From the NCBI GenBank assembly GCA_016213105.1, contig JACRBN010000010.1:124001-188000 (forward strand): a stretch of DNA of 64,000 nt, read 5' to 3'. The notes under the pieces were generated by a model that saw only the letters and a program-made list of their open reading frames with translations, was not told the origin of the DNA and searched no databases. Origin of the DNA: Chloroflexota bacterium. GTDB lineage: Bacteria > Chloroflexota > Anaerolineae > Anaerolineales > Villigracilaceae. Below are positions 1 to 64,000 of the stretch, in pieces. The position numbers were made by a program, and so were the translations under genes. Positions within the stretch are counted from its first letter, which is position 1, and every line of letters begins with the position of its first letter.

Positions 1-699
1 ACCTGGATGCTTGCCAGCGGCGCGGGTGTAACCTTTTCCGATTGGCCGACGGCTGTCATTTCGCCCACACCCACCCCCTTCCTGAGCGCCACTCCCTTCC
101 CCACTTTTTCCCGCACCCCCAAACCTTCCCGCACGCCCACGATCACGCCCATTCCCTACGAGGCCTACGTCCCCGCGGATTGGAAGCGTTATGAAAACGG
201 ACGGGTGGAGATCTGGCTGCCCGACACCTTCGCCATCACAGGCGACCCCGACGGACTGCTGCAGGAAATCGGAGCCATTTACAAGACCATCGGGTTGCAG
301 GAATTATTGGACCTGCGCGCAAAGGAGATTCGCTCCTACGAATTGCTCTTCCGCCACGGCCCGGCATTGGCCAGCTATTATGTTCCGCTTGTATCCGTCA
401 AGGAGTATGGCCGCAACGGGCGCAGCCTGGACCAGTACGCGGACCAGTTCGTCCAAAGGCTGGACATCACCTCCACGGTGGCGGAGCGCGGCCCCTTCGA
501 GCTCTACCAGGCCGAAGGAGAACGCATCGTCATCCAGACCAATTTCAGCAATGCGTATGTCGTCTTCTACTACTACCTGGTGGTGGACGGGGATACCATC
601 TGGGAGATTGGCTGCGACGCATCGCTGATCGACTCGTACACCTTCCAGCCCACCTTCGACAGCATTGCGCGCACCTTCCGACCAGTAAAGGCGCCGTAA
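1..699 (+). CDS. Secreted or anchored protein with Pro/Thr linker, 5' partial
   Basis: The reading frame is open through the first base of the window, so the true start probably lies upstream; the ATG at 7 is only the first visible one. After a short hydrophobic stretch comes a linker of repeated Pro-Thr/Ser units (about residues 20-48 from that ATG), then a globular alpha/beta region of about 180 residues. The linker style is the one used repeatedly in this window to hang domains outside the membrane (compare the lipoprotein at 13520 and the STAND protein at 16823). The globular part is weakly reminiscent of the PsbP/DUF1795 fold that follows such linkers, but I see no diagnostic motif. The function is unknown and an extracytoplasmic location is inferred. 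Confidence 0.6.
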   Translation, partial: TWMLASGAGVTFSDWPTAVISPTPTPFLSATPFPTFSRTPKPSRTPTITPIPYEAYVPADWKRYENGRVEIWLPDTFAITGDPDGLLQEIGAIYKTIGLQELLDLRAKEIRSYELLFRHGPALASYYVPLVSVKEYGRNGRSLDQYADQFVQRLDITSTVAERGPFELYQAEGERIVIQTNFSNAYVVFYYYLVVDGDTIWEIGCDASLIDSYTFQPTFDSIARTFRPVKAP

Positions 700-710
700 G
701 GCTGAACCTC

Positions 711-856
711 TGCTCCAGGCAAATTTGTAATCCGCCTGACGATTGACAGACAAGCTGCTGGATTACAAATTCAGCGCGAACCTTATGCTCCAGGCGGATT
801 TGTAATCCGCCTGACATCTAACCCACAAGCCGCTGGAGTACAAATCCAGCGGGAGC
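711..856. repeat. REP-like palindromes, family R1, two tandem units
   Basis: Two successive units each contain a palindrome with core GGATTTGTAATCC flanked by GCTCCAG and a second imperfect palindrome GCTGGATTACAAATTCAGC or similar. Further copies with the core CTGGATTTGTAATCCAG lie at 15209-15231 and 60753-60775, and a variant at 16274-16296. All lie between genes. The unit can fold as a hairpin in either strand's RNA. Confidence 0.8.
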
Positions 857-880
857 AAAAGCAATCCACGAGCGAAAATA

Positions 881-1906
881 ATGTTTGGGAAACGACCAGC
901 GCCCCGCCCGATCTTCAACCGCCACCGACGGCGGAGTCATATCCCCTGGATATGGGTCATCCTCGGCGTGCTGGCCCTGCTGCTCTTCCTGATCCCCACC
1001 AACACCCTGCCCATCGTCAGCCTTGACCAGGTCACGCCCTTCGTCGTGAACGTTACGCCCCTGCCCACGGCGACATCCACCCCCAGGCCCGTTTCCGAAC
1101 ACGGCGGGCGCATCGTCTTCACCTGCACGCGCGGGGAATACAACCAGTTGTGTCTCATCAATGCCGACGGCACCGACCTGCACCAGCTTTCCTCCGAATC
1201 TGGAGCCAACGATTACTACCCCATCTTCAGCCCGGACGGCAAGACGTTGATGTTCGCCTCCAACCGCAACGGGGCCTTCGATATCTACCTGATGGTCTTC
1301 GGCCAGCGCGACGTCTTCCAAATCACAAGCAACCTTGGCAATATCGTCTCGCCCGATTTCTCCCCGGACGGGACGAAGGTCATCTTCGCCAATCAGGCCG
1401 GAGAGGCCCCGTCCGCCCTCTGGATGGTCAACCTGGATGGCTCGGACCCGCATCTGGTTTATGCTGGCCCGGGCGCCATCGTGGCGGCGGCCTGGTCGCC
1501 CGACGGAAGAACGATTGCCTATGCCATGGAAACAGCCCTGGCAGGCCAGTACCAGGTCTACCTGATGAACGTGGACGGCGCGGCCTCGCGCCAGGTCACG
1601 AACATCGAGGGCGTGGGCGGCTCGCTGAGCTGGTCGCCCGACAGCCAGTCCCTGCTGATCTACGCAGGCCCCGTGGGCGGACGCGAGGTTTACCGCCTCG
1701 ACGCGGCAACGGGCGCACTCACCCAACTGACGAGCGGCGGCAACAACGCCTCTCCCTGCTATTCCCCTGACGGGCAATTCATCGTCTTCAACTCCCTGCG
1801 CAATAACAACCAGGCCGACCTCTACATCATAAACGCCGACGGTTCCAATCTGCGCCAGCTCACCAACGACCCCGAACCCGACTGGCAGCCGCGTTGGGGG
1901 CCGTAA
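881..1906 (+). CDS. Membrane-anchored TolB-like WD40/PD40 beta-propeller protein
   Basis: 341 residues. One N-terminal transmembrane segment (about residues 20-40) is followed by a Thr/Pro-rich spacer and a propeller made of repeated blades. The blade signature is F/W-SPDG with I-F/Y-A-N/S and a DG/NADG turn, seen at least five times (for example FSPDGK, FSPDGT, WSPDGR, WSPDSQ, YSPDGQ). This is the PD40/TolB C-terminal type of propeller. There is no Pal or Tol partner nearby, so a TolB function in a Tol-Pal complex is not supported. It is more likely a surface-exposed binding module anchored in the cytoplasmic membrane. It starts at the ATG after the R1 repeat; no good ribosome binding site is visible, so the start is less certain than the frame. 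Confidence 0.8.
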   Translation: MFGKRPAPRPIFNRHRRRSHIPWIWVILGVLALLLFLIPTNTLPIVSLDQVTPFVVNVTPLPTATSTPRPVSEHGGRIVFTCTRGEYNQLCLINADGTDLHQLSSESGANDYYPIFSPDGKTLMFASNRNGAFDIYLMVFGQRDVFQITSNLGNIVSPDFSPDGTKVIFANQAGEAPSALWMVNLDGSDPHLVYAGPGAIVAAAWSPDGRTIAYAMETALAGQYQVYLMNVDGAASRQVTNIEGVGGSLSWSPDSQSLLIYAGPVGGREVYRLDAATGALTQLTSGGNNASPCYSPDGQFIVFNSLRNNNQADLYIINADGSNLRQLTNDPEPDWQPRWGP

Positions 1907-2085
1907 AAGTTCCACCCGGCAAAGCGTTATTTTTCCAGAATCGAAATCGTGATAAGCATCTGTTCAAGGGGAAATAATGCAACTTTGTTCACCAACCGAT
2001 GGCTGGCTGTTAGCTGGCGGTTAGGCGGAAAAACAGGATGGGACATACAATCTGTGAAAATCCATTGGCGTCAAGGAGAACACGG

Positions 2086-2865
2086 ATGAAAACTTACCGC
2101 CCCGCACAACCAACCTGCACCGCGATTGTCTGCGCTTACAACGAAGAGAAGTACCTGTCCGGTGTGCTGGCTGGATTGCTGAACACACCCGCCGTGCAGG
2201 AGATCATTGTCGTGGATGACGGTTCACGGGACCGAACCACCGAAATCCTGCATCAATATGGGCAGGATGGAAAAATCCACCCGGTCTTTCTCTCGCCCAA
2301 TCGCGGCAAGGGATATGCCATGGCAGAGGGGGCCGCCGCCGCCCACGGGGACATTCTGCTGTTCGTCGATGCGGACCTGGAAAATTGGGATGACGGTTAT
2401 GCCATGCAAGTGTTGTCGCCCCTTCTCGGCGGTCAGGCCGACATGGTCATCGGCTACCCCCAACGGGAAGACGATCCCTGGGATGCAGCCGATGTCTTTC
2501 ACTACCAACGCTGGCTTTCGGGGGAACGGGCTGTCTGGCGCGTGGACCTTCTGCCGATCCTGTCGAAACTCCGCCCTTCGCGCTTTGGCGTGGAGACCCT
2601 GATCAACATGCACTATCGCACCCGTCACCAGCCGATTCGTTTTGTCCAACTCGACGGGTTGAAACACGTGATCAAGTTTGAGAAAAGTTCGTTTGCAGAG
2701 GCCTGGAACGAATACGTCAAGGAAGTGGGACAGATCCTGCGCACGTACGCCCGCCACCCACGGATGACCGCCATGACTTACATACCCGACTTCATCGATA
2801 TGCGGGATGCGCTGCGGTCGCTGTACGGATTGATGCGCAGGTCGACTTCCCTCTTGAACTTGTAA
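2086..2865 (+). CDS. Glycosyltransferase family 2
   Basis: 259 residues from the chosen start, an ATG preceded by AAGGAG 7 nt upstream; an in-frame ATG at 2038 has no such site. The GT-A fold is clear: the N-terminal strand TAIVCAYNEE, the nucleotide-binding VDDGS motif (about residues 43-47), and the metal-binding DAD motif (about residues 95-97) within LLFVDADLEN. The family transfers a sugar from an NDP-sugar to a lipid, polymer or small acceptor. No transmembrane segments follow the catalytic domain, so it is not a dolichol-phosphate-mannose synthase with a membrane tail. It ends 5 bp before the convergent kinase gene. The acceptor cannot be told from the sequence. Confidence 0.88.
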   Translation: MKTYRPAQPTCTAIVCAYNEEKYLSGVLAGLLNTPAVQEIIVVDDGSRDRTTEILHQYGQDGKIHPVFLSPNRGKGYAMAEGAAAAHGDILLFVDADLENWDDGYAMQVLSPLLGGQADMVIGYPQREDDPWDAADVFHYQRWLSGERAVWRVDLLPILSKLRPSRFGVETLINMHYRTRHQPIRFVQLDGLKHVIKFEKSSFAEAWNEYVKEVGQILRTYARHPRMTAMTYIPDFIDMRDALRSLYGLMRRSTSLLNL

Positions 2866-2869
2866 CAGG

Positions 2870-4191
2870 CTAAAACTCGATTGTCACCTGCAATCCGCCC
2901 TCGGGCAGGTTGCGCGCAGAGATGCTGCCGCCCTGGGCTTCGATCAACTGCTTTGCAATCGCCAGTCCCAATCCCGTGCCGCCCGAAACACGCGCGCGGG
3001 ATTTGTCTTTGCGCCAGAAGCGGTCGAAGATGAAGGGCAGGTCTTCGGAAGGCAGGCCGGGACCGTTGTCGTTGACGGTCAGGGTCAGGTTGTCCGCGCT
3101 GTCGTGGGCGGTGACCCACACCCGTCCGCCCTCTGGCACGTAGCGGATGGCGTTGCCGACCAGGTTGCCCAGCACCTGTTCGAAGCGCTGCGGGTCGACG
3201 CTGAGCGTGAGATCGCCGCTGCGTTCCGTGAAGGCCAGCGCAATATCCTTTTCGCGCGCCTCCGCCGAGAAGACCTCCAGCGTGCGCTCGACCAGTTGGC
3301 CGAGATCCACCTGGCGTTTGTCAAAAAGGAGTTGTCGTCCCTCGGCCAGGGTCAGCAGACGCAGGTCATCCACCAGGCGTTCGAGCAGGTAGGTTTGTGC
3401 GAGAGCCAGGGAAACCTGTCCCCCATCCGCGGAGTAGATGCCATCCACGATGCCTTCGAGGCGGCCGCGGATCACGGAGAGCGGGGTGCGCAGTTCGTGC
3501 GCCACGTCGGCCAGCATGTCGCGGCGTTCACGATCGCTGCGCTCGAGGGCCGAGGCCATTTCATTGAAGCTATCCGAGAGGCCGCGCAAATCCTGCGGTC
3601 CGCTGACGGCGATGCGCGTGTTCAGTTTGCCATCGGCCACGGCGCGCGCGGCATAGATCACGTCGGCCAGCGGGTTGACGAAACGGCGGATGAGCATGTA
3701 GGCGAGGGCCACCATGAACAATCCCAGCGACAGGGAGATGCCCGCCACGGGAAAGAGGAAGCCGCCAGCCAGGCGTCCGCGCCATTCGAGCGGCAGGGAA
3801 TCGATGACCAGGGTGCCCACCATTTTTCCGTCGGCAACCAGCGGGAAGCGCAGGTCGGTCAGGTCGGGCTCGTAGCGGGAACCCGCTGTCGAAACGGCAG
3901 CCAGCCCACCATCAAGGAGGATGCGGTCGTCGCGGTCGAGCAGCAGGGTGAATTCGGCGGGGAAAGAGTCATAGGTCAGAAAAGCCGTTTCGACGCCATC
4001 CCAGCTCCCATGTCCCTGGTAGTAGCCTTCGAGGTATCCGATCAGGGGCAGGCGCACGCTGGCCGTCTCGGAGTAATTGGTGAGGACGAAGGCCGTCACG
4101 AGAGGAAAGAGAATCAGCAACAACAGCAGGACGCCGATGAAGGTACGGCCCAACAGCGACAACAAACGCAGGCGGATCTGGTGAATGGACG

Positions 4192-4195
<4 letters not shown>
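2870..4195 (-). CDS. HAMP-domain sensor histidine kinase
   Basis: 441 residues. The order is: transmembrane helix (about 16-36), extracytoplasmic sensor region of about 130 residues, second transmembrane helix (about 170-190), HAMP linker, HisKA dimerisation helix with the H-box AHELRTPLSV (phospho-accepting His near 235), then the HATPase_c domain with N-box (NLVGNAIRY), G1 (DNGPGLP), F-box (IFDRFWRKD) and G2 (GGTGLGLAI). This is a BaeS/CpxA-like orthodox kinase. Its ATG overlaps the stop of the response-regulator gene by 4 bp (ATGA), so the two are translationally coupled. The efflux-type operon just upstream (5030-8590) is a plausible target. That is inferred from proximity only. Confidence 0.93.
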
Positions 4196-4872
<677 letters not shown>

Positions 4873-4878
4873 AAGAGT

Positions 4879-4884
4879 ATTATA
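4879..4884 (-). promoter_or_regulatory. -10 element, leaderless start of response-regulator operon
   Basis: On the minus strand TATAAT is followed by six bases (ACTCTT) and the ATG at 4872. With a normal spacing the transcript would begin at or next to the A of the start codon. No clear -35 hexamer is visible. Confidence 0.55.
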
Positions 4885-4901
4885 AATTACAGGGGCAAAC
4901 C

Positions 4902-5024
4902 GGTGGTTGAGTAGCCCCGTGCAAGTCGGGGCGTATCGAAACCACCAGTAACCGCCAAACTTATTCTTTTCTTGAAACTGTTGGTTTCGATACGGGCTCG
5001 CTGCTGCTCGCCCTACTCAACCAA
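4902..5024. repeat. REP-like repeat family R2, inverted pair
   Basis: The unit runs GGTTGAGTAG ... hairpin ... GTATCGAAACC, with an inner GC-rich inverted repeat (GCCCCG/CGGGGC). A second unit in the opposite orientation begins with GGTTTCGATACGGGC and ends with GCCCTACTCAACC. The same family recurs at 27501-27607 inside the feoB pair and, fused to family R3, at 11503-11540. It lies between the two-component operon and the MacB-like permease, both on the minus strand. Confidence 0.8.
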
Positions 5025-5029
5025 CGAGG

Positions 5030-6268
5030 CTACTCATACCGCAGCGCCACCATCGGGTGCAGGGACGCGGCGCGCAGGGCGGGATACAGGCCGAAGAACA
5101 CGCCGATGGCCAGGGCAAACAGGAAAGCCATCAGGATCGAGTCCACGGTGATGACCGAGCTGATCAGGCCCATGACGCTGAATGCGGTGGCGATCCCAAC
5201 TCCCAGCAGGATGCCGACGATTCCGCCGAGCAGGCTAAGGGTCACGGTTTCGATCAGGAATTGCGTCAGGATCTGGTTCTTCGTCGCGCCGACGGCTTTG
5301 CGCAGGCCGATCTCCTTGGTGCGTTCGGTGACCGAGACCAGCATGATGTTCATAATGCCGATCCCGCCCACCAGCAGGGAGATGCCCGCTATGGCGCCCA
5401 GGAAGATGGTCAGGGTTTGGGTCACGGAGTTGAGGGTGGCGAGTGTGTCCGTCTGACTCAACACGTTGAAGTCCTGTTCCTCGGAAGGTTTCAACTCGTG
5501 GGCGCGCCGCAGGATGTATGCGATCTGCGCCGAAACGGTATCCATCTCGCCGGTCTCCGTGACGGAAACGAGAATGTTGTTGACCGTCTTTCGGCCGTTG
5601 TAGTTGGCCGTGTCGCCGAACAGCTTGCTGTAACCCGTTTCAATGGGGACGAAGATAATGTCGTCGGGCGAGCCAAGGCCCGCGCCCTTGGATTCGAGCA
5701 AGCCGACCACTTCGAACTTTACGCCGTTGATGGAGATGGTCTTGCCGATGGGGGAAAACGACCCAAAGAGATCCGTCGCCACGGTATCGCCCAGCACGGC
5801 CACGCGCAAATGAGACTTGTTGTCGCCCTCGCTGATAAAGCGTCCATCCGCCAGGCTGAAGGAACGCACCTGGGCATGCTCCTCGACCACGCCCGAGACC
5901 GTGGTGCTGAAACTTTCATCGCCAAACGTCACTTGATAACTGGACTGGTAGACAGGCACGACAGACTCGGCCCGTCCCGTCAACGTGCGTTCGAGCAATT
6001 CAAAATCATTGTAGTACAAGTGACTCATCTGCTGGGACTGTCCCATACTGGCCATGCCCATTTGCAGCCTGCCAGGCGAGACGGTCAACAAGTTGGAGCC
6101 GCCGCTCTGGATCGAGCTGGTAATGCTGGCGGTCGCGCCGTTGCCGATGGACAGCAACGCCACCACCGTCGCCACACCGATGACGATGCCCAGGATGGTC
6201 AGGACCGAACGCATTTTGTTGGCGCGCAAGGCGCGCAGGGCGATCTTGAAATTTTCTGAAAATAACAT
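5030..6268 (-). CDS. macB: MacB-type ABC transporter permease (FtsX fold)
   Basis: 412 residues with the layout of the non-ATPase half of MacB: N-terminal transmembrane helix (NKMRSVLTILGIVIGVATVVAL), a periplasmic MacB_PCD domain of about 230 residues, then three transmembrane helices of the FtsX domain beginning near LGAIAGISLLVGGIGIMNIMLVSVTERTKEIG, a hallmark stretch. These mechanotransmission transporters do not move substrate through the membrane; they drive a periplasmic adaptor to export macrolides, peptides or lipoproteins. It is the last gene of a three-gene operon with the adaptor (7064) and ATPase (6354). The start has AGGAG a few bases upstream. The symbol is used in the family sense only. 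Confidence 0.9.
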   Translation of the reverse strand: MLFSENFKIALRALRANKMRSVLTILGIVIGVATVVALLSIGNGATASITSSIQSGGSNLLTVSPGRLQMGMASMGQSQQMSHLYYNDFELLERTLTGRAESVVPVYQSSYQVTFGDESFSTTVSGVVEEHAQVRSFSLADGRFISEGDNKSHLRVAVLGDTVATDLFGSFSPIGKTISINGVKFEVVGLLESKGAGLGSPDDIIFVPIETGYSKLFGDTANYNGRKTVNNILVSVTETGEMDTVSAQIAYILRRAHELKPSEEQDFNVLSQTDTLATLNSVTQTLTIFLGAIAGISLLVGGIGIMNIMLVSVTERTKEIGLRKAVGATKNQILTQFLIETVTLSLLGGIVGILLGVGIATAFSVMGLISSVITVDSILMAFLFALAIGVFFGLYPALRAASLHPMVALRYE

Positions 6269-6309
6269 TTGGTTCTCCTTACTTGAAGGTACGTGGCGGA
6301 AAGTAATTG

Positions 6310-6357
6310 GTAAATGGTAATTGGCGGGTCAATTGCCCATCCCCAATTACCATTTAC
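6310..6357. repeat. Inverted repeat GGTAATTGG family (R6)
   Basis: GTAAATGGTAATTGG (6310-6324) pairs perfectly with its complement at 6343-6357. The distal arm supplies the TAA stop codon of the ABC ATPase gene. A degenerate tandem relative (GGTAATTGGTAATTGGTAATTG) lies at 29036-29057. Confidence 0.75.
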
Positions 6358-7067
6358 TCTTCTCTTGCCGTGCCCGCCTTGATCGGGTTGGGATTGATGT
6401 CGTCCGAGACGATCCTGCCATCCGAGATGCGGATGATGCGGTCCGTGTGGCGCGCCACGTACGCGTCGTGCGTGACCAGGATGACGGTCTGACCGCTGTC
6501 TCGATGCAGACTCTGGAACAGGTCCATGATCTCGACGCCGGTCTTGCTGTCCAGCGCGCCTGTCGGTTCATCGGCAAGCAGGATGGTCGGCTCGTTGACA
6601 ATGGCGCGCGCAATCGCCACGCGCTGCTGCTGTCCGCCTGAGAGTTCGTTCGGGGCGTGATGGGTGCGGTCGCCGAGTCCCACCCGTTCGAGGGCGGCAA
6701 AGGCGCGCTTCTCGCGCTCCCTGCCAGAATAGCCGGCGTAGGTCAACGGCAGCATGACATTTTCCAGGGCGCTGGTGCGGGCCAGCAGGTTGAATTGCTG
6801 GAACACGAACCCGATCTTGCGCCCGCGCACTTCGGCCAGGCCCCTTTCTCCCAGACTCTCCACCGAGACACCATCCAGCGAATACTGTCCGCTGGTGGGG
6901 ACATCCAGGCAGCCGATGATGGACATCAGCGTGCTCTTGCCCGAACCCGAAGGGCCCATGATGGAAACCATTTCGCCCTTCCCGATGGTGAAGCTGGCCC
7001 CGTCCAGGGCGCGGACTTCGCTCTCGCCCATTTGGTAGACCTTGGTCAATCCTTCGGCTTGGATCAT
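6354..7067 (-). CDS. macB: MacB-type ABC transporter ATPase
   Basis: 237 residues, one complete ABC domain: Walker [11 protein letters not shown]-loop in FVFQQFNLL, signature [14 protein letters not shown], Walker [13 protein letters not shown] and the switch His in VILVTHD. It belongs to the LolD/MacB/FtsE subfamily. The ATG overlaps the stop of the membrane-fusion gene (ATGA) and the gene ends inside an inverted repeat that also forms its stop codon. The permease it drives is the separate gene at 5030; in enterobacteria MacB carries both parts in one chain, so this is the split form common in Gram-positive and Chloroflexota genomes. Confidence 0.93.
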
Positions 7068-8590
7068 TGCTGGCCTCCCGAGAACGGATTGGGCGCGCTG
7101 AAGCTGCTCTCGTGAATGATCTCCAGCGTTTCGCCCACCTGCAATTCACCCGTCACCACGACCAGGTCGCCCACGATTGCGCCGCCGATCACATCCACGC
7201 GCACGGCCGATCCGTCCCGCACGGCCCAGACATACTCGCCTTGGCTGTCATTTTGAATGGCGACAATCGGCACGGCCAGGGTGGATTGCTGATCCGCTAT
7301 CTTGATGACCACGTTGGCGGTCGAGCCCAGCGGCAGGAAGATGCCCTCCACTTCATCCAGGTCGATGCGGACGTTGTACTTCACCAGGCCGCTGACCACC
7401 TCACCCACCGGGTCAACGGAAACCACCACTCCCGTGAGCGTGAGCTCAGGCACCGCATCGAGCGTGACCTCGACCTGGTCCCCCACCTGGACTTTGGCCA
7501 CGTCCGTTTCATCCACCTGCGCCTCCACGTACAGGTGACCCATGTCCGCCAGGTTGACGGAGAGCGCGCCCGCGGTCACTGTGTGGCCCGCGCGGTCGTT
7601 CACCGATAAGACCTGGCCGTCGAACGGCGCAACGATGCTCAAATTGTTGACACTGGCCTGCGCCGCGTCCACCCTGGCCTGCGCGGAGATCAGGTCGCTT
7701 TGACTCGGCTCGACCAACACCCCGTAGGCGGCTTCCAGCGCATCCAACAGCGCATCCGACGATTGTTCGTACGCACCGAATTCCTTCATGACCTGGATGG
7801 CGTCATCCTGGTCTTCCAGCGACGCGGCAAAGGCCTGCGCCTGCGCCTCGAAGCTGACCTGCTTCGCCAGGATCTCGTCCACGAATTGCGCATCCGCTTC
7901 GTCCAACTCCGCGCGCAGGGAGGTCTTGAGCGCGGCATGGTCATATTCACCCGCATACCCGAGCGAGTCTGCGCGCGCCGTCCAATAATAGAATTGTGCG
8001 GTTGGGTTCACCAGCAGGGGATAATCTTCGAGGGCAGCGCTCAGATCGTCCCGCGCATCCACCACATCGCTGTAGAGTTCATCGTCGCCGCCGAATTTGT
8101 TGTAGGAAATTTCATTCACCAGGTCCTCGCGGGCGTTGTCCCAGGCGTCGAAGGCACTGGCAACAGACTCGCGCGCGCCGCCCACAGACGAACCGTCAGG
8201 GGCGGTGAGGGCTTGTAGGTCGGCGCGGGCCGCTTCCAGGTCCGCCTGGGCCGAGACGAGGCTGGCTGAGGTGCTCTCAGGCTGCAGCGTCAACAGCACA
8301 TCCCCAGCTTTGACCCAATCCCCCGGCTGGACGTGGACGGTTTCCACCACGCCGCCCGTCTTCCAGGCCAGGCTGGCAAAGGGCTGGGTCTCCAGCGAGC
8401 CCGAGGTTTCGACGGTCTCAGCCAGGTCGACGGTGACCACCGCCGCTGTATTTTCGGCGTCGGCCGTCGCGCCGGCCGGGTCCGCGTACACAAAAATTCT
8501 CCAGGCCAAAAGGCCCGCCAACAGGATCACCAGGGCAAGTCCCCAGTTTCGGGTGGTTTTATTCTTGAACAGGTTGAAAAAGGCGCTCAT
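7064..8590 (-). CDS. HlyD/MacA-type membrane-fusion (adaptor) protein
   Basis: 508 residues from the ATG at 8590, which has GAAGGAG about 10 nt upstream; an upstream in-frame start adds 32 residues without a ribosome site. One N-terminal transmembrane helix (about residues 15-33) is followed by a lipoyl/barrel-sandwich half (GGVVETVHVQPGDWVKAGDVLLTL), a long alpha-helical hairpin (about 120-300), the second lipoyl half (IVAPFDGQVLSVNDRAGHTV) and beta-barrel domains. The family links an inner-membrane transporter to the outside. The long hairpin is unusual for an organism without an obvious outer-membrane TolC in this window. It is the first gene of the export operon. Confidence 0.88.
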   Translation of the reverse strand: MSAFFNLFKNKTTRNWGLALVILLAGLLAWRIFVYADPAGATADAENTAAVVTVDLAETVETSGSLETQPFASLAWKTGGVVETVHVQPGDWVKAGDVLLTLQPESTSASLVSAQADLEAARADLQALTAPDGSSVGGARESVASAFDAWDNAREDLVNEISYNKFGGDDELYSDVVDARDDLSAALEDYPLLVNPTAQFYYWTARADSLGYAGEYDHAALKTSLRAELDEADAQFVDEILAKQVSFEAQAQAFAASLEDQDDAIQVMKEFGAYEQSSDALLDALEAAYGVLVEPSQSDLISAQARVDAAQASVNNLSIVAPFDGQVLSVNDRAGHTVTAGALSVNLADMGHLYVEAQVDETDVAKVQVGDQVEVTLDAVPELTLTGVVVSVDPVGEVVSGLVKYNVRIDLDEVEGIFLPLGSTANVVIKIADQQSTLAVPIVAIQNDSQGEYVWAVRDGSAVRVDVIGGAIVGDLVVVTGELQVGETLEIIHESSFSAPNPFSGGQQ

Positions 8591-8690
8591 TTGTAATTCT
8601 CCTTCGTATTTTCCCCAAGGATAGCGGCCAAATTTGCAGAATTTGTGCAGAATTACGGGATGAATATGGAGGTCTCCGGCGGGCATACGT

Positions 8691-8696
8691 TATAAT
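8691..8696 (+). promoter_or_regulatory. -10 element TATAAT, leaderless start of RicT-like gene
   Basis: TATAAT is followed by exactly 7 nt and the ATG at 8704. There is no Shine-Dalgarno sequence and no clear -35. The same TATAAT-N7-ATG arrangement occurs at 32794 and, as TATTAT-N7-ATG, at 61834. Confidence 0.6.
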
Positions 8697-8703
8697 TGCG
8701 CCT

Positions 8704-9705
8704 ATGCAACCTACAATTATCGGTGTCCGTTTCACCAAAGTCGGAAAAGTCTATCATTTCGACTCAACCAGCATGCCCGATGTTAATGTGGGTGAGTACG
8801 TCATCGTGGATACCGCCCGGGGCAAACACCTGGGTGAGGTCGTCCAAAAGATGGATGAGGCTCCCCCGCAACCCGAGGGCGGCTGGAAGAATGTCGAACG
8901 CCGCGCCACACCACGCGATCTTTTGCTCCAGCAGCATTGGCAGACCCGACAGACCGAGGCCATGATCAATTGCCGCGCCCGCTCCTCCGAACTGGACCTG
9001 GGCGACGTCAAGATCGTGTCTGCCGAGTACAACTACGACGGCACGCGCCTGGCATTTCTCTTTAGCACCGAGTCCGAGGACAAGGTCGACCTCAAGTCGC
9101 TGAAGAAGGACATGCAGAAACTGCATCCCAACACCCAGATCGAGATGCGCCAGATCGGCCCGCGCGACCTGGCAAAACTGCTGGGCGGCATGGGCGCCTG
9201 CGGCATCGAAACCCGCTGCTGCTCCAAATTCCTCACGGATTTCTCGCCCATCTCGATCAAGATGGCCAAGGAACAGGGCATCTCACTCACCCCGTCCGAG
9301 ATTACGGGCATGTGCGGACGCCTGCGCTGCTGCCTGATCTACGAGTACGAGCAATACGTGGAAGCCCGCAAACAGCTGCCCAAGCGCAACAAGCGCGTGG
9401 TCACGCCCAAGGGCGAGGGCAAGGTCCTGGATGTCCTGCCGCTGGCCGACAAGGTCATGGTGGCCATCGACGCCCCCGAAGGCGAGCGCTCCCAGATCAT
9501 GACCTTCGCCCGCGAAGAGATCGAGCCCTGGGACGAACTCGAAGCCCTGCGCCGCAAAGCCGAGGCTCCCTGTGACCGCCACGAAGGCGGCGGCTGCACC
9601 TGCGGCAAGGACAAAAGTACCAATGAAAGTCCAAAGGACAGCAGTCCCAAAGACGGCGGCGGCAGAGACAACAGCGGCAACAAACCCAGAAAGAACCGTC
9701 GCTAA
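8704..9705 (+). CDS. PSP1-domain protein, RicT-like
   Basis: 333 residues. The PSP1 core shows the diagnostic Cys-rich blocks GACGIETRCCSKFL and MCGRLRCCLIYEYEQY, and ends in a low-complexity tail with further cysteines (CTCGKDK). In Bacillus RicT (YaaT) joins RicA and RicF in a complex that carries 4Fe-4S clusters and promotes RNase Y-dependent RNA maturation; RicA and RicF are not seen here. The cysteines needed for a cluster are present. The gene leads an apparent run of plus-strand genes, with the PIG-L deacetylase starting 3 bp after it. Translation probably starts on a leaderless transcript. The exact role in this lineage is unknown. Confidence 0.85.
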   Translation: MQPTIIGVRFTKVGKVYHFDSTSMPDVNVGEYVIVDTARGKHLGEVVQKMDEAPPQPEGGWKNVERRATPRDLLLQQHWQTRQTEAMINCRARSSELDLGDVKIVSAEYNYDGTRLAFLFSTESEDKVDLKSLKKDMQKLHPNTQIEMRQIGPRDLAKLLGGMGACGIETRCCSKFLTDFSPISIKMAKEQGISLTPSEITGMCGRLRCCLIYEYEQYVEARKQLPKRNKRVVTPKGEGKVLDVLPLADKVMVAIDAPEGERSQIMTFAREEIEPWDELEALRRKAEAPCDRHEGGGCTCGKDKSTNESPKDSSPKDGGGRDNSGNKPRKNRR

Positions 9706-9708
9706 CCC

Positions 9709-10446
9709 ATGACCGACCCGGCTCCCCTGCCTGGCGTTTGGGATTCCCCCCAACGTATTCTTGTCGTACTTGCCCATCCAGATGATCCCGAGTTCTTCTG
9801 CGGCGCGTCCCTGGCCCGTTGGGCGCGCGCGGGACACGAGATCGTTTATTACCTGTTGACCTGCGGCGACAAAGGCTTCAACGATTCGACCACGGCGGAT
9901 ATGACCCCCGACGCCCTGTGCGCCCTGCGTCACATGGAGCAGCGCAAGGCCGCCGCCGTCATCGGCACCAAGAAAGTGCATTTCCTGGACTACAAGGACG
10001 GCTACCTGGTCCCAGACCTGGTTCTGCGCCGCGAGGTGGTGCGTATCATTCGCAAGATCAAGCCGACGGTCCTCATAACCTGCGACCCGCAGAATCTGTT
10101 CGCGGGTTACGGCATCAACCACCCCGACCACCGTGCGGCGGGACAGGTCGTGCTGGATGCGGTCTTCCCGGCCGCGGGCAACAAAGCCTATTTCCCCGAA
10201 CTGCTGAAGGAAGGGCTGGAACCGCACATGCCCAAGGAAGTCTGGGCCTCGCTCACCGGCCAGCCCAACGTCACGCTGGACGTGACCAAGGAATGGCCGA
10301 TCAAACTGGAGGCCCTGCTGCATCATGCCTCCCAGATCGGCGACGTGGACAAGTTCAAGGCCCGCATGGCCTCCCGCCACACCGAGGACAGCACCGACGA
10401 GCATCCGCGCTTCGAGGAAAAATTCCGCGTGGTGAAGTACGGTTAA
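9709..10446 (+). CDS. PIG-L (LmbE) family deacetylase
   Basis: 245 residues. The zinc-binding AHPDD motif near residue 23 (VVLAHPDDPEFFCG) and the second metal-ligand region NHPDHR are both present, as in MshB, BshB and N-acetylglucosaminyl-PI deacetylases. These enzymes remove the acetyl group from N-acetylglucosaminyl conjugates. No MshA or BshA-like glycosyltransferase is adjacent, so a role in mycothiol or bacillithiol synthesis is not supported by context. It starts 3 bp after the RicT-like gene and is probably co-transcribed with it. Confidence 0.9.
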   Translation: MTDPAPLPGVWDSPQRILVVLAHPDDPEFFCGASLARWARAGHEIVYYLLTCGDKGFNDSTTADMTPDALCALRHMEQRKAAAVIGTKKVHFLDYKDGYLVPDLVLRREVVRIIRKIKPTVLITCDPQNLFAGYGINHPDHRAAGQVVLDAVFPAAGNKAYFPELLKEGLEPHMPKEVWASLTGQPNVTLDVTKEWPIKLEALLHHASQIGDVDKFKARMASRHTEDSTDEHPRFEEKFRVVKYG

Positions 10447-10452
10447 ACCTAC

Positions 10453-10511
10453 GCGCTGAGCGGAGCGAGAACGGCTCTCCGCGCTGCGGCGTCCGTGCGC
10501 AGTCGAAGCGC
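10453..10511. repeat. REP-like repeat family R3 (CTGAGCGGAGC / GCAGTCGAAG)
   Basis: CTGAGCGGAGCGAGAACGG and its partner GTGCGCAGTCGAAGC form a short-range inverted pair. Related copies lie at 11477-11563, 11600-11668, 47949-47998, 51626-51671 and 51680-51728. Confidence 0.7.
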
Positions 10512-10522
10512 CCTGGCATCCA

Positions 10523-11086
10523 ATGAACCTCCTCACAATTACCTACAAATCCACTCACTACTATCTTTTGGATTGCAAGGGCGGAAAATTCATGGTGGAT
10601 TGCGGCTGGCCTGATACCTATCCTCAATTTGCGGCTGAGTTCAAGCGCAAAGGCGCTTCACCGCAAGATGTCAGCTATGTGCTAGTCACGCATTTCCATC
10701 CCGACCACGCGGGCCTGGTGCAGGAATTCAAGAACCTGGGCGCGAAATTCATCCTGATGGAAAGTCAGGTCGATTTCATGGCCCCGTTCGCGGACTTCTT
10801 CAAAGCCAGGAAAGTTCCTTACACCGAGATCATCCAAAAAAACAACCTCATCTTGAAATTTGCCGAGAGCCGCGCTTTTCTGGCGGACATCGGCGTGAGC
10901 GGCGAAATCCTCTCCACCCCAGGCCACAGTGACGATAGCATCACCCTGATCCTGGATGAAGGCTATGCCTTCACAGGCGACCTGCCTCCCGAATTCCTGC
11001 TATCCGAAGAGGACACGCTCTCGCGCCAAAGCTGGGATAGAATCCACCAGCACAAGATTCAACGCATCTTCCCCGCCCACGGATAG
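10523..11086 (+). CDS. Metallo-beta-lactamase-fold hydrolase
   Basis: 187 residues, short for the family. The metal motif THFHPDHAG (HxHxDH type) is intact, followed by the third metal His in STPGHSDDSI, the bridging Asp in FTGDLPPE and a terminal His in FPAHG at the very C-terminus. All ligands for a two-metal site are therefore present. There are no extra domains that would point to glyoxalase II, RNase Z or a lactonase. The gene follows a family R3 repeat and has no clear ribosome binding site. Confidence 0.85.
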   Translation: MNLLTITYKSTHYYLLDCKGGKFMVDCGWPDTYPQFAAEFKRKGASPQDVSYVLVTHFHPDHAGLVQEFKNLGAKFILMESQVDFMAPFADFFKARKVPYTEIIQKNNLILKFAESRAFLADIGVSGEILSTPGHSDDSITLILDEGYAFTGDLPPEFLLSEEDTLSRQSWDRIHQHKIQRIFPAHG

Positions 11087-11136
11087 GAGTGCGGAAGCTC
11101 TGCTTCCGTATGAGGCTCTGCTTCTGCAATTTCAAC

Positions 11137-11484
11137 ATGACTGCGCTCTACGATTACAAGATCGAAGTTTTCATCCCCGAAGAATTGGTCTTCCCTTTGC
11201 GCGACGAACTGGCGAAAATCGGCGTCGGCGTGATCGGCAACTACGACCACTGCATCGCCTTCAGCCTGGTGCGCGGAAGCTGGCGTCCGCTGGAGGGGTC
11301 GCAGCCCTACAATGGCAAAATCGGCGAGATTAGCGAAGGCAGCGAGGCCAAAGTCGAGGTCAACTGCAAAAAGGAAAACGTTCGCGACGCGCTGCAAGTC
11401 ATCCGCCGCGTGCATCCCTACGATGAACCGCTGATCAACGTCATCCCATTGGCGAACGCGCTGTTCGAAAACCCTTCGCCCTGA
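11137..11484 (+). CDS. YqfO/NIF3 dimer-interface-like small protein
   Basis: 115 residues from the ATG at 11137. An in-frame start at 11089 would add 16 Cys/Phe/Arg-rich residues encoded by a small repeat and looks less likely, but neither start has a good ribosome site. The fold signature is a PII-like ferredoxin fold: YKIEVFIPEE near the N-terminus, the central GNYDHCIAFS, and the C-terminal VIRRVHPYDEPLINVIPL. This is the domain inserted in NIF3/YqfO proteins and found alone as a CutA-like protein. The function of the stand-alone form is not established. The end of the gene lies in a family R3 repeat. Confidence 0.72.
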   Translation: MTALYDYKIEVFIPEELVFPLRDELAKIGVGVIGNYDHCIAFSLVRGSWRPLEGSQPYNGKIGEISEGSEAKVEVNCKKENVRDALQVIRRVHPYDEPLINVIPLANALFENPSP

Positions 11485-11668
11485 GCGGAGCGAGGCACGA
11501 TGGTCGAGTAGGTCGGTGCTCTTCCGACCGTATCGAAACCCAGCCGAGCGCAGTCGAAGGGCAGGGAAGCAAGATAATTGCTATTTTCTGGTCACCCGTC
11601 CTTCGACTACGCCGCGCACAGACCGTGCGGCTCCGTCCGCTCACGCTTGCCTGCGCACGGTGCAGGCA
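11477..11668. repeat. Composite of REP-like families R3 and R2
   Basis: CCTGAGCGGAGCGAG (from about 11480) and CGAGCGCAGTCGAAGGG (11547-11563) enclose an R2-type unit (GTCGAGTAGGTCGG ... CCGACCGTATCGAAACC). Another R3-like stretch starting CTTCGACTACGCCGCGC follows to about 11668. The 5' part overlaps the 3' end of the gene at 11137. Confidence 0.65.
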
Positions 11669-11697
11669 GGACGTATCTCAACCATAAGGAACCTCCC

Positions 11698-12888
11698 ATG
11701 TCCGACTTTCTGAACCAAGCCCTCGAACTCTTCCCCTACACCCAAACCCTGCGGCGCGACTTCCACATGCATCCCGAACTCGGATTCAATGAAATCCGCA
11801 CGGGCGGCATTGTGGCCAGGGAACTCGAAGCCCTCGGGCTGGAGGTGACCAAGGGTATCGGCAAGACGGGCGTGGTCGGCCTGCTCGAAGGCGCGAAGCC
11901 TGGCCCGACCCTGCTGATCCGCTTCGACATGGACGCCCTGCCCATCACCGAAGAGACGGGCGCGGAGTACGCCTCGCACAACGCGGGCGTGATGCACGCC
12001 TGCGGCCACGACGGTCACACCGCCATAGGGCTGACCGTGGCGAAGATGCTCCATGCCCGCCGCGACCAGTGGGCGGGCACCGTTAAATTCGTCTTCCAGC
12101 CCGCGGAGGAGACCCTCGGCGAGGAAGGCCTGGGCGGCGCAGAGATGATGATCCGCGACGGCGTGCTGGACGCGCCCAAGCCCGATTATGCCCTTGCGCT
12201 GCATCTGTGGAACGAGAATCCGCTCGGCTGGCTGGGCGTGGCGGAGGGCCCCGTCATGGCGGGCGCGGACGAGTTCAAGGTGCGGCTGATCGGCATGGGC
12301 GGCCACGGGGCCATCCCGCAGGCGGCGGTCGATCCCATCGTCGCGGCGGCGCAGATCGTCACCGCCCTGCAAAGCATCGTCGCACGCAACGTCGCCCCTG
12401 TCGAAACAGCCGTGGTCACGGTCGCCACCATCCATGCGGGCACGGCCTTCAACGTCATTCCACCCGACGTGGTCATGAATGGCACCATCCGCACCTTCGA
12501 ACCGTCGGTGCGCGAGAAGGTCATCCGCCGTTTCGAGGAGATCACACGCGGCGTGGCCGCCGCGATGGGCTGCCAGGTCGAGATCGAGATCAAGCGCGTC
12601 ACGCCCGCCGTCATCAACGACGCGGAAGCCGCGGGGCGCGTCCAGGAAGCCGCCCGCGCGGTGCTGCCCGAGTCGAACCTGGACATGGCCAGCTACATCA
12701 CCATGGGCGCAGAGGATATGGCCTACATGCTCGAACGCATCCCAGGCTGCTACTTCTTCGTCGGCTCGGCCAATCACGAAAAGGGACTCGATTACGGCCA
12801 CCATCATCCCAAATTCAACGTGGATGAGGATGCCCTGCCGCGCGCCGCTGCGTTGATGGCCGCCGCCGCTATGAATTTCCTGAAATAG
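11698..12888 (+). CDS. M20-family amidohydrolase (hippurate/IAA-amino-acid hydrolase type)
   Basis: 396 residues from the ATG at 11698, which has AAGGA about 8 nt upstream; the frame is open to 11578 through repeat DNA. Typical subfamily M20D motifs are seen: RRDFHMHPELGFNE, HACGHDGHTA (metal ligands), FQPAEE (catalytic Glu region), and GHGAIPQ of the lid domain. The family removes the acyl group from N-acyl amino acids or hydrolyses amide conjugates. No biosynthetic cluster surrounds it. The following anchored protein starts 10 bp downstream and may be in the same transcript. Confidence 0.9.
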   Translation: MSDFLNQALELFPYTQTLRRDFHMHPELGFNEIRTGGIVARELEALGLEVTKGIGKTGVVGLLEGAKPGPTLLIRFDMDALPITEETGAEYASHNAGVMHACGHDGHTAIGLTVAKMLHARRDQWAGTVKFVFQPAEETLGEEGLGGAEMMIRDGVLDAPKPDYALALHLWNENPLGWLGVAEGPVMAGADEFKVRLIGMGGHGAIPQAAVDPIVAAAQIVTALQSIVARNVAPVETAVVTVATIHAGTAFNVIPPDVVMNGTIRTFEPSVREKVIRRFEEITRGVAAAMGCQVEIEIKRVTPAVINDAEAAGRVQEAARAVLPESNLDMASYITMGAEDMAYMLERIPGCYFFVGSANHEKGLDYGHHHPKFNVDEDALPRAAALMAAAAMNFLK

Positions 12889-12898
12889 GAGCAATCGC

Positions 12899-13471
12899 AT
12901 GACACGCAGGATGAAATATCTCCTTCTTTCGCTTTTCCTCGGAGTGCCGCTCCTGCTGGTCATATTCTTCGCCTACCAACGCGCCACGCAACCGACCGCC
13001 CCCACAGAAGTCCCCTCCTTTGGATTGCCGCCCGCCGACTCTGCGACCATGCCCTGCGGATACGTTTGGGCGCAACAGGACCTGCCCGAGATCGGCCTGC
13101 GTTTCAACGCGGACCTCCAGAAGCTGATTCCCGCCGCGACAGGCGGCGCCTACGCCTTTGGTGAGGACTGCGTCCGCGAGGATGGCTCGCGCACCTTCGG
13201 CGCAATGGAAACCGACTTCACAATCGACATCCCCGTCCAAGATTTGAAGGATGACGCCGCGTTGGGTGCGTATCTCGAACAACTCATCCCCTTCCTGGCC
13301 GCCTACCCGACCGAAAGCCTGCCCGCCCGCCTCAACCGCATCGACCTGCGCTTCTTTGTCAGCGAACAGGAATTCCGTTACGTGCGCTTCGAGTTGGGCG
13401 CAGGCGTCGCCGCCTACGAGCAAGGCCTGCGCGGCGCGGCGTTGCTGCGGGAGTTGGATAAAAAAGAATAA
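12899..13471 (+). CDS. Membrane-anchored extracytoplasmic protein of unknown function
   Basis: 190 residues. AGGAG precedes the ATG. A single N-terminal transmembrane segment (about residues 6-25, rich in Leu) is followed by a Pro/Thr spacer and a globular domain of about 140 residues with two cysteines (near CGYVW and EDCVRED) that could form a disulfide outside the cell. I do not recognise the family. Its base composition matches its neighbours, unlike the next gene. Confidence 0.65.
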   Translation: MTRRMKYLLLSLFLGVPLLLVIFFAYQRATQPTAPTEVPSFGLPPADSATMPCGYVWAQQDLPEIGLRFNADLQKLIPAATGGAYAFGEDCVREDGSRTFGAMETDFTIDIPVQDLKDDAALGAYLEQLIPFLAAYPTESLPARLNRIDLRFFVSEQEFRYVRFELGAGVAAYEQGLRGAALLRELDKKE

Positions 13472-13519
13472 CCTTGTAGAGAAGACGCCGAATTTGTTAT
13501 ACGAAAGTGAAGACATTTC

Positions 13520-14431
13520 ATGAAAAAAACTCTGTTTATCATTTTGCTCGCGGCTCTGCTCAACGCCTGCGCCGCGCCGACGACTGTCCCCAGCGCAACA
13601 GTCCCTGAAACGATGACCCCATCCGCGACCGTCTCGCCGAGTGAATTGACGGTTACATCGATTCCTGATGTGGCTCTGACGGCGACTCCGACTAAGGCGG
13701 TCAGCGAGACGCCAGCAGTGTTAGTTGACTCTATTCCTTCTGAACTTAGTTTTAGCTATGAATCACCAGTGATGACAGAGAATGTGTTGGGCAAAGTTCC
13801 TTTCAGTGTCGAAGTTGCAACAGATGATTCGTTGTCGCCACGCATTAAGAGTATTTCTATAAATGAAACTTTTCGGAATAAGGATGGACAGAATTCAAAT
13901 GAAGCGTGGACTACTTTTGTAGCAATGTTGATGTACAAGTCTTCGTCGTTTGATGGAACTTTTGAACAATATATTGACGCATTAAATGTTGCTCGACAAT
14001 CGAATAGTCCAGCGGATTGGGAGAAGGTTGCATCGCGTATTGTGAAACTCAATGACATGGCAACATCTGACTATGACCCAAAGCCAACAATGCTGTTACC
14101 AATGTCTGATGTGGATTTTTCTGATGCAGGTTATAGATCTTTTGACAAAGTGGTTGTTGTCTATACTCTCACGAGTAGTGTTGACAATATCACTACCTTT
14201 CCTAACGTTTCGGGTAACCCAGGTTTTGGTGCAAACTTAGATGGGAAAACATTATATCTGTACGTGGGATTGGCAACTGATGGAGCGTTTGGAACTGTTA
14301 ACCAGACCACTATTCAAACTGCGAGTTTGGGGGCATGGTTGAGGACGGGTGTAGTTCGTAGTGAAAACAAGGAATTGCAATCTATTTTGTATCGTGGGAA
14401 CGAGAATGGGGCAATTACTATTGTTAAATAG
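13520..14431 (+). CDS. Lipoprotein of unknown function, AT-rich gene
   Basis: 303 residues. A lipoprotein signal is clear: positively charged N-terminus, hydrophobic core and lipobox LLNAC (Cys near residue 17). A Thr/Pro/Ser-rich linker of about 50 residues follows, then a 230-residue domain with many Ser, Asn and Thr residues. The 3' two thirds of the gene are strikingly AT-rich compared with the surrounding DNA and use codons such as AAT, TTT and ACT that neighbours avoid, which suggests recent transfer or relaxed selection. The extracytoplasmic domain is not recognised. Confidence 0.75.
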   Translation: MKKTLFIILLAALLNACAAPTTVPSATVPETMTPSATVSPSELTVTSIPDVALTATPTKAVSETPAVLVDSIPSELSFSYESPVMTENVLGKVPFSVEVATDDSLSPRIKSISINETFRNKDGQNSNEAWTTFVAMLMYKSSSFDGTFEQYIDALNVARQSNSPADWEKVASRIVKLNDMATSDYDPKPTMLLPMSDVDFSDAGYRSFDKVVVVYTLTSSVDNITTFPNVSGNPGFGANLDGKTLYLYVGLATDGAFGTVNQTTIQTASLGAWLRTGVVRSENKELQSILYRGNENGAITIVK

Positions 14432-14561
14432 CTCTAAGTTGTTGCGCTCTGAGTCGCTGTGTGAGATATATTAGTGTAGTATGCGTTTTGGCAAACTACA
14501 GTTTAAATTTCTTTTTTTGAGACTTCGGAAGTCTGAGAGAAACCAAGTCGTGCAATGTGAC

Positions 14562-14598
14562 AAGGAGTCCACAAGTAAAATTTGCGGACTCCTTTTTT
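14562..14598 (+). terminator. Rho-independent terminator
   Basis: AAGGAGTCC and GGACTCCTT form a stem separated by about 15 nt and followed by a run of T. It lies downstream of the AT-rich lipoprotein gene and directly upstream of the GbsR/MarR promoter. Confidence 0.75.
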
Positions 14599-14603
14599 AC
14601 CTC

Positions 14604-14632
14604 TTGACTCTTTGTCCCAGCCGTCGTATACT
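14604..14632 (+). promoter_or_regulatory. Sigma-70-type promoter of the GbsR/MarR regulator gene
   Basis: TTGACT (14604-14609), a 17-nt spacer and TATACT (14627-14632). The -10 hexamer lies inside the left arm of the palindrome at 14625-14662. Confidence 0.75.
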
Positions 14633-14662
14633 ATGTTTAGTAAATACTAAATATAGTATACG
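14625..14662. promoter_or_regulatory. Palindromic operator, probable autoregulatory site
   Basis: A 38-bp near-perfect palindrome: the left arm starts CGTATACTATGTTTAGTA and the right arm reads TACTAAATATAGTATACG, with one mismatch in each arm pair plus the centre. It covers the -10 hexamer and the expected start of transcription. MarR/GbsR proteins bind such symmetrical AT-rich sites as dimers, so autorepression is the simplest reading. Confidence 0.75.
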
Positions 14663-14670
14663 AGACAACC

Positions 14671-15198
14671 ATGACCACTGACCTCCAAACCATCCAACAG
14701 AACTTCGTCGAAAGCCTGAGCCAGATCAGCCGCTTTTGGGGCCTCCCCAAGGGCATGGGCGCGATCTTCGGCGTGCTGTACCTGTCCCCCGCTCCGCTCT
14801 CGCTGGACGAACTCGTCGAGCAGACGGGGCTAACCAAGGGCGCCATCAGCACCGAGGTGCGCAGCCTGGCGCGCATCGGGCTGGTACATCGCTCCAGTAA
14901 ACTCGGCGACCGCAAGGATTACTACGAAGCGGAGACCGACTTCTACGCCGCCATCCGCTCGATCCTCAGGGAACGCCAGAACAGCGAGTTCGACCGCGCC
15001 GTCCGTTCGGTGCGGGAAACGCTGTCCATACTGGAGGCAGGCTCAGGGTCCAGTGATCCCGATTGGCAGTTCACGCTCGAGCGCGTGCGCGCCTTGCAGG
15101 ATTTCTTCGACGCCATCGACAGCCTGAACAAGGCCGTCATCAAGCTGGAGAAGCTGGGCTTCGTCAACGTGCAGAAGATCCTGGGAGCACTGAAGTAG
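14671..15198 (+). CDS. GbsR/MarR-family transcriptional regulator
   Basis: 175 residues. The N-terminal helix FVESLSQISRFWGLPKGMGAIFGVLYLSP, the recognition region LSLDELVEQTGLTKGAISTEVRSLARIGLV and the wing VHRSSKLGDRKDYYEAE identify the GbsR-type winged-helix family (choline/betaine regulator GbsR and relatives). The C-terminal half is helical and probably dimerises. The likely effector is unknown. The promoter carries a long palindrome, so autoregulation is expected. The NmrA-like gene and the small membrane protein downstream are candidate targets. Confidence 0.9.
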   Translation: MTTDLQTIQQNFVESLSQISRFWGLPKGMGAIFGVLYLSPAPLSLDELVEQTGLTKGAISTEVRSLARIGLVHRSSKLGDRKDYYEAETDFYAAIRSILRERQNSEFDRAVRSVRETLSILEAGSGSSDPDWQFTLERVRALQDFFDAIDSLNKAVIKLEKLGFVNVQKILGALK

Positions 15199-15208
15199 CA
15201 ATATGCTC

Positions 15209-15303
15209 CCGCTGGATTTGCAATCCAGCGGTCCAAACGAAACGCACATCCCAAGAAAAAATTATCGCAAGCCAAAACGGCCCGCAGGATTGTATATCCA
15301 GCG
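15209..15303. repeat. REP-like palindromes, family R1
   Basis: The palindrome with core CTGGATTTGCAATCCAG (15209-15231) is followed by a degenerate second half (GCAGGATTGTATATCCAGC, about 15283-15302). It lies between the GbsR/MarR gene and the NmrA-like gene. Confidence 0.75.
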
Positions 15304-15358
15304 GTTTTATTAAACGCACCCCGTCACAGCGATGGGATGTAAAAAAAGGAGAAACAAA

Positions 15359-16261
15359 ATGACAATCGCAGTGACAGGCGCATTTAGCTACTCAGGCAAA
15401 TACATCACCAAACGTTTATTGGAACGCGGCGAGCAGGTCATCACGCTGACGGGTCATCCCAACCGCCCCGACCCGTTTGGCAGCAAGGTCAAGGCTTTTC
15501 CGCTGGACTTCAATGATCCGCGCGGACTGACCGAGTCCCTGCGCGGCGTGGACACCTTCTACAACACCTATTGGGTGCGCTTTGACAAGGGATCGAACAC
15601 CCAGCCCGCCGCCGTGGAGAATACGCGCAAGCTGGTACGGGCCGCGACCGAAGCGGGCGTGCGACGCATCGTCCACATCAGCATCACCAATCCCAGCGCG
15701 GATTCGCCCCTGCCGTATTTCTGGGGCAAGGCCGCCAACGAAAAAGCCGTGATCGAGTCGGGCATGGAGTATGCCATCCTGCGCCCCACCGTATTGTTCG
15801 GCAAAGAGGATATTCTGATCAACAACATCGCCTGGCTACTGCGGCGCTTTCCGTTCTTCGCCCTGCCTGGAGATGGGAGCTACCGCCTGCAGCCCGTCTA
15901 CGTGGATGACCTGGCGGCGCTGGCTCTCGATGCTGGCTACGCGCAAAGCAATTTGATATGGGATGCGGTCGGCCCCGAGGATTTCACCTTCCGCGCGATG
16001 GTGGAAAAGATCGGCCAAACCATCGGACATCCCCGCCCCCTGCTGGAAGTGCATCCGCAGTTGGCGCTCAAGGCGGCCCAATTCCTCAGCCTGTTCGTCC
16101 GCGACGTGCTGCTGACCCCCGAGGAAGTCGACGGCCTGATGGCGAACCTGCTCGTCTCGCAGGAAGCGCCGCGCTGCCCCACCCGCCTAAGTGACTGGCT
16201 GGCCGAGCACAAGTCCACGGTAGGCGCGGAGTATGCCTCGGAGATCAAGCGGCATTTTTGA
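15359..16261 (+). CDS. NmrA-like / atypical SDR NAD(P)-binding protein
   Basis: 300 residues from the ATG at 15359, preceded by AAAGGAG. The Rossmann signature VTGAFSYSGKYITKRLLERG matches the glycine-rich loop of atypical short-chain dehydrogenases (NmrA/NDUFA9-like). The usual Tyr-x-x-x-Lys pair is not obvious; at the expected place there is PYFWGKAANEKAV. The family includes redox sensors, ubiquinone-binding proteins and sugar-nucleotide epimerase relatives. The neighbouring GbsR-type regulator may control it. The substrate is unknown. Confidence 0.85.
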   Translation: MTIAVTGAFSYSGKYITKRLLERGEQVITLTGHPNRPDPFGSKVKAFPLDFNDPRGLTESLRGVDTFYNTYWVRFDKGSNTQPAAVENTRKLVRAATEAGVRRIVHISITNPSADSPLPYFWGKAANEKAVIESGMEYAILRPTVLFGKEDILINNIAWLLRRFPFFALPGDGSYRLQPVYVDDLAALALDAGYAQSNLIWDAVGPEDFTFRAMVEKIGQTIGHPRPLLEVHPQLALKAAQFLSLFVRDVLLTPEEVDGLMANLLVSQEAPRCPTRLSDWLAEHKSTVGAEYASEIKRHF

Positions 16262-16273
16262 TACCAACAAACC

Positions 16274-16296
16274 GCGGCGGATTGCAAATCCGCCGC
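16274..16296. repeat. REP-like palindrome, family R1 variant
   Basis: GCGGCGGATT and AATCCGCCGC are perfect complements separated by GCA. It lies just downstream of the NmrA-like gene. Confidence 0.75.
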
Positions 16297-16356
16297 GAGC
16301 AAGTACAAAGGAATCCCCCACGAGCAAGTGCCTGGGAAACCGCAGTGAGCAAAAAA

Positions 16357-16448
16357 TAGACTTCTTGCAAAAGCCATAAATTAATCTTGCTCTCGGCGGC
16401 GTCCCCGCCGCCGAGGACTGCGGCGGGAGCACTTATGCAAGAGGTCTA
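16357..16448. mobile_element. MITE-like element with terminal inverted repeats
   Basis: TAGACTTCTTGCAAAAG at the left end matches the reverse complement of the right end (TAGACCTCTTGCATAAG) at 15 of 17 positions. The 92-bp element has no ORF and contains a perfect 10-bp hairpin (CTCGGCGGCG / CGCCGCCGAG, loop TCCC). It ends 17 bp before the start codon of the gene at 16466, so it may supply or disturb that gene's leader. A TA dinucleotide sits at both ends. No related transposase is in the window. Confidence 0.65.
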
Positions 16449-16465
16449 ATATAGGAGAATCCACC

Positions 16466-16819
16466 ATGAATCAAATCACCACCTACCTCGTTTCGCTGAT
16501 CCTCACCCTGCTGGTCAGCGCATGCGTCACCTTGCTGCTGCGTGCCGCCCTGCGCCGCGTCCTTGCGGATTTGTGCGGCACGGAGGAACGCGCCAATTTC
16601 TGGACGATCTTCTCGATGATCATGCTGATCGCCATGCCGTTGGTGATCGGCATGGGTTACACCCCCGAGGCTTCCGCCTCCAGCGACCTGTTCTTCGAGA
16701 TGACCCGCCAACTGCGCGGCAATTTCTTCGGCTACCTGTTCGCGCTGGCAGTCATCGGCGGGTTCATCTCGTTCTTTGCGATCTTTGCCCCGCGTCCCAG
16801 GGCAGGCGATGCAAAATAA
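16466..16819 (+). CDS. Small membrane protein, three predicted TM segments
   Basis: 117 residues, preceded by AGGAG. Three hydrophobic helices are visible: about residues 7-25, 48-63 (IFSMIMLIAMPLVIGMGY) and 88-108. Between the first two is a short basic cytoplasmic loop with one Cys. I do not recognise the family. The ribosome site lies just outside the MITE-like element at 16357-16448, so expression may depend on that element. It ends 3 bp before the convergent STAND ATPase gene. Confidence 0.65.
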   Translation: MNQITTYLVSLILTLLVSACVTLLLRAALRRVLADLCGTEERANFWTIFSMIMLIAMPLVIGMGYTPEASASSDLFFEMTRQLRGNFFGYLFALAVIGGFISFFAIFAPRPRAGDAK

Positions 16820-16822
16820 CCG

Positions 16823-19174
16823 CTACGGGCGGATCAATTGTGCCCGCACCCATACGCTATAGTCATTGCTGGAGTTTCCACCTGCGTCCACCTCCAGGAG
16901 GAAGATCCCGCTCTTTCCGAACAATCCGGGCGGGATGGAGACTTCCCAATCCTGCAATGTCCCATCATTGACCTGTGGCCATTCGCCAATCACTACCGCA
17001 TCCTGAAGTTCGCCCTCGCTGAATAAGAGGCGAAATGTGACTCCATCCTCATTGCTTTCGAGCGCAGGAGGATAGTGAAAACCGGTTTGGAAGACCAGGG
17101 TATCCCCCTTCCGCAGGACCAACATCGACAGATCGTAATAACCGCCCATCTTCCGATTGAAGCAGCCCGACTCACCGCAATACGGATAGGCCAAAATGAC
17201 CCGATGATCGACCCGACCCGATGAAAGCTCCGGACTCTGTTCCCAGCCAGCGTATGAGGAGAAATTCTCGAAGACAAAATCGATGGGAGAGGGGGAATAG
17301 GGTTCCATCAGAAACTGCAGGCTGCCGTTATTGTCATACCCAAAAGTCTGGCCGCCTTCGTAGGTTGCATAATATTCGCGCCAAAAAGCCTCATCGGCAG
17401 ATTCGACAAAATCGAACAGGATGACTGGAGGCGCAGTGGGTGTAATCGTCGGCGCAGGAGACGGGGTCTGTGTTGGCAAGGGAGGGTCGGTGAAAACGGC
17501 GGCTGGGGTGTCCGTGAAAGTCGCGGTGATCGCAGGAATATCGCTCTCGATGAAGGGCGCGGGCGTCACAGGCGGCGCATTTGGATACAGCCAAATTCCC
17601 ACCAGGATTGCCAGGACAATAAGAGCCATTGTTCCCGCGACGGCCGCGCCGCATCCGCAGTTGAAAAAACGACGGCAGCCCGACTGACCGCCTTTGACAG
17701 GGATCGGGATGCCCATCAGCACGTTAAGGTTGTGCTGCGTGAAGGCCAGCCCCGCCTTGTCACCGATCAGCCGGCGGATGTCGAGCGCCTGCGAGAGCAA
17801 GGCCTTGCCCTGTTCCACCAGGCCAAGGCACATGGCGCGGCTGCCCAACTGATGCAGCACCCATCCCTCGATATGTTTATCGCCCAACGCCCGCGCGGCC
17901 TTGAGAAGGATATTCAAAATCTCAGACCAGGCCTGCCAGCGCTTCCATAATGCATAGGTCTTTTCGAGCGCGCGCCCGATGCGGATGACCTCGGGCCATT
18001 TCTTCTTCTCCTCGGCCTTCTTCACCGCGCGGATGAGCGCCTCGGCCGACTCCTCCATCAACATCTGCGATGGCTGCTGCGCCACCCAGTTGACGAAGTA
18101 ATTGATCAGCGTGTCCTCCCACGAGGCCAGGTTCCAGGAGGTCGCCAACGTAAGCACCAGGTCGCCGCGCAAACTGTAGCGTGGACTATGCGCCTGCACC
18201 AGCCCCAGGTTCACCAGTCCGCGCGCGGCGGCCTGAACCTCGGGGTCGCTGGTCAGCGCCAGCAGGTGGTCGAGTGAAATGACCGCCCCATCTGAGGCGG
18301 CCAGGATGGCCAGAATCCGCCTTTGGGTTTCAGTCAGCGTGTTGAGCGCGGAGTTGGTGATCGCCTGTTCGGGGAGTTGGGCCTGAGCTTGATTCAGCAG
18401 GTCGGCCACGGCCAGATTGCGTTCGCGCACCAGGGCGGCGGCTTGCAGGATGCGCAGCGGATGTCCGCCCATCGATAGGCACAACGCCTTGACCTGAGCC
18501 CGTTCCCCGTCGCCGAACATTCGGCCTGACTCCCGTTCGAAGAGCGCCAGCGCTTCGGCTTCGGGCAGCCCACCCAACGGGACGAGTTTCCCTTCGCCCC
18601 ACAGGTTGCGCTGAGGCGACGCCAGCACAAACTGACATTGCGGCGCGGCATCCAGCAGAGTGGTTACTTCGTCGCGGGCCAGTTCCAGGTCGTCGAGGAT
18701 GATCAGCGCGCGCAGGTTCTGCAAGCCAAGGCGGATCTCGGCCTCGGTCGGCTTGAAGCTGGGCGGACTTTCGTTAAATGCATCGAACAAGGCTTGGAGC
18801 AGGTCGTCAAGGCGCAGGTCGGTCACATCCAAAAAGACAACCCCATCGGCAAACTGGGCAATCTCGGGCAGGTGGGCCAACTGGCGTAAAAAAGAGGTTT
18901 TGCCGATACCGCCGTCCCCAAACAAAGAAACGGGCGCCGAGGATTGCAAAGCCTCTCTGACCGTCGCAAACTCCGTCTCGCGATCCAGCAGGGCCTGAAA
19001 CGGACGCGGACGCAGGGACACAGGCGCGGGACGGCGGGTATAACGCGCAGCGCTGGACGGCGCCGCCACATTAACCACACCCCCGTTGACGTTGCCAATC
19101 TGGAGGATGTAACTGCCCACAGCCACCTGGCCGCTGACACTCCCCTTGATATCTACCTTTACATTTTCTACCAT
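16823..19174 (-). CDS. Membrane-spanning STAND/NB-ARC-type ATPase with extracytoplasmic C-terminal domain
   Basis: 783 residues from the ATG at 19174, which has AGAAAGG upstream; the frame extends 36 codons further into the next gene without support. Order of parts: an N-terminal beta tag (about 4-35) with GSVSGQVAVG; a P-loop NTPase with Walker A GDGGIGKTS (about 86-94) and Walker B ALIILDDLE (about 156-164); helical and winged-helix regions to about 350; TPR-like helices (about 370-480); one transmembrane helix (about 509-530); a Thr/Pro linker; and a globular domain of about 190 residues outside the cell. STAND ATPases are ligand-triggered switches in signalling and defence. An outside sensor joined to an inside NTPase suggests signalling across the membrane. 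The start gene of the pair is the nuclease-like gene at 19206. Confidence 0.82.
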   Translation of the reverse strand: MVENVKVDIKGSVSGQVAVGSYILQIGNVNGGVVNVAAPSSAARYTRRPAPVSLRPRPFQALLDRETEFATVREALQSSAPVSLFGDGGIGKTSFLRQLAHLPEIAQFADGVVFLDVTDLRLDDLLQALFDAFNESPPSFKPTEAEIRLGLQNLRALIILDDLELARDEVTTLLDAAPQCQFVLASPQRNLWGEGKLVPLGGLPEAEALALFERESGRMFGDGERAQVKALCLSMGGHPLRILQAAALVRERNLAVADLLNQAQAQLPEQAITNSALNTLTETQRRILAILAASDGAVISLDHLLALTSDPEVQAAARGLVNLGLVQAHSPRYSLRGDLVLTLATSWNLASWEDTLINYFVNWVAQQPSQMLMEESAEALIRAVKKAEEKKKWPEVIRIGRALEKTYALWKRWQAWSEILNILLKAARALGDKHIEGWVLHQLGSRAMCLGLVEQGKALLSQALDIRRLIGDKAGLAFTQHNLNVLMGIPIPVKGGQSGCRRFFNCGCGAAVAGTMALIVLAILVGIWLYPNAPPVTPAPFIESDIPAITATFTDTPAAVFTDPPLPTQTPSPAPTITPTAPPVILFDFVESADEAFWREYYATYEGGQTFGYDNNGSLQFLMEPYSPSPIDFVFENFSSYAGWEQSPELSSGRVDHRVILAYPYCGESGCFNRKMGGYYDLSMLVLRKGDTLVFQTGFHYPPALESNEDGVTFRLLFSEGELQDAVVIGEWPQVNDGTLQDWEVSIPPGLFGKSGIFLLEVDAGGNSSNDYSVWVRAQLIRP

Positions 19175-19205
19175 ACCAATAAACCTTTCTCGAAATGGGC
19201 ACCGA

Positions 19206-19808
19206 TCAACGTAATGGGACCACCCCTGGGCAGTGCGGATTATCCATGCAGCCGTAGTATTCCCTGCCTTTTTGCGGGCCATCGCGATGCACGCGCAGCA
19301 CCATCATGCGCCCGCAAATGGGGCACATCGGCACCGAGTCAGACGGGGCGTCTGTATGAGGGTTGGCATTGGATCTGGTCACCGCCAGTTGGAACAGATT
19401 GACCAGGTCCGAGATTACATACTTCTCAGTGGAAGGCACATGCACCAGCGGAATGCCCGCGCCCAGGAACAGATCCTGCATGAACTGGTCGGTGGAGCGC
19501 GTCTCGGATTTGTGAATCGGCTTGACCAATTCCACGCCAAAGGCGGGCTTCATCGTCTGCGGCTCGCACAACAGGAAATCCACGTGCTTGCGGAAGATCT
19601 TATTGAAATAATGAACGTTCTCATTGGGACGGACAATGGTAAAAATATCGTTCAGCGCCACCTTCGGACAGACAGCATAGCGGCCCTCGCTCATTTTCGT
19701 CAACGCGCGGAAGAGGGCGATTTCATTGGATGATAACAACTGCCCGCGCAGGCGGTAAGGGAGGCGATCATCACTCTTCGGAGGCGGGGCAGGTTTAATG
19801 TCGGTCAT
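19206..19808 (-). CDS. DUF2726-type (PD-(D/E)xK-like) protein with topoisomerase-type zinc ribbon
   Basis: 200 residues from the ATG at 19808. The N-terminal two thirds match the DUF2726 layout: LLSSNEIALFRAL, then HVDFLLCEPQTMKPAFGVEL with the conserved Asp and Glu of a restriction-endonuclease-like fold, and AGIPLVHVPS. The C-terminus is a four-Cys zinc ribbon (CPICGRMMVLR ... YYGCMDNPHCPG) like those at the end of topoisomerase I. A nuclease or DNA-binding role is inferred from the folds; activity is unproven for DUF2726. It lies 31 bp upstream of the STAND ATPase on the same strand, so the two probably form an operon. Confidence 0.8.
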   Translation of the reverse strand: MTDIKPAPPPKSDDRLPYRLRGQLLSSNEIALFRALTKMSEGRYAVCPKVALNDIFTIVRPNENVHYFNKIFRKHVDFLLCEPQTMKPAFGVELVKPIHKSETRSTDQFMQDLFLGAGIPLVHVPSTEKYVISDLVNLFQLAVTRSNANPHTDAPSDSVPMCPICGRMMVLRVHRDGPQKGREYYGCMDNPHCPGVVPLR

Positions 19809-19821
19809 GAAAGGTTGACCA

Positions 19822-19827
19822 ATTATA
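19822..19827 (-). promoter_or_regulatory. -10 element upstream of the DUF2726 gene
   Basis: On the minus strand TATAAT is followed by 13 nt and the ATG at 19808, which predicts a leader of only about 6 nt and no ribosome binding site. Confidence 0.45.
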
Positions 19828-19914
19828 GAACAACGCCAGACTGAAAGCAACAGCCTGGCATTGTTTACTACATTTCAAGCCACCGCCATTCCCAGCGCAG
19901 GAAGACTGATCATC

Positions 19915-20952
19915 CTACTTCGTCTCCGTCACCTTGTGGATGCTGCGCGGAGACTCGGTGTCGAAGCCCTTGGCGCGCGTCAGGTGATAGGCCAGCAGTT
20001 GCGCGGGCAGGATGCTCACCAACGGTGTCAGCCACTCGGGCACTTCGTCGGGAATGGTAAACGGGATTTGCGCCAGCGACAGGGCCTTCTTCGCGTTCGA
20101 GATTACCAGCAGTTCGGCCAGGAAATCCTTGCGCAGACGAATCATCACTTCGAGCAGCGAGTCGAGCACCTTGCCTTGGGGCGCGACCACCATCACGGGG
20201 AATCCGCGCTCGACCATGGCAATCGGCCCATGCTGGAAGTCGGCCGAGGAATACGGCTCGGCCTCCACGTAGGTCAACTCCTTGAGTTTGAGCGCCCATT
20301 CGAAGGCGGTGGCATAGTTGAATCCACGCCCGAGCACCACGCACTGACGCATGTAACGATAACGCTGGGCGGCCTGCTCGATCAGGTCGTTCTGTTTGAG
20401 CGTCTGCTTCATCCATTTGGCGACCTGGGACAGTTCCCTCCAATCCGTTTTGTCGCCGTTCAATGCGACCGACAACATCGCGATGGTCATCAACTCGGTG
20501 GTGTAGGTCTTGGTGGCGGCGACTGCCTTCTCCTCGCCCGCCTGGATGTCGATCACAAAATCGGCGGCGGAGGCCAGCGGCGAATCGGGTTCGTTGGTGA
20601 TGGCCAGCGCCACGCTGCCCTGCCTGCGTCCCTCCTCCAGCACGCTGACGATGTCGGGCGACTGTCCCGATTGCGAGATGCCCACCACCAGCGCATTCTT
20701 CAATTTGGGCGGCTGGTTGTAATACGTAAACAGGGACGGAGTCGCCAGCGCCAGCGGCAGTCCATTGCGCGCGCCCCACAGATAGTTGGCGTAACGGCCC
20801 GCATTATCCGAGGTGCCGCGCGCAGCCAGAAAGACGTACGAGACATCATGCGCGCGGATGGCGTCCGCGATTCCCTCGACAGTTTTTCGCTGGTTTTCTA
20901 GCAGCGCCTGGATGCGGTCGGGTTGTTCGGCAATTTCAGAATAGAGGGACAT
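19915..20952 (-). CDS. Double SIS-domain sugar-phosphate isomerase/deaminase-like protein
   Basis: 345 residues with two SIS domains. The first carries the phosphosugar-binding ARGTSDNAG and GISQSGQSPDIV loops, the second VLGRGFNYATAFEWALKLKEL and AEPYSSADFQHGPIA, as in the isomerase half of GlmS and in AgaS/FrlB-type proteins. The glutaminase half of GlmS is absent, so it is probably a ketose-amine isomerase or deaminase. The C-terminal region after the second SIS domain is complete. Genes for amino-sugar import are not adjacent. A -10 hexamer lies 6 nt from the ATG, so a leaderless mRNA is predicted. It is divergent from the metal island. Confidence 0.88.
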   Translation of the reverse strand: MSLYSEIAEQPDRIQALLENQRKTVEGIADAIRAHDVSYVFLAARGTSDNAGRYANYLWGARNGLPLALATPSLFTYYNQPPKLKNALVVGISQSGQSPDIVSVLEEGRRQGSVALAITNEPDSPLASAADFVIDIQAGEEKAVAATKTYTTELMTIAMLSVALNGDKTDWRELSQVAKWMKQTLKQNDLIEQAAQRYRYMRQCVVLGRGFNYATAFEWALKLKELTYVEAEPYSSADFQHGPIAMVERGFPVMVVAPQGKVLDSLLEVMIRLRKDFLAELLVISNAKKALSLAQIPFTIPDEVPEWLTPLVSILPAQLLAYHLTRAKGFDTESPRSIHKVTETK

Positions 20953-20958
20953 GTTTGT

Positions 20959-20964
20959 ATTTTA
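20959..20964 (-). promoter_or_regulatory. -10 element, leaderless start of SIS gene
   Basis: On the minus strand TAAAAT is followed by six nt (ACAAAC) and the ATG at 20952. Confidence 0.45.
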
Positions 20965-20978
20965 CAACGGATTTTCCC

Positions 20979-21007
20979 TTGACAGTTGTTTCAGCCAGAG
21001 ATACAAT
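20979..21007 (+). promoter_or_regulatory. Consensus promoter of the metal-homeostasis island
   Basis: TTGACA (20979-20984), a 17-nt spacer and TACAAT (21002-21007). This is the best sigma-70 promoter in the window. The -10 hexamer overlaps the palindrome at 21005-21030. Confidence 0.85.
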
Positions 21008-21030
21008 AATTTAGTCTATACTAAATTATT
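21005..21030. promoter_or_regulatory. Palindromic operator, probable DtxR-family binding site
   Basis: AATAATTTAG and CTAAATTATT are perfect complements separated by TCTATA. The site covers the end of the -10 hexamer and the expected transcription start. A degenerate half-site (ATTTAGTAAA) follows at 21031-21040. DtxR/MntR-type operators have this symmetry and AT content, and three DtxR-like genes lie downstream, so metal-dependent repression is the natural inference. Confidence 0.75.
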
Positions 21031-21066
21031 ATTTAGTAAAAAATAAATACATTGGAACCCCCTTCC

Positions 21067-21243
21067 ATGACCGAACCTCTCACCCAATCCATTCAGGATT
21101 ACCTCAAACACATCTACGACCTGAGCGCCGACGGCTCCCCCGCCAGCACCAACGATCTGGCTGCGCGCCTCAGCATTGCGCCCGCCTCGGTCACGGGCAT
21201 GATCCAGCGCCTGGCCAGCGCCGAACCGCCGCTTATCCTCTAA
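21067..21243 (+). pseudogene. Truncated DtxR-family gene (N-terminal HTH only)
   Basis: 58 residues. The peptide is nearly identical over its whole length to the N-terminus of the full DtxR-like protein at 24298 (TQSIQDYLKHIY ... ASTNDLAA ... IAPASVTGMIQRLASAEPP). The copy stops right after LIL, where the full gene continues with YKKHQG; at DNA level CTCTAA replaces CTCTAC and similarity ends. It thus keeps the recognition helix but lacks the dimerisation/metal-binding and FeoA-like domains. It sits directly behind the operator-promoter. It may be a relic of a duplication, or a small HTH protein; without a dimer interface strong DNA binding is unlikely. Confidence 0.8.
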
Positions 21244-21273
21244 AATTTATAGTTAGCAGGAAATAATACCACT

Positions 21274-21975
21274 ATGGAACAAATTACCCTTCCCCTCCGC
21301 ATTACTGGACTGCTCGCCATCCTCGGCGCGTTGCTATACGCAATTGGCGATGTACTTTTACTCGCCAGCAAAGTCAACCTGGATAGTTACCCCAAACTCA
21401 AGCCCTTCAAAAAATTGCTGTCCGACGCCGAGCGGATGATTGTGCTCTCTCCCAACCGCCTGACTTGGGGCGCGCTGATCGGCGTCTTCTCCACTCCGCT
21501 GGTGCTGGCGGGATTCTGGCAGATGTACCAGGGACTGTCGGTGACGGGTTCCCCGTTGGCCCTGGCCACCGCCCTGCTCTTCGGCGTTTCCTCCGTCCTA
21601 GGCGCATTCGTGCATGGGACGTTCTACTACATGGGCGAATACGTCCACGCGCTGAATCAGGTGGACGAAGCCTCCCAGCCCGTCATCGCGGACATGCTCG
21701 CCCGTCATCGCAAAGTGCTGCTCATCAGTTACGCACCCCTGCTGTTGGTTGCCATCACCGCGTCCATCTTATTCTCCATCCAGGTTGCCATGGGAGGAAC
21801 GGCCTTCCCCGTTTGGATGGCCGCCGTCAATCCCGTGACCGTCACCATCGTCTGGATGCTGGGCAAGCGCATCCTGCCGCAGTTCATCCGCGACTGGACA
21901 GAGGGCGCGGGTTTCAACATCGCCTACCTGGTCTTCTTTATCTGTACGACATCGACCCTTTGGAACGGAATCTAA
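21274..21975 (+). CDS. Polytopic membrane protein (DUF6796-like)
   Basis: 233 residues with about six transmembrane segments: 10-30, 66-86, 94-116, 145-168, 178-194 and 213-230. Conserved-looking features include the motif GDVLLLASKVNL after the first helix, HGTFYYMGEYVHAL in the middle, and an acidic C-terminal loop DWTEGAGFN. This resembles a family of uncharacterised membrane proteins (DUF6796); I name it with caution. The His/Tyr/Glu-rich central segment could bind metal, but this is a guess. It is the second cistron behind the DtxR-type operator and precedes the multicopper oxidase by 25 bp. Confidence 0.68.
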   Translation: MEQITLPLRITGLLAILGALLYAIGDVLLLASKVNLDSYPKLKPFKKLLSDAERMIVLSPNRLTWGALIGVFSTPLVLAGFWQMYQGLSVTGSPLALATALLFGVSSVLGAFVHGTFYYMGEYVHALNQVDEASQPVIADMLARHRKVLLISYAPLLLVAITASILFSIQVAMGGTAFPVWMAAVNPVTVTIVWMLGKRILPQFIRDWTEGAGFNIAYLVFFICTTSTLWNGI

Positions 21976-22000
21976 TCTTTAACGGCATTGGAGAACGAAC

Positions 22001-23032
22001 ATGAAAAACAAATTTTCACGCAGGGACTTTTTCAAAATTGGCGGTCTCGGGCTTTTGACCGCGGCAGGCGCGACTGCGCTTGGAAACATGGCGCCTGGAC
22101 ACGACCACAGCGCCCATGCGCAGGCGCAGGCCACGCCGATGAGTCACGGTTCCATGCCTGGCACAGGCGAGGTGGATCACGAGAAGAACGGCTTCAACCC
22201 GACCGACATCCTGACCGACTTCGACTACGGCAAGGTTTCCACTTTACCCAATGGTCAGACGTTGCGCGAGTACGAAATTGTCGTGGTCAACAAAAACATC
22301 GAGATCGTGCCAGGCATCGAGTTCCCCGCCTGGACGTACAATGGCCGCATCCCTGGCCCGACGCTGCGCGCCACCGAAGGCGATCACGTCCGCATACACT
22401 TTGTGAACGGCAGCAACCATCCGCACACCATGCACTTCCACGGATTTCACGCTGGCGTCATGGACGGCGTGCCTGGCTCGGGCCCTGGCGGCAACGTGGA
22501 ACCTGGCAGCGAATTCGTTTACGAGTTCGACGCGGAGCCGTTCGGCCTGCACCTCTATCACTGCCACGCCTTCCCGCTGGCGCGTCATATCGCCAAGGGC
22601 CTGTACGGCGCGTTCATCATCGATCCCAAACAGGGACGCCCGCCCGTCAACCACGAAATGGTCATGGTCATGAGCGGCTTCGATGTGGACTTCGACGACG
22701 CCAACGATTTCTACGCGGTCAACGCCATCCCCTTCCATTACCAGAATCACCCCATCCAATTCCGCGTCGGCGAGACGGTGCGTCTCTACGTGGTCAACAT
22801 CCTCGAATTCGACCTGGTCAACTCCTTCCACCTGCATGCCAGTTTCTTCCACTACTATCCCACGGGCACCAGCCTGACGCCCTCCGAATTCACCGATACC
22901 ATCATTCAGGGACAGGCCCAGCGCGGCATTCTCGAATTCAGCTATAAATATCCAGGCATGTACATGTTCCACGCCCACGTGACCGAGTTCGCGGAACTTG
23001 GCTGGAACGGCATGTTCGAAGTTCTGGCATAG
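22001..23032 (+). CDS. Tat-exported two-domain multicopper oxidase
   Basis: 343 residues. A twin-arginine signal is visible at the N-terminus (SRRDFFKIGGLGLL). The two cupredoxin domains carry the copper ligands: TMHFHGFHAG, LYHCHAFPLARH (type 1 Cys-His in the first domain), SFHLHASFFHYY, and MYMFHAHVTEFAELG. The layout matches small laccase / nitrite-reductase-like two-domain multicopper oxidases. A type 1 Cys is present in the first domain, while the second domain's final motif has MFHAH without Cys, as in type B/C two-domain enzymes. Possible roles are oxidation of Fe(II), Mn(II) or Cu(I) outside the membrane, which fits the metal operon. Catalytic substrate is not determinable. Confidence 0.9.
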   Translation: MKNKFSRRDFFKIGGLGLLTAAGATALGNMAPGHDHSAHAQAQATPMSHGSMPGTGEVDHEKNGFNPTDILTDFDYGKVSTLPNGQTLREYEIVVVNKNIEIVPGIEFPAWTYNGRIPGPTLRATEGDHVRIHFVNGSNHPHTMHFHGFHAGVMDGVPGSGPGGNVEPGSEFVYEFDAEPFGLHLYHCHAFPLARHIAKGLYGAFIIDPKQGRPPVNHEMVMVMSGFDVDFDDANDFYAVNAIPFHYQNHPIQFRVGETVRLYVVNILEFDLVNSFHLHASFFHYYPTGTSLTPSEFTDTIIQGQAQRGILEFSYKYPGMYMFHAHVTEFAELGWNGMFEVLA

Positions 23033-23042
23033 AGGTGACATC

Positions 23043-24236
23043 ATGACCACATCCCCCACCTCCACAACAAAAAACCGCTCAGGCCTGCAAACCCTCGGCC
23101 TGTTCCTGATCCCGATCATTCTTCTGGCTGGCGTAATCGCGCTCTTCCTCTCCACGGGCGGCGGACTGCATCTCGTGGCCCCTGTCCCCGTTGAGGCGCT
23201 GACGGTCGAACGCTACACGCTCGAACATGGGCGCATCCTGATCCACGTCCAAAACACGGGGCCGCAGGAAATCGTCCTGGCTCAGGCGGTGATCAACTCG
23301 GCGATCTGGCCCTTCGAGGTCACACCCGCTGCGACCATCCCGCGCCTGGGACGCGCCACCGTGCATATCGACTATCCCTGGACGTACGGCGAAGCCTATG
23401 CCGTGACGCTGTTCTCCTCGAATTCCATCGCTTTCAACCTGGAGATTCCCGTCGCCTTCGAGACACCCCAGCCCTCGAGTAAAACCTTCTGGTCATTTGC
23501 GTTGATCGGGTTGTACGTCGGCGTCATCCCGATCTTCCTGGGCCTGTTCTGGTTCCCCGCCCTGCGCCAGCTTGGCCGCCGCTGGATGATCTTCCTCATG
23601 GCGATCACGGCTGGACTGTTGATCTTCCTCGGCCTCGACACCCTCGCAGAAGCGTTGGATGTTGCCGCGGGCGTCGGCGGGCCGTTCCAGGGCGTTGGGT
23701 TGATCGGCATCGGCTCGGTCGGCACCTTCATGCTGCTGGACGCCATCAGCCGCCGCCAAAGCGGCATCGTCCGCGACGAGGCCTCCCGCCGCCTGTCGGT
23801 CGCCTTCATGATCGCGACGGGCATCGGCCTGCACAACCTCGGCGAGGGACTTGCCATCGGGGCAGCTTACAATATTGGAGAGATTGCACTGGGGTCGTTC
23901 CTCGTGGTTGGGTTTATCATTCAAAACATCACCGAAGGGCTGGGCATTATCGCGCCCGTCCTGCGCGACCGACCCAGGGTCACACAACTGGCGCTGATGG
24001 GACTGATCGGCGGCGCGCCCGCCATCCTCGGCGCGTGGCTGGGCGGCTTCGCCCCCTCGCCTGTCCTGGCCGTGCTCTTCCTGGCCATCGGCACAGGCGC
24101 CATCTTCGAGGTCGTCTATGAAGTCGCCAAGTTAATTCAAAAGGACATTACCCGCGAGCCCATGCCAATGCTCGTCTTCTCGGGCGTACTGGCTGGCATG
24201 CTGCTGCTCTGGGTCACGGGCCTGTTTATCAAGTAG
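23043..24236 (+). CDS. ZIP-family metal transporter with N-terminal extracytoplasmic domain
   Basis: 397 residues from the ATG at 23043 (GAGGTG upstream). The C-terminal two thirds are a ZIP permease: transmembrane helix 4 motif HNLGEGLAIG and helix 5 motif QNITEGLGI carry the expected His, Asn and Glu metal ligands. Unusually, an N-terminal transmembrane helix (about 19-42) and a beta-rich domain of about 110 residues (about 50-150; TVERYTLEHGRILIHVQNTG style) precede the permease. Such an Ig-like region is not part of typical ZIP proteins and probably lies outside the cell. Substrate may be Zn, Fe or Mn. Its place between the oxidase and DtxR suggests uptake of the oxidase's product or co-regulated metal. 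Confidence 0.87.
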   Translation: MTTSPTSTTKNRSGLQTLGLFLIPIILLAGVIALFLSTGGGLHLVAPVPVEALTVERYTLEHGRILIHVQNTGPQEIVLAQAVINSAIWPFEVTPAATIPRLGRATVHIDYPWTYGEAYAVTLFSSNSIAFNLEIPVAFETPQPSSKTFWSFALIGLYVGVIPIFLGLFWFPALRQLGRRWMIFLMAITAGLLIFLGLDTLAEALDVAAGVGGPFQGVGLIGIGSVGTFMLLDAISRRQSGIVRDEASRRLSVAFMIATGIGLHNLGEGLAIGAAYNIGEIALGSFLVVGFIIQNITEGLGIIAPVLRDRPRVTQLALMGLIGGAPAILGAWLGGFAPSPVLAVLFLAIGTGAIFEVVYEVAKLIQKDITREPMPMLVFSGVLAGMLLLWVTGLFIK

Positions 24237-24297
24237 CGCAATTTGGCAAATCCCTGGCACTTGCACGCCAGGGCAAGTGTGCGCTACAGGAGAAAAA

Positions 24298-24960
24298 ATG
24301 ACAGAAGTGCTCACGCAATCGATTCAGGATTATCTGAAACACATCTACAACCTCAGCGCCAACGGGACGCCCGCCAGTACCAACGATCTGGCCGCACATC
24401 TTGGCATCGCGCCTGCCTCGGTCACGGGCATGATCCAGCGCCTGGCCAGCGCCGAACCGCCGCTGATCCTCTACAAAAAGCATCAGGGTGTTACGCTCAC
24501 CTCCCAGGGCGAACGCGCCGCGCTGGAGGTCATCCGCCACCACCGCCTGCTGGAGGCCTGGCTTGTGCAGACCCTCGGCTACTCCTGGGACGAAGTCCAC
24601 GAGGAGGCCGAACGCCTCGAACACGTCATCTCGGAGGACTTCGAGCGCCGCATCGCCGCCGCCATGGGGCATCCCGTCCGCGACCCGCACGGCGACCCGA
24701 TCCCAACCGAGGACTTGACCATGCCTGCCGAGGATACGCGTCCCCTCGCCACCCTGCGGACGGGGGAGGCTGGCACCGTTAAACGCGTCAACGGCGCCGA
24801 CCCAGCCTTCCTGCGCCACCTGCAGGGCCTGGGCCTCGTCCCTGGCGCGCAGGTCTGTGTGCGCGAGTATTCCGAATTCGATGGCAACCTGACCCTTGAG
24901 GTCAACGGTCACACCGCCTTCGTGGTGGGGCCCGCCATCACCAATCAGATTTTTGTTTAG
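24298..24960 (+). CDS. DtxR/MntR-family metal-dependent repressor
   Basis: 220 residues, AGGAG upstream of ATG 24298. Order: winged helix (about 1-65; ASTNDLAAHLGIAPASVTGMIQRL), dimerisation/metal domain (HHRLLEAWLVQTLGYSWDEVHEEAERLEHVIS), and a C-terminal FeoA/SH3-like domain (about 145-220). The metal ligands of domain 2 are in place: HEEAERLEH gives Glu, Glu and His, and an Asp (QDY) stands where MntR has Asp8 and DtxR has Met10. This makes a Mn- or mixed-metal sensor slightly more likely than strict Fe, but it cannot be decided. It is the probable ligand of the palindrome at 21005. A hairpin-like CCCTGGC/GCCAGGG at 24252-24272 lies in its leader. Confidence 0.92.
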   Translation: MTEVLTQSIQDYLKHIYNLSANGTPASTNDLAAHLGIAPASVTGMIQRLASAEPPLILYKKHQGVTLTSQGERAALEVIRHHRLLEAWLVQTLGYSWDEVHEEAERLEHVISEDFERRIAAAMGHPVRDPHGDPIPTEDLTMPAEDTRPLATLRTGEAGTVKRVNGADPAFLRHLQGLGLVPGAQVCVREYSEFDGNLTLEVNGHTAFVVGPAITNQIFV

Positions 24961-24985
24961 CTACAGAAAGTTTACAGGTATTCAA

Positions 24986-25582
24986 ATGAATGAAAACACG
25001 TTTCGTATTCTTGCAGGTCTGATCCTGTTTACTGGAATAGGCATCTCAAGTTACTACCGCCGCAAAGCGGACAAGGACAGTGGCGAAACCGTCTCCCGCA
25101 AGGCGGACGGCAGTCTCACGATGAACGTCATCAAGATCGGCGGGCTGATCCTCTGGCTGAGTCCGCTGGCGTATTTGGTCAACCCCGCCTGGATGAGCTG
25201 GTCGAAGCTCGGCCTGCCCGACGGAATCCGCTGGCTGGGAGTAGGCGTTGGGGTGCTGTGTATCTTCGGAATGTACTGGCTGTTCAGCAGCATCGGCAGC
25301 AGCATCACCCCCACCAGCGTCACGCGCAGGGAACACAAACTCATCACCAACGGCATTTATCGCTGGATACGACATCCGCTGTACACGGTCGGGTCATCCT
25401 TCATTGTGGCACTCGGCCTGATGGCAGATAACTGGTTCATCATCCTGATGGCTCTGCTGGCATTTACCGCAATGGCCGTCCGCACCCCAAAAGAGGAAGC
25501 CAATCTCATCGAGAAATTCGGCGACGCGTATCGCGACTACATGAAAACCACTGGCGCATTTCTGCCAAAAATCAAATCATAG
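24986..25582 (+). CDS. Isoprenylcysteine carboxyl methyltransferase-like membrane protein
   Basis: 198 residues. After helices at the N-terminus and near 44-60 and 75-95, the C-terminal half has the ICMT/PEMT signature: KLITNGIYRWIRHPLYTVGSSF, and RTPKEEANLIEKFGDAYRDYMKTTGAFLP. These residues bind S-adenosylmethionine in the family. Substrates in bacteria are mostly unknown; phospholipid, protein or small-thiol methylation have been proposed for relatives. It starts 25 bp after the DtxR gene and ends 9 bp before the anchored DtxR-FeoA gene, so it is part of the operon. Its link to metals is not obvious. Confidence 0.85.
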   Translation: MNENTFRILAGLILFTGIGISSYYRRKADKDSGETVSRKADGSLTMNVIKIGGLILWLSPLAYLVNPAWMSWSKLGLPDGIRWLGVGVGVLCIFGMYWLFSSIGSSITPTSVTRREHKLITNGIYRWIRHPLYTVGSSFIVALGLMADNWFIILMALLAFTAMAVRTPKEEANLIEKFGDAYRDYMKTTGAFLPKIKS

Positions 25583-25591
25583 AGGCATTCC

Positions 25592-26596
25592 ATGAACCTG
25601 ATGTATTGGACAATTCTTGTCATTGCACTGGCGCTGGTCATCCTCCTGCCCCGCGTGGGCCTGCTCGCCCTCTTCAAAAACTGGCGCGCAACCCATGAAC
25701 GCGAACAGATGGAGGACGCACTCAAGCACCTGATCGACCGCGAGCAAAGCGGGCGTCACGCCTCTCCCGAGTCACTGGGCGGCACGCTCGACCTCTCGCG
25801 CGCCAAAGTCACGCGGCTGATCGAGGCCATGGAGACGCAGGGTCTGATCGAGTCGCGCGGCGCGGAACTGCATCTCACCGCCGCGGGCGAACGCTGGGCC
25901 CTGCACGTCGTCCGCGCGCACCGCTTGTGGGAGCGCTATCTCGCGGATGAGGCCCGCATGCCGCTCGGCCAGATCCACAACGAGGCACACCGCCGCGAAC
26001 ACAATCTGACCGACGCCCAACTCGACGCGCTGGATGCCGCCCTCGGCCACCCCACCCGCGATCCGCACGGCGACTTCATCCCGACCCGTGAGGGCGCCCT
26101 GCCCAAAGCGGAGGGAATGCCGCTGACGGCGTGGCAGACCGACCGTCCCGCCCGCATTGTGCACCTGGAGGATGAACCCGCCATCGCGTTCGAGCAAATC
26201 CTGGCGGCGGGACTCCGCCTGGGGCAAACCATCCGCATTTTGGAACGCACGCCGCAGCGCCTCATCCTGAGCGACGGCGAGAACGAGTACCGCCTCGCGC
26301 CGACCGTGGCCGCCAACGTGAGCGTGGCCGCCCTGCCCGAAAGCGAACTGCTCAAGCGCGAAGCCGTGCCGCTGGTGGAACTGGCGCATGATCAGCGCGC
26401 CGAGATCGTCGTGCTCGACGAGGCCGTGCAGGGCTTCACCCGCCGCCGATTCCTCGACCTGGGCCTGACGCCTGGAACATTGATCTACCCCGAACTGCAA
26501 AACTTCTTCGGCGACCCGCGCGCCTACCGCGTGCGCGGCACGCTCATCGCGCTGCGCAAAGACCAAGCCGCGCAGATCTGGGTCAAACCTGTTTAA
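25592..26596 (+). CDS. Membrane-anchored DtxR-FeoA fusion protein
   Basis: 334 residues. An N-terminal transmembrane helix (about 4-22; YWTILVIALALVILLP) precedes a DtxR-type winged helix (about 35-90; LDLSRAKVTRLIEAMETQGLIESRG), a DtxR metal/dimer domain (HRLWERYLADEARM ... HNEAHRREHNLT ... GHPTRDPHGD) and two successive FeoA/SH3-like domains (about 180-250 and 258-334). The DtxR C102 equivalent is His and the EH pair is kept, so metal binding is still plausible. A membrane anchor on this architecture is unusual. Because feoB follows and no separate feoA exists here, the tandem FeoA domains may serve FeoB from the membrane. That is inference. Confidence 0.85.
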   Translation: MNLMYWTILVIALALVILLPRVGLLALFKNWRATHEREQMEDALKHLIDREQSGRHASPESLGGTLDLSRAKVTRLIEAMETQGLIESRGAELHLTAAGERWALHVVRAHRLWERYLADEARMPLGQIHNEAHRREHNLTDAQLDALDAALGHPTRDPHGDFIPTREGALPKAEGMPLTAWQTDRPARIVHLEDEPAIAFEQILAAGLRLGQTIRILERTPQRLILSDGENEYRLAPTVAANVSVAALPESELLKREAVPLVELAHDQRAEIVVLDEAVQGFTRRRFLDLGLTPGTLIYPELQNFFGDPRAYRVRGTLIALRKDQAAQIWVKPV

Positions 26597-26649
26597 GTCA
26601 AAAGTCGAAAGTCAAAGGTCGCGCGACTTTTGACCTTCAACTTTCGACA
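26597..26649. repeat. Inverted repeat, AAGTCGAAAGTCAAAGG family (R7)
   Basis: GTCGAAAGTCAAAGGTC and GACCTTCAACTTTCGAC form an imperfect stem around GCGCGACTTTT. It lies between the DtxR-FeoA gene and the FeoB GTPase gene. Confidence 0.65.
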
Positions 26650-26660
26650 CTGGAGAATTT

Positions 26661-27497
26661 ATGACCAACACAAAAGTACCCCTGCCCACCGAACACTGCG
26701 AGACCTGTCCCGCCTTTTATCAACTCGAACAGATGGGCATCAAGGTCGGCGACTTCGACCGCGTCATCGCGCTGGCGGGCAACCCGAACACGGGCAAGTC
26801 CACGCTCTTCAACACGCTGACGGGCCTCAAGCAGCACACGGGCAACTGGCCTGGCAAGACCGTCACGCGCGCCGAGGGCGGCTACCAGTTCAACAACGTC
26901 AAATACAAACTAGTCGACCTGCCTGGCACCTACTCGCTCTTATCCGCTTCACAGGATGAGGAAGTGGCGCGCGACTTCATCCTCTTCGGCCAGCCCGATT
27001 GCACCATCGTCGTCACGGACGCCACGGCGCTCGAGCGCAACTTGAACCTGGCCATGCAGGTGATGGAGATCACCGACCGCGTGGTGGTCGCCATCAACCT
27101 GATGGACGAGGCCCGCCGCAAAGGCCTGGAGGTGGACGCCCGCTCCCTGAGCCGCGACCTGGGCGTGCCCGCCATCCCGATCACGGCCCGCACGGGCGAG
27201 GGAGTCCACACCCTGCTGGGCACGATTGCCGAAGTGATCGAAGGCAAGGTCTCCACCAAACCCATCCGCGTGAGCGGCACGCCTGAATTCCAGAAAGCCG
27301 TCCAGGAACTGGCCGCCATGATCGAAGAGATGACGCCAGGCATCCCGAACGCGCGCTGGCTGGCCATCCGCCTGCTGGACGGGGATGCGCGTGTGCAGCA
27401 GGCGCTGCTCAATGGCGAACTCGGCGAGATCGTCGCCCGCCAACAGCGTGCCGACGTGCAATTCAGCGGAAAGATGTCCGTGGAAGGACGTCAGTAA
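26661..27497 (+). CDS. feoB: FeoB N-terminal GTPase domain as separate protein
   Basis: 278 residues, GGAGAA upstream of the ATG. All G motifs are present: G1 GNPNTGKST, G3 DLPGTYSL, G4 NLMD, G5 region ITARTGEG; a helical GDI-like domain follows and the protein ends without transmembrane helices. In most bacteria this is fused to the permease. Here the permease is the next gene (27626). An N-terminal CxxC (CETCPAFYQ) precedes the G domain and is not typical of E. coli FeoB; it might bind Fe-S or metal. The protein regulates or powers Fe(II) uptake. Together with the permease it must act as a two-component FeoB. Confidence 0.93.
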   Translation: MTNTKVPLPTEHCETCPAFYQLEQMGIKVGDFDRVIALAGNPNTGKSTLFNTLTGLKQHTGNWPGKTVTRAEGGYQFNNVKYKLVDLPGTYSLLSASQDEEVARDFILFGQPDCTIVVTDATALERNLNLAMQVMEITDRVVVAINLMDEARRKGLEVDARSLSRDLGVPAIPITARTGEGVHTLLGTIAEVIEGKVSTKPIRVSGTPEFQKAVQELAAMIEEMTPGIPNARWLAIRLLDGDARVQQALLNGELGEIVARQQRADVQFSGKMSVEGRQ

Positions 27498-27500
27498 TTC

Positions 27501-27607
27501 CGATGGTTGAGTAGGGCGGGCACTTTTCCCGCCCGTATCGAAACCATCGGTCAAAGCAAGAATATGTGGTCTCGGTACGGCGGAAGAACACCGCCTACTC
27601 GACCACC
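27501..27607. repeat. REP-like repeat family R2, inverted pair between the two feoB genes
   Basis: GATGGTTGAGTAGGGCGGG ... CCCGCCCGTATCGAAACC (27501-27549) and a second unit in opposite orientation (GGTCTCGGTACGGCGG ... CCGCCTACTCGACCACC, 27568-27607). It fills almost the whole gap between the GTPase and permease genes. Confidence 0.8.
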
Positions 27608-27625
27608 TTATGAAATGGATAACCT

Positions 27626-29026
27626 ATGACAACACCCATCCAACCCAACGACATCCTCGTCAAGGCCGAGGCCTTGCGCAATGGCCTCAGCACAGGCTTC
27701 CGCGATGAGATCGTCAAATCGCTGTATACCGAGGCCGAGAGCATCGCCCGCCGCGCTGTCAAGGCCGCCTCGGACAAAAAATACGACTTCGACCAGAAGG
27801 TCGACCGTCTGGTCACCTCGCCCCTCACGGGGCTGCCGATCATGCTCCTGCTGCTCGGCCTAATCATTTGGCTGACCGTCGAAGGCGCGAACGTGGCCTC
27901 CGATGCCATCGCCACCGTGTTGTTCACCCTGGGCGACTGGGGCCGCGCCCTGTTCGAAAGCATCAACGCGCCGTGGTGGATCACTGGCCTGCTCTGGGAC
28001 GGCGTCTATCGCGGGCTGGCCTGGGTCATTGCAGTCATGCTCCCGCCGATGGCAATCTTCTTCCCCGCTTTCACTTTTATGGAAGACCTGGGTTACCTGC
28101 CGCGCGTGGCCTTCAACCTGGACTGGATGTTCAAGAAGGCGGGCGCGCACGGCAAGCAGTCCCTGACCATGGCGATGGGCTTCGGCTGCAACGCCGCGGG
28201 CGTGGTGGCGACGCGCGTGATCGACTCGCCGCGCGAACGCCTGATCGCCATCCTGACCAATAACTTCGTGCCATGCAATGGACGCTTCCCGACCCTGATC
28301 ATGCTGGCCACCGTTTTCGTGGCGGCGTCCTTCCCCCCAGCCCTGACCTCGTTCATCGCGGCGGGAACCGTCGTCGGCGTGGTGCTGATCGGCGTGGGCT
28401 TCACCTTCCTGATGTCATGGCTGCTCTCGCGGACGGTGCTCAAAGGTGAAGCCTCCGCGTTCACGCTGGAACTGCCTCCCTACCGCCGCCCGAACATCAG
28501 CCGCATCCTGTACACGTCCCTGATCGACCGCACCATCTTCGTGCTGTGGCGCGCGATGCAGACCGCCGCCCCCGCGGGCGCGCTCATCTGGATCCTGGCC
28601 AACGTGCCCCTCGGGGACTCGAACCTGGCCGCCGCCATTGCAAGCTGGCTCAACCCCTTCGGCCTGCTGCTGGGCCTGGACGGCGTGATCATCCTCTCAT
28701 ACATCATTGCCATCCCCGCCAACGAGATCGTCGTCCCAACCATGATGATGATGTACATGGGCGCAGGCATGATGGTGGACGGCCCGTCCACGAATGAGGC
28801 CATTCGCAGCCTGCTGGTCAACGGTCACGGTTGGACGATGCTGACCGCCATCAACCTTATGCTGTTTGCCCTGCTGCACAATCCGTGCGGCACAACCATC
28901 ATCACGATTTACAAGGAAACCAAGTCTATCAAATGGGCCGCCTTGAGTGTGGTCATCACATTGGGCACGGCATTTCTGGTGACGTTCCTGACGGCGACGG
29001 TGGCGAGATTGCTGGGGTGGGTGTAG
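27626..29026 (+). CDS. feoB: FeoB permease (C-terminal membrane half) as separate protein
   Basis: 466 residues with a soluble N-terminal region of about 70 residues and about eight transmembrane helices. FeoB-specific Gate motifs are seen: MGFGCNAAGVVATR (first Gate/Cys motif) and NNFVPCNGRFPTLI, and later IPANEIVVPTMMM and LHNPCGTTIITI. The conserved cysteines that line the Fe(II) path are therefore present. No GTPase domain precedes it. It follows the GTPase gene by 128 bp of repeat DNA and ends the metal island; a strong inverted repeat at 29061-29096 is its terminator. Confidence 0.93.
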   Translation: MTTPIQPNDILVKAEALRNGLSTGFRDEIVKSLYTEAESIARRAVKAASDKKYDFDQKVDRLVTSPLTGLPIMLLLLGLIIWLTVEGANVASDAIATVLFTLGDWGRALFESINAPWWITGLLWDGVYRGLAWVIAVMLPPMAIFFPAFTFMEDLGYLPRVAFNLDWMFKKAGAHGKQSLTMAMGFGCNAAGVVATRVIDSPRERLIAILTNNFVPCNGRFPTLIMLATVFVAASFPPALTSFIAAGTVVGVVLIGVGFTFLMSWLLSRTVLKGEASAFTLELPPYRRPNISRILYTSLIDRTIFVLWRAMQTAAPAGALIWILANVPLGDSNLAAAIASWLNPFGLLLGLDGVIILSYIIAIPANEIVVPTMMMMYMGAGMMVDGPSTNEAIRSLLVNGHGWTMLTAINLMLFALLHNPCGTTIITIYKETKSIKWAALSVVITLGTAFLVTFLTATVARLLGWV

Positions 29027-29035
29027 GAAGTAAGT

Positions 29036-29057
29036 GGTAATTGGTAATTGGTAATTG
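29036..29057. repeat. Short tandem GGTAATT repeat (R6 relative)
   Basis: The heptamer-like unit TGGTAAT occurs three times in a row just after the FeoB permease stop codon; compare the inverted copy at 6310-6357. Confidence 0.65.
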
Positions 29058-29060
29058 ATG

Positions 29061-29096
29061 AACAGGCCGTGTGGACTCACATCCGCACGGCCTGTT
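29061..29096. terminator. Bidirectional terminator hairpin
   Basis: AACAGGCCGTG and CACGGCCTGTT form a perfect 11-bp stem with a 14-nt loop. It separates the convergent FeoB permease and alpha/beta hydrolase genes. Confidence 0.7.
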
Positions 29097-29114
29097 GCTT
29101 TCACGTAGTGTAAA

Positions 29115-30047
29115 TTATTGGATTGGTGTCGCAAAGAATTCGCGCAGAAAACCCGTGTACTCATCGGCCAGTTTCAGGTAGGGGAAATGTCCCACGCCAG
29201 AGAGGGTCTGCACAACCGCGGTGGGATAGGTCTGCTTCAACTGCTCGCGCAGGGCCAACTCGACCAGCGGATCATTATCCGCTTCGATGATTAGGACGGG
29301 AATGCCCAGTGCGGCGGGATCGGGCGCGGTAAACGGGTCGACGACGCAGCGGTAGCGCCCCAGCACCTGTCCCTTGGTCATGCGTCCATGGCCGATATCC
29401 ATCAGGAAGGCCAGGGTCAATTCATCGTTGCCCGAGGCGGGATAGACGCTTTCGGCGAAGCTGCCGCGCAGCACATCGATTACCAGCCATTCGGGCAGGT
29501 ATGGCAGGGCGGCGCCGATGATTTTGTTCTTTTCGGCGATCAACTCATTCGGCGGGAAGGTGTTCGAGAAAACGGCGCGCAGCACTCGGTCGGGATGGTT
29601 CGCGACCAGGTATTGGGTCAGGTAGCCTCCCAGCGACGTCCCCACCACGTTGACCGCATCCACGCCCTCAGCGTCCAGAATCCCCAACACGCCCGTGGAC
29701 AATTCCTCCAGTGTATCCAGCGGCGGATACGTGACCGAGATGACGCGATAATCCGCCTGCAGAGCCTCCATTTGCTGCCACCAAATGTCGTATGCGCCCG
29801 TCATGCCATGCAGGAAGAGGATGGTTTCTTCGCCCTGCCCAAAGGAGGCGTATTCCCAGGAAACGCCATTCACCTCGATTAATTGGGGCGGATGTGCGGC
29901 GCGAAAGGCTCGCAAAGAAGCCACCTTCTCAGGCTCAACCTTCGCGTACAGTTGATCGAGCGGAGCGCGCGGCACGGGCCAAAGATAAACAGCCAGAATC
30001 ACAACCAGCAAAACGAGCGGGACGATCCATTTCTTATTCATTCGCAT
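29115..30047 (-). CDS. Membrane-anchored alpha/beta-hydrolase
   Basis: 310 residues from the ATG at 30047 (TGGAGAA upstream); an in-frame start 11 codons earlier lacks a site. One N-terminal transmembrane helix (about 7-24) leads into an alpha/beta-hydrolase: oxyanion region LFLHGMTGAYDIWW, nucleophile elbow VVGTSLGGYLTQ (Ser), acidic residue in IIEADNDPLVE and His in SGVGHFPYLK. The catalytic triad is therefore complete. The family includes esterases, lipases and haloalkane dehalogenases; the substrate cannot be read from the sequence. It is divergent from the aldo/keto reductase. Confidence 0.87.
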   Translation of the reverse strand: MRMNKKWIVPLVLLVVILAVYLWPVPRAPLDQLYAKVEPEKVASLRAFRAAHPPQLIEVNGVSWEYASFGQGEETILFLHGMTGAYDIWWQQMEALQADYRVISVTYPPLDTLEELSTGVLGILDAEGVDAVNVVGTSLGGYLTQYLVANHPDRVLRAVFSNTFPPNELIAEKNKIIGAALPYLPEWLVIDVLRGSFAESVYPASGNDELTLAFLMDIGHGRMTKGQVLGRYRCVVDPFTAPDPAALGIPVLIIEADNDPLVELALREQLKQTYPTAVVQTLSGVGHFPYLKLADEYTGFLREFFATPIQ

Positions 30048-30120
30048 GACGTTCTCCAGCCGCTGATTGTACACGCCCATCGGGTAAAATCAAGCCATCA
30101 CTTTTCAAGGAGCCATCAAA

Positions 30121-31104
30121 ATGGATATGCAATATCGCCGTCTTGGGCGCGCAGGCATCAAGGTCAGCGTGTTATCGTTTGGATCGTGGGTCACCTTCCA
30201 TACCCAGGCCGCTGTCGACTCGGCAGTGCTGATGATGAAAGCCGCCTATGACGCGGGCGTCAATTTCTTCGACAACGCCGAAGTGTACGCGGGCGGACGC
30301 TCGGAGGAGGTCATGGGCGCGGCGCTGAAGGAACTCGGCTGGCGGCGCGGCAGTTACCTGATCTCGACCAAGATATTCTGGGGCTTGCACAACGGCCCCA
30401 ATGAGCGCAACACGCTCAACCGCAAGCGCCTGCTCGAAGGCATCGATGGTTCGCTCAAGCGCTTCGGCATGGACTACGTGGACATCATCTACTGCCATCG
30501 CGCCGACCCTGAGACGCCCATCGAGGAAACCGCGCGGGCCATGCAGGACATCGTTCAGTCGGGCCGCGCCATCTACTGGGGCGTCTCCGAGTGGAGCGCG
30601 GACGAGATCCGCGCGGCGTGGAACATCTGCGACAAGTACGGCTGGCACAAGCCCGTCACCGAACAGCCGCAGTACAACCTGTTGCACCGCGAGCGCGTGG
30701 AGAAGGAATATGCCCGCCTGTACGAGGACATCGGCCTCGGCACCACCATCTGGAGTCCGCTGGCTTCGGGCCTGCTGACAGGCAAATACCAGAAGGGCAT
30801 CCCCGCCGACAGCCGCGGCGCGCTCAAAGGCTACGAATGGCTGTGCAATGCCCTGACCGACAAGGAACGCCTGGCCGTCGTGGACAAACTCGGCGCGCTC
30901 GCAAAGGAACTGGACTGCTCACTGGCGCAGTTCGCCATTGCCTGGTGCGCGAAGAATCCGAACGTCAGCACGGTCATCACAGGCGCCAGCCGCGTGGAAC
31001 AAGTCCACGAGAACATGAAGGCGCTGGAAGTCCTGCCGAAACTGACGGGGGATGTGATGAAACGGGTGAATGAGATCGTTGGGAAGTCAGAAGAAGAAGA
31101 GTAG
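30121..31104 (+). CDS. Aldo/keto reductase, Kv-beta-like
   Basis: 327 residues, AAGGAG upstream. The AKR tetrad is present: Asp and Tyr in [16 protein letters not shown], Lys in LISTKIFWG, His in [17 protein letters not shown]. The C-terminal NADPH-binding segment [22 protein letters not shown] is typical of the voltage-gated potassium-channel beta subunit/YghZ branch. It reduces aldehydes or ketones with NADPH; the physiological substrate is unknown. A TAAAAT hexamer at 30085-30090 is a plausible -10. A strong terminator follows at 31112. Confidence 0.92.
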
Positions 31105-31111
31105 AACCAAA

Positions 31112-31149
31112 AGAGACAGTCACCTGCGAGGCGACTGTCTCTTTTTTTT
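31112..31149 (+). terminator. Rho-independent terminator after aldo/keto reductase
   Basis: AGAGACAGTC and GACTGTCTCT form a 10-bp stem with an 11-nt loop and are followed by eight T. Confidence 0.9.
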
Positions 31150-31186
31150 ACATAAAGTGCGCTGCCTTCTTTGGTAGTGGTCCAAT

Positions 31187-32442
31187 ATCAGTAGTTCACG
31201 AAAAGGCATGAACATGGTTTACCTGGTTCCGGCCAAGGAGACCAAAAAGTCATGTTCAAACCCATCATTAAAAATAACCGAATTACGCTATCTCAACAAG
31301 TGTTGAATGCCTTGATTTACATTATGCGTCGATACTTGCCGCTTGTTCTCTGCAATACACGAATTACAGCGGATGACATCATTGCCGTGTTGGGTTATGC
31401 CAGCACAAATCGCACCAGCCTTGACGCTGCGTGCCAGGAGTTGCGGGACACGCCGTCAGCCAATCGTTTGCGCGAGGTGCTGGCACAAGTACTGCCAGAT
31501 CGTGCCAAATTACAACAGGAGCTTAATCGCATCTTACGGGCACAAACGCCAGACTTTGTCAAAAGAGGAAAGCGCTCGTACTACATTGCCATCGACTTGA
31601 CCTTGATTCCGTATCACGGTGAATGTTATGCCGATGAAAAAGAAATTGTGCGCAGTCAAGCCAAGTCGGGCACAACCCATTTTCACGGCTGAAAGCGCAA
31701 CGGTGTCGATAGTACACAACAACCAACGCTATGTTCTGGCATTGCGCTTCGTCGAAAAAGGCGAAAGCATGGACACGATCGTAAAATGGCTGTTGCAGCG
31801 GCTAAAATCTATGGGAGTCTCCATTCCCTCTGCCTACTTGGACAAAGGGTTTTGCTCCGTACCGGTTCTCAAGACATTGAAGAGACGAAAAATCAGATAC
31901 ATCATCCCGATCCGAGTGCGTGGCAAATCCGGCGGCGTTCGTGCCTTGTTTCAAAGGCGCGCCAGTTACCGAACCACTTATACATTCAATAGTCCAAAGC
32001 ATGGTCGCCTGGAGGTGGAAGCCGTTGCGACCAAGAAGTATTACAAAGGACGTTATAAACGCAAAGGTGCGCGCTGGTTTGCCTATGCGGTTGGCGGGTT
32101 GTCAAAGTCCGTTGAGCCGCATCAAGTTTTTAAGATGTATCGGCAACGCTTTGGTATTGAAACCAGTTATCGTCAAATGAACCAGGTACGCGCTCGAACC
32201 ACCTCTCAAAATCCAGTGATCTGTTTACTGTTGGTTGGCTTGGCATTCGTGATCTTCAATCTGTACATTGCCTGTCGAGAGCATCTCGCCGCCGTCTTAA
32301 AAAATCCTGTCAAGCCAATTTCCAAATACTGGTTGACCTTGCGTCGCTTAGCGCATATGATGTCTCTCGCAATTCAAGATTTGTTCGGCTTGGCTGATGT
32401 CATTCTACCCATGCTTATTTACCACTTTCGTGATCTACTGAT
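31187..32442 (+). mobile_element. ISH3-like insertion sequence, about 1.26 kb
   Basis: Terminal inverted repeats are visible: left ATCAGTAGTTCACGAAAAGG (31187-31206) and right end, read inward, ATCAGTAGATCACGAAAGTG (32442-32423), matching at about 17 of 20 positions. The element encodes an IS4-superfamily (ISH3-type) DDE transposase in two overlapping frames. I see no target-site duplication: the bases left of the element are not HsdR sequence while those on the right are. That is expected if a deletion started at the left end. Inside, base composition is lower in GC than the surrounding genome. Confidence 0.8.
31252..31692 (+). pseudogene. ISH3-like transposase, N-terminal part (frameshifted)
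   Basis: 146 residues covering the N-terminal helical domain and the first catalytic Asp block (KRSYYIAIDLTLIPYHG). It reaches the motif SGTTHFHG and stops; the continuing sequence TVSIVHNNQRYVLALRF is in the +1 frame, beginning in the overlap at 31660-31690. One extra T at about 31689-31692 explains the shift. The frameshift could be a mutation that kills the transposase or a programmed event; the surrounding TTTT run is short, so mutation is the simpler reading. Confidence 0.78.
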
Positions 32443-32791
32443 TATGCAATCGCTGATCAACGCCGAAAAAAGTGATTTGTTCGACGTGCTGGAATATATC
32501 TATAACAGCGACTTTGAACCTATCACACGCGAGCTTCGCGTTGCAAAAGCGCAATCCAAAATCTTCTCGGCTTTGAGCGTCGAGCAAAAGGGATTCGTGG
32601 AATTCGTGCTCTCCAAATACATCGAGACCGGCGTCGAAGAACTCGATCAGGAAAAACTACCCCACCTGCTCGTGCTCAAATACAAAGCCATCGAAGACGC
32701 CAAGGAAATCCTTGGCAGCGTGGAAAACATCCGCGCTATGTTCATCAACTTTCAAGGATACTTGTATGAACAACACGCAGCGGCCGCATAA
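31619..32791 (+). pseudogene. Chimeric ORF: transposase C-terminal part fused in frame to HsdR remnant
   Basis: Residues up to about 275 are the rest of the ISH3-type transposase: second catalytic region (SAYLDKGFCSVPVLKTL), RYIIPIRVRG, and the Y-(2)-R-(3)-E-(6)-K-like C1 box QRFGIETSYRQMNQVRART with the catalytic Glu. No stop codon occurs before the right inverted repeat, and the frame runs on into a C-terminal piece of a type I restriction subunit. The first about 20 codons of this ORF merely overlap the preceding frame. Whether any chimeric protein is made is unknown; it would lack the transposase start. Confidence 0.8.
32443..32791 (+). pseudogene. hsdR: hsdR remnant, C-terminal domain of type I restriction subunit
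   Basis: About 115 codons. The stretch SDLFDVLEYIYNSDFEPITRE, FVEFVLSKYIETGVEELDQ, EKLPHLLVLKYKAIEDA and FINFQGYLYEQ is the C-terminal helical domain of HsdR (EcoR124/EcoEI R type), the part that docks to the methylase. The motor and nuclease domains and the hsdM and hsdS genes are absent. The piece starts exactly at the right end of the insertion sequence. The most likely history is insertion of the element into hsdR followed by a deletion leftwards that removed the rest of the locus. Confidence 0.82.
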
Positions 32792-32793
32792 CG

Positions 32794-32799
32794 TATAAT
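32794..32799 (+). promoter_or_regulatory. -10 element, leaderless start of WD40-like gene
   Basis: TATAAT is followed by exactly 7 nt and ATG 32807; the context GCATAACGTATAATT resembles GCATACGTTATAATT at the RicT-like gene. It overlaps the end of the hsdR remnant. Confidence 0.55.
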
Positions 32800-32806
32800 T
32801 CATCCT

Positions 32807-33847
32807 ATGGCGAATGGCGCAGCGTTTTCTTTGAGGTTAAAGACACACCTCTACGATCCCAATGGGTGGGGTCCGGCCCCCAAGGATTTTTCGATTTCAC
32901 CGGATGGGCACTTGATTGCCGTCAAAGCATCCAAAAATGGTGAAAACATTTTTGTGTATGATACGAAGGCAAATTTAATAGCTTCGTTCGAAAGCCCGCA
33001 CGAGATTGAACGTGGCATCACTTTCTGGCCGGATGGCTATCACCTGCTGGTTTCGGCCCCAGGCAACGACACCCCCTACGGTACGGAAAGGTTGATCGTA
33101 TGGGAATTGGGTCAGAGCAATTCTTTCGCTGAAGTGCCCTATTTTGTCCCCGCGAAAGGGCTCAGGCCTGTATCCTCTCGAAATCAATTTGCAATAGTGA
33201 TCGGCGGTAATAAAATTTTCTGTTTGAACGGGAACGTTTCATCCACGCGGGAAATTGAGCCAGGCAATGTTTTTTATTCGCAGGCTCAATTTTCTCCCAA
33301 TGGAAAATTCATTGGCTTATATGGACTGTATGGGCCTCCAAATGGGAGCGTCCTGTCTCTTCCACATAATTCTGAATGGCATAAAAATACCCTGCAAACC
33401 CTATGGAAAGGCGCTGAAAGCTTTCTCTGTTTTACACATGACGATCAAGGCTTTATCACGGCCGGCCCTTCCCATTTTTACATTCGGGAGCTGGATGATC
33501 CGCAAAAATTTAAAGAACAGGATCATGCCCTGAATGCGTCCACGGGGAATGTCTCCCCGGATGGGCAGCTTCTTGTATTTGGCGGTCACGAAGGCGCCAT
33601 TTCCCTCTTTGGCAGGCAGGGACAGGCTTATCAATTAATTCAAAAAATTCCCGCCGCGCATAACGACAAGATTGAAACGATTAGGTTCTCCAGCGATTCT
33701 AATGAAATCATTTCAGCCGATAAAAACGAAATAAAAATCTGGCAATTGGAAAGAAACCCGCAGCCTGCGGTTGTCAATACAGTCCATGTAAATGGCAGCG
33801 TAAGTGGAAATGTTATTGTTGGAAACGAAAATAAAATCTCAAAATAA
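32807..33847 (+). CDS. Cytoplasmic WD40/propeller-like protein with C-terminal GSVSG tag
   Basis: 346 residues with no signal peptide or transmembrane segment. Blade motifs are seen in several places: FSISPDGHLIAVKAS, GITFWPDGYHLLVSA, AQFSPNGKFIGLYG, NVSPDGQLLVFGGHEG and IRFSSDSNEIISADKNEIKIWQL, so a seven-bladed propeller is likely. The last 24 residues contain VHVNGSVSGNVIVGNENKI, strongly similar to the N-terminal tag of the STAND ATPase at 16823 (VKVDIKGSVSGQVAVG). The gene is less GC-rich than its neighbours and lies beside an IS and a restriction remnant. Binding partner and function are unknown; a sensor or adaptor in a conflict system is possible. Confidence 0.75.
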   Translation: MANGAAFSLRLKTHLYDPNGWGPAPKDFSISPDGHLIAVKASKNGENIFVYDTKANLIASFESPHEIERGITFWPDGYHLLVSAPGNDTPYGTERLIVWELGQSNSFAEVPYFVPAKGLRPVSSRNQFAIVIGGNKIFCLNGNVSSTREIEPGNVFYSQAQFSPNGKFIGLYGLYGPPNGSVLSLPHNSEWHKNTLQTLWKGAESFLCFTHDDQGFITAGPSHFYIRELDDPQKFKEQDHALNASTGNVSPDGQLLVFGGHEGAISLFGRQGQAYQLIQKIPAAHNDKIETIRFSSDSNEIISADKNEIKIWQLERNPQPAVVNTVHVNGSVSGNVIVGNENKISK

Positions 33848-33863
33848 TCAGGAGCCAACCCCC

Positions 33864-36761
33864 ATGACCTTTACCCTCCTCCAGGAACGTGATATCCCCG
33901 AGATCAACTCGAAAGCCAAGCTCTACGTCCATGAGCAGACGGGCGCGCGGCTGATCTCCGTGGCCAACAGCGACGAGAACAAGGCCTTCGGCATCACCTT
34001 CCGCACGCCGCCGGCCTCGTCGAATGGCATCGCCCACATCATGGAACACTCCGTGCTGTGCGGCTCGCGCAAATATCCTGCCAAGGAACCCTTCATCGAG
34101 CTGGCCAAGAGTTCGCTTAATACCTTCCTGAACGCGATGACCTATCCCGACAAGACCACCTATCCCGTGGCCAGCACCAACCTCAAGGACTTCTACAACC
34201 TGATCGACGTCTACCTCGACGCCGTCTTTTATCCGCTCATCCCCGAGCGCACCCTGCAGCAGGAAGGCTGGCACTACGAGATCGAATCGCCCGACGCGCC
34301 GCTCACCTTCAAGGGTGTGGTCTTCAACGAGATGAAGGGCAACTACTCCTCGCCCGACGGTCTGCTCGGCGAGTACAGCCAGCACTCGGTCTTCCCCGAC
34401 ATGCTCTACAGCCTAGACGCGGGCGGCGACCCGCTGGTCATCCCCGACCTGACCTACGCAGAGTTCAAGCATTTCCACCAGACCTATTATCACCCGTCCA
34501 ACGCCTACATCTGGTTCTACGGCGACGACCCCGAAGAGGAACGTTTCCGCATTCTCGAAGACTGGCTCAAGGACTTCGACAAGCAGGATCCCCAATCCGC
34601 GATTCCGCTGCAGGGCCGCTTCGACGCCCCGCGCCACGAGGTTCATCACTACGACTCGGGCGAGACGGAGGATCCCAAGAGCTACGTCAACCTCAACTGG
34701 ATGCTGGATGAAATCCCCGACCCCGAGGCCTCACTCGGGTTGGGCATCCTCTCGCACATCCTGACGGGTACGCCCGCCTCCCCGCTGCGCAAGGCCCTGA
34801 TGGACTCGGGCCTGGGCGAAGACCTGACGGGCGGCGGCATGGACAGCGACTTCCGCCAGATGAAATACTCGGTCGGCATGAAGGGCGTGCTGTCTGAAAA
34901 CACCGCCAAAGTGGAGGACTTGATCCTCGCAACGCTGACGGGGCTCACGTCGGGTATCGACACCGATACCATCGCCGCCTCGCTCAACACCATCGAGTTT
35001 CACCTGCGCGAGCAGAACACGGGCCGCTTCCCGCGCGGGCTGTCGCTCATGCTCGGCGCGCTGACCGCCTGGATCTATGACCGCGATCCGCTCGAAGAAC
35101 TGGCCTTCGAGGCTCCGCTGACTTCGATCAAGGAACGCATTGCAAAGGGCGAGAAATATTTTGAAGGCCTGATCCAGAAATACCTGATTGATAATCTGCA
35201 CCGTGCGACGGTCGTCCTGGAACCCGATCCCAACGTCAACAAGCAGCGTGACGAGGTCGAAAAGGAACGTCTCGCGCAGGCCAGGGCCGCCATGAGCCAG
35301 GCCGAGATCGAAAAGGTCATCGCCGACGTGGCCGAACTCAAGCATCATCAGGAAACCCCCGACACCCCCGAGGCGCTGGCCAGCATCCCCTCACTCTCGC
35401 TGGACAACCTTGATAAAAAGATCAAAACCATTCCCATCGAAGTTTCGAAGCTGGAGGGCGCACAACTCTTCACCCATGACCTGTTCACCAACGGCATCGC
35501 CTACCTCGACCTGGGCTTCGACCTGCACAGCGTCCCGCAGGACCTGCTGCCCTTCGTTGGCCTCTTCGGCCGCACCCTGCTCGAATTCGGCACCGAAAAG
35601 GAAGACTTCGTCAAGCTCACCCAGCGTATCGGGCGCAGCACGGGCGGCATCCACAGCGGCACCATCACGTCCACCATTCGCGAGAGCAGCCAGTCCGCCC
35701 TGTGGTTCATGCTGCGGGGCAAGGCCGTCGTCTCGCAGGTGCCCGAACTGCTGGCCATCCTCAAGGATGTGCTGCTGACCGCCAAACTCGACAACCCCGA
35801 GCGCTTCAAGCAGATCGTGCTCGAAGAAAAGGCGGGCTCCGAATCGGGCCTCATCCCGGGCGGCCACGCCGTTGTCCACGGACGCCTGCGCTCCCGCTTC
35901 AACGAAGCCGATTGGGTCAGCGAGCAGATCAACGGACTCGAAAACCTCTTCTTCCTGCGTCAGTTGGCCGAGGAGATGGAAAAGGACTGGGCGGGGGTGC
36001 TTGCCAAACTCGAGTCCCTGCGCAAGCTGCTCATCAACCGCTCGGCCATGCTGATCAATCTCACACTGGATGAAGCCAACTGGAAGCGGGTCCAGCCCCA
36101 ACTGGCAGATTTCACCAAATCGCTGCCAGCCGCTCCATTCACCCCCCAGCGCTGGGACCGAAAGCCTGTTTCCGTTAACGAGGGCCTGACCATCCCCGCC
36201 CAGGTCAACTACGTGGGCAAGGGCGCGAACCTCTACGCCCAGGGCTACGAACCCGACGGCTCGATCCACGTCATCGGCAAATACATCGGCACCACCTGGC
36301 TGTGGGACAAGGTGCGCGTGCAGGGCGGCGCGTATGGCGGCTTTAGCGTCTTCGACCAGAACTCGGGCGTGTTCGATTATCTCTCCTACCGCGACCCGAA
36401 CGTGCTGGCCACGCTCAATAACTATGACAACACCGTCCAATTCCTGCGCGACCTCGACCTGAGCCAATCCGAGTTGAAGAAGTCCATCATCGGCACCATC
36501 GGCGACTTCGACGCCTACCTGCTGCCCGACGCCAAAGGCTACCAGTCCATGGTGCGCCACCTGACCCATTACACCGACGAAGCCCGCCAGCACATCCGTG
36601 ACGAGGTTCTCGGCACCAGCGTCCAGGACTTCAAACAATTCGCGAACGTGCTCCAGCGCGTCGCCGAACACGGCGAAGTCGTTGTGCTCGGCTCGGCGGA
36701 GGCAATTAATAAGGCCAATGCGGAGAAGGGTCAATTCCTGGAAGTGAAGAAGGTGCTGTGA
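33864..36761 (+). CDS. M16C peptidase (presequence protease / insulinase family)
   Basis: 965 residues from ATG 33864 with AGGAG upstream. The inverted zinc motif HxxEH is intact (GIAHIMEHSVLCGS), with the PAKEPFIEL and ALTYPD-type (NAMTYPDKTTYPV) regions that follow it in the PreP/Cym1 branch. The length fits the four-domain clam-shell architecture; the two halves are joined by a helical hairpin near residues 480-530 (KERLAQARAAMSQAEIEKV). There is no signal peptide, so the enzyme is cytoplasmic and probably degrades short peptides. It is not linked functionally to its neighbours. Confidence 0.93.
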   Translation: MTFTLLQERDIPEINSKAKLYVHEQTGARLISVANSDENKAFGITFRTPPASSNGIAHIMEHSVLCGSRKYPAKEPFIELAKSSLNTFLNAMTYPDKTTYPVASTNLKDFYNLIDVYLDAVFYPLIPERTLQQEGWHYEIESPDAPLTFKGVVFNEMKGNYSSPDGLLGEYSQHSVFPDMLYSLDAGGDPLVIPDLTYAEFKHFHQTYYHPSNAYIWFYGDDPEEERFRILEDWLKDFDKQDPQSAIPLQGRFDAPRHEVHHYDSGETEDPKSYVNLNWMLDEIPDPEASLGLGILSHILTGTPASPLRKALMDSGLGEDLTGGGMDSDFRQMKYSVGMKGVLSENTAKVEDLILATLTGLTSGIDTDTIAASLNTIEFHLREQNTGRFPRGLSLMLGALTAWIYDRDPLEELAFEAPLTSIKERIAKGEKYFEGLIQKYLIDNLHRATVVLEPDPNVNKQRDEVEKERLAQARAAMSQAEIEKVIADVAELKHHQETPDTPEALASIPSLSLDNLDKKIKTIPIEVSKLEGAQLFTHDLFTNGIAYLDLGFDLHSVPQDLLPFVGLFGRTLLEFGTEKEDFVKLTQRIGRSTGGIHSGTITSTIRESSQSALWFMLRGKAVVSQVPELLAILKDVLLTAKLDNPERFKQIVLEEKAGSESGLIPGGHAVVHGRLRSRFNEADWVSEQINGLENLFFLRQLAEEMEKDWAGVLAKLESLRKLLINRSAMLINLTLDEANWKRVQPQLADFTKSLPAAPFTPQRWDRKPVSVNEGLTIPAQVNYVGKGANLYAQGYEPDGSIHVIGKYIGTTWLWDKVRVQGGAYGGFSVFDQNSGVFDYLSYRDPNVLATLNNYDNTVQFLRDLDLSQSELKKSIIGTIGDFDAYLLPDAKGYQSMVRHLTHYTDEARQHIRDEVLGTSVQDFKQFANVLQRVAEHGEVVVLGSAEAINKANAEKGQFLEVKKVL

Positions 36762-36814
36762 CCCCCTCCCTGCCGAAGGCGGAGGGGGCCGCTCTTTTGG
36801 CTTTGTTGCTGAGG

Positions 36815-36820
36815 TACACT
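36815..36820 (+). promoter_or_regulatory. -10-like element before AbrB-type gene
   Basis: TACACT is followed by 6 nt and the ATG at 36827, again a near-leaderless arrangement. No clear -35 is seen. Confidence 0.35.
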
Positions 36821-36826
36821 GAAAAA

Positions 36827-38393
<1,567 letters not shown>

Positions 38394-38415
38394 CAATGCG
38401 CTACAAGGAGTTTCC

Positions 38416-41388
38416 ATGAAGATCACCCTGCACATCAACGGCACGGACTACCCCATTGAAACAGCACCCGCTGCCACCCTGCTCGCCGCCCTGCGCGGAT
38501 TGGGCTTTCACGGCGTCAAATTTGGCGACGAGGGCGGCCTCTCAGGCTCGGACACCGTCCTGCTGGACGGGCGCCCCGTCAACGCGGGCTCGCTGCTGGC
38601 GGCCCAGGCCGATGGTCACAAGATCGCCACCATCGAGGCGCTCGGCGAGCACCCCGAACAAGGCTGGAAGCTGACCGATGGCCTGCATCCGCTGCAGCGC
38701 GCATTCGTCGAGTCGGGCGCCATCCAGTGCGGATACTGCACCCCCGCCCAGATCCTGGCCGCCAAGTCCCTGCTGGAGAGGAATCCCAACCCCAGCGAAG
38801 CGGAAGTGCGCGAGGCCATCTCGGGCGTGCTGTGCCGCTGCACGGGCTACGTCAAGCCTGTCCAGGCGGTGCTGAAGGCCGCCGCGGAGATGCGCGGCGA
38901 TGAACCCGTCAACTGGGATACGATCAATTGGGATTTTGGGACGCCCAAGCCTGAGTCACCCGAAGGAGAAGCTCCCACCCCCATTTCGACGAATGTGATG
39001 ACCCGCCCCACGGTGGTCGTCACCCCAGAGACGAAGACCTGGCAAACGGTCGGCAAGCCCGAGATCAAAGTGGATGCCGTCAAGCTGGTGCAGGGCAAGC
39101 CCGCCTTCGCCGCGGACTTCGAGAAGCGCGGCCTGTTGCACGCCAAGGTGCTGCACTCGCCGCACGCGCACGCCGAGATCAGGAATATAGACACCAGCAA
39201 GGCGCGCGCCCTCGAAGGTGTGGCTGCCGTGTTGACCTGGAAGGATTTGCCGCGCGTGGTCTATTCCACGGCGGGACAGTCCGATCCGATCCCTGGCCCG
39301 CTGGACATGTTCTCGCTGGATCACAAGGTGCGCTTCGTCGGCGACCGTGTGGCCTTCGTCGCGGCGGAAACGCCCGAGATAGCGGAAGCCGCCCTCAGCT
39401 TGATCGAGGTCGAGTACGAGATTCTGCCCGCCATCCTCGACTCGCGCGAATCGATGAATCCCAAAGCCATCCGCATCCACGATGAGCCTGAGTTCGTCAA
39501 CTTCGCCGACTCCAACCCCGAGAAGAACCTGGCCGCCGAGATCCGCATCGACATCGGCGACGTGGAAAAAGGCTTTGCCGAGGCCGATGAAATCTTCGAG
39601 GCCGAATACTTGGTGCCCAAGGTGCAGCAGGCGCACATCGAGCCGCATGTCGTTGTCACCTACTGGGACGAGGACGACCGCCTCGTCATCCGCACCTCCA
39701 CGCAGGTTCCGTTCCACGTGCGCCGCATGATGGCGCCCGTGCTCGGACTGCCCGTCAAGCGCATCCGCGTGGTCAAGCCGCGCATCGGCGGCGGCTTCGG
39801 CGGCAAACAGGAAGTGCTGATGGAGGATGTGGCCGCGCACCTGACGATTGCCACCAAGCGCCCCGTGCTCTACGAATACACCCGCGATGAGGAATTTATC
39901 GCTTCGCGTTCGCGCCATCCCATGCGCGTCAAAATGAAAACAGGCGTCAAGAAGGACGGCACCATCACGGCCAACTCGATGTACGCGCTGTCCGACACAG
40001 GCGCGTACGGCTGCCATGCGCTGACAGTCACGGGCAACACAGGCCACAAGTCGATGGCGCTCTACGTCGGCGACGGCGAATATCGCAAGGCCCCCAACAT
40101 CCGCTTCTATGCAGACGTGGTCTACACCAACACCCCGCCCGCGGGTGCATTCCGTGGCTACGGCGTGCCGCAGGGTTACTGGCCGCTCGACCGTCACCTT
40201 GAAAAGATCGCCCGCGCCATGGGCTTCGACCCGATTGACTTCCGCCTCAAGAACGCCATCCGCCCTGGCGAACACCATCCCTTTTCCACCGCCTGGAACG
40301 AAGGCCGCGAACCGCGCCCCGAGATCATCCAGACCGTGGGGTTGGAGCAATGCGTGGCCCAAGCTCGCGCCGCCATCGGATGGGATGACAAGTACGGGAA
40401 TGAAGCTTGGCATTTAACGTTGAACGTTAAACGTTCAACGTTGCGGAAGGGCATCGGCGTCGCCATGGTCATGCAAGGCACCGCCATCCCCTACCTCGAC
40501 ATGGGCGGCGCTTCGATTAAGCTCAACGATGACGGCTCCTTCAACCTGCTGGTCGGCGCGACCGACCTGGGCACAGGCTCTGATACCGTGCTGGCGCAGA
40601 TGGCCGCAGAGACCCTCGGCGTGCCGCTAGAGGATGTTATCTGCTACTCGTCCGACACCGACTTCACACCATTCGATGTCGGCGCGTACGCCTCGTCCAC
40701 CACGTATATCTCAGGGACGGCTGCCACCAAGGCCGCCAAGATCGCCGCGGAGCGCATCCGCATCCGCGCCACGATGATGCTGGGACTGCCTGAGTCTGAA
40801 GCCGTCAACATCCGTCTGGCCGACCGCAAAGCGACTGCGCCCGATGGTCGCTCGGTGAGCATGGCCGAGATCGCGCTCGACTCCCTGCACAAGAATAACC
40901 AGGAGCAGATCATGGGCGTGGCCTCCTACGTCTCGCCCGTCTCGCCGCCGCCTTTCGGCGCGCAGTTCGCCGAAGTGACCGTCGATACCGAAACGGGACA
41001 AGTCACGGTCGACAAGCTGGTCATGGCCGTCGACTCGGGCGTGATCGTCAATCCGCTGACCGCATCGGGGCAGATCGAGGGCGGCATGATGCAGGCCCTC
41101 GGCTACGCCGTCTGCGAAGAGATGCGCTACGATAACAAGGGTCAGGCGCTCGAACGCGACTTCGACCACTATCACCTCTTTCGTGCGGATGAGATGCCCG
41201 AGTTGGAAACCATCTTCGTCGAGACCTTCGAGCCGAGTCATCCGTTCGGTGTCAAGGCTGTCGCCGAGATCCCCATGGACGGCGTCGCGCCCGCTGTGGG
41301 CAACGCGGTTCTCGACGCGGTCGGCGTCAACATCGACGAGAATCCCGTCACGCCTGAGAAGGTCTGGAAGGCGATGAAGGCCAGGTAG
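38416..41388 (+). CDS. Fused xanthine dehydrogenase-family molybdenum hydroxylase, first 2Fe-2S cluster ligands missing
   Basis: 990 residues from ATG 38416 (AAGGAG upstream). Order: ferredoxin-like domain (1-75), 2Fe-2S helical domain (about 80-160) with its four cysteines intact (C105, C108, C140, C142; QCGYCTPAQ and LCRCTGYV), then the a/b hammerhead and molybdopterin-binding domains (about 225-990; RIGGGFGGKQEVL, AFRGYGVPQG). The plant-type ferredoxin domain reads GVKFGDEGGLSGSDTVLLDG, where active enzymes have four Cys at about 38, 43, 46 and 58: all four are replaced. No FAD subunit is adjacent. Substrate unknown. Residues about 667-676 derive from an inserted R4 palindrome. Confidence 0.9.
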   Translation: MKITLHINGTDYPIETAPAATLLAALRGLGFHGVKFGDEGGLSGSDTVLLDGRPVNAGSLLAAQADGHKIATIEALGEHPEQGWKLTDGLHPLQRAFVESGAIQCGYCTPAQILAAKSLLERNPNPSEAEVREAISGVLCRCTGYVKPVQAVLKAAAEMRGDEPVNWDTINWDFGTPKPESPEGEAPTPISTNVMTRPTVVVTPETKTWQTVGKPEIKVDAVKLVQGKPAFAADFEKRGLLHAKVLHSPHAHAEIRNIDTSKARALEGVAAVLTWKDLPRVVYSTAGQSDPIPGPLDMFSLDHKVRFVGDRVAFVAAETPEIAEAALSLIEVEYEILPAILDSRESMNPKAIRIHDEPEFVNFADSNPEKNLAAEIRIDIGDVEKGFAEADEIFEAEYLVPKVQQAHIEPHVVVTYWDEDDRLVIRTSTQVPFHVRRMMAPVLGLPVKRIRVVKPRIGGGFGGKQEVLMEDVAAHLTIATKRPVLYEYTRDEEFIASRSRHPMRVKMKTGVKKDGTITANSMYALSDTGAYGCHALTVTGNTGHKSMALYVGDGEYRKAPNIRFYADVVYTNTPPAGAFRGYGVPQGYWPLDRHLEKIARAMGFDPIDFRLKNAIRPGEHHPFSTAWNEGREPRPEIIQTVGLEQCVAQARAAIGWDDKYGNEAWHLTLNVKRSTLRKGIGVAMVMQGTAIPYLDMGGASIKLNDDGSFNLLVGATDLGTGSDTVLAQMAAETLGVPLEDVICYSSDTDFTPFDVGAYASSTTYISGTAATKAAKIAAERIRIRATMMLGLPESEAVNIRLADRKATAPDGRSVSMAEIALDSLHKNNQEQIMGVASYVSPVSPPPFGAQFAEVTVDTETGQVTVDKLVMAVDSGVIVNPLTASGQIEGGMMQALGYAVCEEMRYDNKGQALERDFDHYHLFRADEMPELETIFVETFEPSHPFGVKAVAEIPMDGVAPAVGNAVLDAVGVNIDENPVTPEKVWKAMKAR
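40416..40442. repeat. Palindromic repeat R4, perfect copy inside a coding sequence
   Basis: AACGTTGAACGTT, a central A and AACGTTCAACGTT: a perfect 13-bp inverted repeat. It lies in frame in the molybdenum hydroxylase gene and encodes about nine residues (LNVKRSTLR) not expected in the family at that place. Confidence 0.85.
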
Positions 41389-41410
41389 AAAATCACAAAA
41401 ACGTAGCCCA

Positions 41411-41449
41411 AGACTTCCGAAGTGGTGTAAACTTCGGAAGTCTCTTTTT
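41411..41449 (+). terminator. Rho-independent terminator after molybdenum hydroxylase gene
   Basis: AGACTTCCGAAGT and ACTTCGGAAGTCT form a perfect 13-bp stem with a 7-nt loop, followed by CTTTTT. It ends only 2-3 nt before the start codon of the HD-GYP gene, so that gene must have its own promoter inside or just ahead of it. Confidence 0.85.
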
Positions 41450-41451
41450 GC

Positions 41452-43122
41452 ATGACTAGCGCACAACTGGCCTACCTGTTTCCCTACGTTGCATCCCTCA
41501 CGTTGTCGCTGGGGGTCTTGGTGTACGCCTATCGCCAGCGCCATGCACAGGGAGCGCAGGCCTTTGTCGTCTATGTGGGTGGACAGACACTTTGGGTCTT
41601 CGGGTTCATCCTGGAATTGGTCACACCAAATCTGGCGCTGAAAATATTCTGGGATGGCGTGCAGTGGGTGGCGGGCGCTGCCTCCCTGGTGGCTTTCCCA
41701 ATTTTTGCGGTGCAATATACCGAGTTCAGGCTGAAAAACTCAAGGCAGCTCTTCCACTTTTCCCTGATCGTGCCATCCGTGCTGTTCTTCATGCTGTTGA
41801 CGGATTTTCAGTATCATTGGATCTATGCCAGGCCCGAACTCATCGTTTCAGGTCCGTTCTCGGAGTTGAAATACGAATTCACCGCCTTCGTCTATTTCTA
41901 CGCAGCCTACAGTTACGGCATGATTCTGACCGCGATCCTCATCGTCGCCCAGCGTTTCTTCCGCCCGCACAACCTGTACCGCGCCCAGGTCGTGACCATC
42001 ATCCTGGGATTCCTCGTCCCCGTCTTCGGCACCATCCTGCCTATCCTTAGCGTGCGCCTCATCCCCCAGCGCGACCCCGCTCCCCTGACGATTGGGGTCG
42101 GGAACCTGATCATCGCCTGGGGGTTGTTTCGTTTCCGCCTGTTCCAGGTGGTGCCGGTCGGGCGAGACCGCGTGTTCGAAGAGATGGTCGATCCCGTGGT
42201 CATCCTCGACCGCGGGAACACCATCGTCGACATCAACCGCGCCATGCTCGATCTGCTGGGCAGGACCGCCGCGGATACGGTTGGGCAGTCGGCCAAACTG
42301 GTCTTCAACGATTTTCCCATTCCGATCAAACTCTTCACGGACGTATCCCATGCCCGCACCGAGGCGCACTTTCAAGTCGAAAGCAAGATGGTGCATTATG
42401 AGTTGAGCGTCTGGCCGCTGATCGACCACAACCACCAGATCACAGGCCGCGTCTACGTCTGCCACGACATCACCGCCATGAAGGAACTGGAAGGCGACCT
42501 GCGCAAGCTGAACCTGGCGCTCGAACAGCGCGTGCAATTACGCACCAGGGAATTGGCCGAGGCCTACGACACCACCCTCGAAGGCTGGGCGCGCACCCTG
42601 GAACTGAAGGATCGGGAAACCGAAGGCCACTCGCGGCGGGTTACCGAGACCACCCTCAAGGTTGCCCGCGCGCTCAAGATCCCCGAGGATGAGATCATCC
42701 ACATCCACCGCGGGGCGCTGCTGCACGACATCGGCAAGATGGCCATCCCCGACGAGATCCTGCATAAAACGGGACCCTTCACTGCCGAGGAGCGGGCCGT
42801 CATGCAGAAGCATCCTGAGATCGCCTATGAACTGCTCAGGCAGATCCCGTACCTGTTCAAGGCGCTGGATATTCCGTACTGTCATCACGAGAGGTGGGAC
42901 GGCTCGGGCTATCCGCGCGGACTGAAAGGGCGGGCCATTCCCCTGGCCGCGCGCATCTTCGCCGTGGTGGATGTATGGGATGCGGTTCAGTCCGACCGCC
43001 CCTATAATCAGAGATGGTCCAAAGAAAATACGGTCGCCTATCTCAAGGAACAGGCAGGCATCCTGTTCGACCCGTACGTGTTGGATGTTTTCCTCAGGCT
43101 TGTGGAACGCGGCGAGATATAA
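41452..43122 (+). CDS. Membrane 7TM-PAS-HD-GYP c-di-GMP phosphodiesterase
   Basis: 556 residues. Seven N-terminal transmembrane helices of the histidine-kinase N-terminal 7TM type (to about 225), a PAS domain (about 235-345; VDPVVILDRGNTIVDINRAMLDLLGR), a short coiled coil, and an HD-GYP domain (about 375-556) with HD in LLHDIGKMAIPDEIL and GYP in HHERWDGSGYPRGLKG. All metal ligands needed to hydrolyse cyclic di-GMP appear present. The gene starts directly after a terminator hairpin with no ribosome site, so the start at 41452 is reasonable by frame only. A diguanylate cyclase gene (44585) is close by. Confidence 0.9.
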   Translation: MTSAQLAYLFPYVASLTLSLGVLVYAYRQRHAQGAQAFVVYVGGQTLWVFGFILELVTPNLALKIFWDGVQWVAGAASLVAFPIFAVQYTEFRLKNSRQLFHFSLIVPSVLFFMLLTDFQYHWIYARPELIVSGPFSELKYEFTAFVYFYAAYSYGMILTAILIVAQRFFRPHNLYRAQVVTIILGFLVPVFGTILPILSVRLIPQRDPAPLTIGVGNLIIAWGLFRFRLFQVVPVGRDRVFEEMVDPVVILDRGNTIVDINRAMLDLLGRTAADTVGQSAKLVFNDFPIPIKLFTDVSHARTEAHFQVESKMVHYELSVWPLIDHNHQITGRVYVCHDITAMKELEGDLRKLNLALEQRVQLRTRELAEAYDTTLEGWARTLELKDRETEGHSRRVTETTLKVARALKIPEDEIIHIHRGALLHDIGKMAIPDEILHKTGPFTAEERAVMQKHPEIAYELLRQIPYLFKALDIPYCHHERWDGSGYPRGLKGRAIPLAARIFAVVDVWDAVQSDRPYNQRWSKENTVAYLKEQAGILFDPYVLDVFLRLVERGEI

Positions 43123-43123
43123 T
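43118..43123 (+). promoter_or_regulatory. -10-like element for the pyrophosphatase gene
   Basis: TATAAT overlaps the TAA stop codon of the HD-GYP gene; a GGAG ribosome site (43132-43135) and ATG 43141 follow. The gene may therefore be transcribed separately as well as by read-through. Confidence 0.4.
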
Positions 43124-43140
43124 TGAACCCGGAGAAACCT

Positions 43141-44484
43141 ATGAGCGATCAAATATTCGTTGTTGGACACGTCAACCCCGATACAGACTCGATTGCCTCG
43201 GCCATGGGCTACGCTTGGCTGCTGCGTGAACGCGACAGCGCCAACACCGTCGCCGCCCGCGCGGGCGCGCTCAATGCCCAAACCGCCTGGGTGCTCAAGA
43301 CCGTCGGCCTCGAACCGCCTGTCCTGTTGACCGACGCCTCGCCGCGCTTCGAAGCGGTCATGCGCCGCCTCGACACCATCCGTCCCGACTCGCAGCTTGG
43401 TCTGGCCTGGACATTGGCCTCGCGCACGGGCGGCCTCGCTCCCATCGTCAGCGAGGATGGCAAGCCTTATGGCCTGGTCAACGGCTTGAGCCTGTTCAAG
43501 TATTTCACCGAAGTCCTCGGTCCGCGCCCTGGCAGCGCCACCGTGCGCGACATGATGACCGTGCCCTGCGCCGACGCCGCCGACACCGCCGTCCCCAAAT
43601 ACGCCGCCAACGCCCACATCCGTGACGCGCTCAACCGCATCCTGCGTGACGATCACAACGAGTATTGGGTGGTGGACGAGAATGGCCAGTATCTCGGCAT
43701 CGCCCATCAGCGCGATGCGCTCAACCCGCCGCGCCTCAAGGTCATCCTGGTTGACCATAACGAGCCGCGTCAGGCCATCGCCGCGCTCGAGGAGGCCGAA
43801 CTGCTCGAAATCCTCGACCATCACCGCCTGGGCAACCCACACACGCACACCCCCATCCGCTTTACCGTGGACATCGTCGGCTCCACCTCCACACTGGTTT
43901 CGGAACAAACCGCCGAGGCGGGACTCTCCATGCCGCCCGCGCTGGCGGGCACCCTGCTGGCTGGGCTGCTGGCAGATACCCTGATCCTGACCTCCCCCAC
44001 CACCACGCCGCGCGACAAGGATGCCGCGCAGCGCCTGGCGCGCTGGGCCTTCGTCGGCGGCGGACCGCTCAAGGGCGAGAACATCGAATCCTACGGCAAT
44101 GCCGTGCTCTCGGCCGGCGCGGGACTCTCCAACCGCGACCCGAAGGAGATCGTCAGCACCGACATCAAACCCTTCGAGGCGGGCGGATTCAAGTTCGCCG
44201 TGGCCCAGGCCGAAGTCACCGATCTGTTGCAGATCACCGAACATCTCGAAGCCCTGCGCTCCGCCCTGGACGAACTCAAGGACAAGCGCGGTTTCGATTT
44301 CGCCATGCTGCTCATCACCGACGTGGTACGCGGCACCAGCCGCCTGCTCATCTCCACCAACGCCACGCCCATCCTCGACGACCTGCCCTATCCGCCCCTG
44401 CCTGACGGCACCCGCGAAGCTGCCGGCGTGGTATCGCGCAAGAAACAATTGCTGCCCGTGGTGCTGGGCTTATTGGAAAAGTAA
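43141..44484 (+). CDS. Family II (DHH) inorganic pyrophosphatase with CBS domains
   Basis: 447 residues. DHH-family motifs: VVGHVNPDTDSIASAM (N-terminal metal site), VDHNE and the DHH in ILDHHRLG, and LLAGLLADTLILTSPTTTPRDKDAA; the C-terminal DHHA2 domain carries the basic substrate pocket (KFAVAQAEV; SRLLISTNA). Between the first motif block and VDHNE lies an insertion of about 150 residues with a pair of CBS-like modules (GLAPIVSEDGKPYGLVNG ... DEYWVVDENGQYLGIA), so adenine-nucleotide regulation as in CBS-PPases is expected. The enzyme needs Mn2+, in line with the metal island upstream. Confidence 0.92.
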   Translation: MSDQIFVVGHVNPDTDSIASAMGYAWLLRERDSANTVAARAGALNAQTAWVLKTVGLEPPVLLTDASPRFEAVMRRLDTIRPDSQLGLAWTLASRTGGLAPIVSEDGKPYGLVNGLSLFKYFTEVLGPRPGSATVRDMMTVPCADAADTAVPKYAANAHIRDALNRILRDDHNEYWVVDENGQYLGIAHQRDALNPPRLKVILVDHNEPRQAIAALEEAELLEILDHHRLGNPHTHTPIRFTVDIVGSTSTLVSEQTAEAGLSMPPALAGTLLAGLLADTLILTSPTTTPRDKDAAQRLARWAFVGGGPLKGENIESYGNAVLSAGAGLSNRDPKEIVSTDIKPFEAGGFKFAVAQAEVTDLLQITEHLEALRSALDELKDKRGFDFAMLLITDVVRGTSRLLISTNATPILDDLPYPPLPDGTREAAGVVSRKKQLLPVVLGLLEK

Positions 44485-44502
44485 ACTCCCGCCTGTTGTA
44501 GT

Positions 44503-44538
44503 ACAAATAGCGCCAGCCTGCGGGCTGGCGCTATTTGT
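44503..44538. terminator. Bidirectional terminator
   Basis: ACAAATAGCGCCAGCC and GGCTGGCGCTATTTGT form a perfect 16-bp stem with loop TGCG. It separates the convergent pyrophosphatase and GGDEF genes. Confidence 0.9.
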
Positions 44539-44584
44539 TAGACACATCCCAAGGGTATACGGCACGCATGGGCGAGCGGGAGGC

Positions 44585-45121
44585 TCATGGCTCCTCCTCG
44601 CACACCCAGCAATCGCGCCCGTTTTGTTTGGCGCGCAGGAGGGAGCGTGTTGCCAGCCTGAGCAGCGCGCGCACGTTCGGCAGCGTTCCGCGCGTGAAAA
44701 ACACCCCCAGGCTGATGATAATGGGAGCCTCCCGCCCATCCACGACAAGAGGCTGCGCCTGGACCTTGGATTGAATCCGCTGCGCCATGCGGCACGCATC
44801 CGCCAGGGATGGGCATTGCACGATGGCCGCAAACTCCTCGCCGCCATAACGTCCCGCCAGGTCCTGCGGGCGCAGGGTTTCATGAAAGATGCGGGCCACC
44901 ACCCGCAGGGCCTCATCCCCCGCAGCCCGTCCGAACTCTTCATTCAACTTTTTTAAACGATCCAAATCGAGCAGGATGGCGGCCAGCCCCAACTCCGAGG
45001 TGGTGGAACGCTCGAATATTCCCGCCGCCTCCCTGAGAAAGCTGCGGCGGTTCAACAGCCCTGTCAGGGCATCGGTGCGCAAAGAGGATTGTGCCGGCAT
45101 TTCAGTTTGATGCGGGATCAT
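44585..45121 (-). CDS. GGDEF-domain diguanylate cyclase, single domain
   Basis: 178 residues: essentially one GGDEF domain (DALTGLLNRRSF at the start, ILLDLDRLKKLNEEFGRAAGDEAL for metal binding, active-site loop RYGGEEFAAI). The GGEEF active site is intact. An RxxD inhibitory site is not obvious before it. No sensor or membrane domain is attached, so input must come from outside or by expression control. Together with the HD-GYP enzyme at 41452 it gives both arms of c-di-GMP turnover within 4 kb. Confidence 0.9.
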   Translation of the reverse strand: MIPHQTEMPAQSSLRTDALTGLLNRRSFLREAAGIFERSTTSELGLAAILLDLDRLKKLNEEFGRAAGDEALRVVARIFHETLRPQDLAGRYGGEEFAAIVQCPSLADACRMAQRIQSKVQAQPLVVDGREAPIIISLGVFFTRGTLPNVRALLRLATRSLLRAKQNGRDCWVCEEEP

Positions 45122-45278
45122 AATTTTTTACCCGGGGGAGGAATGGATCTGCCAACTTCATCCTGCTATTATATAATACCCCTGGTCACAAGTTGTACTT
45201 TCCCCTCTCAACAAAAGCATGATTTGTAACTACGCTGGGTATAAACACATCAGCGCAGGGAAAAGGGAAGCGAACAGG

Positions 45279-45284
45279 TATAAT
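45279..45284 (+). promoter_or_regulatory. -10-like element upstream of the XdhC-type gene
   Basis: TATAAT lies 29 nt before ATG 45314, which leaves a leader of about 22 nt that is AT-rich with weak GAAA before the ATG. No strong -35 is visible. Confidence 0.4.
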
Positions 45285-45313
45285 TATCAGGCAATACAAT
45301 TCATAAAAAGAAA

Positions 45314-46111
45314 ATGAACATGCCCACCATTTATCATGCCCTTGCCGAGATCGAAAAGAACAATGAGACCGCCGCGTTGTGTACGGTGGTGACCAGTCAA
45401 GGCTCCACGCCGCGCCACGTGGGCAGCAAGATGCTCGTCTATCCCGACGGGCGCTTCATCGGCACCGTCGGCGGCGGGGACATGGAGCACCGCGTGCTCG
45501 ACGAAGCCTGGGTCGCCATGACCGACGGACGGGCGCGCGTCATCAAATACAGCATGGTGGATCCCAGCCGCGGCGACGTGGGCGTCTGCGGCGGGACAGT
45601 GGAGGTGTTCGTGGAACCAATCCTGCCCGCCCCGATGGTGGTCGTTGTCGGCTCGGGACACGTGGGCAAGGCCGTCGTCCACCTGGCGAAATGGCTGGGA
45701 TTCCGCGTGGCCGTCAGCGATGACCGCGCCGAGTTCTGCAATCCCGAGGCCGCCCCTGGGGGCGACGCCTATTACCCCGTCCCGATGGAAAAGTTAACGG
45801 AACAGTTCAAGGTGACGAAACAAACCTATTTCGTGCTGACCACCCGCGGGGCCAACGTGGATGTGCTCGGGCTGCCCAGCCTGCTTGCGTCGCCCGCCGC
45901 CTACATCGGCGTGATCGGGTCGAAGCGCAGATGGTCGATGACCGTCAAAGGCTTGAAGGAGGCAGGCGTGTCGGACGAGGCGATTGCCAGGGTGCATTCG
46001 CCGATGGGCCTGGAATTGAACGCCGAAACACCCGAGGAGATCGCGGTCAGCATCATGGCTGAGATTTTGATGCTGCGCGACAAGGGCACGGGAAAAATGA
46101 TGAAGGCCTGA
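45314..46111 (+). CDS. XdhC/CoxI-family molybdenum cofactor maturation protein
   Basis: 265 residues. The N-terminal XdhC domain (TVVTSQGSTPRHVGSKMLV, GTVGGGDMEHRVLDEA, CGGTVEVFVEP) and C-terminal Rossmann domain (VVVVGSGHVGKAVVHLAKWLGFRV, AYIGVIGSKRRW) are complete. The family binds MPT cofactor, promotes its sulfuration and passes it to xanthine dehydrogenase-type enzymes; the likely client here is the molybdenum hydroxylase at 38416, 4 kb upstream. The conserved Cys in GVCGGTVE is present. The zinc-ribbon gene follows by 1 bp. Confidence 0.92.
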   Translation: MNMPTIYHALAEIEKNNETAALCTVVTSQGSTPRHVGSKMLVYPDGRFIGTVGGGDMEHRVLDEAWVAMTDGRARVIKYSMVDPSRGDVGVCGGTVEVFVEPILPAPMVVVVGSGHVGKAVVHLAKWLGFRVAVSDDRAEFCNPEAAPGGDAYYPVPMEKLTEQFKVTKQTYFVLTTRGANVDVLGLPSLLASPAAYIGVIGSKRRWSMTVKGLKEAGVSDEAIARVHSPMGLELNAETPEEIAVSIMAEILMLRDKGTGKMMKA

Positions 46112-46112
46112 G

Positions 46113-46715
46113 ATGACGCTTCCGCCCCATTCGCCCAATCAACGCATGTTCCACGGCGGCATCCGCGCGGCCGCCCTGGCGGACCAACTGGCGGCGCGCT
46201 TCAACGACCGCCAGCGCAAAACACGGGTCGAGGCGCGCGGGGAGACGGCCCTGGTGCAGATCGGCTCGAAGCACGGCACGCCTGTCACCGTCCACATCGC
46301 GGATACGCAGGGCGGCGTGCTGGTCACGATGAGCCGCGACCGCGACTGGCTCGACCGTACCGCGGACGCCAGCGAACTGCTCGAGCGCGCCGCGACCAAT
46401 CCCCTTTCGCTGTTGACGGCCATCCCCGATGTGCTGGGGGAATTGACGCAGGAGAATGTCGCCCCGCAAATCTGGAACGCGATCAACGATCTCTGCGCCC
46501 TGACCCGCTCCCTGGCCGGCGAACGGAACGCGCCCGCCAACCCCAGGGTGTGTCAGTACTGCGGCGTCGCCAACGACCCCGAATACGAGACCTGCGTGGG
46601 CTGCGGCGCGGCCCTGCCTGTCGACCTGCCGCGGGTCTGCCCCAAATGCAGCCGACAACACACCTCCGATGCGTTGTTCTGCCAGGCCTGCGGCACGCGC
46701 CTGGTGGAGGGATAA
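46113..46715 (+). CDS. Double zinc-ribbon protein
   Basis: 200 residues. The N-terminal 140 residues are an unrecognised alpha/beta region. The C-terminus holds two zinc ribbons with CxxC pairs: CQYCGVANDPEYETCVGCG and CPKCSRQHTSDALFCQACG. Such tandem ribbons often accompany SPFH or membrane-protein genes, and indeed an SPFH-HTH gene is the next one. The start follows the XdhC stop by 1 bp. No enzymatic motif is seen. Confidence 0.75.
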   Translation: MTLPPHSPNQRMFHGGIRAAALADQLAARFNDRQRKTRVEARGETALVQIGSKHGTPVTVHIADTQGGVLVTMSRDRDWLDRTADASELLERAATNPLSLLTAIPDVLGELTQENVAPQIWNAINDLCALTRSLAGERNAPANPRVCQYCGVANDPEYETCVGCGAALPVDLPRVCPKCSRQHTSDALFCQACGTRLVEG

Positions 46716-46772
46716 CCCCGCCGCCTGCAACGATTTGAAACACGAATCGTATAAAAATAAGACAAACGGTTC

Positions 46773-46801
46773 TTGTATCCCAAAGTCCATTCGACTATAA
46801 T
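46773..46801 (+). promoter_or_regulatory. Promoter of SPFH-HTH gene
   Basis: TTGTAT (46773-46778), a 17-nt spacer and TATAAT (46796-46801). A leader of about 28 nt carries AAGGAG at 46824-46829, a normal leadered start. Confidence 0.7.
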
Positions 46802-46835
46802 CAAACTGTTACAAAGAGACAACAAGGAGAGAAAC

Positions 46836-47885
46836 ATGGCCAGAATTTTTGATGTCATTGAATACCCCAATGAGATGACCGACGAGATCGTCCACCGCTT
46901 CCCGGACGAGGGCATCGGTGACTTCCGCATCGGCTCGCAGGTGATCGTGCGCGAGAGCCAGCGGGCGGTCTTCTTCCGCGACGGCAATGCCCTGGATGTG
47001 TTCGGCGCGGGCCGTCACACCATCGCCACCGCCAACATCCCATTATTGATCGACTGGGTAGGCAAGGCCTTCAATGATCGCACCCCCTTCCCCGCCGAAG
47101 TGTACTTCGTCTCGATGAAGGAATTCGCCAACAAGAAGTGGGGCACCCCGCAGCCGATCATTGTCCGCAACCCGGGCATGGGCCTGGGTGTGGCGCTCCT
47201 GCAGGGTTTTGGCACCTACTCCTTCCAGGTGAAGGACCCGCAGCAATTCGTCACCCAGATCGTCGGCGCCCAGCATGCCTACCGCACCTCCGAGATCGAG
47301 GAACGCCTGCGCACCATGTTGCTCTCCAAACTGCAGGACGTGCTCGGCGAGACGGGCGCGAAGCATTCCGTGCCCGAGATCATCGGCCTGACCGAGGAGA
47401 TCGGCGCCGCGGTGCGCGCCAAGGTGCAGGATGACTTCGAAGCCATCGGCCTGACCCTCAAGACCTTCTACGTGGGCAACATCAAGCCGAGCGACAAGTC
47501 GGCCCAGGAACTGCGCGACATGGGCATGCTCGATATGAATGTCTACACCCAGCTCCAGGCCGCGGACGCGATGCGCGATGCGGCCCAGAATCCCAGCGGC
47601 GGCGCGGGCCTGACGGCTGGCATCGGCGCGGGCATGGGCATCGGCAACCTGATGCAGCAGGCCACCTCGGGCGCCATGCAGCAACAGCAGGCCGCCAACA
47701 ATAGCGGCGGCGCGGTCAAGGCCTCCGTGCCAGACGTGATGACCCCCGCCGAAGCCGCGGCCTACATGCGCGTCTCCGAAGAGGACGTCATTGCGGCCAT
47801 CCAGGCGGGCGACCTCAAGGCCAAGAAGCTCGGCAGCGCCTACCGCATCAGCAAGGAAGCGCTCGACGCCTTCCTCAAGGGTTAG
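46836..47885 (+). CDS. SPFH/band-7-like protein fused to excisionase-type HTH
   Basis: 349 residues. The first 245 residues form an SPFH-type domain of the virion-core/YdjI-like branch (DEIVHRFPDEG, GSQVIVRESQRAVFFRDG, PEIIGLTEEIGAAVRAKVQDDFEAIGLTLKTFYVGNI). A Gly/Ala/Gln-rich linker (about 250-300) follows, and the C-terminus (about 303-349) is a MerR/excisionase-like helix-turn-helix with MTPAEAAAYMRVSEEDVIAAIQAGDLKAKKLGSAYRISKEALDAFL. No transmembrane helix is evident. SPFH proteins form membrane or ring scaffolds; the DNA-binding module suggests a contact with nucleic acid or use of the fold for oligomerisation. Function unknown. Confidence 0.85.
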   Translation: MARIFDVIEYPNEMTDEIVHRFPDEGIGDFRIGSQVIVRESQRAVFFRDGNALDVFGAGRHTIATANIPLLIDWVGKAFNDRTPFPAEVYFVSMKEFANKKWGTPQPIIVRNPGMGLGVALLQGFGTYSFQVKDPQQFVTQIVGAQHAYRTSEIEERLRTMLLSKLQDVLGETGAKHSVPEIIGLTEEIGAAVRAKVQDDFEAIGLTLKTFYVGNIKPSDKSAQELRDMGMLDMNVYTQLQAADAMRDAAQNPSGGAGLTAGIGAGMGIGNLMQQATSGAMQQQQAANNSGGAVKASVPDVMTPAEAAAYMRVSEEDVIAAIQAGDLKAKKLGSAYRISKEALDAFLKG

Positions 47886-47903
47886 AGACCATCGCACAAC
47901 AGA

Positions 47904-47937
47904 AAAGGAGCCTGGCTTTCACCAGGCTCCTTTTTTT
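47904..47937 (+). terminator. Rho-independent terminator of SPFH-HTH gene
   Basis: AAAGGAGCCTGG and CCAGGCTCCTTT form a 12-bp stem with loop CTTTCA and a T tail. Confidence 0.92.
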
Positions 47938-47948
47938 ATGATGGATTC

Positions 47949-47998
47949 CCGCTGAGCGGAGGGGTGAAGTTCTCCCACCCCGCAGTCGAAGCGGGAGG
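47949..47998. repeat. REP-like repeat family R3
   Basis: CCGCTGAGCGGAGGGGTG and CACCCCGCAGTCGAAGCGG enclose a short loop. It lies directly after the terminator of the SPFH gene. Confidence 0.65.
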
Positions 47999-48009
47999 TT
48001 CAGGACGAT

Positions 48010-49647
48010 CTATTCCAGTTCCGAGATCACATCCGGGACAGCCGATAGGATGTCGCGCGCCAGGACCGAAGCCGTGGTGCCCAACGCCTCGGCGGCTTCC
48101 AACCCCGCCCGCGCATGGATCCAGGCGCCAGCCACGGCCGCGTCGAAGGCATCCACGCCCTGGGCGCGCAGGCCGACGATCAGTCCCGCCAGCACGTCGC
48201 CCGTGCCTGCCCGCGCCAGGGCCGGCGTGGCCACCGGGATGACGGCCGTGCGTCCATCGGGCGCGGCGATCACGGTAAAGGCGCCCTTCAGAACCACCAC
48301 ATGGCCCCATTCCCGCGCAAAGCGCGCGGCAGTGCCCTCGCGGTCGGACTGGATTTCCTCTTTCGTGAGTCCCGTCAGCGCCGACATTTCACCGGGGTGC
48401 GGGGTCAGCACAGCGGGCGCGGGCAATTTCTTAGCCCAATCGGGAATCTTTGCCAGCAGTTTCAGGCCGTCAGCATCGAAAACCAGCGGAGGCAGGGCGC
48501 CGTTCTTTTCCTCCTTCTTGTCGCTTTCGCTGTGCACAAAACCGATGCGGGCGGCGGACTTCTTGGAGGCGGCCTTGCCCGTCAGCAGGTTCTCGACGAA
48601 TTCCTTGGTGGTATCTTCCATGCCAAAACCGGGGCCCACCAGCAGGGCTGTGGCGCGTTCGTAACTCTTGGCCAGCACATCCGCCGCCGCGGCCGAGATC
48701 ACGCCCATTTCGTGCGGGAGCAGGATCCAGGTCGCCTCGGGGAGTTGTCCCGCCAGGGCCAGGTGCAGGGGGGCGGGCACGGCCATCGTGACCAGTCCCG
48801 CACCAACGCGATAGGCCGCCTCGCCAGCCAGCAGGGCCGCGCCCGTGTAATTGAGCGATCCCGCCGCGATCAAGGCAGCGCCGAAGGTGCCCTTGTGCGC
48901 CTCGGACGGACGCTCGGGCAGGATGGCGGAGACCACGTCCTCATCGACCACTTCGCGCTTGATGCCAACCCAGGATTTGATGGTTTCGTCCAGGCCGATC
49001 TCGGCCACCATCAGGTCGCCCGCCAGGTCGCTGGCCGGGGACTTGAGCAGTCCCTCTTTAATGGCGGCCATCGTCACGGTCAGGTCGGCGGGGATGGTCT
49101 CGTCGGCGGCTTCGCCCGAGTCGCAGTCCACGCCCGAGGGACAATCCACGGCCACCACGAAGGGCGGCTCCTCCATCTCCTCCAGCGCGGCGTTGACCGC
49201 ATCCAGCACCTGGGCCACATCATCCTTCAATGGAAGTTTGATACCCGTGCCGAACACGCCATCCACCAGCACTTGCGCGGTTTCGAGGGAGGCATACAGG
49301 GAGGCAAATTCCTTGTCCTTCGAGGCTTCGACCACCTCCCCGCCCATTTCGAGGAATTGCGCCACCAGCTCGTCGCCCTTGGCCTTGCGCTTGACAAGGT
49401 AGGCGCGCGCCGTCCAGCCGTCTGCCACAAGATGGGACAATGCCACGAGCGCGTCGCCGCCGTTATTGCCAGGTCCGATCAGCCCGAGGATTTCGACATC
49501 CTCTTCCTCTTCGAAAAAATACGGCAGGTCGCCGATTATGTAGGCCAGCTCACGGCCCGCGTTTTCCATCATATCTTCGTACGGGAGGCCGTTCGCGTCG
49601 GCTTCCTTTTCGATCTCACGCATCTGCGCGACAGAGACCAGTTTCAT
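48010..49647 (-). CDS. nnr: Bifunctional NAD(P)HX epimerase/dehydratase
   Basis: 545 residues. The N-terminal YjeF epimerase domain has MMENAGRELA and IGPGNNGGDALVALSHLV, plus DGVFGTGIK; the C-terminal ribokinase-like dehydratase has LVGPGFGM, LTPHPGEMSALTG and ARAGTGDVLAG. It repairs hydrated NADH and NADPH (S-form dehydrated with ADP or ATP, R-form epimerised), a universal housekeeping function. The layout is the same as E. coli YjeF/Nnr. An unusual linker rich in Lys and Glu (SKKSAARIGFVHSESDKKEEKN) interrupts the C-terminal domain. Confidence 0.94.
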   Translation of the reverse strand: MKLVSVAQMREIEKEADANGLPYEDMMENAGRELAYIIGDLPYFFEEEEDVEILGLIGPGNNGGDALVALSHLVADGWTARAYLVKRKAKGDELVAQFLEMGGEVVEASKDKEFASLYASLETAQVLVDGVFGTGIKLPLKDDVAQVLDAVNAALEEMEEPPFVVAVDCPSGVDCDSGEAADETIPADLTVTMAAIKEGLLKSPASDLAGDLMVAEIGLDETIKSWVGIKREVVDEDVVSAILPERPSEAHKGTFGAALIAAGSLNYTGAALLAGEAAYRVGAGLVTMAVPAPLHLALAGQLPEATWILLPHEMGVISAAAADVLAKSYERATALLVGPGFGMEDTTKEFVENLLTGKAASKKSAARIGFVHSESDKKEEKNGALPPLVFDADGLKLLAKIPDWAKKLPAPAVLTPHPGEMSALTGLTKEEIQSDREGTAARFAREWGHVVVLKGAFTVIAAPDGRTAVIPVATPALARAGTGDVLAGLIVGLRAQGVDAFDAAVAGAWIHARAGLEAAEALGTTASVLARDILSAVPDVISELE

Positions 49648-49684
49648 GTCTACCTCCAGAAAATAATATCAACGCATAGGAATG

Positions 49685-49711
49685 CCAAAGTCGGGAGACT
49701 TTGGACTCCAA
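49685..49711. repeat. Palindromic repeat R5
   Basis: CCAAAGTCGGGAGACTTTGG followed by ACTCC; the longer perfect form lies at 60708-60737. Confidence 0.75.
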
Positions 49712-49798
49712 TTCGAAATGATATGGGGATTGTACTCAACAAAGGTAAAAGTTTTGTATGCGTTTCGCGCAGCAAAAACGTCAGCCCACAGGCCAAGC

Positions 49799-51616
49799 CT
49801 ACGGCCACAAATCCGCGGCAATATCGTCCAACCCCAAAGCCAGCAGGCGCTCCTTCGTCGGGCGGCCCGACTCGGGGTCCCAGCCGCGGACGGTGTAGTA
49901 GGCGTCCAGCATGGCGGGCAGGTCGGGGATGAAGCCCGCCGAGCCGCCGTCGGGCAGCGGTTCCAGCAAAGCCTTGGGCAGTTTGTCGTTGGCGCGCGTC
50001 AGGCCGAGGCGGTTGTTGATGGCGCGCTTCAAATTCCAGGCGCGCTCACCAGCCTGCATCATATCCTCCAGCGACCAGTCCAGGCCGCAGGCGGTGTTGA
50101 TCAGCTTGACCTGCATCGCTGGGTCGACGTTGGCGAAGATGCACATCGTCAGCGCGTTGAAGACCGTGCGCCAGTCCTGGTGGCGCGCCACGTTGGCGGC
50201 CTTCTCCGCGCCGCCCTGGCGCTCATAAAAGTCAATGCCCAGGTCGGGAAAGATGTGTCCCCACTCGACAAAGAAATAATCCGACTGGTTGTGACATGCG
50301 CCGCGCGGCGAGGTGGCATACGAAAGCGCCATGCCCGACACCCCGCGCGGATCGTGATAGGCGACCTCGAGTCCGTTGACCTGCACGGCCTTTTCCTCGG
50401 ACTTGAAATGCGCGCCGAAGCGCCGCGATCCCAATGCCAGCAAATCGCCGATGCCCTCGCGCCGTCCGATCTTGTGTAGCAGTTGTTCGATGACCGCCAC
50501 ATCGCCCCAGGCCAGGTCGAGGCCGTCGGTATCGGACCTGGTGAGGACGCCCTGCTCGAAGAGCGTGAAGGCCAGCCCGAGCGTGTTGCCCGCGCTGATC
50601 GTGTCCATGCCGTAGCGGTCGCACAGTTCGCCGAGCCGCACCACGGCAGACAGGTCGCTGTTCAGCAGGTTCGCGCCGAAGGCCACGGTCGTTTCGTATT
50701 CGGGCCCCTTGCGCTTGTTCCCATCCTCCAGCTTGACCACGCGCCCGCAGGCGATGACGCAGCCCTGGCAGGCGCTCGTCCCCGCGAGAATGGATTCGGT
50801 CATCATCGATCCTGAGACCTTGTCCACCTCAGGGAAGGCGCCCTGACTGTAATATTTGACGGGCATCTGCCCGAGGTATTCGGCATAATTGGCCGCGCCC
50901 GCCGAACCCAGCTCGTGCAGGATGTGAGCTTCATTGTCCTGCTTGAGCGTGCGGTTGGCCTCCGAGCGCAGGGGCATGTACGCGGTCAGGTCGAAGACGG
51001 GGATTTTGTTCGTGCCATGCACGGCCACAGCCTTGACGTTCTTCGAGCCCATCACCGCGCCGAGTCCCGTGCGGCCCGCCAGACGCCCATGATCCGAAAG
51101 GATCGAAGCATACAGCACCTGCTTCTCGCCCGCAGGCCCAATGACGCACACGCGCATGCCCTTCACGCCGACTTCGGCTTTGACCAGATCCTGCGTCTCG
51201 TAAGTATCCTTCCCCATCAAATGTCCTGCCTCACGCACCTCGATTTTGCCCTCGTTGATCCACAGGTAGACGGGGCGGTCAGCTTTGCCCGTCAGCCACA
51301 GGCCATCGTAGCCCGCCGAACGCAGTTCAGGTCCCCAGAATCCGCCGATATGTGATTCTGACCACAGGCCCGTGGCAGGCGACAATCCGCAGATGACAAA
51401 GCGTCCCGTGGTCGGACCCGAGGTACCCGTCAGCGGCCCCGTCATGAAGAGCAGCGGCGCCTCGGGCGCAAACGGATCCAGGCTGGGGGTCAGGGAATCA
51501 TACAGCAGGCGCGCCGCCAGCGACGCGCCTCCCAGGAATTGTTTTTCCCATGTTTCAGGGATGCGATATTCTTCGCTATTTCCCGTGGAAAGGTTGAATT
51601 TTAAGATGGGCTGCAT
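49799..51616 (-). CDS. Aldehyde:ferredoxin oxidoreductase-family tungsten/molybdenum enzyme
   Basis: 605 residues from ATG 51616; an in-frame GTG four codons upstream (51628) is an alternative. AOR domain order is complete: N-terminal beta domain (FLGGASLAARLLYD; TGPLTGTSGPTTGRF, ESHIGGFWGPELR), and the Cys cluster ACQGCVIACGR plus a later Cys (TMCIFAN) for the 4Fe-4S centre; EYETTVAFGANL and DTISAGNTLGLA are pterin-contact regions. These enzymes oxidise aldehydes or reduce carboxylates with ferredoxin, indicating anaerobic metabolism. The start lies in a family R3 repeat. The SCP2-like gene is upstream on the same strand. Confidence 0.93.
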   Translation of the reverse strand: MQPILKFNLSTGNSEEYRIPETWEKQFLGGASLAARLLYDSLTPSLDPFAPEAPLLFMTGPLTGTSGPTTGRFVICGLSPATGLWSESHIGGFWGPELRSAGYDGLWLTGKADRPVYLWINEGKIEVREAGHLMGKDTYETQDLVKAEVGVKGMRVCVIGPAGEKQVLYASILSDHGRLAGRTGLGAVMGSKNVKAVAVHGTNKIPVFDLTAYMPLRSEANRTLKQDNEAHILHELGSAGAANYAEYLGQMPVKYYSQGAFPEVDKVSGSMMTESILAGTSACQGCVIACGRVVKLEDGNKRKGPEYETTVAFGANLLNSDLSAVVRLGELCDRYGMDTISAGNTLGLAFTLFEQGVLTRSDTDGLDLAWGDVAVIEQLLHKIGRREGIGDLLALGSRRFGAHFKSEEKAVQVNGLEVAYHDPRGVSGMALSYATSPRGACHNQSDYFFVEWGHIFPDLGIDFYERQGGAEKAANVARHQDWRTVFNALTMCIFANVDPAMQVKLINTACGLDWSLEDMMQAGERAWNLKRAINNRLGLTRANDKLPKALLEPLPDGGSAGFIPDLPAMLDAYYTVRGWDPESGRPTKERLLALGLDDIAADLWP

Positions 51617-51625
51617 AGAGTCGCT

Positions 51626-51671
51626 CACCCTGAGCGGAGCCGTATGCTCCCTGCGGCGTAGTCGAAGGGGA
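51626..51671. repeat. REP-like repeat family R3
   Basis: CACCCTGAGCGGAGC and GGCGTAGTCGAAGGG flank GTATGCTCCCTGC. It overlaps the upstream region of the AOR gene. A second, related stretch (CTTCGACTACGTTCGCC) follows at 51681-51728. Confidence 0.7.
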
Positions 51672-51729
51672 ACTATCAGCGCTTCGACTACGTTCGCCAG
51701 GAACGCTCACTCCACTCAGTGCGTGGAAA

Positions 51730-52140
51730 TTAAACGATTTCCTTGGTCACTTCATTCGCACAGCGCACGAAGTCCAGCACGGTCGGCACGTTGCGCATCA
51801 TGTAGCCCATGCTGCCCGAGACCTTGAGTTTGCTGGTCATCATGGCCGACATCGGATTCAACTTGCCCAGCAGGACAGCGGTGATGTCGTTGTAGCGGGC
51901 GCGCAGGGTGAAAACAGGCTTGGGATATTTGAGCGGGTCGGCGGAAAACTCCGCGCCGCGGCAGGTGCCATGCCACAGATCCAAATAGAACGTCAGTTGT
52001 TCCTTCAGGTTGCCTTCGGGTTCGATGAAGAAGAACAGATCGCCTTCCCAGTTCTTCGCGATCTCACGATAGCGTTCATCCGCATTCAACTTGTCTTTCA
52101 ATCCCTCCAGCCATTCGGGGCTCGGAAATACAGCGGTCAT
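51730..52140 (-). CDS. SCP2 sterol-binding-domain protein
   Basis: 136 residues, a single SCP2 domain: FFFIEPEGNLKEQLTFYLDLWHG, FTLRARYNDITAVLLGKLNPMSAMMTSKLKVSGSM. The domain binds lipid-like molecules such as acyl-CoA, sterols or isoprenoids in a hydrophobic tunnel. It lies 114 bp upstream of the AOR gene on the same strand and could bring a hydrophobic aldehyde or acyl compound to it. That link is inferred from position. Confidence 0.88.
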   Translation of the reverse strand: MTAVFPSPEWLEGLKDKLNADERYREIAKNWEGDLFFFIEPEGNLKEQLTFYLDLWHGTCRGAEFSADPLKYPKPVFTLRARYNDITAVLLGKLNPMSAMMTSKLKVSGSMGYMMRNVPTVLDFVRCANEVTKEIV

Positions 52141-52203
52141 TCAAACCTCCACGAAACAATGATGATGTATTGTACCATTTGGGATAAACGGCGATGATCG
52201 CCG

Positions 52204-53937
52204 TCACGGCAGGTTAAACGTGGTCACCAAAAACACGGCCATTTGGGCGCGGGTGACTGGGCTGCCCGGGCAATACCTGCCACCGCCACAACCGCCCGTA
52301 ATGCCCTCGGCATGCAACTGCTCGATCCAGCCCGCGGCCCAGTGCTCGGACGGCACATCGTCGAAGACTTCGCCCGTCGCGGACGGAGGCGGGTAGCCGG
52401 CGCCATGTTCCGCGGTCAACAGGAAGACGGCCATCTCGGCGCGGGTCACGGGCGCGTTGGGACAGAAGTTGCCATTCCCGCAGCCGCTGGTCACACCGTC
52501 ATTCTTCAGGGCCTCGATCCAATTCTCCGCCCAGTGGCCGCTCGTGTCGCCAAATGTGGGGGCAACGTCCGGCGGAGTAAAGGTCGGACCGTGCATGCCC
52601 CGCTCCAGGAAGACGGCCATTTGCGCGCGGGTAACATTCCTGTCCGGGCAATACATCAGCGACGGATGGGTGGCGCATCCGCCGGTCACGTTGTTGAGAT
52701 ACAACTTCTCGATCCACGTGACAGCCCAATGCGTGGAGGGCACATCTGCGAAGATCGATGAAGCGCCGATGTCGACCTGGTAGACATGCACGAGCGGTTC
52801 TTCGCCGTATTCCTCGGTGACATATAGGCGCCCGCCGACGGGATCGTATGTCGCGCCCGTGATGCGCGCCCCGCCCGTCGAATCCATTTCGGGCAGGCGC
52901 CAGATGGCATACGGCTGAACCTCCCAGGGCTGCTTATCCCCGTTGCGGACGGCCAGCAGTTCGAGCGCATCATACGCCCAGACCTGATGAACATAGGGGT
53001 AAGCGTGCGTGCCATGATAGGGGTCGACCGGGTCATTGCATTCCTCGCCCGTGCCGTAACAGTACGGCCCTGTGCCATGCATCCCCAGGAAGAGCACGCT
53101 CCTCGTCCCAGAAGGGAAAGCCATGCCGCCCATGCGCGTGGCCAGGTTAAAATAATCGTTCTGCGTCTCGACCGGCGCAAGCGGATGCTCCAGCGGATAA
53201 CCCAGCACCATCTGGGCTGGGACGGGGTCCGCGCTGCCGACGTCATCGGGGTCGAAGACCCAGGCCGCCGGTCCAGCCGAGGAACGGCTGATGATGCTGA
53301 TACAGCACTGTCCGGTCAGCGCAGGCCCGCCAAAGGAGGAACGCCATTCATTCGGGATGGTTGTCATGTAACCCGCCGCCATGCCAGCCTGGCTGCCCAC
53401 CTGATAGGGTCCGTCCACATCCCCAACCTGTGCAATGTCCAGGGATGAGACAAAATGGGAGAAGACCTGGGAATTGTCGGCATCGTAATACCCATAAGCC
53501 GAAACGATCAGTCTGTTGTTGTAATACAGCGTCCCGCCCAGCCTGGGCAGGTAATCATCCACCAGCGGCAGGCGGCCTTCAGTCACGTCCGCGCAATCTT
53601 GCAGGATGGATGCCGTCTGGGGCGGATCGGTGATGGCTGGGATGCTGACTTCGGCCAGCGTCTGGTCAAGGTCGTGACAGCCAAGGAACAGCCCGGGAGC
53701 CAGCGGATCGTATCCCAGCGCATACCCGCCGTACGCCAGGGAATTTCCATCCCCGTCCTGGTTGGGAACGCGGAACGCGCCGACATATTGCAGGGAGGAC
53801 TCATCCAGCAGCGGAAGCAGCGAAGGGAAGATGGCGCGCGCGCCTGCAAGGCCGCTCAACGCCGCAACCAGGATAACGCCTATCAAGAGCAGCGAACCCG
53901 TTCGAAAAATGATGGCACGCTTCAAGCCTGACGACAT
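52204..53937 (-). CDS. Secreted protein with three C-terminal SLH domains
   Basis: 577 residues with GGGAGGG upstream of the start. A Sec signal peptide (about 1-35) is followed by a beta-rich domain of about 350 residues rich in Gly, Asp and Tyr with repeated DDVGSADPVPAQ and YDPLAPGLFLG-like turns, possibly a propeller. Three SLH motifs then fill the C-terminus (about 390-577; FADVPSTHWAVTWIEKL, FGDTSGHWAENWIEAL, FDDVPSEHWAAGWIEQL), each with NVTRAQMAVFL-type ends. SLH domains bind secondary cell-wall polymers, so the protein is displayed on the cell surface. Its ligand is unknown. The gene is transcribed away from the ABC operon. Confidence 0.9.
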   Translation of the reverse strand: MSSGLKRAIIFRTGSLLLIGVILVAALSGLAGARAIFPSLLPLLDESSLQYVGAFRVPNQDGDGNSLAYGGYALGYDPLAPGLFLGCHDLDQTLAEVSIPAITDPPQTASILQDCADVTEGRLPLVDDYLPRLGGTLYYNNRLIVSAYGYYDADNSQVFSHFVSSLDIAQVGDVDGPYQVGSQAGMAAGYMTTIPNEWRSSFGGPALTGQCCISIISRSSAGPAAWVFDPDDVGSADPVPAQMVLGYPLEHPLAPVETQNDYFNLATRMGGMAFPSGTRSVLFLGMHGTGPYCYGTGEECNDPVDPYHGTHAYPYVHQVWAYDALELLAVRNGDKQPWEVQPYAIWRLPEMDSTGGARITGATYDPVGGRLYVTEEYGEEPLVHVYQVDIGASSIFADVPSTHWAVTWIEKLYLNNVTGGCATHPSLMYCPDRNVTRAQMAVFLERGMHGPTFTPPDVAPTFGDTSGHWAENWIEALKNDGVTSGCGNGNFCPNAPVTRAEMAVFLLTAEHGAGYPPPSATGEVFDDVPSEHWAAGWIEQLHAEGITGGCGGGRYCPGSPVTRAQMAVFLVTTFNLP

Positions 53938-54467
53938 GGGACCCTCCCAAACGCACCCTGCGAATCACACGCGTGATCCCATCCAGAGTGTGTCCATACG
54001 CTGGCATCATTATATAACAACCAGCGCGCTGACGCTCCCGTGGAGTTGTAATCTTCGAAAAACATCCGGTTGAGACTCGCAAAGATTAGCCGCATCGCAT
54101 GGATCATGACAGGGTTGGACACATCAATGATATGCTTTCGCATAATTGGAGATGGTCTTCTCAAAGTCGCCGGGCAGATCAACTGATTTGAAACGCGAAT
54201 AACACCAATGAGCAAATGTCACGAATTTTCCCGGGCTTATTTGCGTCATTCGCAAATTCGCATTAAGGTTCGTCTGACTTTGAGAAAGCCGTGCACGATT
54301 GGATAAAAAACCTTGACAAATGTGTAAAATGGTCTATGCTTGCGCATTGTTGTTTTCAAGGGTCGATGACCCAAGCGCCGAAAGGAGAGAGGCCCCTCGA
54401 TAATAGGATTTGGTTCTGGAGCAGGAAGTATGTTCGAAACATCAAACTACTTTTTCTGGAGGAGAAA
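53938..54467. other. 530-bp intergenic region between divergent SLH and ABC-importer genes
   Basis: No convincing protein-coding frame. It contains, on the minus strand, a TATAAT (54014-54009) that may serve the SLH gene; a degenerate stretch with GAATAACACCAATGAGCAAATG and a TTTGCG-TCATT-CGCAAA hairpin (54238-54256); and the ABC promoter at 54313. The transcript would carry a leader of about 120 nt. Confidence 0.55.
54313..54340 (+). promoter_or_regulatory. Sigma-70-type promoter of amino-acid ABC operon
   Basis: TTGACA (54313-54318), a 16-nt spacer and TATGCT (54335-54340). Confidence 0.75.
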
Positions 54468-55376
54468 ATGTCCAAACTATTCAAGTTGGCCAGCCTCGTC
54501 GCCGTGGCGGCCATGATCCTGTCTGCCTGTGGCGGGGGCGGCGCGAAAGCCGACAACCTGTTGGATGATATCAAGCAACGCGGATACATCCTCGTTTCCA
54601 CCGACGTGAACTATGAACCGCAGTCCTTCCTGAATACCGAAGGCAAGCGCCCTGATGACACGAAATGCCCCACCGATGCGCTGACCACTGCCGAAGTGCA
54701 GGGCTTTGACATTGATGTAGCCAAGGCCATCGGGGACGGCCTCGGCGTCGAGACCTGCTTCGCCACCCCCTCGTGGGATGTGATCACGGCTGGCAATTGG
54801 GCCAACAAATGGGATGTCAGCGTCGGCTCGATGACCATCACCGTCGCCCGTCAGGAAGTGCTGGACTTCAGCGCCCCATACTATTTCTCGCCCGCGGTCG
54901 TGGCCGTGAAAGCCGACTCGGGTTTCACCTCGATCGATGACCTGGCTGGACAGGCCCTGTGCGCTGGCACCGCCACCACCTATGATTACTGGCTCAATAA
55001 CGACATGGAAGGCCTCGGCCTGCCTGCGTCGTCCATCTACTCCAAGGTTCCCGCTGGCGTGACCGTCGTGACCCTGGAAACCGACCAGGAATGCGCCCAG
55101 GCTATTGCTTCGGGCCGCGAAGACTTCGTCGGCTACGTGACTTCCTCCACCGTGGTGGATGCCAACATCGCCGCGGACATGCCCGTGATGAAACTCGGCT
55201 CCGCCGTGTATTCCGAGGAATTAGCTGCCGCCTTCGACAAGTCCTCCAGCCTTCCGACCGCCAGCCTGGTCGAAGCCGTCAATGCCATTATCGCCAAGCT
55301 GCACGCGGATGGCACCTTGAGCGCGGTCTCGACCCAATGGTTCGGCATGGACCTGACCCAGGATCCCAACAAGTAA
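54468..55376 (+). CDS. Amino-acid ABC transporter substrate-binding lipoprotein
   Basis: 302 residues from ATG 54468 with TGGAGGAG upstream. Lipoprotein signal with lipobox ILSAC (Cys near residue 20). The SBP_bac_3 fold is clear: GYILVSTDVNYEPQSF, GFDIDVAKAIGDGLG, WDVSVGSMTITVARQEVLDFSAPYYFSPAVV, and SIDDLAGQALCAGTATTYD. It differs from typical members in a CPTDALTTAEVQ insertion holding one extra Cys pair. The ligand is a polar or cationic amino acid by family; the neighbouring DDAH suggests arginine derivatives or citrulline, an inference. Confidence 0.93.
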   Translation: MSKLFKLASLVAVAAMILSACGGGGAKADNLLDDIKQRGYILVSTDVNYEPQSFLNTEGKRPDDTKCPTDALTTAEVQGFDIDVAKAIGDGLGVETCFATPSWDVITAGNWANKWDVSVGSMTITVARQEVLDFSAPYYFSPAVVAVKADSGFTSIDDLAGQALCAGTATTYDYWLNNDMEGLGLPASSIYSKVPAGVTVVTLETDQECAQAIASGREDFVGYVTSSTVVDANIAADMPVMKLGSAVYSEELAAAFDKSSSLPTASLVEAVNAIIAKLHADGTLSAVSTQWFGMDLTQDPNK

Positions 55377-55393
55377 AACTTTGCGCGAATCAG

Positions 55394-55424
55394 AAGGGAA
55401 GCGGCGTGCGCCGCTTCCCTTTGT
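55394..55424 (+). terminator. Hairpin between substrate-binding and permease genes
   Basis: AAGGGAAGCGGC and GCCGCTTCCCTT form a perfect 12-bp stem with loop GTGC, followed by TGTTT. A partial terminator or stability hairpin is usual here and gives more binding protein than permease. Confidence 0.75.
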
Positions 55425-55456
55425 TTACAAATCAACTTGGGAAAGGAAATTTCCCC

Positions 55457-56287
55457 ATGACTGCTGTAACCCAAAAGCCCCAGGCGGAATTACTCTACGA
55501 GGCTCAACTGCGCAAGGAACGCATCTTCCGCACCCATGTGGGCGTGACTTGGCTGGTCCTGCTGATGACCATCGTTTTCTTTTTCAGCGGGCAGAACTTT
55601 CTGGGCATCAAAACCATCTCCTTGGATAATATATTCATTACAGAGAACCTGGCATTCATCGCGGGCGGGCTGGGGGAAACGATTCGCATCTCCATCCTGT
55701 CCATTCTCCTTGCCATGATCCTGGCCTTGCTGGCCGCGCTGGGACGTCTCTCCACCTTCCCGCCCTTCTATGCCCTGAGTACGTTCTATGTTTCGTTGAT
55801 CCGTGGCACGCCGCTGTACCTGCAAATTTTCTTCTTCTTCCTGGCCCTGCCACAGATATTTCCTGCATGGGCCACAGTGCCTGGTTTGTGGGCGGGCGTG
55901 CTGGCCCTCGGCATGAACTACGGTGCCTACATGAGCGAGACCTTCCGCGCGGGCATCGCCTCGGTCAGCAAGGGACAGCGTGAAGCCGCGCTGGCCCTCG
56001 GCATGACGCCCGGCCAGACCATGCTGCGCATCGTCATCCCGCAGGCGCTGCGCTTCGCCATCCCGCCCATGGGCAACGACTTCATCGCCATGACCAAGGA
56101 CTCGGCCCTGGTCTCGGCCACGGGCTTCGTCCACGAATTGATGTGGCGCGCCACCAAGGTCGGCCGCGCGCAGTTCAACAACCTGGAGGCGCTCATCGTC
56201 GCCGCCGTATTCTACTGGGGCTTGACCCTGATCCTGACCTATTTCCAGAACCGCCTCGAAGCCCGCATGTCCAGGGGAGACCGCTAA
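55457..56287 (+). CDS. Amino-acid ABC transporter permease (HisM/GlnP type)
   Basis: 276 residues from ATG 55457. Transmembrane helices near 25-45, 65-90, 100-120, 140-165 and 225-245. The EAA loop [32 protein letters not shown] docks to the ATPase. The N-terminal cytoplasmic extension (about 25 residues) is unremarkable. It lies 81 bp after the binding-protein gene and 1 bp before the ATPase gene. A single permease gene implies a homodimer. Confidence 0.93.
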
Positions 56288-56288
56288 C

Positions 56289-57050
56289 ATGTCAGCCATT
56301 GTGAAAATCTCCAACCTCGACAAGTATTTCGGCCGCCTGCACGTGCTGAAGGACATCTCGCTCGAAGTCCAGCCGCGCGAAGTGGTCTGCATCATCGGCC
56401 GCAGCGGCTCGGGCAAGAGCACGCTGCTGCGCTGCATCAACTTCCTCGAAGAGCCCTCGCATGGCACCATCGAAGTGGACGGCCTGATCGTGGCGGGCGG
56501 CGAAAAGGGCAAGGAGCACCGCCAACTGGTTCATGACCTGCGCCTGCGCACGGGGATGGTCTTCCAGGATTTCAATCTCTTCCCGCACATGAGCGTGCTC
56601 GAAAACGTGATCGAAGGTCCCGTCACCGTCAAGAAAATGGATCGCGCCAAAGCCATCGAGCTGGCCGAGTACAACCTGAACAACGTCGACATGCTCTGGA
56701 AGAAGGACGAGTATCCCAACCGCCTCTCGGGCGGACAAAAACAGCGCGTGGCCATCGCCCGCGCCCTGACCATGGAACCGCGCGTGATGCTCTTTGATGA
56801 GCCCACCTCCGCGCTCGACCCCGAGTTGATCGGCGAGGTCTTGACCGTCATGAAGAAGGTCGCGCTGGAAGGCATGACCATGCTGGTCGTCACCCACGAA
56901 ATGGGTTTCGCCAAGGAGGTGGCCGACCGCGTGGTGGTCATGGCCGACGGCGAGATCATCGAAGATGCCGCGCCAGAGGAACTCTTCGAGACCCCCAAGG
57001 ACGCGCGCACCCTCGCCCTGATCGAACGCTATCGCTCGGGAAGCAATTAA
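56289..57050 (+). CDS. Amino-acid ABC transporter ATPase (GlnQ/HisP type)
   Basis: 253 residues: Walker [12 protein letters not shown]-loop [12 protein letters not shown], signature [15 protein letters not shown], Walker [17 protein letters not shown]-loop VVTHEMGFA. GlnQ-type polar amino acid transporters have exactly this sequence. It starts 1 bp after the permease gene and is followed after 1 bp by the DDAH-like gene. Confidence 0.95.
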
Positions 57051-57051
57051 T

Positions 57052-57813
57052 ATGCCGCTCGCCATCGCCCGCCAGGTCAGCGCGCGCTTCGCGGAATGTG
57101 AATTGACTCACATCCAACGTGAGCCCATCGACATTGCCAAAGCCCGCGCCCAACACGCAGAGTATGTCCGCGCGCTGCAGGAACTGGGCTGTCACGTGGT
57201 GGAATTGCCCGCCGAGGATGACCTGCCCGATTCGGTCTTCGTCGAGGATGCGGCCTTCATCCTGCCCGAGGTGGCCGTCATCACCCGCCCCGGAGCCGAC
57301 TCGCGCAAACCCGAGACCGTCTCCGTGGCGGATGCCCTGCGCCCGCACCGTGACCTGATCTTCGTGCGCGAGCCTGCCACCATCGACGGCGGCGACGTGC
57401 TGGTGCTGGAGCGGGACATCTACGTTGGCCTGTCCTCGCGCACCAACGCGGCCGCCATTCAGCAACTGCAAGCCATGCTCGGTCGGCATGGCTATTGCGT
57501 CCACGGCGTGGAGGTGGATAAATTCCTGCACCTGAAGAGCGCCGTCACCCGTCTGGACGAAGGCACCCTGCTGCTCAATCCCGCCTGGATCGACGCCAGC
57601 CTCTTTGGGAAATTCGAACACGTCGAGGTGGCTCCCTCCGAGCCGATGGCCGCCAACATCCTGGTCATCAACGGGACGGGCATCTACCCAACCAGCTTCC
57701 CCGAGACCCAGGCGCGCATCGAGGCGCACGGCACGCAACTCGTCACGCTGGATGTCTCGGAGATCGCCAAGGCCGAGGGCGCCGTGACTTGTTGCAGCCT
57801 GATCCTGCAATAA
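57052..57813 (+). CDS. Dimethylarginine dimethylaminohydrolase-like protein
   Basis: 253 residues of the guanidine-modifying (pentein) fold: DLPDSVFVEDAAFILPE, PATIDGGDVLVLERDIYVGLSSRTN, HLKSAVTRLDEGTLLLNP with the catalytic His, and the C-terminal Cys pair in EGAVTCCSLILQ. The pattern matches DDAH, which splits asymmetric dimethylarginine (or arginine) into citrulline and an amine. It is the last gene of the ABC operon, so a plausible route is import of methylated arginine and hydrolysis inside the cell. An arginine deiminase-like reaction remains possible. Confidence 0.9.
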   Translation: MPLAIARQVSARFAECELTHIQREPIDIAKARAQHAEYVRALQELGCHVVELPAEDDLPDSVFVEDAAFILPEVAVITRPGADSRKPETVSVADALRPHRDLIFVREPATIDGGDVLVLERDIYVGLSSRTNAAAIQQLQAMLGRHGYCVHGVEVDKFLHLKSAVTRLDEGTLLLNPAWIDASLFGKFEHVEVAPSEPMAANILVINGTGIYPTSFPETQARIEAHGTQLVTLDVSEIAKAEGAVTCCSLILQ

Positions 57814-57817
57814 CACC

Positions 57818-57847
57818 AATCCCCGTCAGCGCTGACGGGGATTTTTT
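57818..57847 (+). terminator. Rho-independent terminator of ABC/DDAH operon
   Basis: AATCCCCGTCAGC and GCTGACGGGGATT are perfect complements with T6 following. Confidence 0.93.
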
Positions 57848-57871
57848 ATCGGAGACAGGCTCGGGGGCGGG

Positions 57872-57877
57872 TATAAT
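57872..57877 (+). promoter_or_regulatory. -10 element of methyltransferase/deacetylase operon
   Basis: TATAAT with a leader of about 30 nt and AAAGG before ATG 57913. No strong -35. Confidence 0.4.
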
Positions 57878-57912
57878 GTCCGCCTGCAAGAATCCGCCCG
57901 AAAGGTCATCCT

Positions 57913-58602
57913 ATGCCAGAACAGAAAAAATCGGATAGTGCCCGCTACTGGGAGGAACACCTGCTCAGTTGGGAAGCCAGCGCGTATTACAAGGACACCC
58001 CGCAAAAAGCCAACTGGTGGGACCGCCTCTCCACTTATTTCCGCGGCGATGCGATGTACGTGCGCATGCAGACCGCGCTCGAACTGGCCAGGCCGCACCT
58101 CCAGGATCAGACCGTCATGGACGTGGGCTGCGCCTCGGGGCGTTTCGCCGTGCAAATGCTCCAGGCGGGCGCCACCCGCGTGCATGGTGTGGATATTTCC
58201 CACGAGGCCATCCAGTTGGCGCAGGCGCACGGTCAAAGCCTGGGCCTGGGTGACAGGCTGTTATTCAGCGTGCAGGATTTGATCCACCCGCAGGGGCCGC
58301 TCCCGCGCGTCGACCTGGTCACAGCGCTGGGCGTGATCGAATACTTCGACCCGCCCACCATGGCAAAATTCCTCGGCAACCTGAATACCCGCTACATCCT
58401 GCTCGACTTCCCCGACCTGAGCCGCTCCAGGGATTTTCCCACCTGGCCGCTCAGGCAGATCTACATCCGCGTCAACCGCCTGCCGGGCGTGTTCCTGTAC
58501 TCGCTGGAACAGTTCGCCAGCATCGCGGAGCCGTTCGGTTTCACGGGCCTGCACGTGATCGCGAAAAACAACTTCTTCTACGTCACCAACCTGCCCGCCT
58601 GA
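57913..58602 (+). CDS. Class I SAM-dependent methyltransferase
   Basis: 229 residues. Motif I QTVMDVGCASGRFAVQML binds S-adenosylmethionine, with acidic loops in VHGVDISHEAIQLAQ and VDLVTALGVIEYFDPP. The C-terminal part is short and ends in a region like that of ubiquinone/tocopherol or sugar methylases. It overlaps the deacetylase start (TGATG), so the two are coupled and possibly act on the same carbohydrate or lipid. Confidence 0.9.
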   Translation: MPEQKKSDSARYWEEHLLSWEASAYYKDTPQKANWWDRLSTYFRGDAMYVRMQTALELARPHLQDQTVMDVGCASGRFAVQMLQAGATRVHGVDISHEAIQLAQAHGQSLGLGDRLLFSVQDLIHPQGPLPRVDLVTALGVIEYFDPPTMAKFLGNLNTRYILLDFPDLSRSRDFPTWPLRQIYIRVNRLPGVFLYSLEQFASIAEPFGFTGLHVIAKNNFFYVTNLPA

Positions 58603-59450
58603 TGCCGAAATACGCCTGCGTCACCCTCGACATGGAGCCTGACTACGGCGACCCGCTCGGGCGCATCCGCCTGCTGGATACGCCCGAGTTCTTCGAGCGT
58701 TTCGTCGGCCTGATCCGCAAATACAACGCCAGGGTGACCATGTTCACCGTGACCTCGCTGTTCGAGGCACACAGCCAAGATTTCGAGCGGCTGGCGGCGC
58801 GCATCCCGCTGGAATACGCCGTTCATTCGCACAACCACGATCCGCACAATGCCTGCGGGCTGGATGAAGTGCAGGCCGCGCAGAAAGCGTACCAGCAATT
58901 CACGGGCCGCGCCCCCGCGGGGTACCGCGCCCCCATCGGCCAGATCGACCGCGACGGCCTGGGCCATCTCATGGATCATGGTTATCGCTACGACTCGAGC
59001 GTGTACACCTCGATCCGCCCTGGCAAATTCGGCTACTTCAACCTGCACCTGCCCAATGTTCCGTTCTGGCTCACGCGCGGCGGACGCGAAGCCCTGCTCG
59101 AATTTCCCTTCACCTCCATTTCCACCGTGCGGGTGGTGTATGCCCTGAGCTATGCCAAACTGCTCGGCTGGCCGCTGTACTCCGCGCTGCTCCAGCTCTT
59201 CGGCCTGCCCGAGGTGGCTCTGCTGCTCCTGCATCCCTACAACTTTTACACAAAATTGACCGCGGACGGCCTGGCGGGCTTCGAAAAGTTCGCCCTGACC
59301 CGCAACGACGAGCGCTCCTTCGAATATTTCGAGCGGATGCTGGCCGCCCTGCGAAAACGCGGATACGAATTCCTGTTGGTCAGCGAGATCTACGAGCGCA
59401 TCCAGGATCAGCCCAACCTGCCGCGTCTGGCCTGGGAGGAATGGCGTTAA
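58602..59450 (+). CDS. Polysaccharide deacetylase-like protein
   Basis: 282 residues. NodB-homology features: VTLDMEPDYGD near the N-terminus (acidic metal/catalytic part), MFTVTSLFEAHS, HSHNHDPHNACG (His metal ligands), GYRAPIGQID. No signal peptide is seen, so it may be cytoplasmic or use other export. The C-terminal third has hydrophobic helices typical of cell-surface deacetylases of the PuuE/PA1517 type. It probably acts on an acetylated sugar or polysaccharide intermediate with the methyltransferase. A terminator follows directly. Confidence 0.85.
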   Translation: MPKYACVTLDMEPDYGDPLGRIRLLDTPEFFERFVGLIRKYNARVTMFTVTSLFEAHSQDFERLAARIPLEYAVHSHNHDPHNACGLDEVQAAQKAYQQFTGRAPAGYRAPIGQIDRDGLGHLMDHGYRYDSSVYTSIRPGKFGYFNLHLPNVPFWLTRGGREALLEFPFTSISTVRVVYALSYAKLLGWPLYSALLQLFGLPEVALLLLHPYNFYTKLTADGLAGFEKFALTRNDERSFEYFERMLAALRKRGYEFLLVSEIYERIQDQPNLPRLAWEEWR

Positions 59451-59453
59451 ATC

Positions 59454-59481
59454 AAAATCCCCGTCCAGGACGGGGATTTTT
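59454..59481 (+). terminator. Rho-independent terminator
   Basis: AAAATCCCCGTCC and GGACGGGGATTTT are perfect complements with T tail; loop is a single A. Confidence 0.9.
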
Positions 59482-59510
59482 CACTGCCGAGGGGTTGCAG
59501 GTATTTCGTG

Positions 59511-59594
59511 TGCGCTGGAGAGGACTTGAACCTCCACGCCTGTTAAGGCACATGGCCCTCAACCATGCCTGTCTGCCAATTCCAGCACCAGCGC
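59511..59594 (-). tRNA. tRNA-Leu(GAG)
   Basis: 84 nt on the minus strand. Acceptor arms GCGCTGG and CCAGCGC pair perfectly and are followed by discriminator A. The anticodon stem CATGG/CCATG holds loop TTGAGGG, with GAG as anticodon (59558-59560). The long variable arm (GTGCCTTAACAGGCGT) is of the Leu type and the T arm is GGAGG-TTCAAGT-CCTCT. No CCA is encoded. Confidence 0.95.
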
Positions 59595-59642
59595 AAGCAG
59601 GCAGTATTATAATCAGGATGCTTTTCTTGTCAAGCAAATTCA

Positions 59643-59668
59643 GTAGTGACGACAGAAGTCGTCACTAC
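59643..59668. repeat. Palindrome GTAGTGACGAC/GTCGTCACTAC (R8)
   Basis: A perfect 11-bp stem with loop AGAA lies 17 bp before the plsX start, overlapping the expected leader. Confidence 0.8.
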
Positions 59669-59685
59669 CCATTCAAGGAGCAATT

Positions 59686-60702
59686 ATGACCCGAATTGTT
59701 GTTGACGCCATGGGCAGTGACGAATTCCCCGTTCCCGATGTCGAAGGCGCGGTGATGGCCGCCCGCGAGTACGGTGTGGAGATCATCCTGGTCGGCGATG
59801 AGGCGAAGATCAAGCCCGCGCTGACCGCCGCCCAGCCTGGGAACCTGCCCATCCGCATCGTCCACGCCCCCGAGATGCTGACCATGAATGACAAGGGCGA
59901 GGGCCTGGCCTTCAAGGCCCGCCACAAGGACGCCCAAAACTCGATGGCCGTCGGCATCGACCTGGTCAAGAAGGGCGAGGCGGATGCCTTCGTCACGGCG
60001 GGCAACACGGGCGCGGCGATGGTCACCTCCCTCTTCCGCCTGGGACGCATCCGCGGCGTGGAGCGCCCCGCGCTGGCGCCCGTCTTCCCGACCGCCACAG
60101 GCTCGTGCGTGGTGCTCGACATCGGCGCCAACCCCGACTGCGAAGCGGTGCATCTTTATCAGTTCGGCATCATGGGCAGCATCTACGCGGAAAAGGTGCG
60201 CGGCGTGAAGAATCCCAAGGTCGGGCTGGTCTCGAACGGCGAGGAGGAGGGCAAGGGCAATCATCTCGTCAAGGAAGCCACGCCCCTGTTCAAGGCCTCG
60301 AAACTGAATTACTTCGGCAACGTCGAGGGCAAGGAAGTCATCGGCGGCAATGTGGATGTGGCCGTCACCGACGGGTTCGTGGGCAACGTCATGCTCAAGA
60401 CCTCCGAGGCCGTCGCCAAGCTGATCGTGGACAAGATCAAGGCCGCCATCAAGGGCGGCGGACCGCTGGCCATGCTGGGCGGCCTCCTGGTCAAGCCTGC
60501 GCTGACCCAGATCAAGAAACTGCTCGATCCCAGCGAGGAGGGTGCCGCCCCCCTGCTCGGCGTGAACGGATTGGTCTTCATCGGCCATGGCCGCTCGGAT
60601 TCGATTGCCATCAAGAACGCCGTGCGCGTGGCGAAAAACGCCGTGGACGCGCAGGTGCTCGACGCCATGAAATCCGCCATCGAAGAAAGCTTGAAGAAAT
60701 AA
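59686..60702 (+). CDS. plsX: Phosphate acyltransferase PlsX
   Basis: 338 residues, AAGGAG before the start. The PlsX signature VVDAMGSDEFPVPDVEGAV, AGNTGAAMVTSLFRLGRI, DIGANPDC, SNGEEEGKGNHLVKEA, and DGFVGNVMLKTSEA are all present. The enzyme makes acyl-phosphate from acyl-ACP for PlsY, the first step of phospholipid synthesis. plsX is often next to fabH or rpmF; here it stands alone, after a tRNA gene on the other strand. Length is standard. Confidence 0.97.
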   Translation: MTRIVVDAMGSDEFPVPDVEGAVMAAREYGVEIILVGDEAKIKPALTAAQPGNLPIRIVHAPEMLTMNDKGEGLAFKARHKDAQNSMAVGIDLVKKGEADAFVTAGNTGAAMVTSLFRLGRIRGVERPALAPVFPTATGSCVVLDIGANPDCEAVHLYQFGIMGSIYAEKVRGVKNPKVGLVSNGEEEGKGNHLVKEATPLFKASKLNYFGNVEGKEVIGGNVDVAVTDGFVGNVMLKTSEAVAKLIVDKIKAAIKGGGPLAMLGGLLVKPALTQIKKLLDPSEEGAAPLLGVNGLVFIGHGRSDSIAIKNAVRVAKNAVDAQVLDAMKSAIEESLKK

Positions 60703-60707
60703 AGCAT

Positions 60708-60775
60708 GGAGTCCAAAGTCTCCCGACTTTGGACTCCAATCAATTGATGCTCCCGCTGGATTTGTAATCCAGCGG
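60708..60775. repeat. Palindromic repeats R5 and R1 in tandem
   Basis: GGAGTCCAAAGTC (60708-60720) and GACTTTGGACTCC (60725-60737) form a perfect 13-bp stem, loop TCCC; directly after it comes the R1 palindrome with core CTGGATTTGTAATCCAG (60753-60775). Together they lie behind plsX. Confidence 0.85.
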
Positions 60776-60857
60776 TGAAGCAGGCGGAACACGCTTGCCC
60801 AGGATGCAAGCGCCAGGGAATTCGCCAGATGCACAAATCCAAAAAGATTGGAACTCA

Positions 60858-61559
60858 ATGAAAATCATCAAGAACGAGAAATTGATCGAACGCAACAGCA
60901 AGATCGGCAACTGGTCGAATATTGGCGGACTGCTGGCCCTGGTCGCCGCCATGTACATCTCCTTTGCGCGGCCCGAGTTGTTCAACTACGCCATCATCGC
61001 CATGTTGATCGGCTTCACCCTGACACAGATCAGCCTGTACATGGGCAACCGCTTCGGCCGCTCGCCCCGCCCCGATGAAGTGCTGGACGCCAGCCTCAAG
61101 GGTCTGTCCACCGATTTCGCGATCTACCACTTTACGACACCTATCTCGCACCTGCTGGTGGGACCTGCGGGCATCTGGGTGCTGCTGCCCTACCGCCAGA
61201 TGGGCGTCATCAGCTACCAAAAGAACCGCTGGAATATGACGCGCGGCGGCTTCATCCAGGGCTACATGCGCGTCTTTGGGCAGGAAGGCCTGGGCCGCCC
61301 CGATGCCGACGCCAACGCCGACATCAAGGCCATCAAAACGTTCCTGTCCAGGCGCATGGAGGAGGATCAGATTCCGACCGTCAACGCAATCGCGGTCTTC
61401 ACCAATGACAAGGTGGAACTCCAGACAGAGGAAGCCCCCATCCCCGCGGTCAAGCTCAAACAGCTCAAGGAATTCATGCGCCAGAAATCCAGGGAGCGTC
61501 TGCTCAGTCCCACAGAGTTGGAAAAGATAAAATCGATCCTGCCGCAGGAAGAAGAATAA
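60858..61559 (+). CDS. Nuclease-related (NERD)-like membrane protein
   Basis: 233 residues from ATG 60858. Two transmembrane helices lie close together at about 22-40 and 45-62, then a cytoplasmic domain of about 160 residues with HFTTPISHLLVGPAGIWVLLPY, resembling the NERD core in which a hairpin Asn/Asp-Gly and Gly-Ile-x-Val-Leu motif precedes beta strands; the catalytic Asp/Glu/Lys pattern is not clearly complete. The C-terminus is charged and probably coiled. Function unknown. Confidence 0.65.
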   Translation: MKIIKNEKLIERNSKIGNWSNIGGLLALVAAMYISFARPELFNYAIIAMLIGFTLTQISLYMGNRFGRSPRPDEVLDASLKGLSTDFAIYHFTTPISHLLVGPAGIWVLLPYRQMGVISYQKNRWNMTRGGFIQGYMRVFGQEGLGRPDADANADIKAIKTFLSRRMEEDQIPTVNAIAVFTNDKVELQTEEAPIPAVKLKQLKEFMRQKSRERLLSPTELEKIKSILPQEEE

Positions 61560-61651
61560 TCCCCTCAAAGACATGCTGTCTTGAGTACAGCGACACACGA
61601 ATCGATCTTTTTCGCGGGCCTGGCGCGCCCGACAGTAGAAGAGCCCTGAAC

Positions 61652-61708
61652 CGCCAAGAGCGCGAAGAGCGCCAGGTTTTTTAATCGGTCTTCTTCGCGC
61701 TCTTGGCG
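61652..61708. repeat. Inverted repeat (R9) CGCCAAGAGCGCGAAGA
   Basis: CGCCAAGAGCGCGAAGA at 61652-61668 pairs perfectly with 61692-61708; each arm is followed by a T run (TTTTTTAAT and GGTGTTTTTTAAC). It may act as a terminator for the NERD-like gene or be a repeated element. Confidence 0.75.
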
Positions 61709-61833
61709 CGCTTGGCGGTGCGGTGTTTTTTAACTGCAAAGCGCGCAATGGTTCTTAATCGTTTTTTTCGACGATCCCGCAATCGCCCTCCCTGCCATCT
61801 ATCGCATCCCAAAATCGCATGGTACACTTGTTC

Positions 61834-61839
61834 TATTAT
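61834..61839 (+). promoter_or_regulatory. -10 element of DnaQ-DinG gene, leaderless start
   Basis: TATTAT is followed by exactly 7 nt (GACATCC) and ATG 61847, the same spacing as at 8691 and 32794. An in-frame ATG within the -10 region (61838) would add three residues but is not compatible with a transcript starting at 61846-61847. Confidence 0.5.
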
Positions 61840-61846
61840 GACATCC

Positions 61847-64000
61847 ATGATTGCGCTTGACATCGAAACGACAGGGCTGGACGAGAACCGCGAAGCCATC
61901 ATCGAAATCGCTGTGGTCAAATTCAAAGGCCATCGCGTCGAGCACGAATTCTCCACGCTCGTCAACCCTGGCCGCCACATCCCCGAGTTCATCACGGGCC
62001 TGACGGGCATCGACGATGCCATGGTGCGCGAGGCCCCGCGCCTGCGCGACATCGCCCACGAGTTGGAGGCCTTCGTCGGTGACTGCCCCGTCATCGGCCA
62101 CAACGTGCGCTTCGATCTGGGCTTCCTGCAAAAGGCGGGCATCCTCGCCTACAACGAAGTCATCGACACGTACGAACTGGCCGCCGTGCTCATGCCCTCG
62201 GCCAGCCGTTACAACCTGGGCGCGCTCGGACAGCAATTGGGCATCGCCCTGCCCGCCACCCATCGCGCCCTCGACGATGCGCGCGTCACGCAGGCCGCCT
62301 ACGTGCGCCTGCTGGAGATGGCTGGGGAACTGCCGCTCGAAACCCTGGCCGAAATCGTCCGCCTGGGCGAGGCCTTTACCTGGGACGGCAATTGGGCCTT
62401 CCAGCAGGTGCTGCGCGGACGGGTCAAGGAGGGCATCCAGCCGAAGCGGGCCAAGCGCGCCCCCAGCGTGGACCTCAGGCCTGTCTCCGCTTCGAAGGAT
62501 TTCCCGCCCCTGCAACTCCCCGAAGAGACCGTCGTCCCGCTCGACCCCGAGGAGGCCGCCTCGATCCTCGAATACGGCGGGCCGTTCTCGGAATACTTCG
62601 AAGCCTACGAACACCGTCCCGAACAGGTGGAAATGCTCAAGGCGGTGACCGATGCCCTGAATAACGGAAACCACCTGATGGTCGAGGCGGGTACGGGCGT
62701 CGGCAAATCCTTCGCCTATCTCATCCCCGCCGCGCTGTTCGCCATGCAGAACAACACGCGCGTGGTCGTCTCCACCAACACCATCAACCTGCAGGACCAG
62801 CTCATCCAAAAGGACATCCCCGACCTGCGCGCCGCGCTGAACATCGATTTGCGCGCCGCCATCCTGAAGGGACGTTTCAACTATCTGTGCCCGCGCCGCC
62901 TGCAATACCTGCGCCAGCACGGCCCCTCCACCGTCGAAGAATTGCGCGTGCTGTGCAAGGTGCTGGTCTGGCAGTTGGAAAATATGAGCGGCGACCGCAA
63001 CGAGATCAACCTGACTGGCCCCTCCGAACGCGAGGTCTGGCGGCGCATCTCGGCCGAGGACGACAACTGCACCTCCGACACCTGCCTGGGACGCATGCAC
63101 GGCACCTGTGCCTTTCACCGCGCCAAACAGGCCGCGCAGTCGGCGCACGTGCTGGTCGTCAATCACGCGCTGCTGCTCTCGGACGTGGCCACGGGCGGCA
63201 AGGTGCTGCCCGAATTCGGCTACGTCATCGTGGACGAGGCCCATCACATGGAATCGGCCACCACCAACGCGCTCAGCTTCCGCCTGACCCAATCGGACGT
63301 GGAGCGCATCACGCGCGAAGTGGGCGGCTCCTCGGCGGGCATCCTGGGACACCTGCTGACCGAAATGAAAAACGCCCTGCGGCCCTCGGATTTCGGCCTG
63401 CTCCAGCAAAAGGTGAAGCACGCCACCGACCAGGCCTTCCGCCTCGAACAGTTGATGCGCCAGTTCTTCGGCGTGCTGGGCGAATACATCGCCATCCAGC
63501 GCGAGGGACAGCCCGCCAGCAATTACGCCTGGCAGCTGCGCATCACTTCCTCCGCGCGCACCCTGCCTGGCTGGGACGATGTGGAGATGATGTGGGGTGA
63601 GGCCGACGACACGCTGGTGTTGCTCATCAAGACCATCGGCGAGTTATACAAGGATGTGGCCGCGCTCTACTCGGATGGACACGATAACCTCGAAGACACC
63701 ATGAGCAGCCTCAGCAATGTGCTCAGGCGCATGTCCGAGGCCGAGGCCGCCGCCAACGGCCTGATCAGCAAGCCCACCCCCGACCTGGTCTACTGGGTCG
63801 AGGTCAACCCGCGCGGCGACCGTCTCTCGCTCAATGCCGCGCCCCTGCGCGTCGGTCCGCTCGTGCAGAAATATCTCTGGCACGACAAGGCCTGCGTGGT
63901 ACTGACCTCGGCCACCATGACGGCCAACGGCGAGTTCCAATACATCAAGAACACCCTGCAGGCCGAGGAGGCTGAAACGCTGGCGCTGGGATCGCCCTTC
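61847..64000 (+). CDS. dinG: DnaQ-like exonuclease / DinG-type helicase fusion, 3' partial
   Basis: 718 codons to the window end and no stop. The N-terminal DnaQ-like 3'-5' exonuclease has all three Exo motifs: ALDIETTG, GHNVRFDLGFLQ, and HRALDDARVTQ. The superfamily 2 XPD-type helicase follows: Walker A VEAGTGVGKSF (about 280), Fe-S cysteines in YLCPRR, DNCTSDTC and HGTCAF, DEAH in IVDEAHHMES (about 463), and VVLTSATM near the end. This is the Firmicutes-type DinG fusion, unlike E. coli DinG, which has no exonuclease. It unwinds D-loops, R-loops or forks. The start was chosen by the leaderless arrangement at 61834 and by the exact start of the Exo domain. Confidence 0.93.
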   Translation, partial: MIALDIETTGLDENREAIIEIAVVKFKGHRVEHEFSTLVNPGRHIPEFITGLTGIDDAMVREAPRLRDIAHELEAFVGDCPVIGHNVRFDLGFLQKAGILAYNEVIDTYELAAVLMPSASRYNLGALGQQLGIALPATHRALDDARVTQAAYVRLLEMAGELPLETLAEIVRLGEAFTWDGNWAFQQVLRGRVKEGIQPKRAKRAPSVDLRPVSASKDFPPLQLPEETVVPLDPEEAASILEYGGPFSEYFEAYEHRPEQVEMLKAVTDALNNGNHLMVEAGTGVGKSFAYLIPAALFAMQNNTRVVVSTNTINLQDQLIQKDIPDLRAALNIDLRAAILKGRFNYLCPRRLQYLRQHGPSTVEELRVLCKVLVWQLENMSGDRNEINLTGPSEREVWRRISAEDDNCTSDTCLGRMHGTCAFHRAKQAAQSAHVLVVNHALLLSDVATGGKVLPEFGYVIVDEAHHMESATTNALSFRLTQSDVERITREVGGSSAGILGHLLTEMKNALRPSDFGLLQQKVKHATDQAFRLEQLMRQFFGVLGEYIAIQREGQPASNYAWQLRITSSARTLPGWDDVEMMWGEADDTLVLLIKTIGELYKDVAALYSDGHDNLEDTMSSLSNVLRRMSEAEAAANGLISKPTPDLVYWVEVNPRGDRLSLNAAPLRVGPLVQKYLWHDKACVVLTSATMTANGEFQYIKNTLQAEEAETLALGSPF

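What the first reader, a model, noticed from the sequence alone, without database searches (positions are those of the whole stretch)
32807..33847. WD40-like protein shares a GSVSG-x-V-x-VG tag with the distant STAND ATPase
The WD40-like protein ends with VHVNGSVSGNVIVGNENKI and the STAND protein begins with VKVDIKGSVSGQVAVG; both tags lie at a terminus, next to no catalytic domain. Such short beta repeats recur at the ends of conflict-type NTPases, proteases and propellers in filamentous and Chloroflexota bacteria and are thought to act as adaptor modules. If so, propeller (sensor) and STAND ATPase (switch) could assemble in trans, though they are 14 kb apart. The WD40 gene sits next to an IS and a restriction-enzyme remnant, a typical defence-gene setting.
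Basis: partly seen in the sequence, partly recalled or inferred. Interest (0 to 1): 0.7.

Follow-up and report, generated by a model that had tools for sequence, protein, structure and literature searches.

The report
Shared terminal tag linking bacterial conflict proteins
A short protein tag at the end of an unusual propeller protein also sits on immune-type switches, proteases and other signalling proteins of the same bacterium, which suggests a common plug that lets sensors and effectors assemble, although the propeller itself is only one late and optional member.

Summary
The WD40-like ORF (32807-33847 +) ends in GSVSGNVIVG, 7 residues before its stop; the STAND ORF (true start probably 19174, minus strand) begins with GSVSGQVAVG. 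As a bare 8/10 match this is not unusual (33 of 12,142 window ORF pairs), but profiles show a motif family: nine loci in this genome at E<=1e-3 (eight are training rows), on TIR, trypsin, LRR-Roco, NACHT, STAND and WD40 proteins and a 48-aa ORF, plus four weaker ones. All 13 out-of-sample hits in other genomes of the phylum lie on conflict-type or receptor-like proteins. In 10 of 12 actinobacterial genomes the tag occurs exactly twice, on a STAND and its small neighbour. STAND-type proteins carry it before the NTPase (11 of 11); TIR, trypsin and caspase proteins mostly C-terminally (6 of 7). This is the layout of NLR-effector amyloid signalling motifs. Best reading: a homotypic beta-tag, probably amyloid-type, used as shared currency; a new variant of a known kind. 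Amyloid formation and defence function are untested.

The parts
32807..33847 (+). WD40-like beta-propeller ORF, 346 aa, orphan, 46% GC
   Evidence: Pfam WD40 5.1e-7 and many beta-propeller models; best PDB sequence match 2ymu WD-40 repeat protein; GC 0.461, GC3 0.47; no orthologue found.
33779..33838 (+). C-terminal tag TVHVNGSVSGNVIVGNENKI (core 33794-33823)
   Evidence: leave-one-out E 5.3e-4. The Pfam WD40 repeat ends at residue 312; most propeller-model matches end by residue 319, a few run to 324-334; the tag core starts at 330.
16823..19174 (-). STAND (NB-ARC-like + TPR) ORF from the probable true start, 783 aa; listed ORF begins at 19282
   Evidence: Foldseek top hits 6mfv STAND-TPR and Apaf-1.
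19100..19159 (-). N-terminal tag KVDIKGSVSGQVAVGSYILQ (core 19115-19144), followed by a second unit ILQIGNVNGGVVNV
   Evidence: Gly 11, 15 and 20 invariant and Val 13 nearly invariant among ten STANDs, the nine others 22-77% identical to it.
18344..19021 (-). NTPase region of the STAND, aligned with CED-4, Apaf-1 and plant NLRs
   Evidence: Model residues 52-277.
17591..17647 (-). Predicted transmembrane helix (model residues 510-528); the part beyond it is probably extracytoplasmic
   Evidence: Helix in the model; hydrophobic run followed by a Pro/Thr-rich stretch, read by eye; topology not tested.
31252..32272 (+). ISH3-family transposase split over two overlapping frames
   Evidence: NCBIfam NF033541, E 1.3e-18 and 4.2e-37, both below its curated cut-off score.
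32462..32791 (+). C-terminal remnant of a type I restriction subunit R, in frame behind the transposase; its stop ends 15 bases before the WD40 ATG
   Evidence: Pfam EcoEI_R_C 1.5e-12; NCBIfam EcoAI R 8.1e-10, partial.

Best explanation
The tag is a short homotypic beta-motif that lets STAND-type switches gather effectors. Shown here: a recurring motif of about 20 residues, roughly [IV]x[IV]xG[DSN]V[ST]Gx[VIL]x[VIL]G[DN]xN; it lies N-terminal to the NTPase in STANDs and mostly at the C-terminus of TIR, trypsin and caspase proteins; in the actinobacterial genomes examined it is confined to adjacent gene pairs; in this genome it is spread over about a dozen loci. Inferred: on sensing a signal (for the window STAND perhaps at an extracytoplasmic domain), the STAND oligomerises as Apaf-1-like NTPases do, its tags stack into a beta, probably amyloid-like, nucleus, and this templates and clusters proteins with C-terminal tags, activating the effectors. 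The WD40 protein is an acquired accessory member that could join the same nucleus as scaffold, regulator or extra input; it is not a dedicated partner of this STAND.
For: Family beyond chance: leave-one-out profiles recover the trypsin, TIR, 48-aa ORF, Roco, WD40 and NACHT tags at genome-scaled E 4.9e-6 to 2.2e-3 (6 of 8 rows). Domain company: 13 of 13 out-of-sample hits at E<=1e-3 in other genomes of the phylum are on STAND (3), TIR (2), trypsin, caspase, Roco, TCAD2 or similar small (3) and TM-plus-ectodomain (2) proteins (the similar small one and the TM segments are by eye). Pairing: 10 of 12 actinobacterial genomes hold exactly two tags at E<=0.01 in 6-9 Mb, 434-2,558 bases apart; one tag of each pair was not a row of the profile, and each pair is a STAND plus a small neighbour; chance product 4e-35, overstated because the species fall in related groups. 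Two Chloroflexota STANDs also have a tagged neighbour, at weak E (0.085 and 0.4). Polarity: STAND 11 N / 0 C against effector enzymes 1 N / 6 C, Fisher p 4e-4. Position: in 10 of 35 tagged proteins the stop follows 7-18 residues after the tag, 22 have it near the N-terminus, 3 inside. Pattern kept while residues change: 18 of 24 tag substitutions between congeners are conservative, against 241 of 593 elsewhere, p 0.001. The same layout is described for bacterial amyloid signalling sequences (PMC7889193, passages).
Against: No fibre, binding or phenotype data. The tag is modelled with low confidence (STAND residues 1-42 pLDDT below 50, drawn as two strands). Tag identity between congener orthologues is not consistently above the protein average (TIR 10/20 against 141/203). 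One TIR (L073) and the small actinobacterial and Chloroflexota partners carry the tag N-terminally, so the polarity rule is not strict. Window STAND and G001 STAND have no tagged neighbour in cis. Leave-one-out fails for the window STAND and is weak for NACHT-FGE (0.42); a profile of other organisms' STAND tags finds only 7 of the 13 own-genome tag loci at E<=10. Three weaker own-genome members (E 0.063, 0.60, 3.15) and the zinc-ribbon one (E 1.2) are accepted partly on domain company.
Confidence: 0.6

Rival explanations
1. The tag is a beta docking peptide, not an amyloid: it adds a strand to a common receptor protein, or pairs in simple dimers, so that tagged proteins gather on a third component.
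For: Short, mostly terminal, often behind Pro/Gln-rich linkers (read by eye); valine, isoleucine and glycine pattern fits strand addition; substitutions mostly conservative (18 of 24). No amyloid test was possible.
Against: In 10 of 12 actinobacterial genomes the only two tagged genes are neighbours and both carry the same motif, which suits like-with-like contact better than a hidden receptor.
Confidence: 0.25
2. One reading: WD40 propeller as sensor and STAND as switch form a dedicated pair in trans through the tag.
For: Same tag, 14.7 kb apart; propellers are common STAND sensors (established knowledge).
Against: WD40 gene not found in the congener that has the STAND, nor in 400 phylum genomes; about a dozen other tagged loci; 6% chance of such proximity; synteny with the congener breaks at the IS-WD40 stretch; a C-terminal tag is the effector-side position.
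Confidence: 0.06
3. The WD40 tail is only the last or closing strand of its propeller, and its likeness to the tag is chance.
For: A beta-strand at a propeller's end is expected; the raw 8/10 match is unexceptional; a few propeller-model and PDB matches run to residues 324-334; the single-sequence model is too poor to decide. Odds raised from 0.07 on recheck for the third point.
Against: The Pfam WD40 repeat ends at residue 312 and most longer matches by 319, while the tag core is 330-339; leave-one-out E 5.3e-4 genome-wide; the distance from tag to stop (7) is like that in the trypsin and Roco proteins (8 and 7).
Confidence: 0.08

Closest known systems
Bacterial amyloid signalling sequences (BASS 1-10) linking NLR and BELL proteins (Dyrka et al. 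2020, not held; seen only through passages of PMC7889193, PMC8086366 and PMC12261475)
   Same: Short motif, N-terminal on NLRs and C-terminal on effectors, adjacent genes, also on CHAT and TIR proteins, mainly multicellular bacteria.
   Different: Here also on trypsin, caspase, Roco, WD40 and apparently membrane-anchored STANDs; small partners often carry it N-terminally; dispersed over the genome rather than paired in the window's genus. Whether the motif equals one of BASS 1-10 could not be checked: the paper is not held and logos are not readable.
RHIM / PP / BASS3
   Same: Short beta-core ending in hydrophobic-x-hydrophobic-Gly; four Chloroflexota STAND tags have a following LQIG.
   Different: No Gln in the core: strict tetrad (V/I)Q(V/I/L/C)G in 0 of 48 tag segments.
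Effector-associated domains (EADs), Kaur et al. 2020 (PMC7159879, section 30 read) and 2021 (PMC8195603, passages)
   Same: Copies on a core NTPase component and on effectors, terminal, adjacent or scattered genes, homotypic coupling proposed.
   Different: EADs are small domains, mostly alpha-helical, a few alpha+beta; this is a beta-type peptide of about 20 residues.
Antiviral STANDs (Avs) and bacterial NLR-related NACHT proteins
   Same: STAND/NACHT switch core; Avs3 and an AVAST5 filament appear in the fold matches.
   Different: No effector domain recognised on the window STAND; a predicted TM helix and a C-terminal part that varies between homologues instead; no hit to PADLOC models at E<=0.01.

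Membership tests
BASS (bacterial amyloid signalling sequences) | Motif at the N-terminus of an NLR/STAND | tested here: met
   11 of 11 STAND-type proteins have it before the NTPase; in two of them it lies about 170 residues in.
BASS (bacterial amyloid signalling sequences) | Same motif in an adjacent gene | tested here: met
   10 of 12 actinobacterial genomes, two Chloroflexota loci at weak E; not for the window STAND.
BASS (bacterial amyloid signalling sequences) | Partner is a C-terminally tagged BELL domain | tested here: inconclusive
   A helical-looking protein with C-terminal tag lies 3.8 kb from a tagged NACHT, but I know of no BELL model in the libraries and Pfam finds nothing above cut-off; the other small partners carry the tag N-terminally.
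BASS (bacterial amyloid signalling sequences) | Match to one of the ten BASS profiles | not testable with these tools
   Source paper not held; motif logos not readable.
BASS (bacterial amyloid signalling sequences) | Forms amyloid or prion | not testable with these tools
   Needs experiment.
RHIM / PP / BASS3 | Core tetrad (V/I)-Q-(V/I/L/C)-G (PMC9444067, passages) | tested here: not met
   0 of 48 distinct tag segments; relaxed LQIG in 4.
EAD | Small, mostly alpha-helical domain | tested here: not met
   About 20 residues of beta pattern; drawn as strands, low confidence.
EAD | Copies on a core component and on effectors, terminal | tested here: met
STAND NTPase (window 16823-19174) | NB-ARC-like NTPase fold with helical repeats | tested here: met
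   NB-ARC 22.7 bits, just under the 23.5 cut-off, but 46.2 in homologue L110; Apaf-1 Z 16.1, rmsd 10.9, 377 aligned; Foldseek E 5.3e-13 to a STAND-TPR protein.
WD40 propeller (window 32807-33847) | WD repeat above the Pfam cut-off | tested here: met
   PF00400 30.4 bits against 27, one stretch; a whole propeller is not shown, model pLDDT 40.9.

The most novel reading that the evidence does not exclude
In this genus one beta-tag has become a shared signalling currency: membrane-anchored NLR-like receptors with extracytoplasmic domains outside and the tag inside (relatives carry lectin-like, PAN or FGE domains) nucleate a common amyloid hub that recruits TIR, trypsin, Roco GTPase and propeller proteins in many-to-many fashion, unlike the private NLR-effector pairs known from fungi and Actinobacteria.
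Probability: 0.25. Interest if true: 0.85.

Novelty: new variant of a known kind. Interest (0 to 1): 0.58.

Why it matters
If right, a bacterium outside the groups where signalling amyloids are mainly reported (Actinobacteria and Cyanobacteria, PMC7889193 passages) wires proteases, TIR enzymes, Roco GTPases and a propeller to STAND receptors through one peptide, with some receptors apparently looking outside the cell. The paired form in Streptomyces and Nocardiopsis and the scattered form here give a natural comparison for how a private immune pair could become a shared network, and the tag is short enough to test directly with peptides.

Tried and rejected
Window-only comparison of the two tags: not informative alone (33 of 12,142 pairs reach 8/10). 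DNA pattern for the motif in the own genome: 31 forward and 30 reverse matches against 19 and 11 for the backward control, so many are chance; only the first 30 places became loci and were read, plus C25 and C28 places fetched. C25:834782 (40-aa frame) and C16:58298 (E 4.58) were dropped as chance. PDB profile search with the tag: only a Sec31A match at E 0.066, taken as chance. PADLOC at E<=0.01: no model for the WD40, the STAND, the Roco or the NACHT-FGE protein. WD40 relatives: none in viral contigs by short exact peptide patterns; in 400 phylum genomes only weak repeat matches, 22-38% identical. WD40 structure from its single sequence: unusable, not searched. Promoter scan: no consensus site on the + strand upstream of the WD40 ATG within 32600-32807. 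Foldseek and VIA rows cover the STAND core only; the tag and the C-terminal part were not tested alone. Dedicated WD40-STAND pair and RHIM membership rejected for the reasons given. Literature: searches listed no paper that I recognised as describing this tag (I read passages of nine papers and one section), but figures, supplements and the main BASS paper could not be read, so it may be in print.

Full report
OBSERVATION. The WD40-like ORF (346 aa, 32807-33847 +) ends ...TVHVNGSVSGNVIVGNENKISK and the STAND ORF (16823-19282 -) carries VKVDIKGSVSGQVAVG near its start. The congener's frame is closed seven residues upstream of the matching Met, so the STAND probably starts at 19174 and the tag core at residue 11. 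A plain 8/10 match is common among window ORFs (33 of 12,142 non-overlapping pairs), so the observation needed other evidence.

FAMILY. Searching the own genome (5.39 Mb, 28 contigs) with the WD40 tail gave seven places; with an eight-row profile, 13, nine at E<=1e-3, eight of these being the training rows. The nine are TIR (tag C-terminal), LRR-Roc-COR (C), Trypsin_2 (C), WD40 (C), two NACHT proteins (one with FGE-sulfatase), DUF4062-STAND and the window STAND (tag before the NTPase), and a 48-aa ORF that looks like a NACHT remnant. Weaker members: a second Roco (tag 104 residues before the stop), a third NACHT and a 193-aa-frame helical-looking protein 3.8 kb from the NACHT-FGE gene (E 0.60, 3.15, 0.063), and a zinc-ribbon protein (E 1.2). 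One hit (C16, E 4.58) was dropped as chance. With each row left out, six of eight are recovered at E<=2.2e-3, NACHT-FGE at 0.42 and the STAND not at all. A profile made only from other organisms' STAND tags hits seven ORFs in the stretches of this genome that I held (window plus ten), all tagged; in the window just the WD40 and STAND (E 0.14 and 0.3 genome-wide); it misses the other six tag loci.

DISTRIBUTION. Tags at E<=1e-3 occur in 7 of 61 relatives including the own genome and in 5 of 400 phylum genomes; 9 of the 13 phylum hits are in the own genome, a figure inflated because eight of its tags trained the profile. The 13 distinct hits outside the own genome were not rows of the profile used, and all lie on STAND (3), TIR (2), trypsin, caspase C14, Roco, TCAD2 (2, Pfam), a similar small protein, or membrane-plus-ectodomain proteins (2); the similar small protein and the membrane segments are judged by eye. 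A DNA pattern scan of the 84,980-species collection gave 18 loci, 6 Chloroflexota and 12 Actinobacteria. I searched the whole genomes of 16 of these 18 loci (12 actinobacterial, 4 Chloroflexota): 10 of the 12 actinobacterial genomes have exactly two tags at E<=0.01, 434-2,558 bases apart, and one of each two was not a row of the profile. Reading them, each of the ten pairs is a STAND and a small gene: in seven a gene of about 80 residues with a second conserved stretch, in three (Nocardiopsis) a longer helical-looking one. The other two genomes have one tag at that threshold; next to it one search shows a second at 0.012 (L090) and one not significant (16, L084). The four Chloroflexota have 1, 2, 1 and 1. 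The ten genomes are related, so they are not ten independent events.

POLARITY AND POSITION. Among 35 tagged proteins (congener orthologues of STAND, TIR, trypsin and Roco left out, as are further actinobacterial copies), 10 have the tag 7-18 residues from the stop, 22 near the start (two of these depend on which start is used) and 3 inside. STAND-type: 11 of 11 before the NTPase. TIR, trypsin and caspase: 6 C-terminal, 1 N-terminal (p 4e-4; grouping made after seeing the data). Between congeners, 18 of 24 tag substitutions are conservative against 241 of 593 elsewhere (p 0.001; four orthologue pairs), while plain identity of the tag is not consistently raised.

THE TWO WINDOW GENES. The STAND is conserved in the congener in synteny, and across ten homologues the tag glycines are invariant. 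Its model (mean pLDDT 62.7) has a good NTPase-TPR core (residues about 45-485), matching a STAND-TPR protein, Apaf-1, CED-4 and plant NLRs, a helix at 510-528 that reads as transmembrane, and a low-confidence C-terminal part; two Chloroflexota homologues have lectin-like and PAN domains there. It has no tagged neighbour in cis, unlike homologues L110 and L114. The WD40 gene is different: GC 46% and GC3 0.47 between genes with GC3 0.82-0.84, directly behind an ISH3-family transposase fused in frame to a type I restriction R remnant, at a break of synteny with the congener (window 31.1 kb lies on its contig 10, 33.85 kb on contig 6; only 40 of 193 candidate matches were scored, but the stretch between has no counterpart beside either flank), and without a detected orthologue. 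It is the only propeller among the 35 tagged proteins.

MECHANISM. The layout (receptor-side tag before the NTPase, effector-side tag mostly at the C-terminus, paired neighbours) is that of NLR-effector amyloid signalling (PMC7889193 passages), and the coupling logic is that of EADs (PMC7159879 section 30). I therefore infer homotypic, probably amyloid-type, stacking nucleated by the STAND oligomer. Assembly, amyloid, effector activation and defence are inferred, not shown. The WD40 protein is best seen as an acquired accessory member.

NOVELTY. The principle is known; the motif lacks the RHIM tetrad (0 of 48) and is not an EAD-type domain; whether it is one of BASS 1-10 could not be checked. 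New here, as far as the searches went, are the range of partners, the genome-wide spread and the apparently membrane-anchored STANDs.

Noticed in passing
31252-32791 +: ISH3-family transposase in two overlapping frames, the second fused in frame to the last ~100 residues of a type I restriction subunit R.
   Followed up: partly
19206-19850 -: DUF2726 protein with a zinc ribbon just upstream of the STAND gene; the DNA is conserved there in the congener.
   Followed up: no
L165:959-2410 (own genome, C28): Next to the tagged TIR gene lies a TIR-FGE-sulfatase fusion, a possible sensor-effector neighbour.
   Followed up: no
L110:3407-6100 and L114:26-2806: STAND homologues with N-terminal tag, NB-ARC, predicted TM (by eye) and C-terminal lectin-like plus PAN domains, each beside a small tagged gene.
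   Followed up: partly
L041:4302-4445 (own genome, C7): 48-aa ORF holding little more than the tag, resembling the N-terminus of the tagged NACHT protein at C7:29010; relic or tag-only protein.
   Followed up: no
L076:2339-2590, L088:4067-4555, L153, L154, L155, L157: Small Streptomyces-type genes after the tagged STAND carry the tag near their start and a second conserved C-terminal stretch.
   Followed up: partly
L115 and L116: The tag sits N-terminal to a TCAD2 domain, named by Pfam as ternary complex associated.
   Followed up: no
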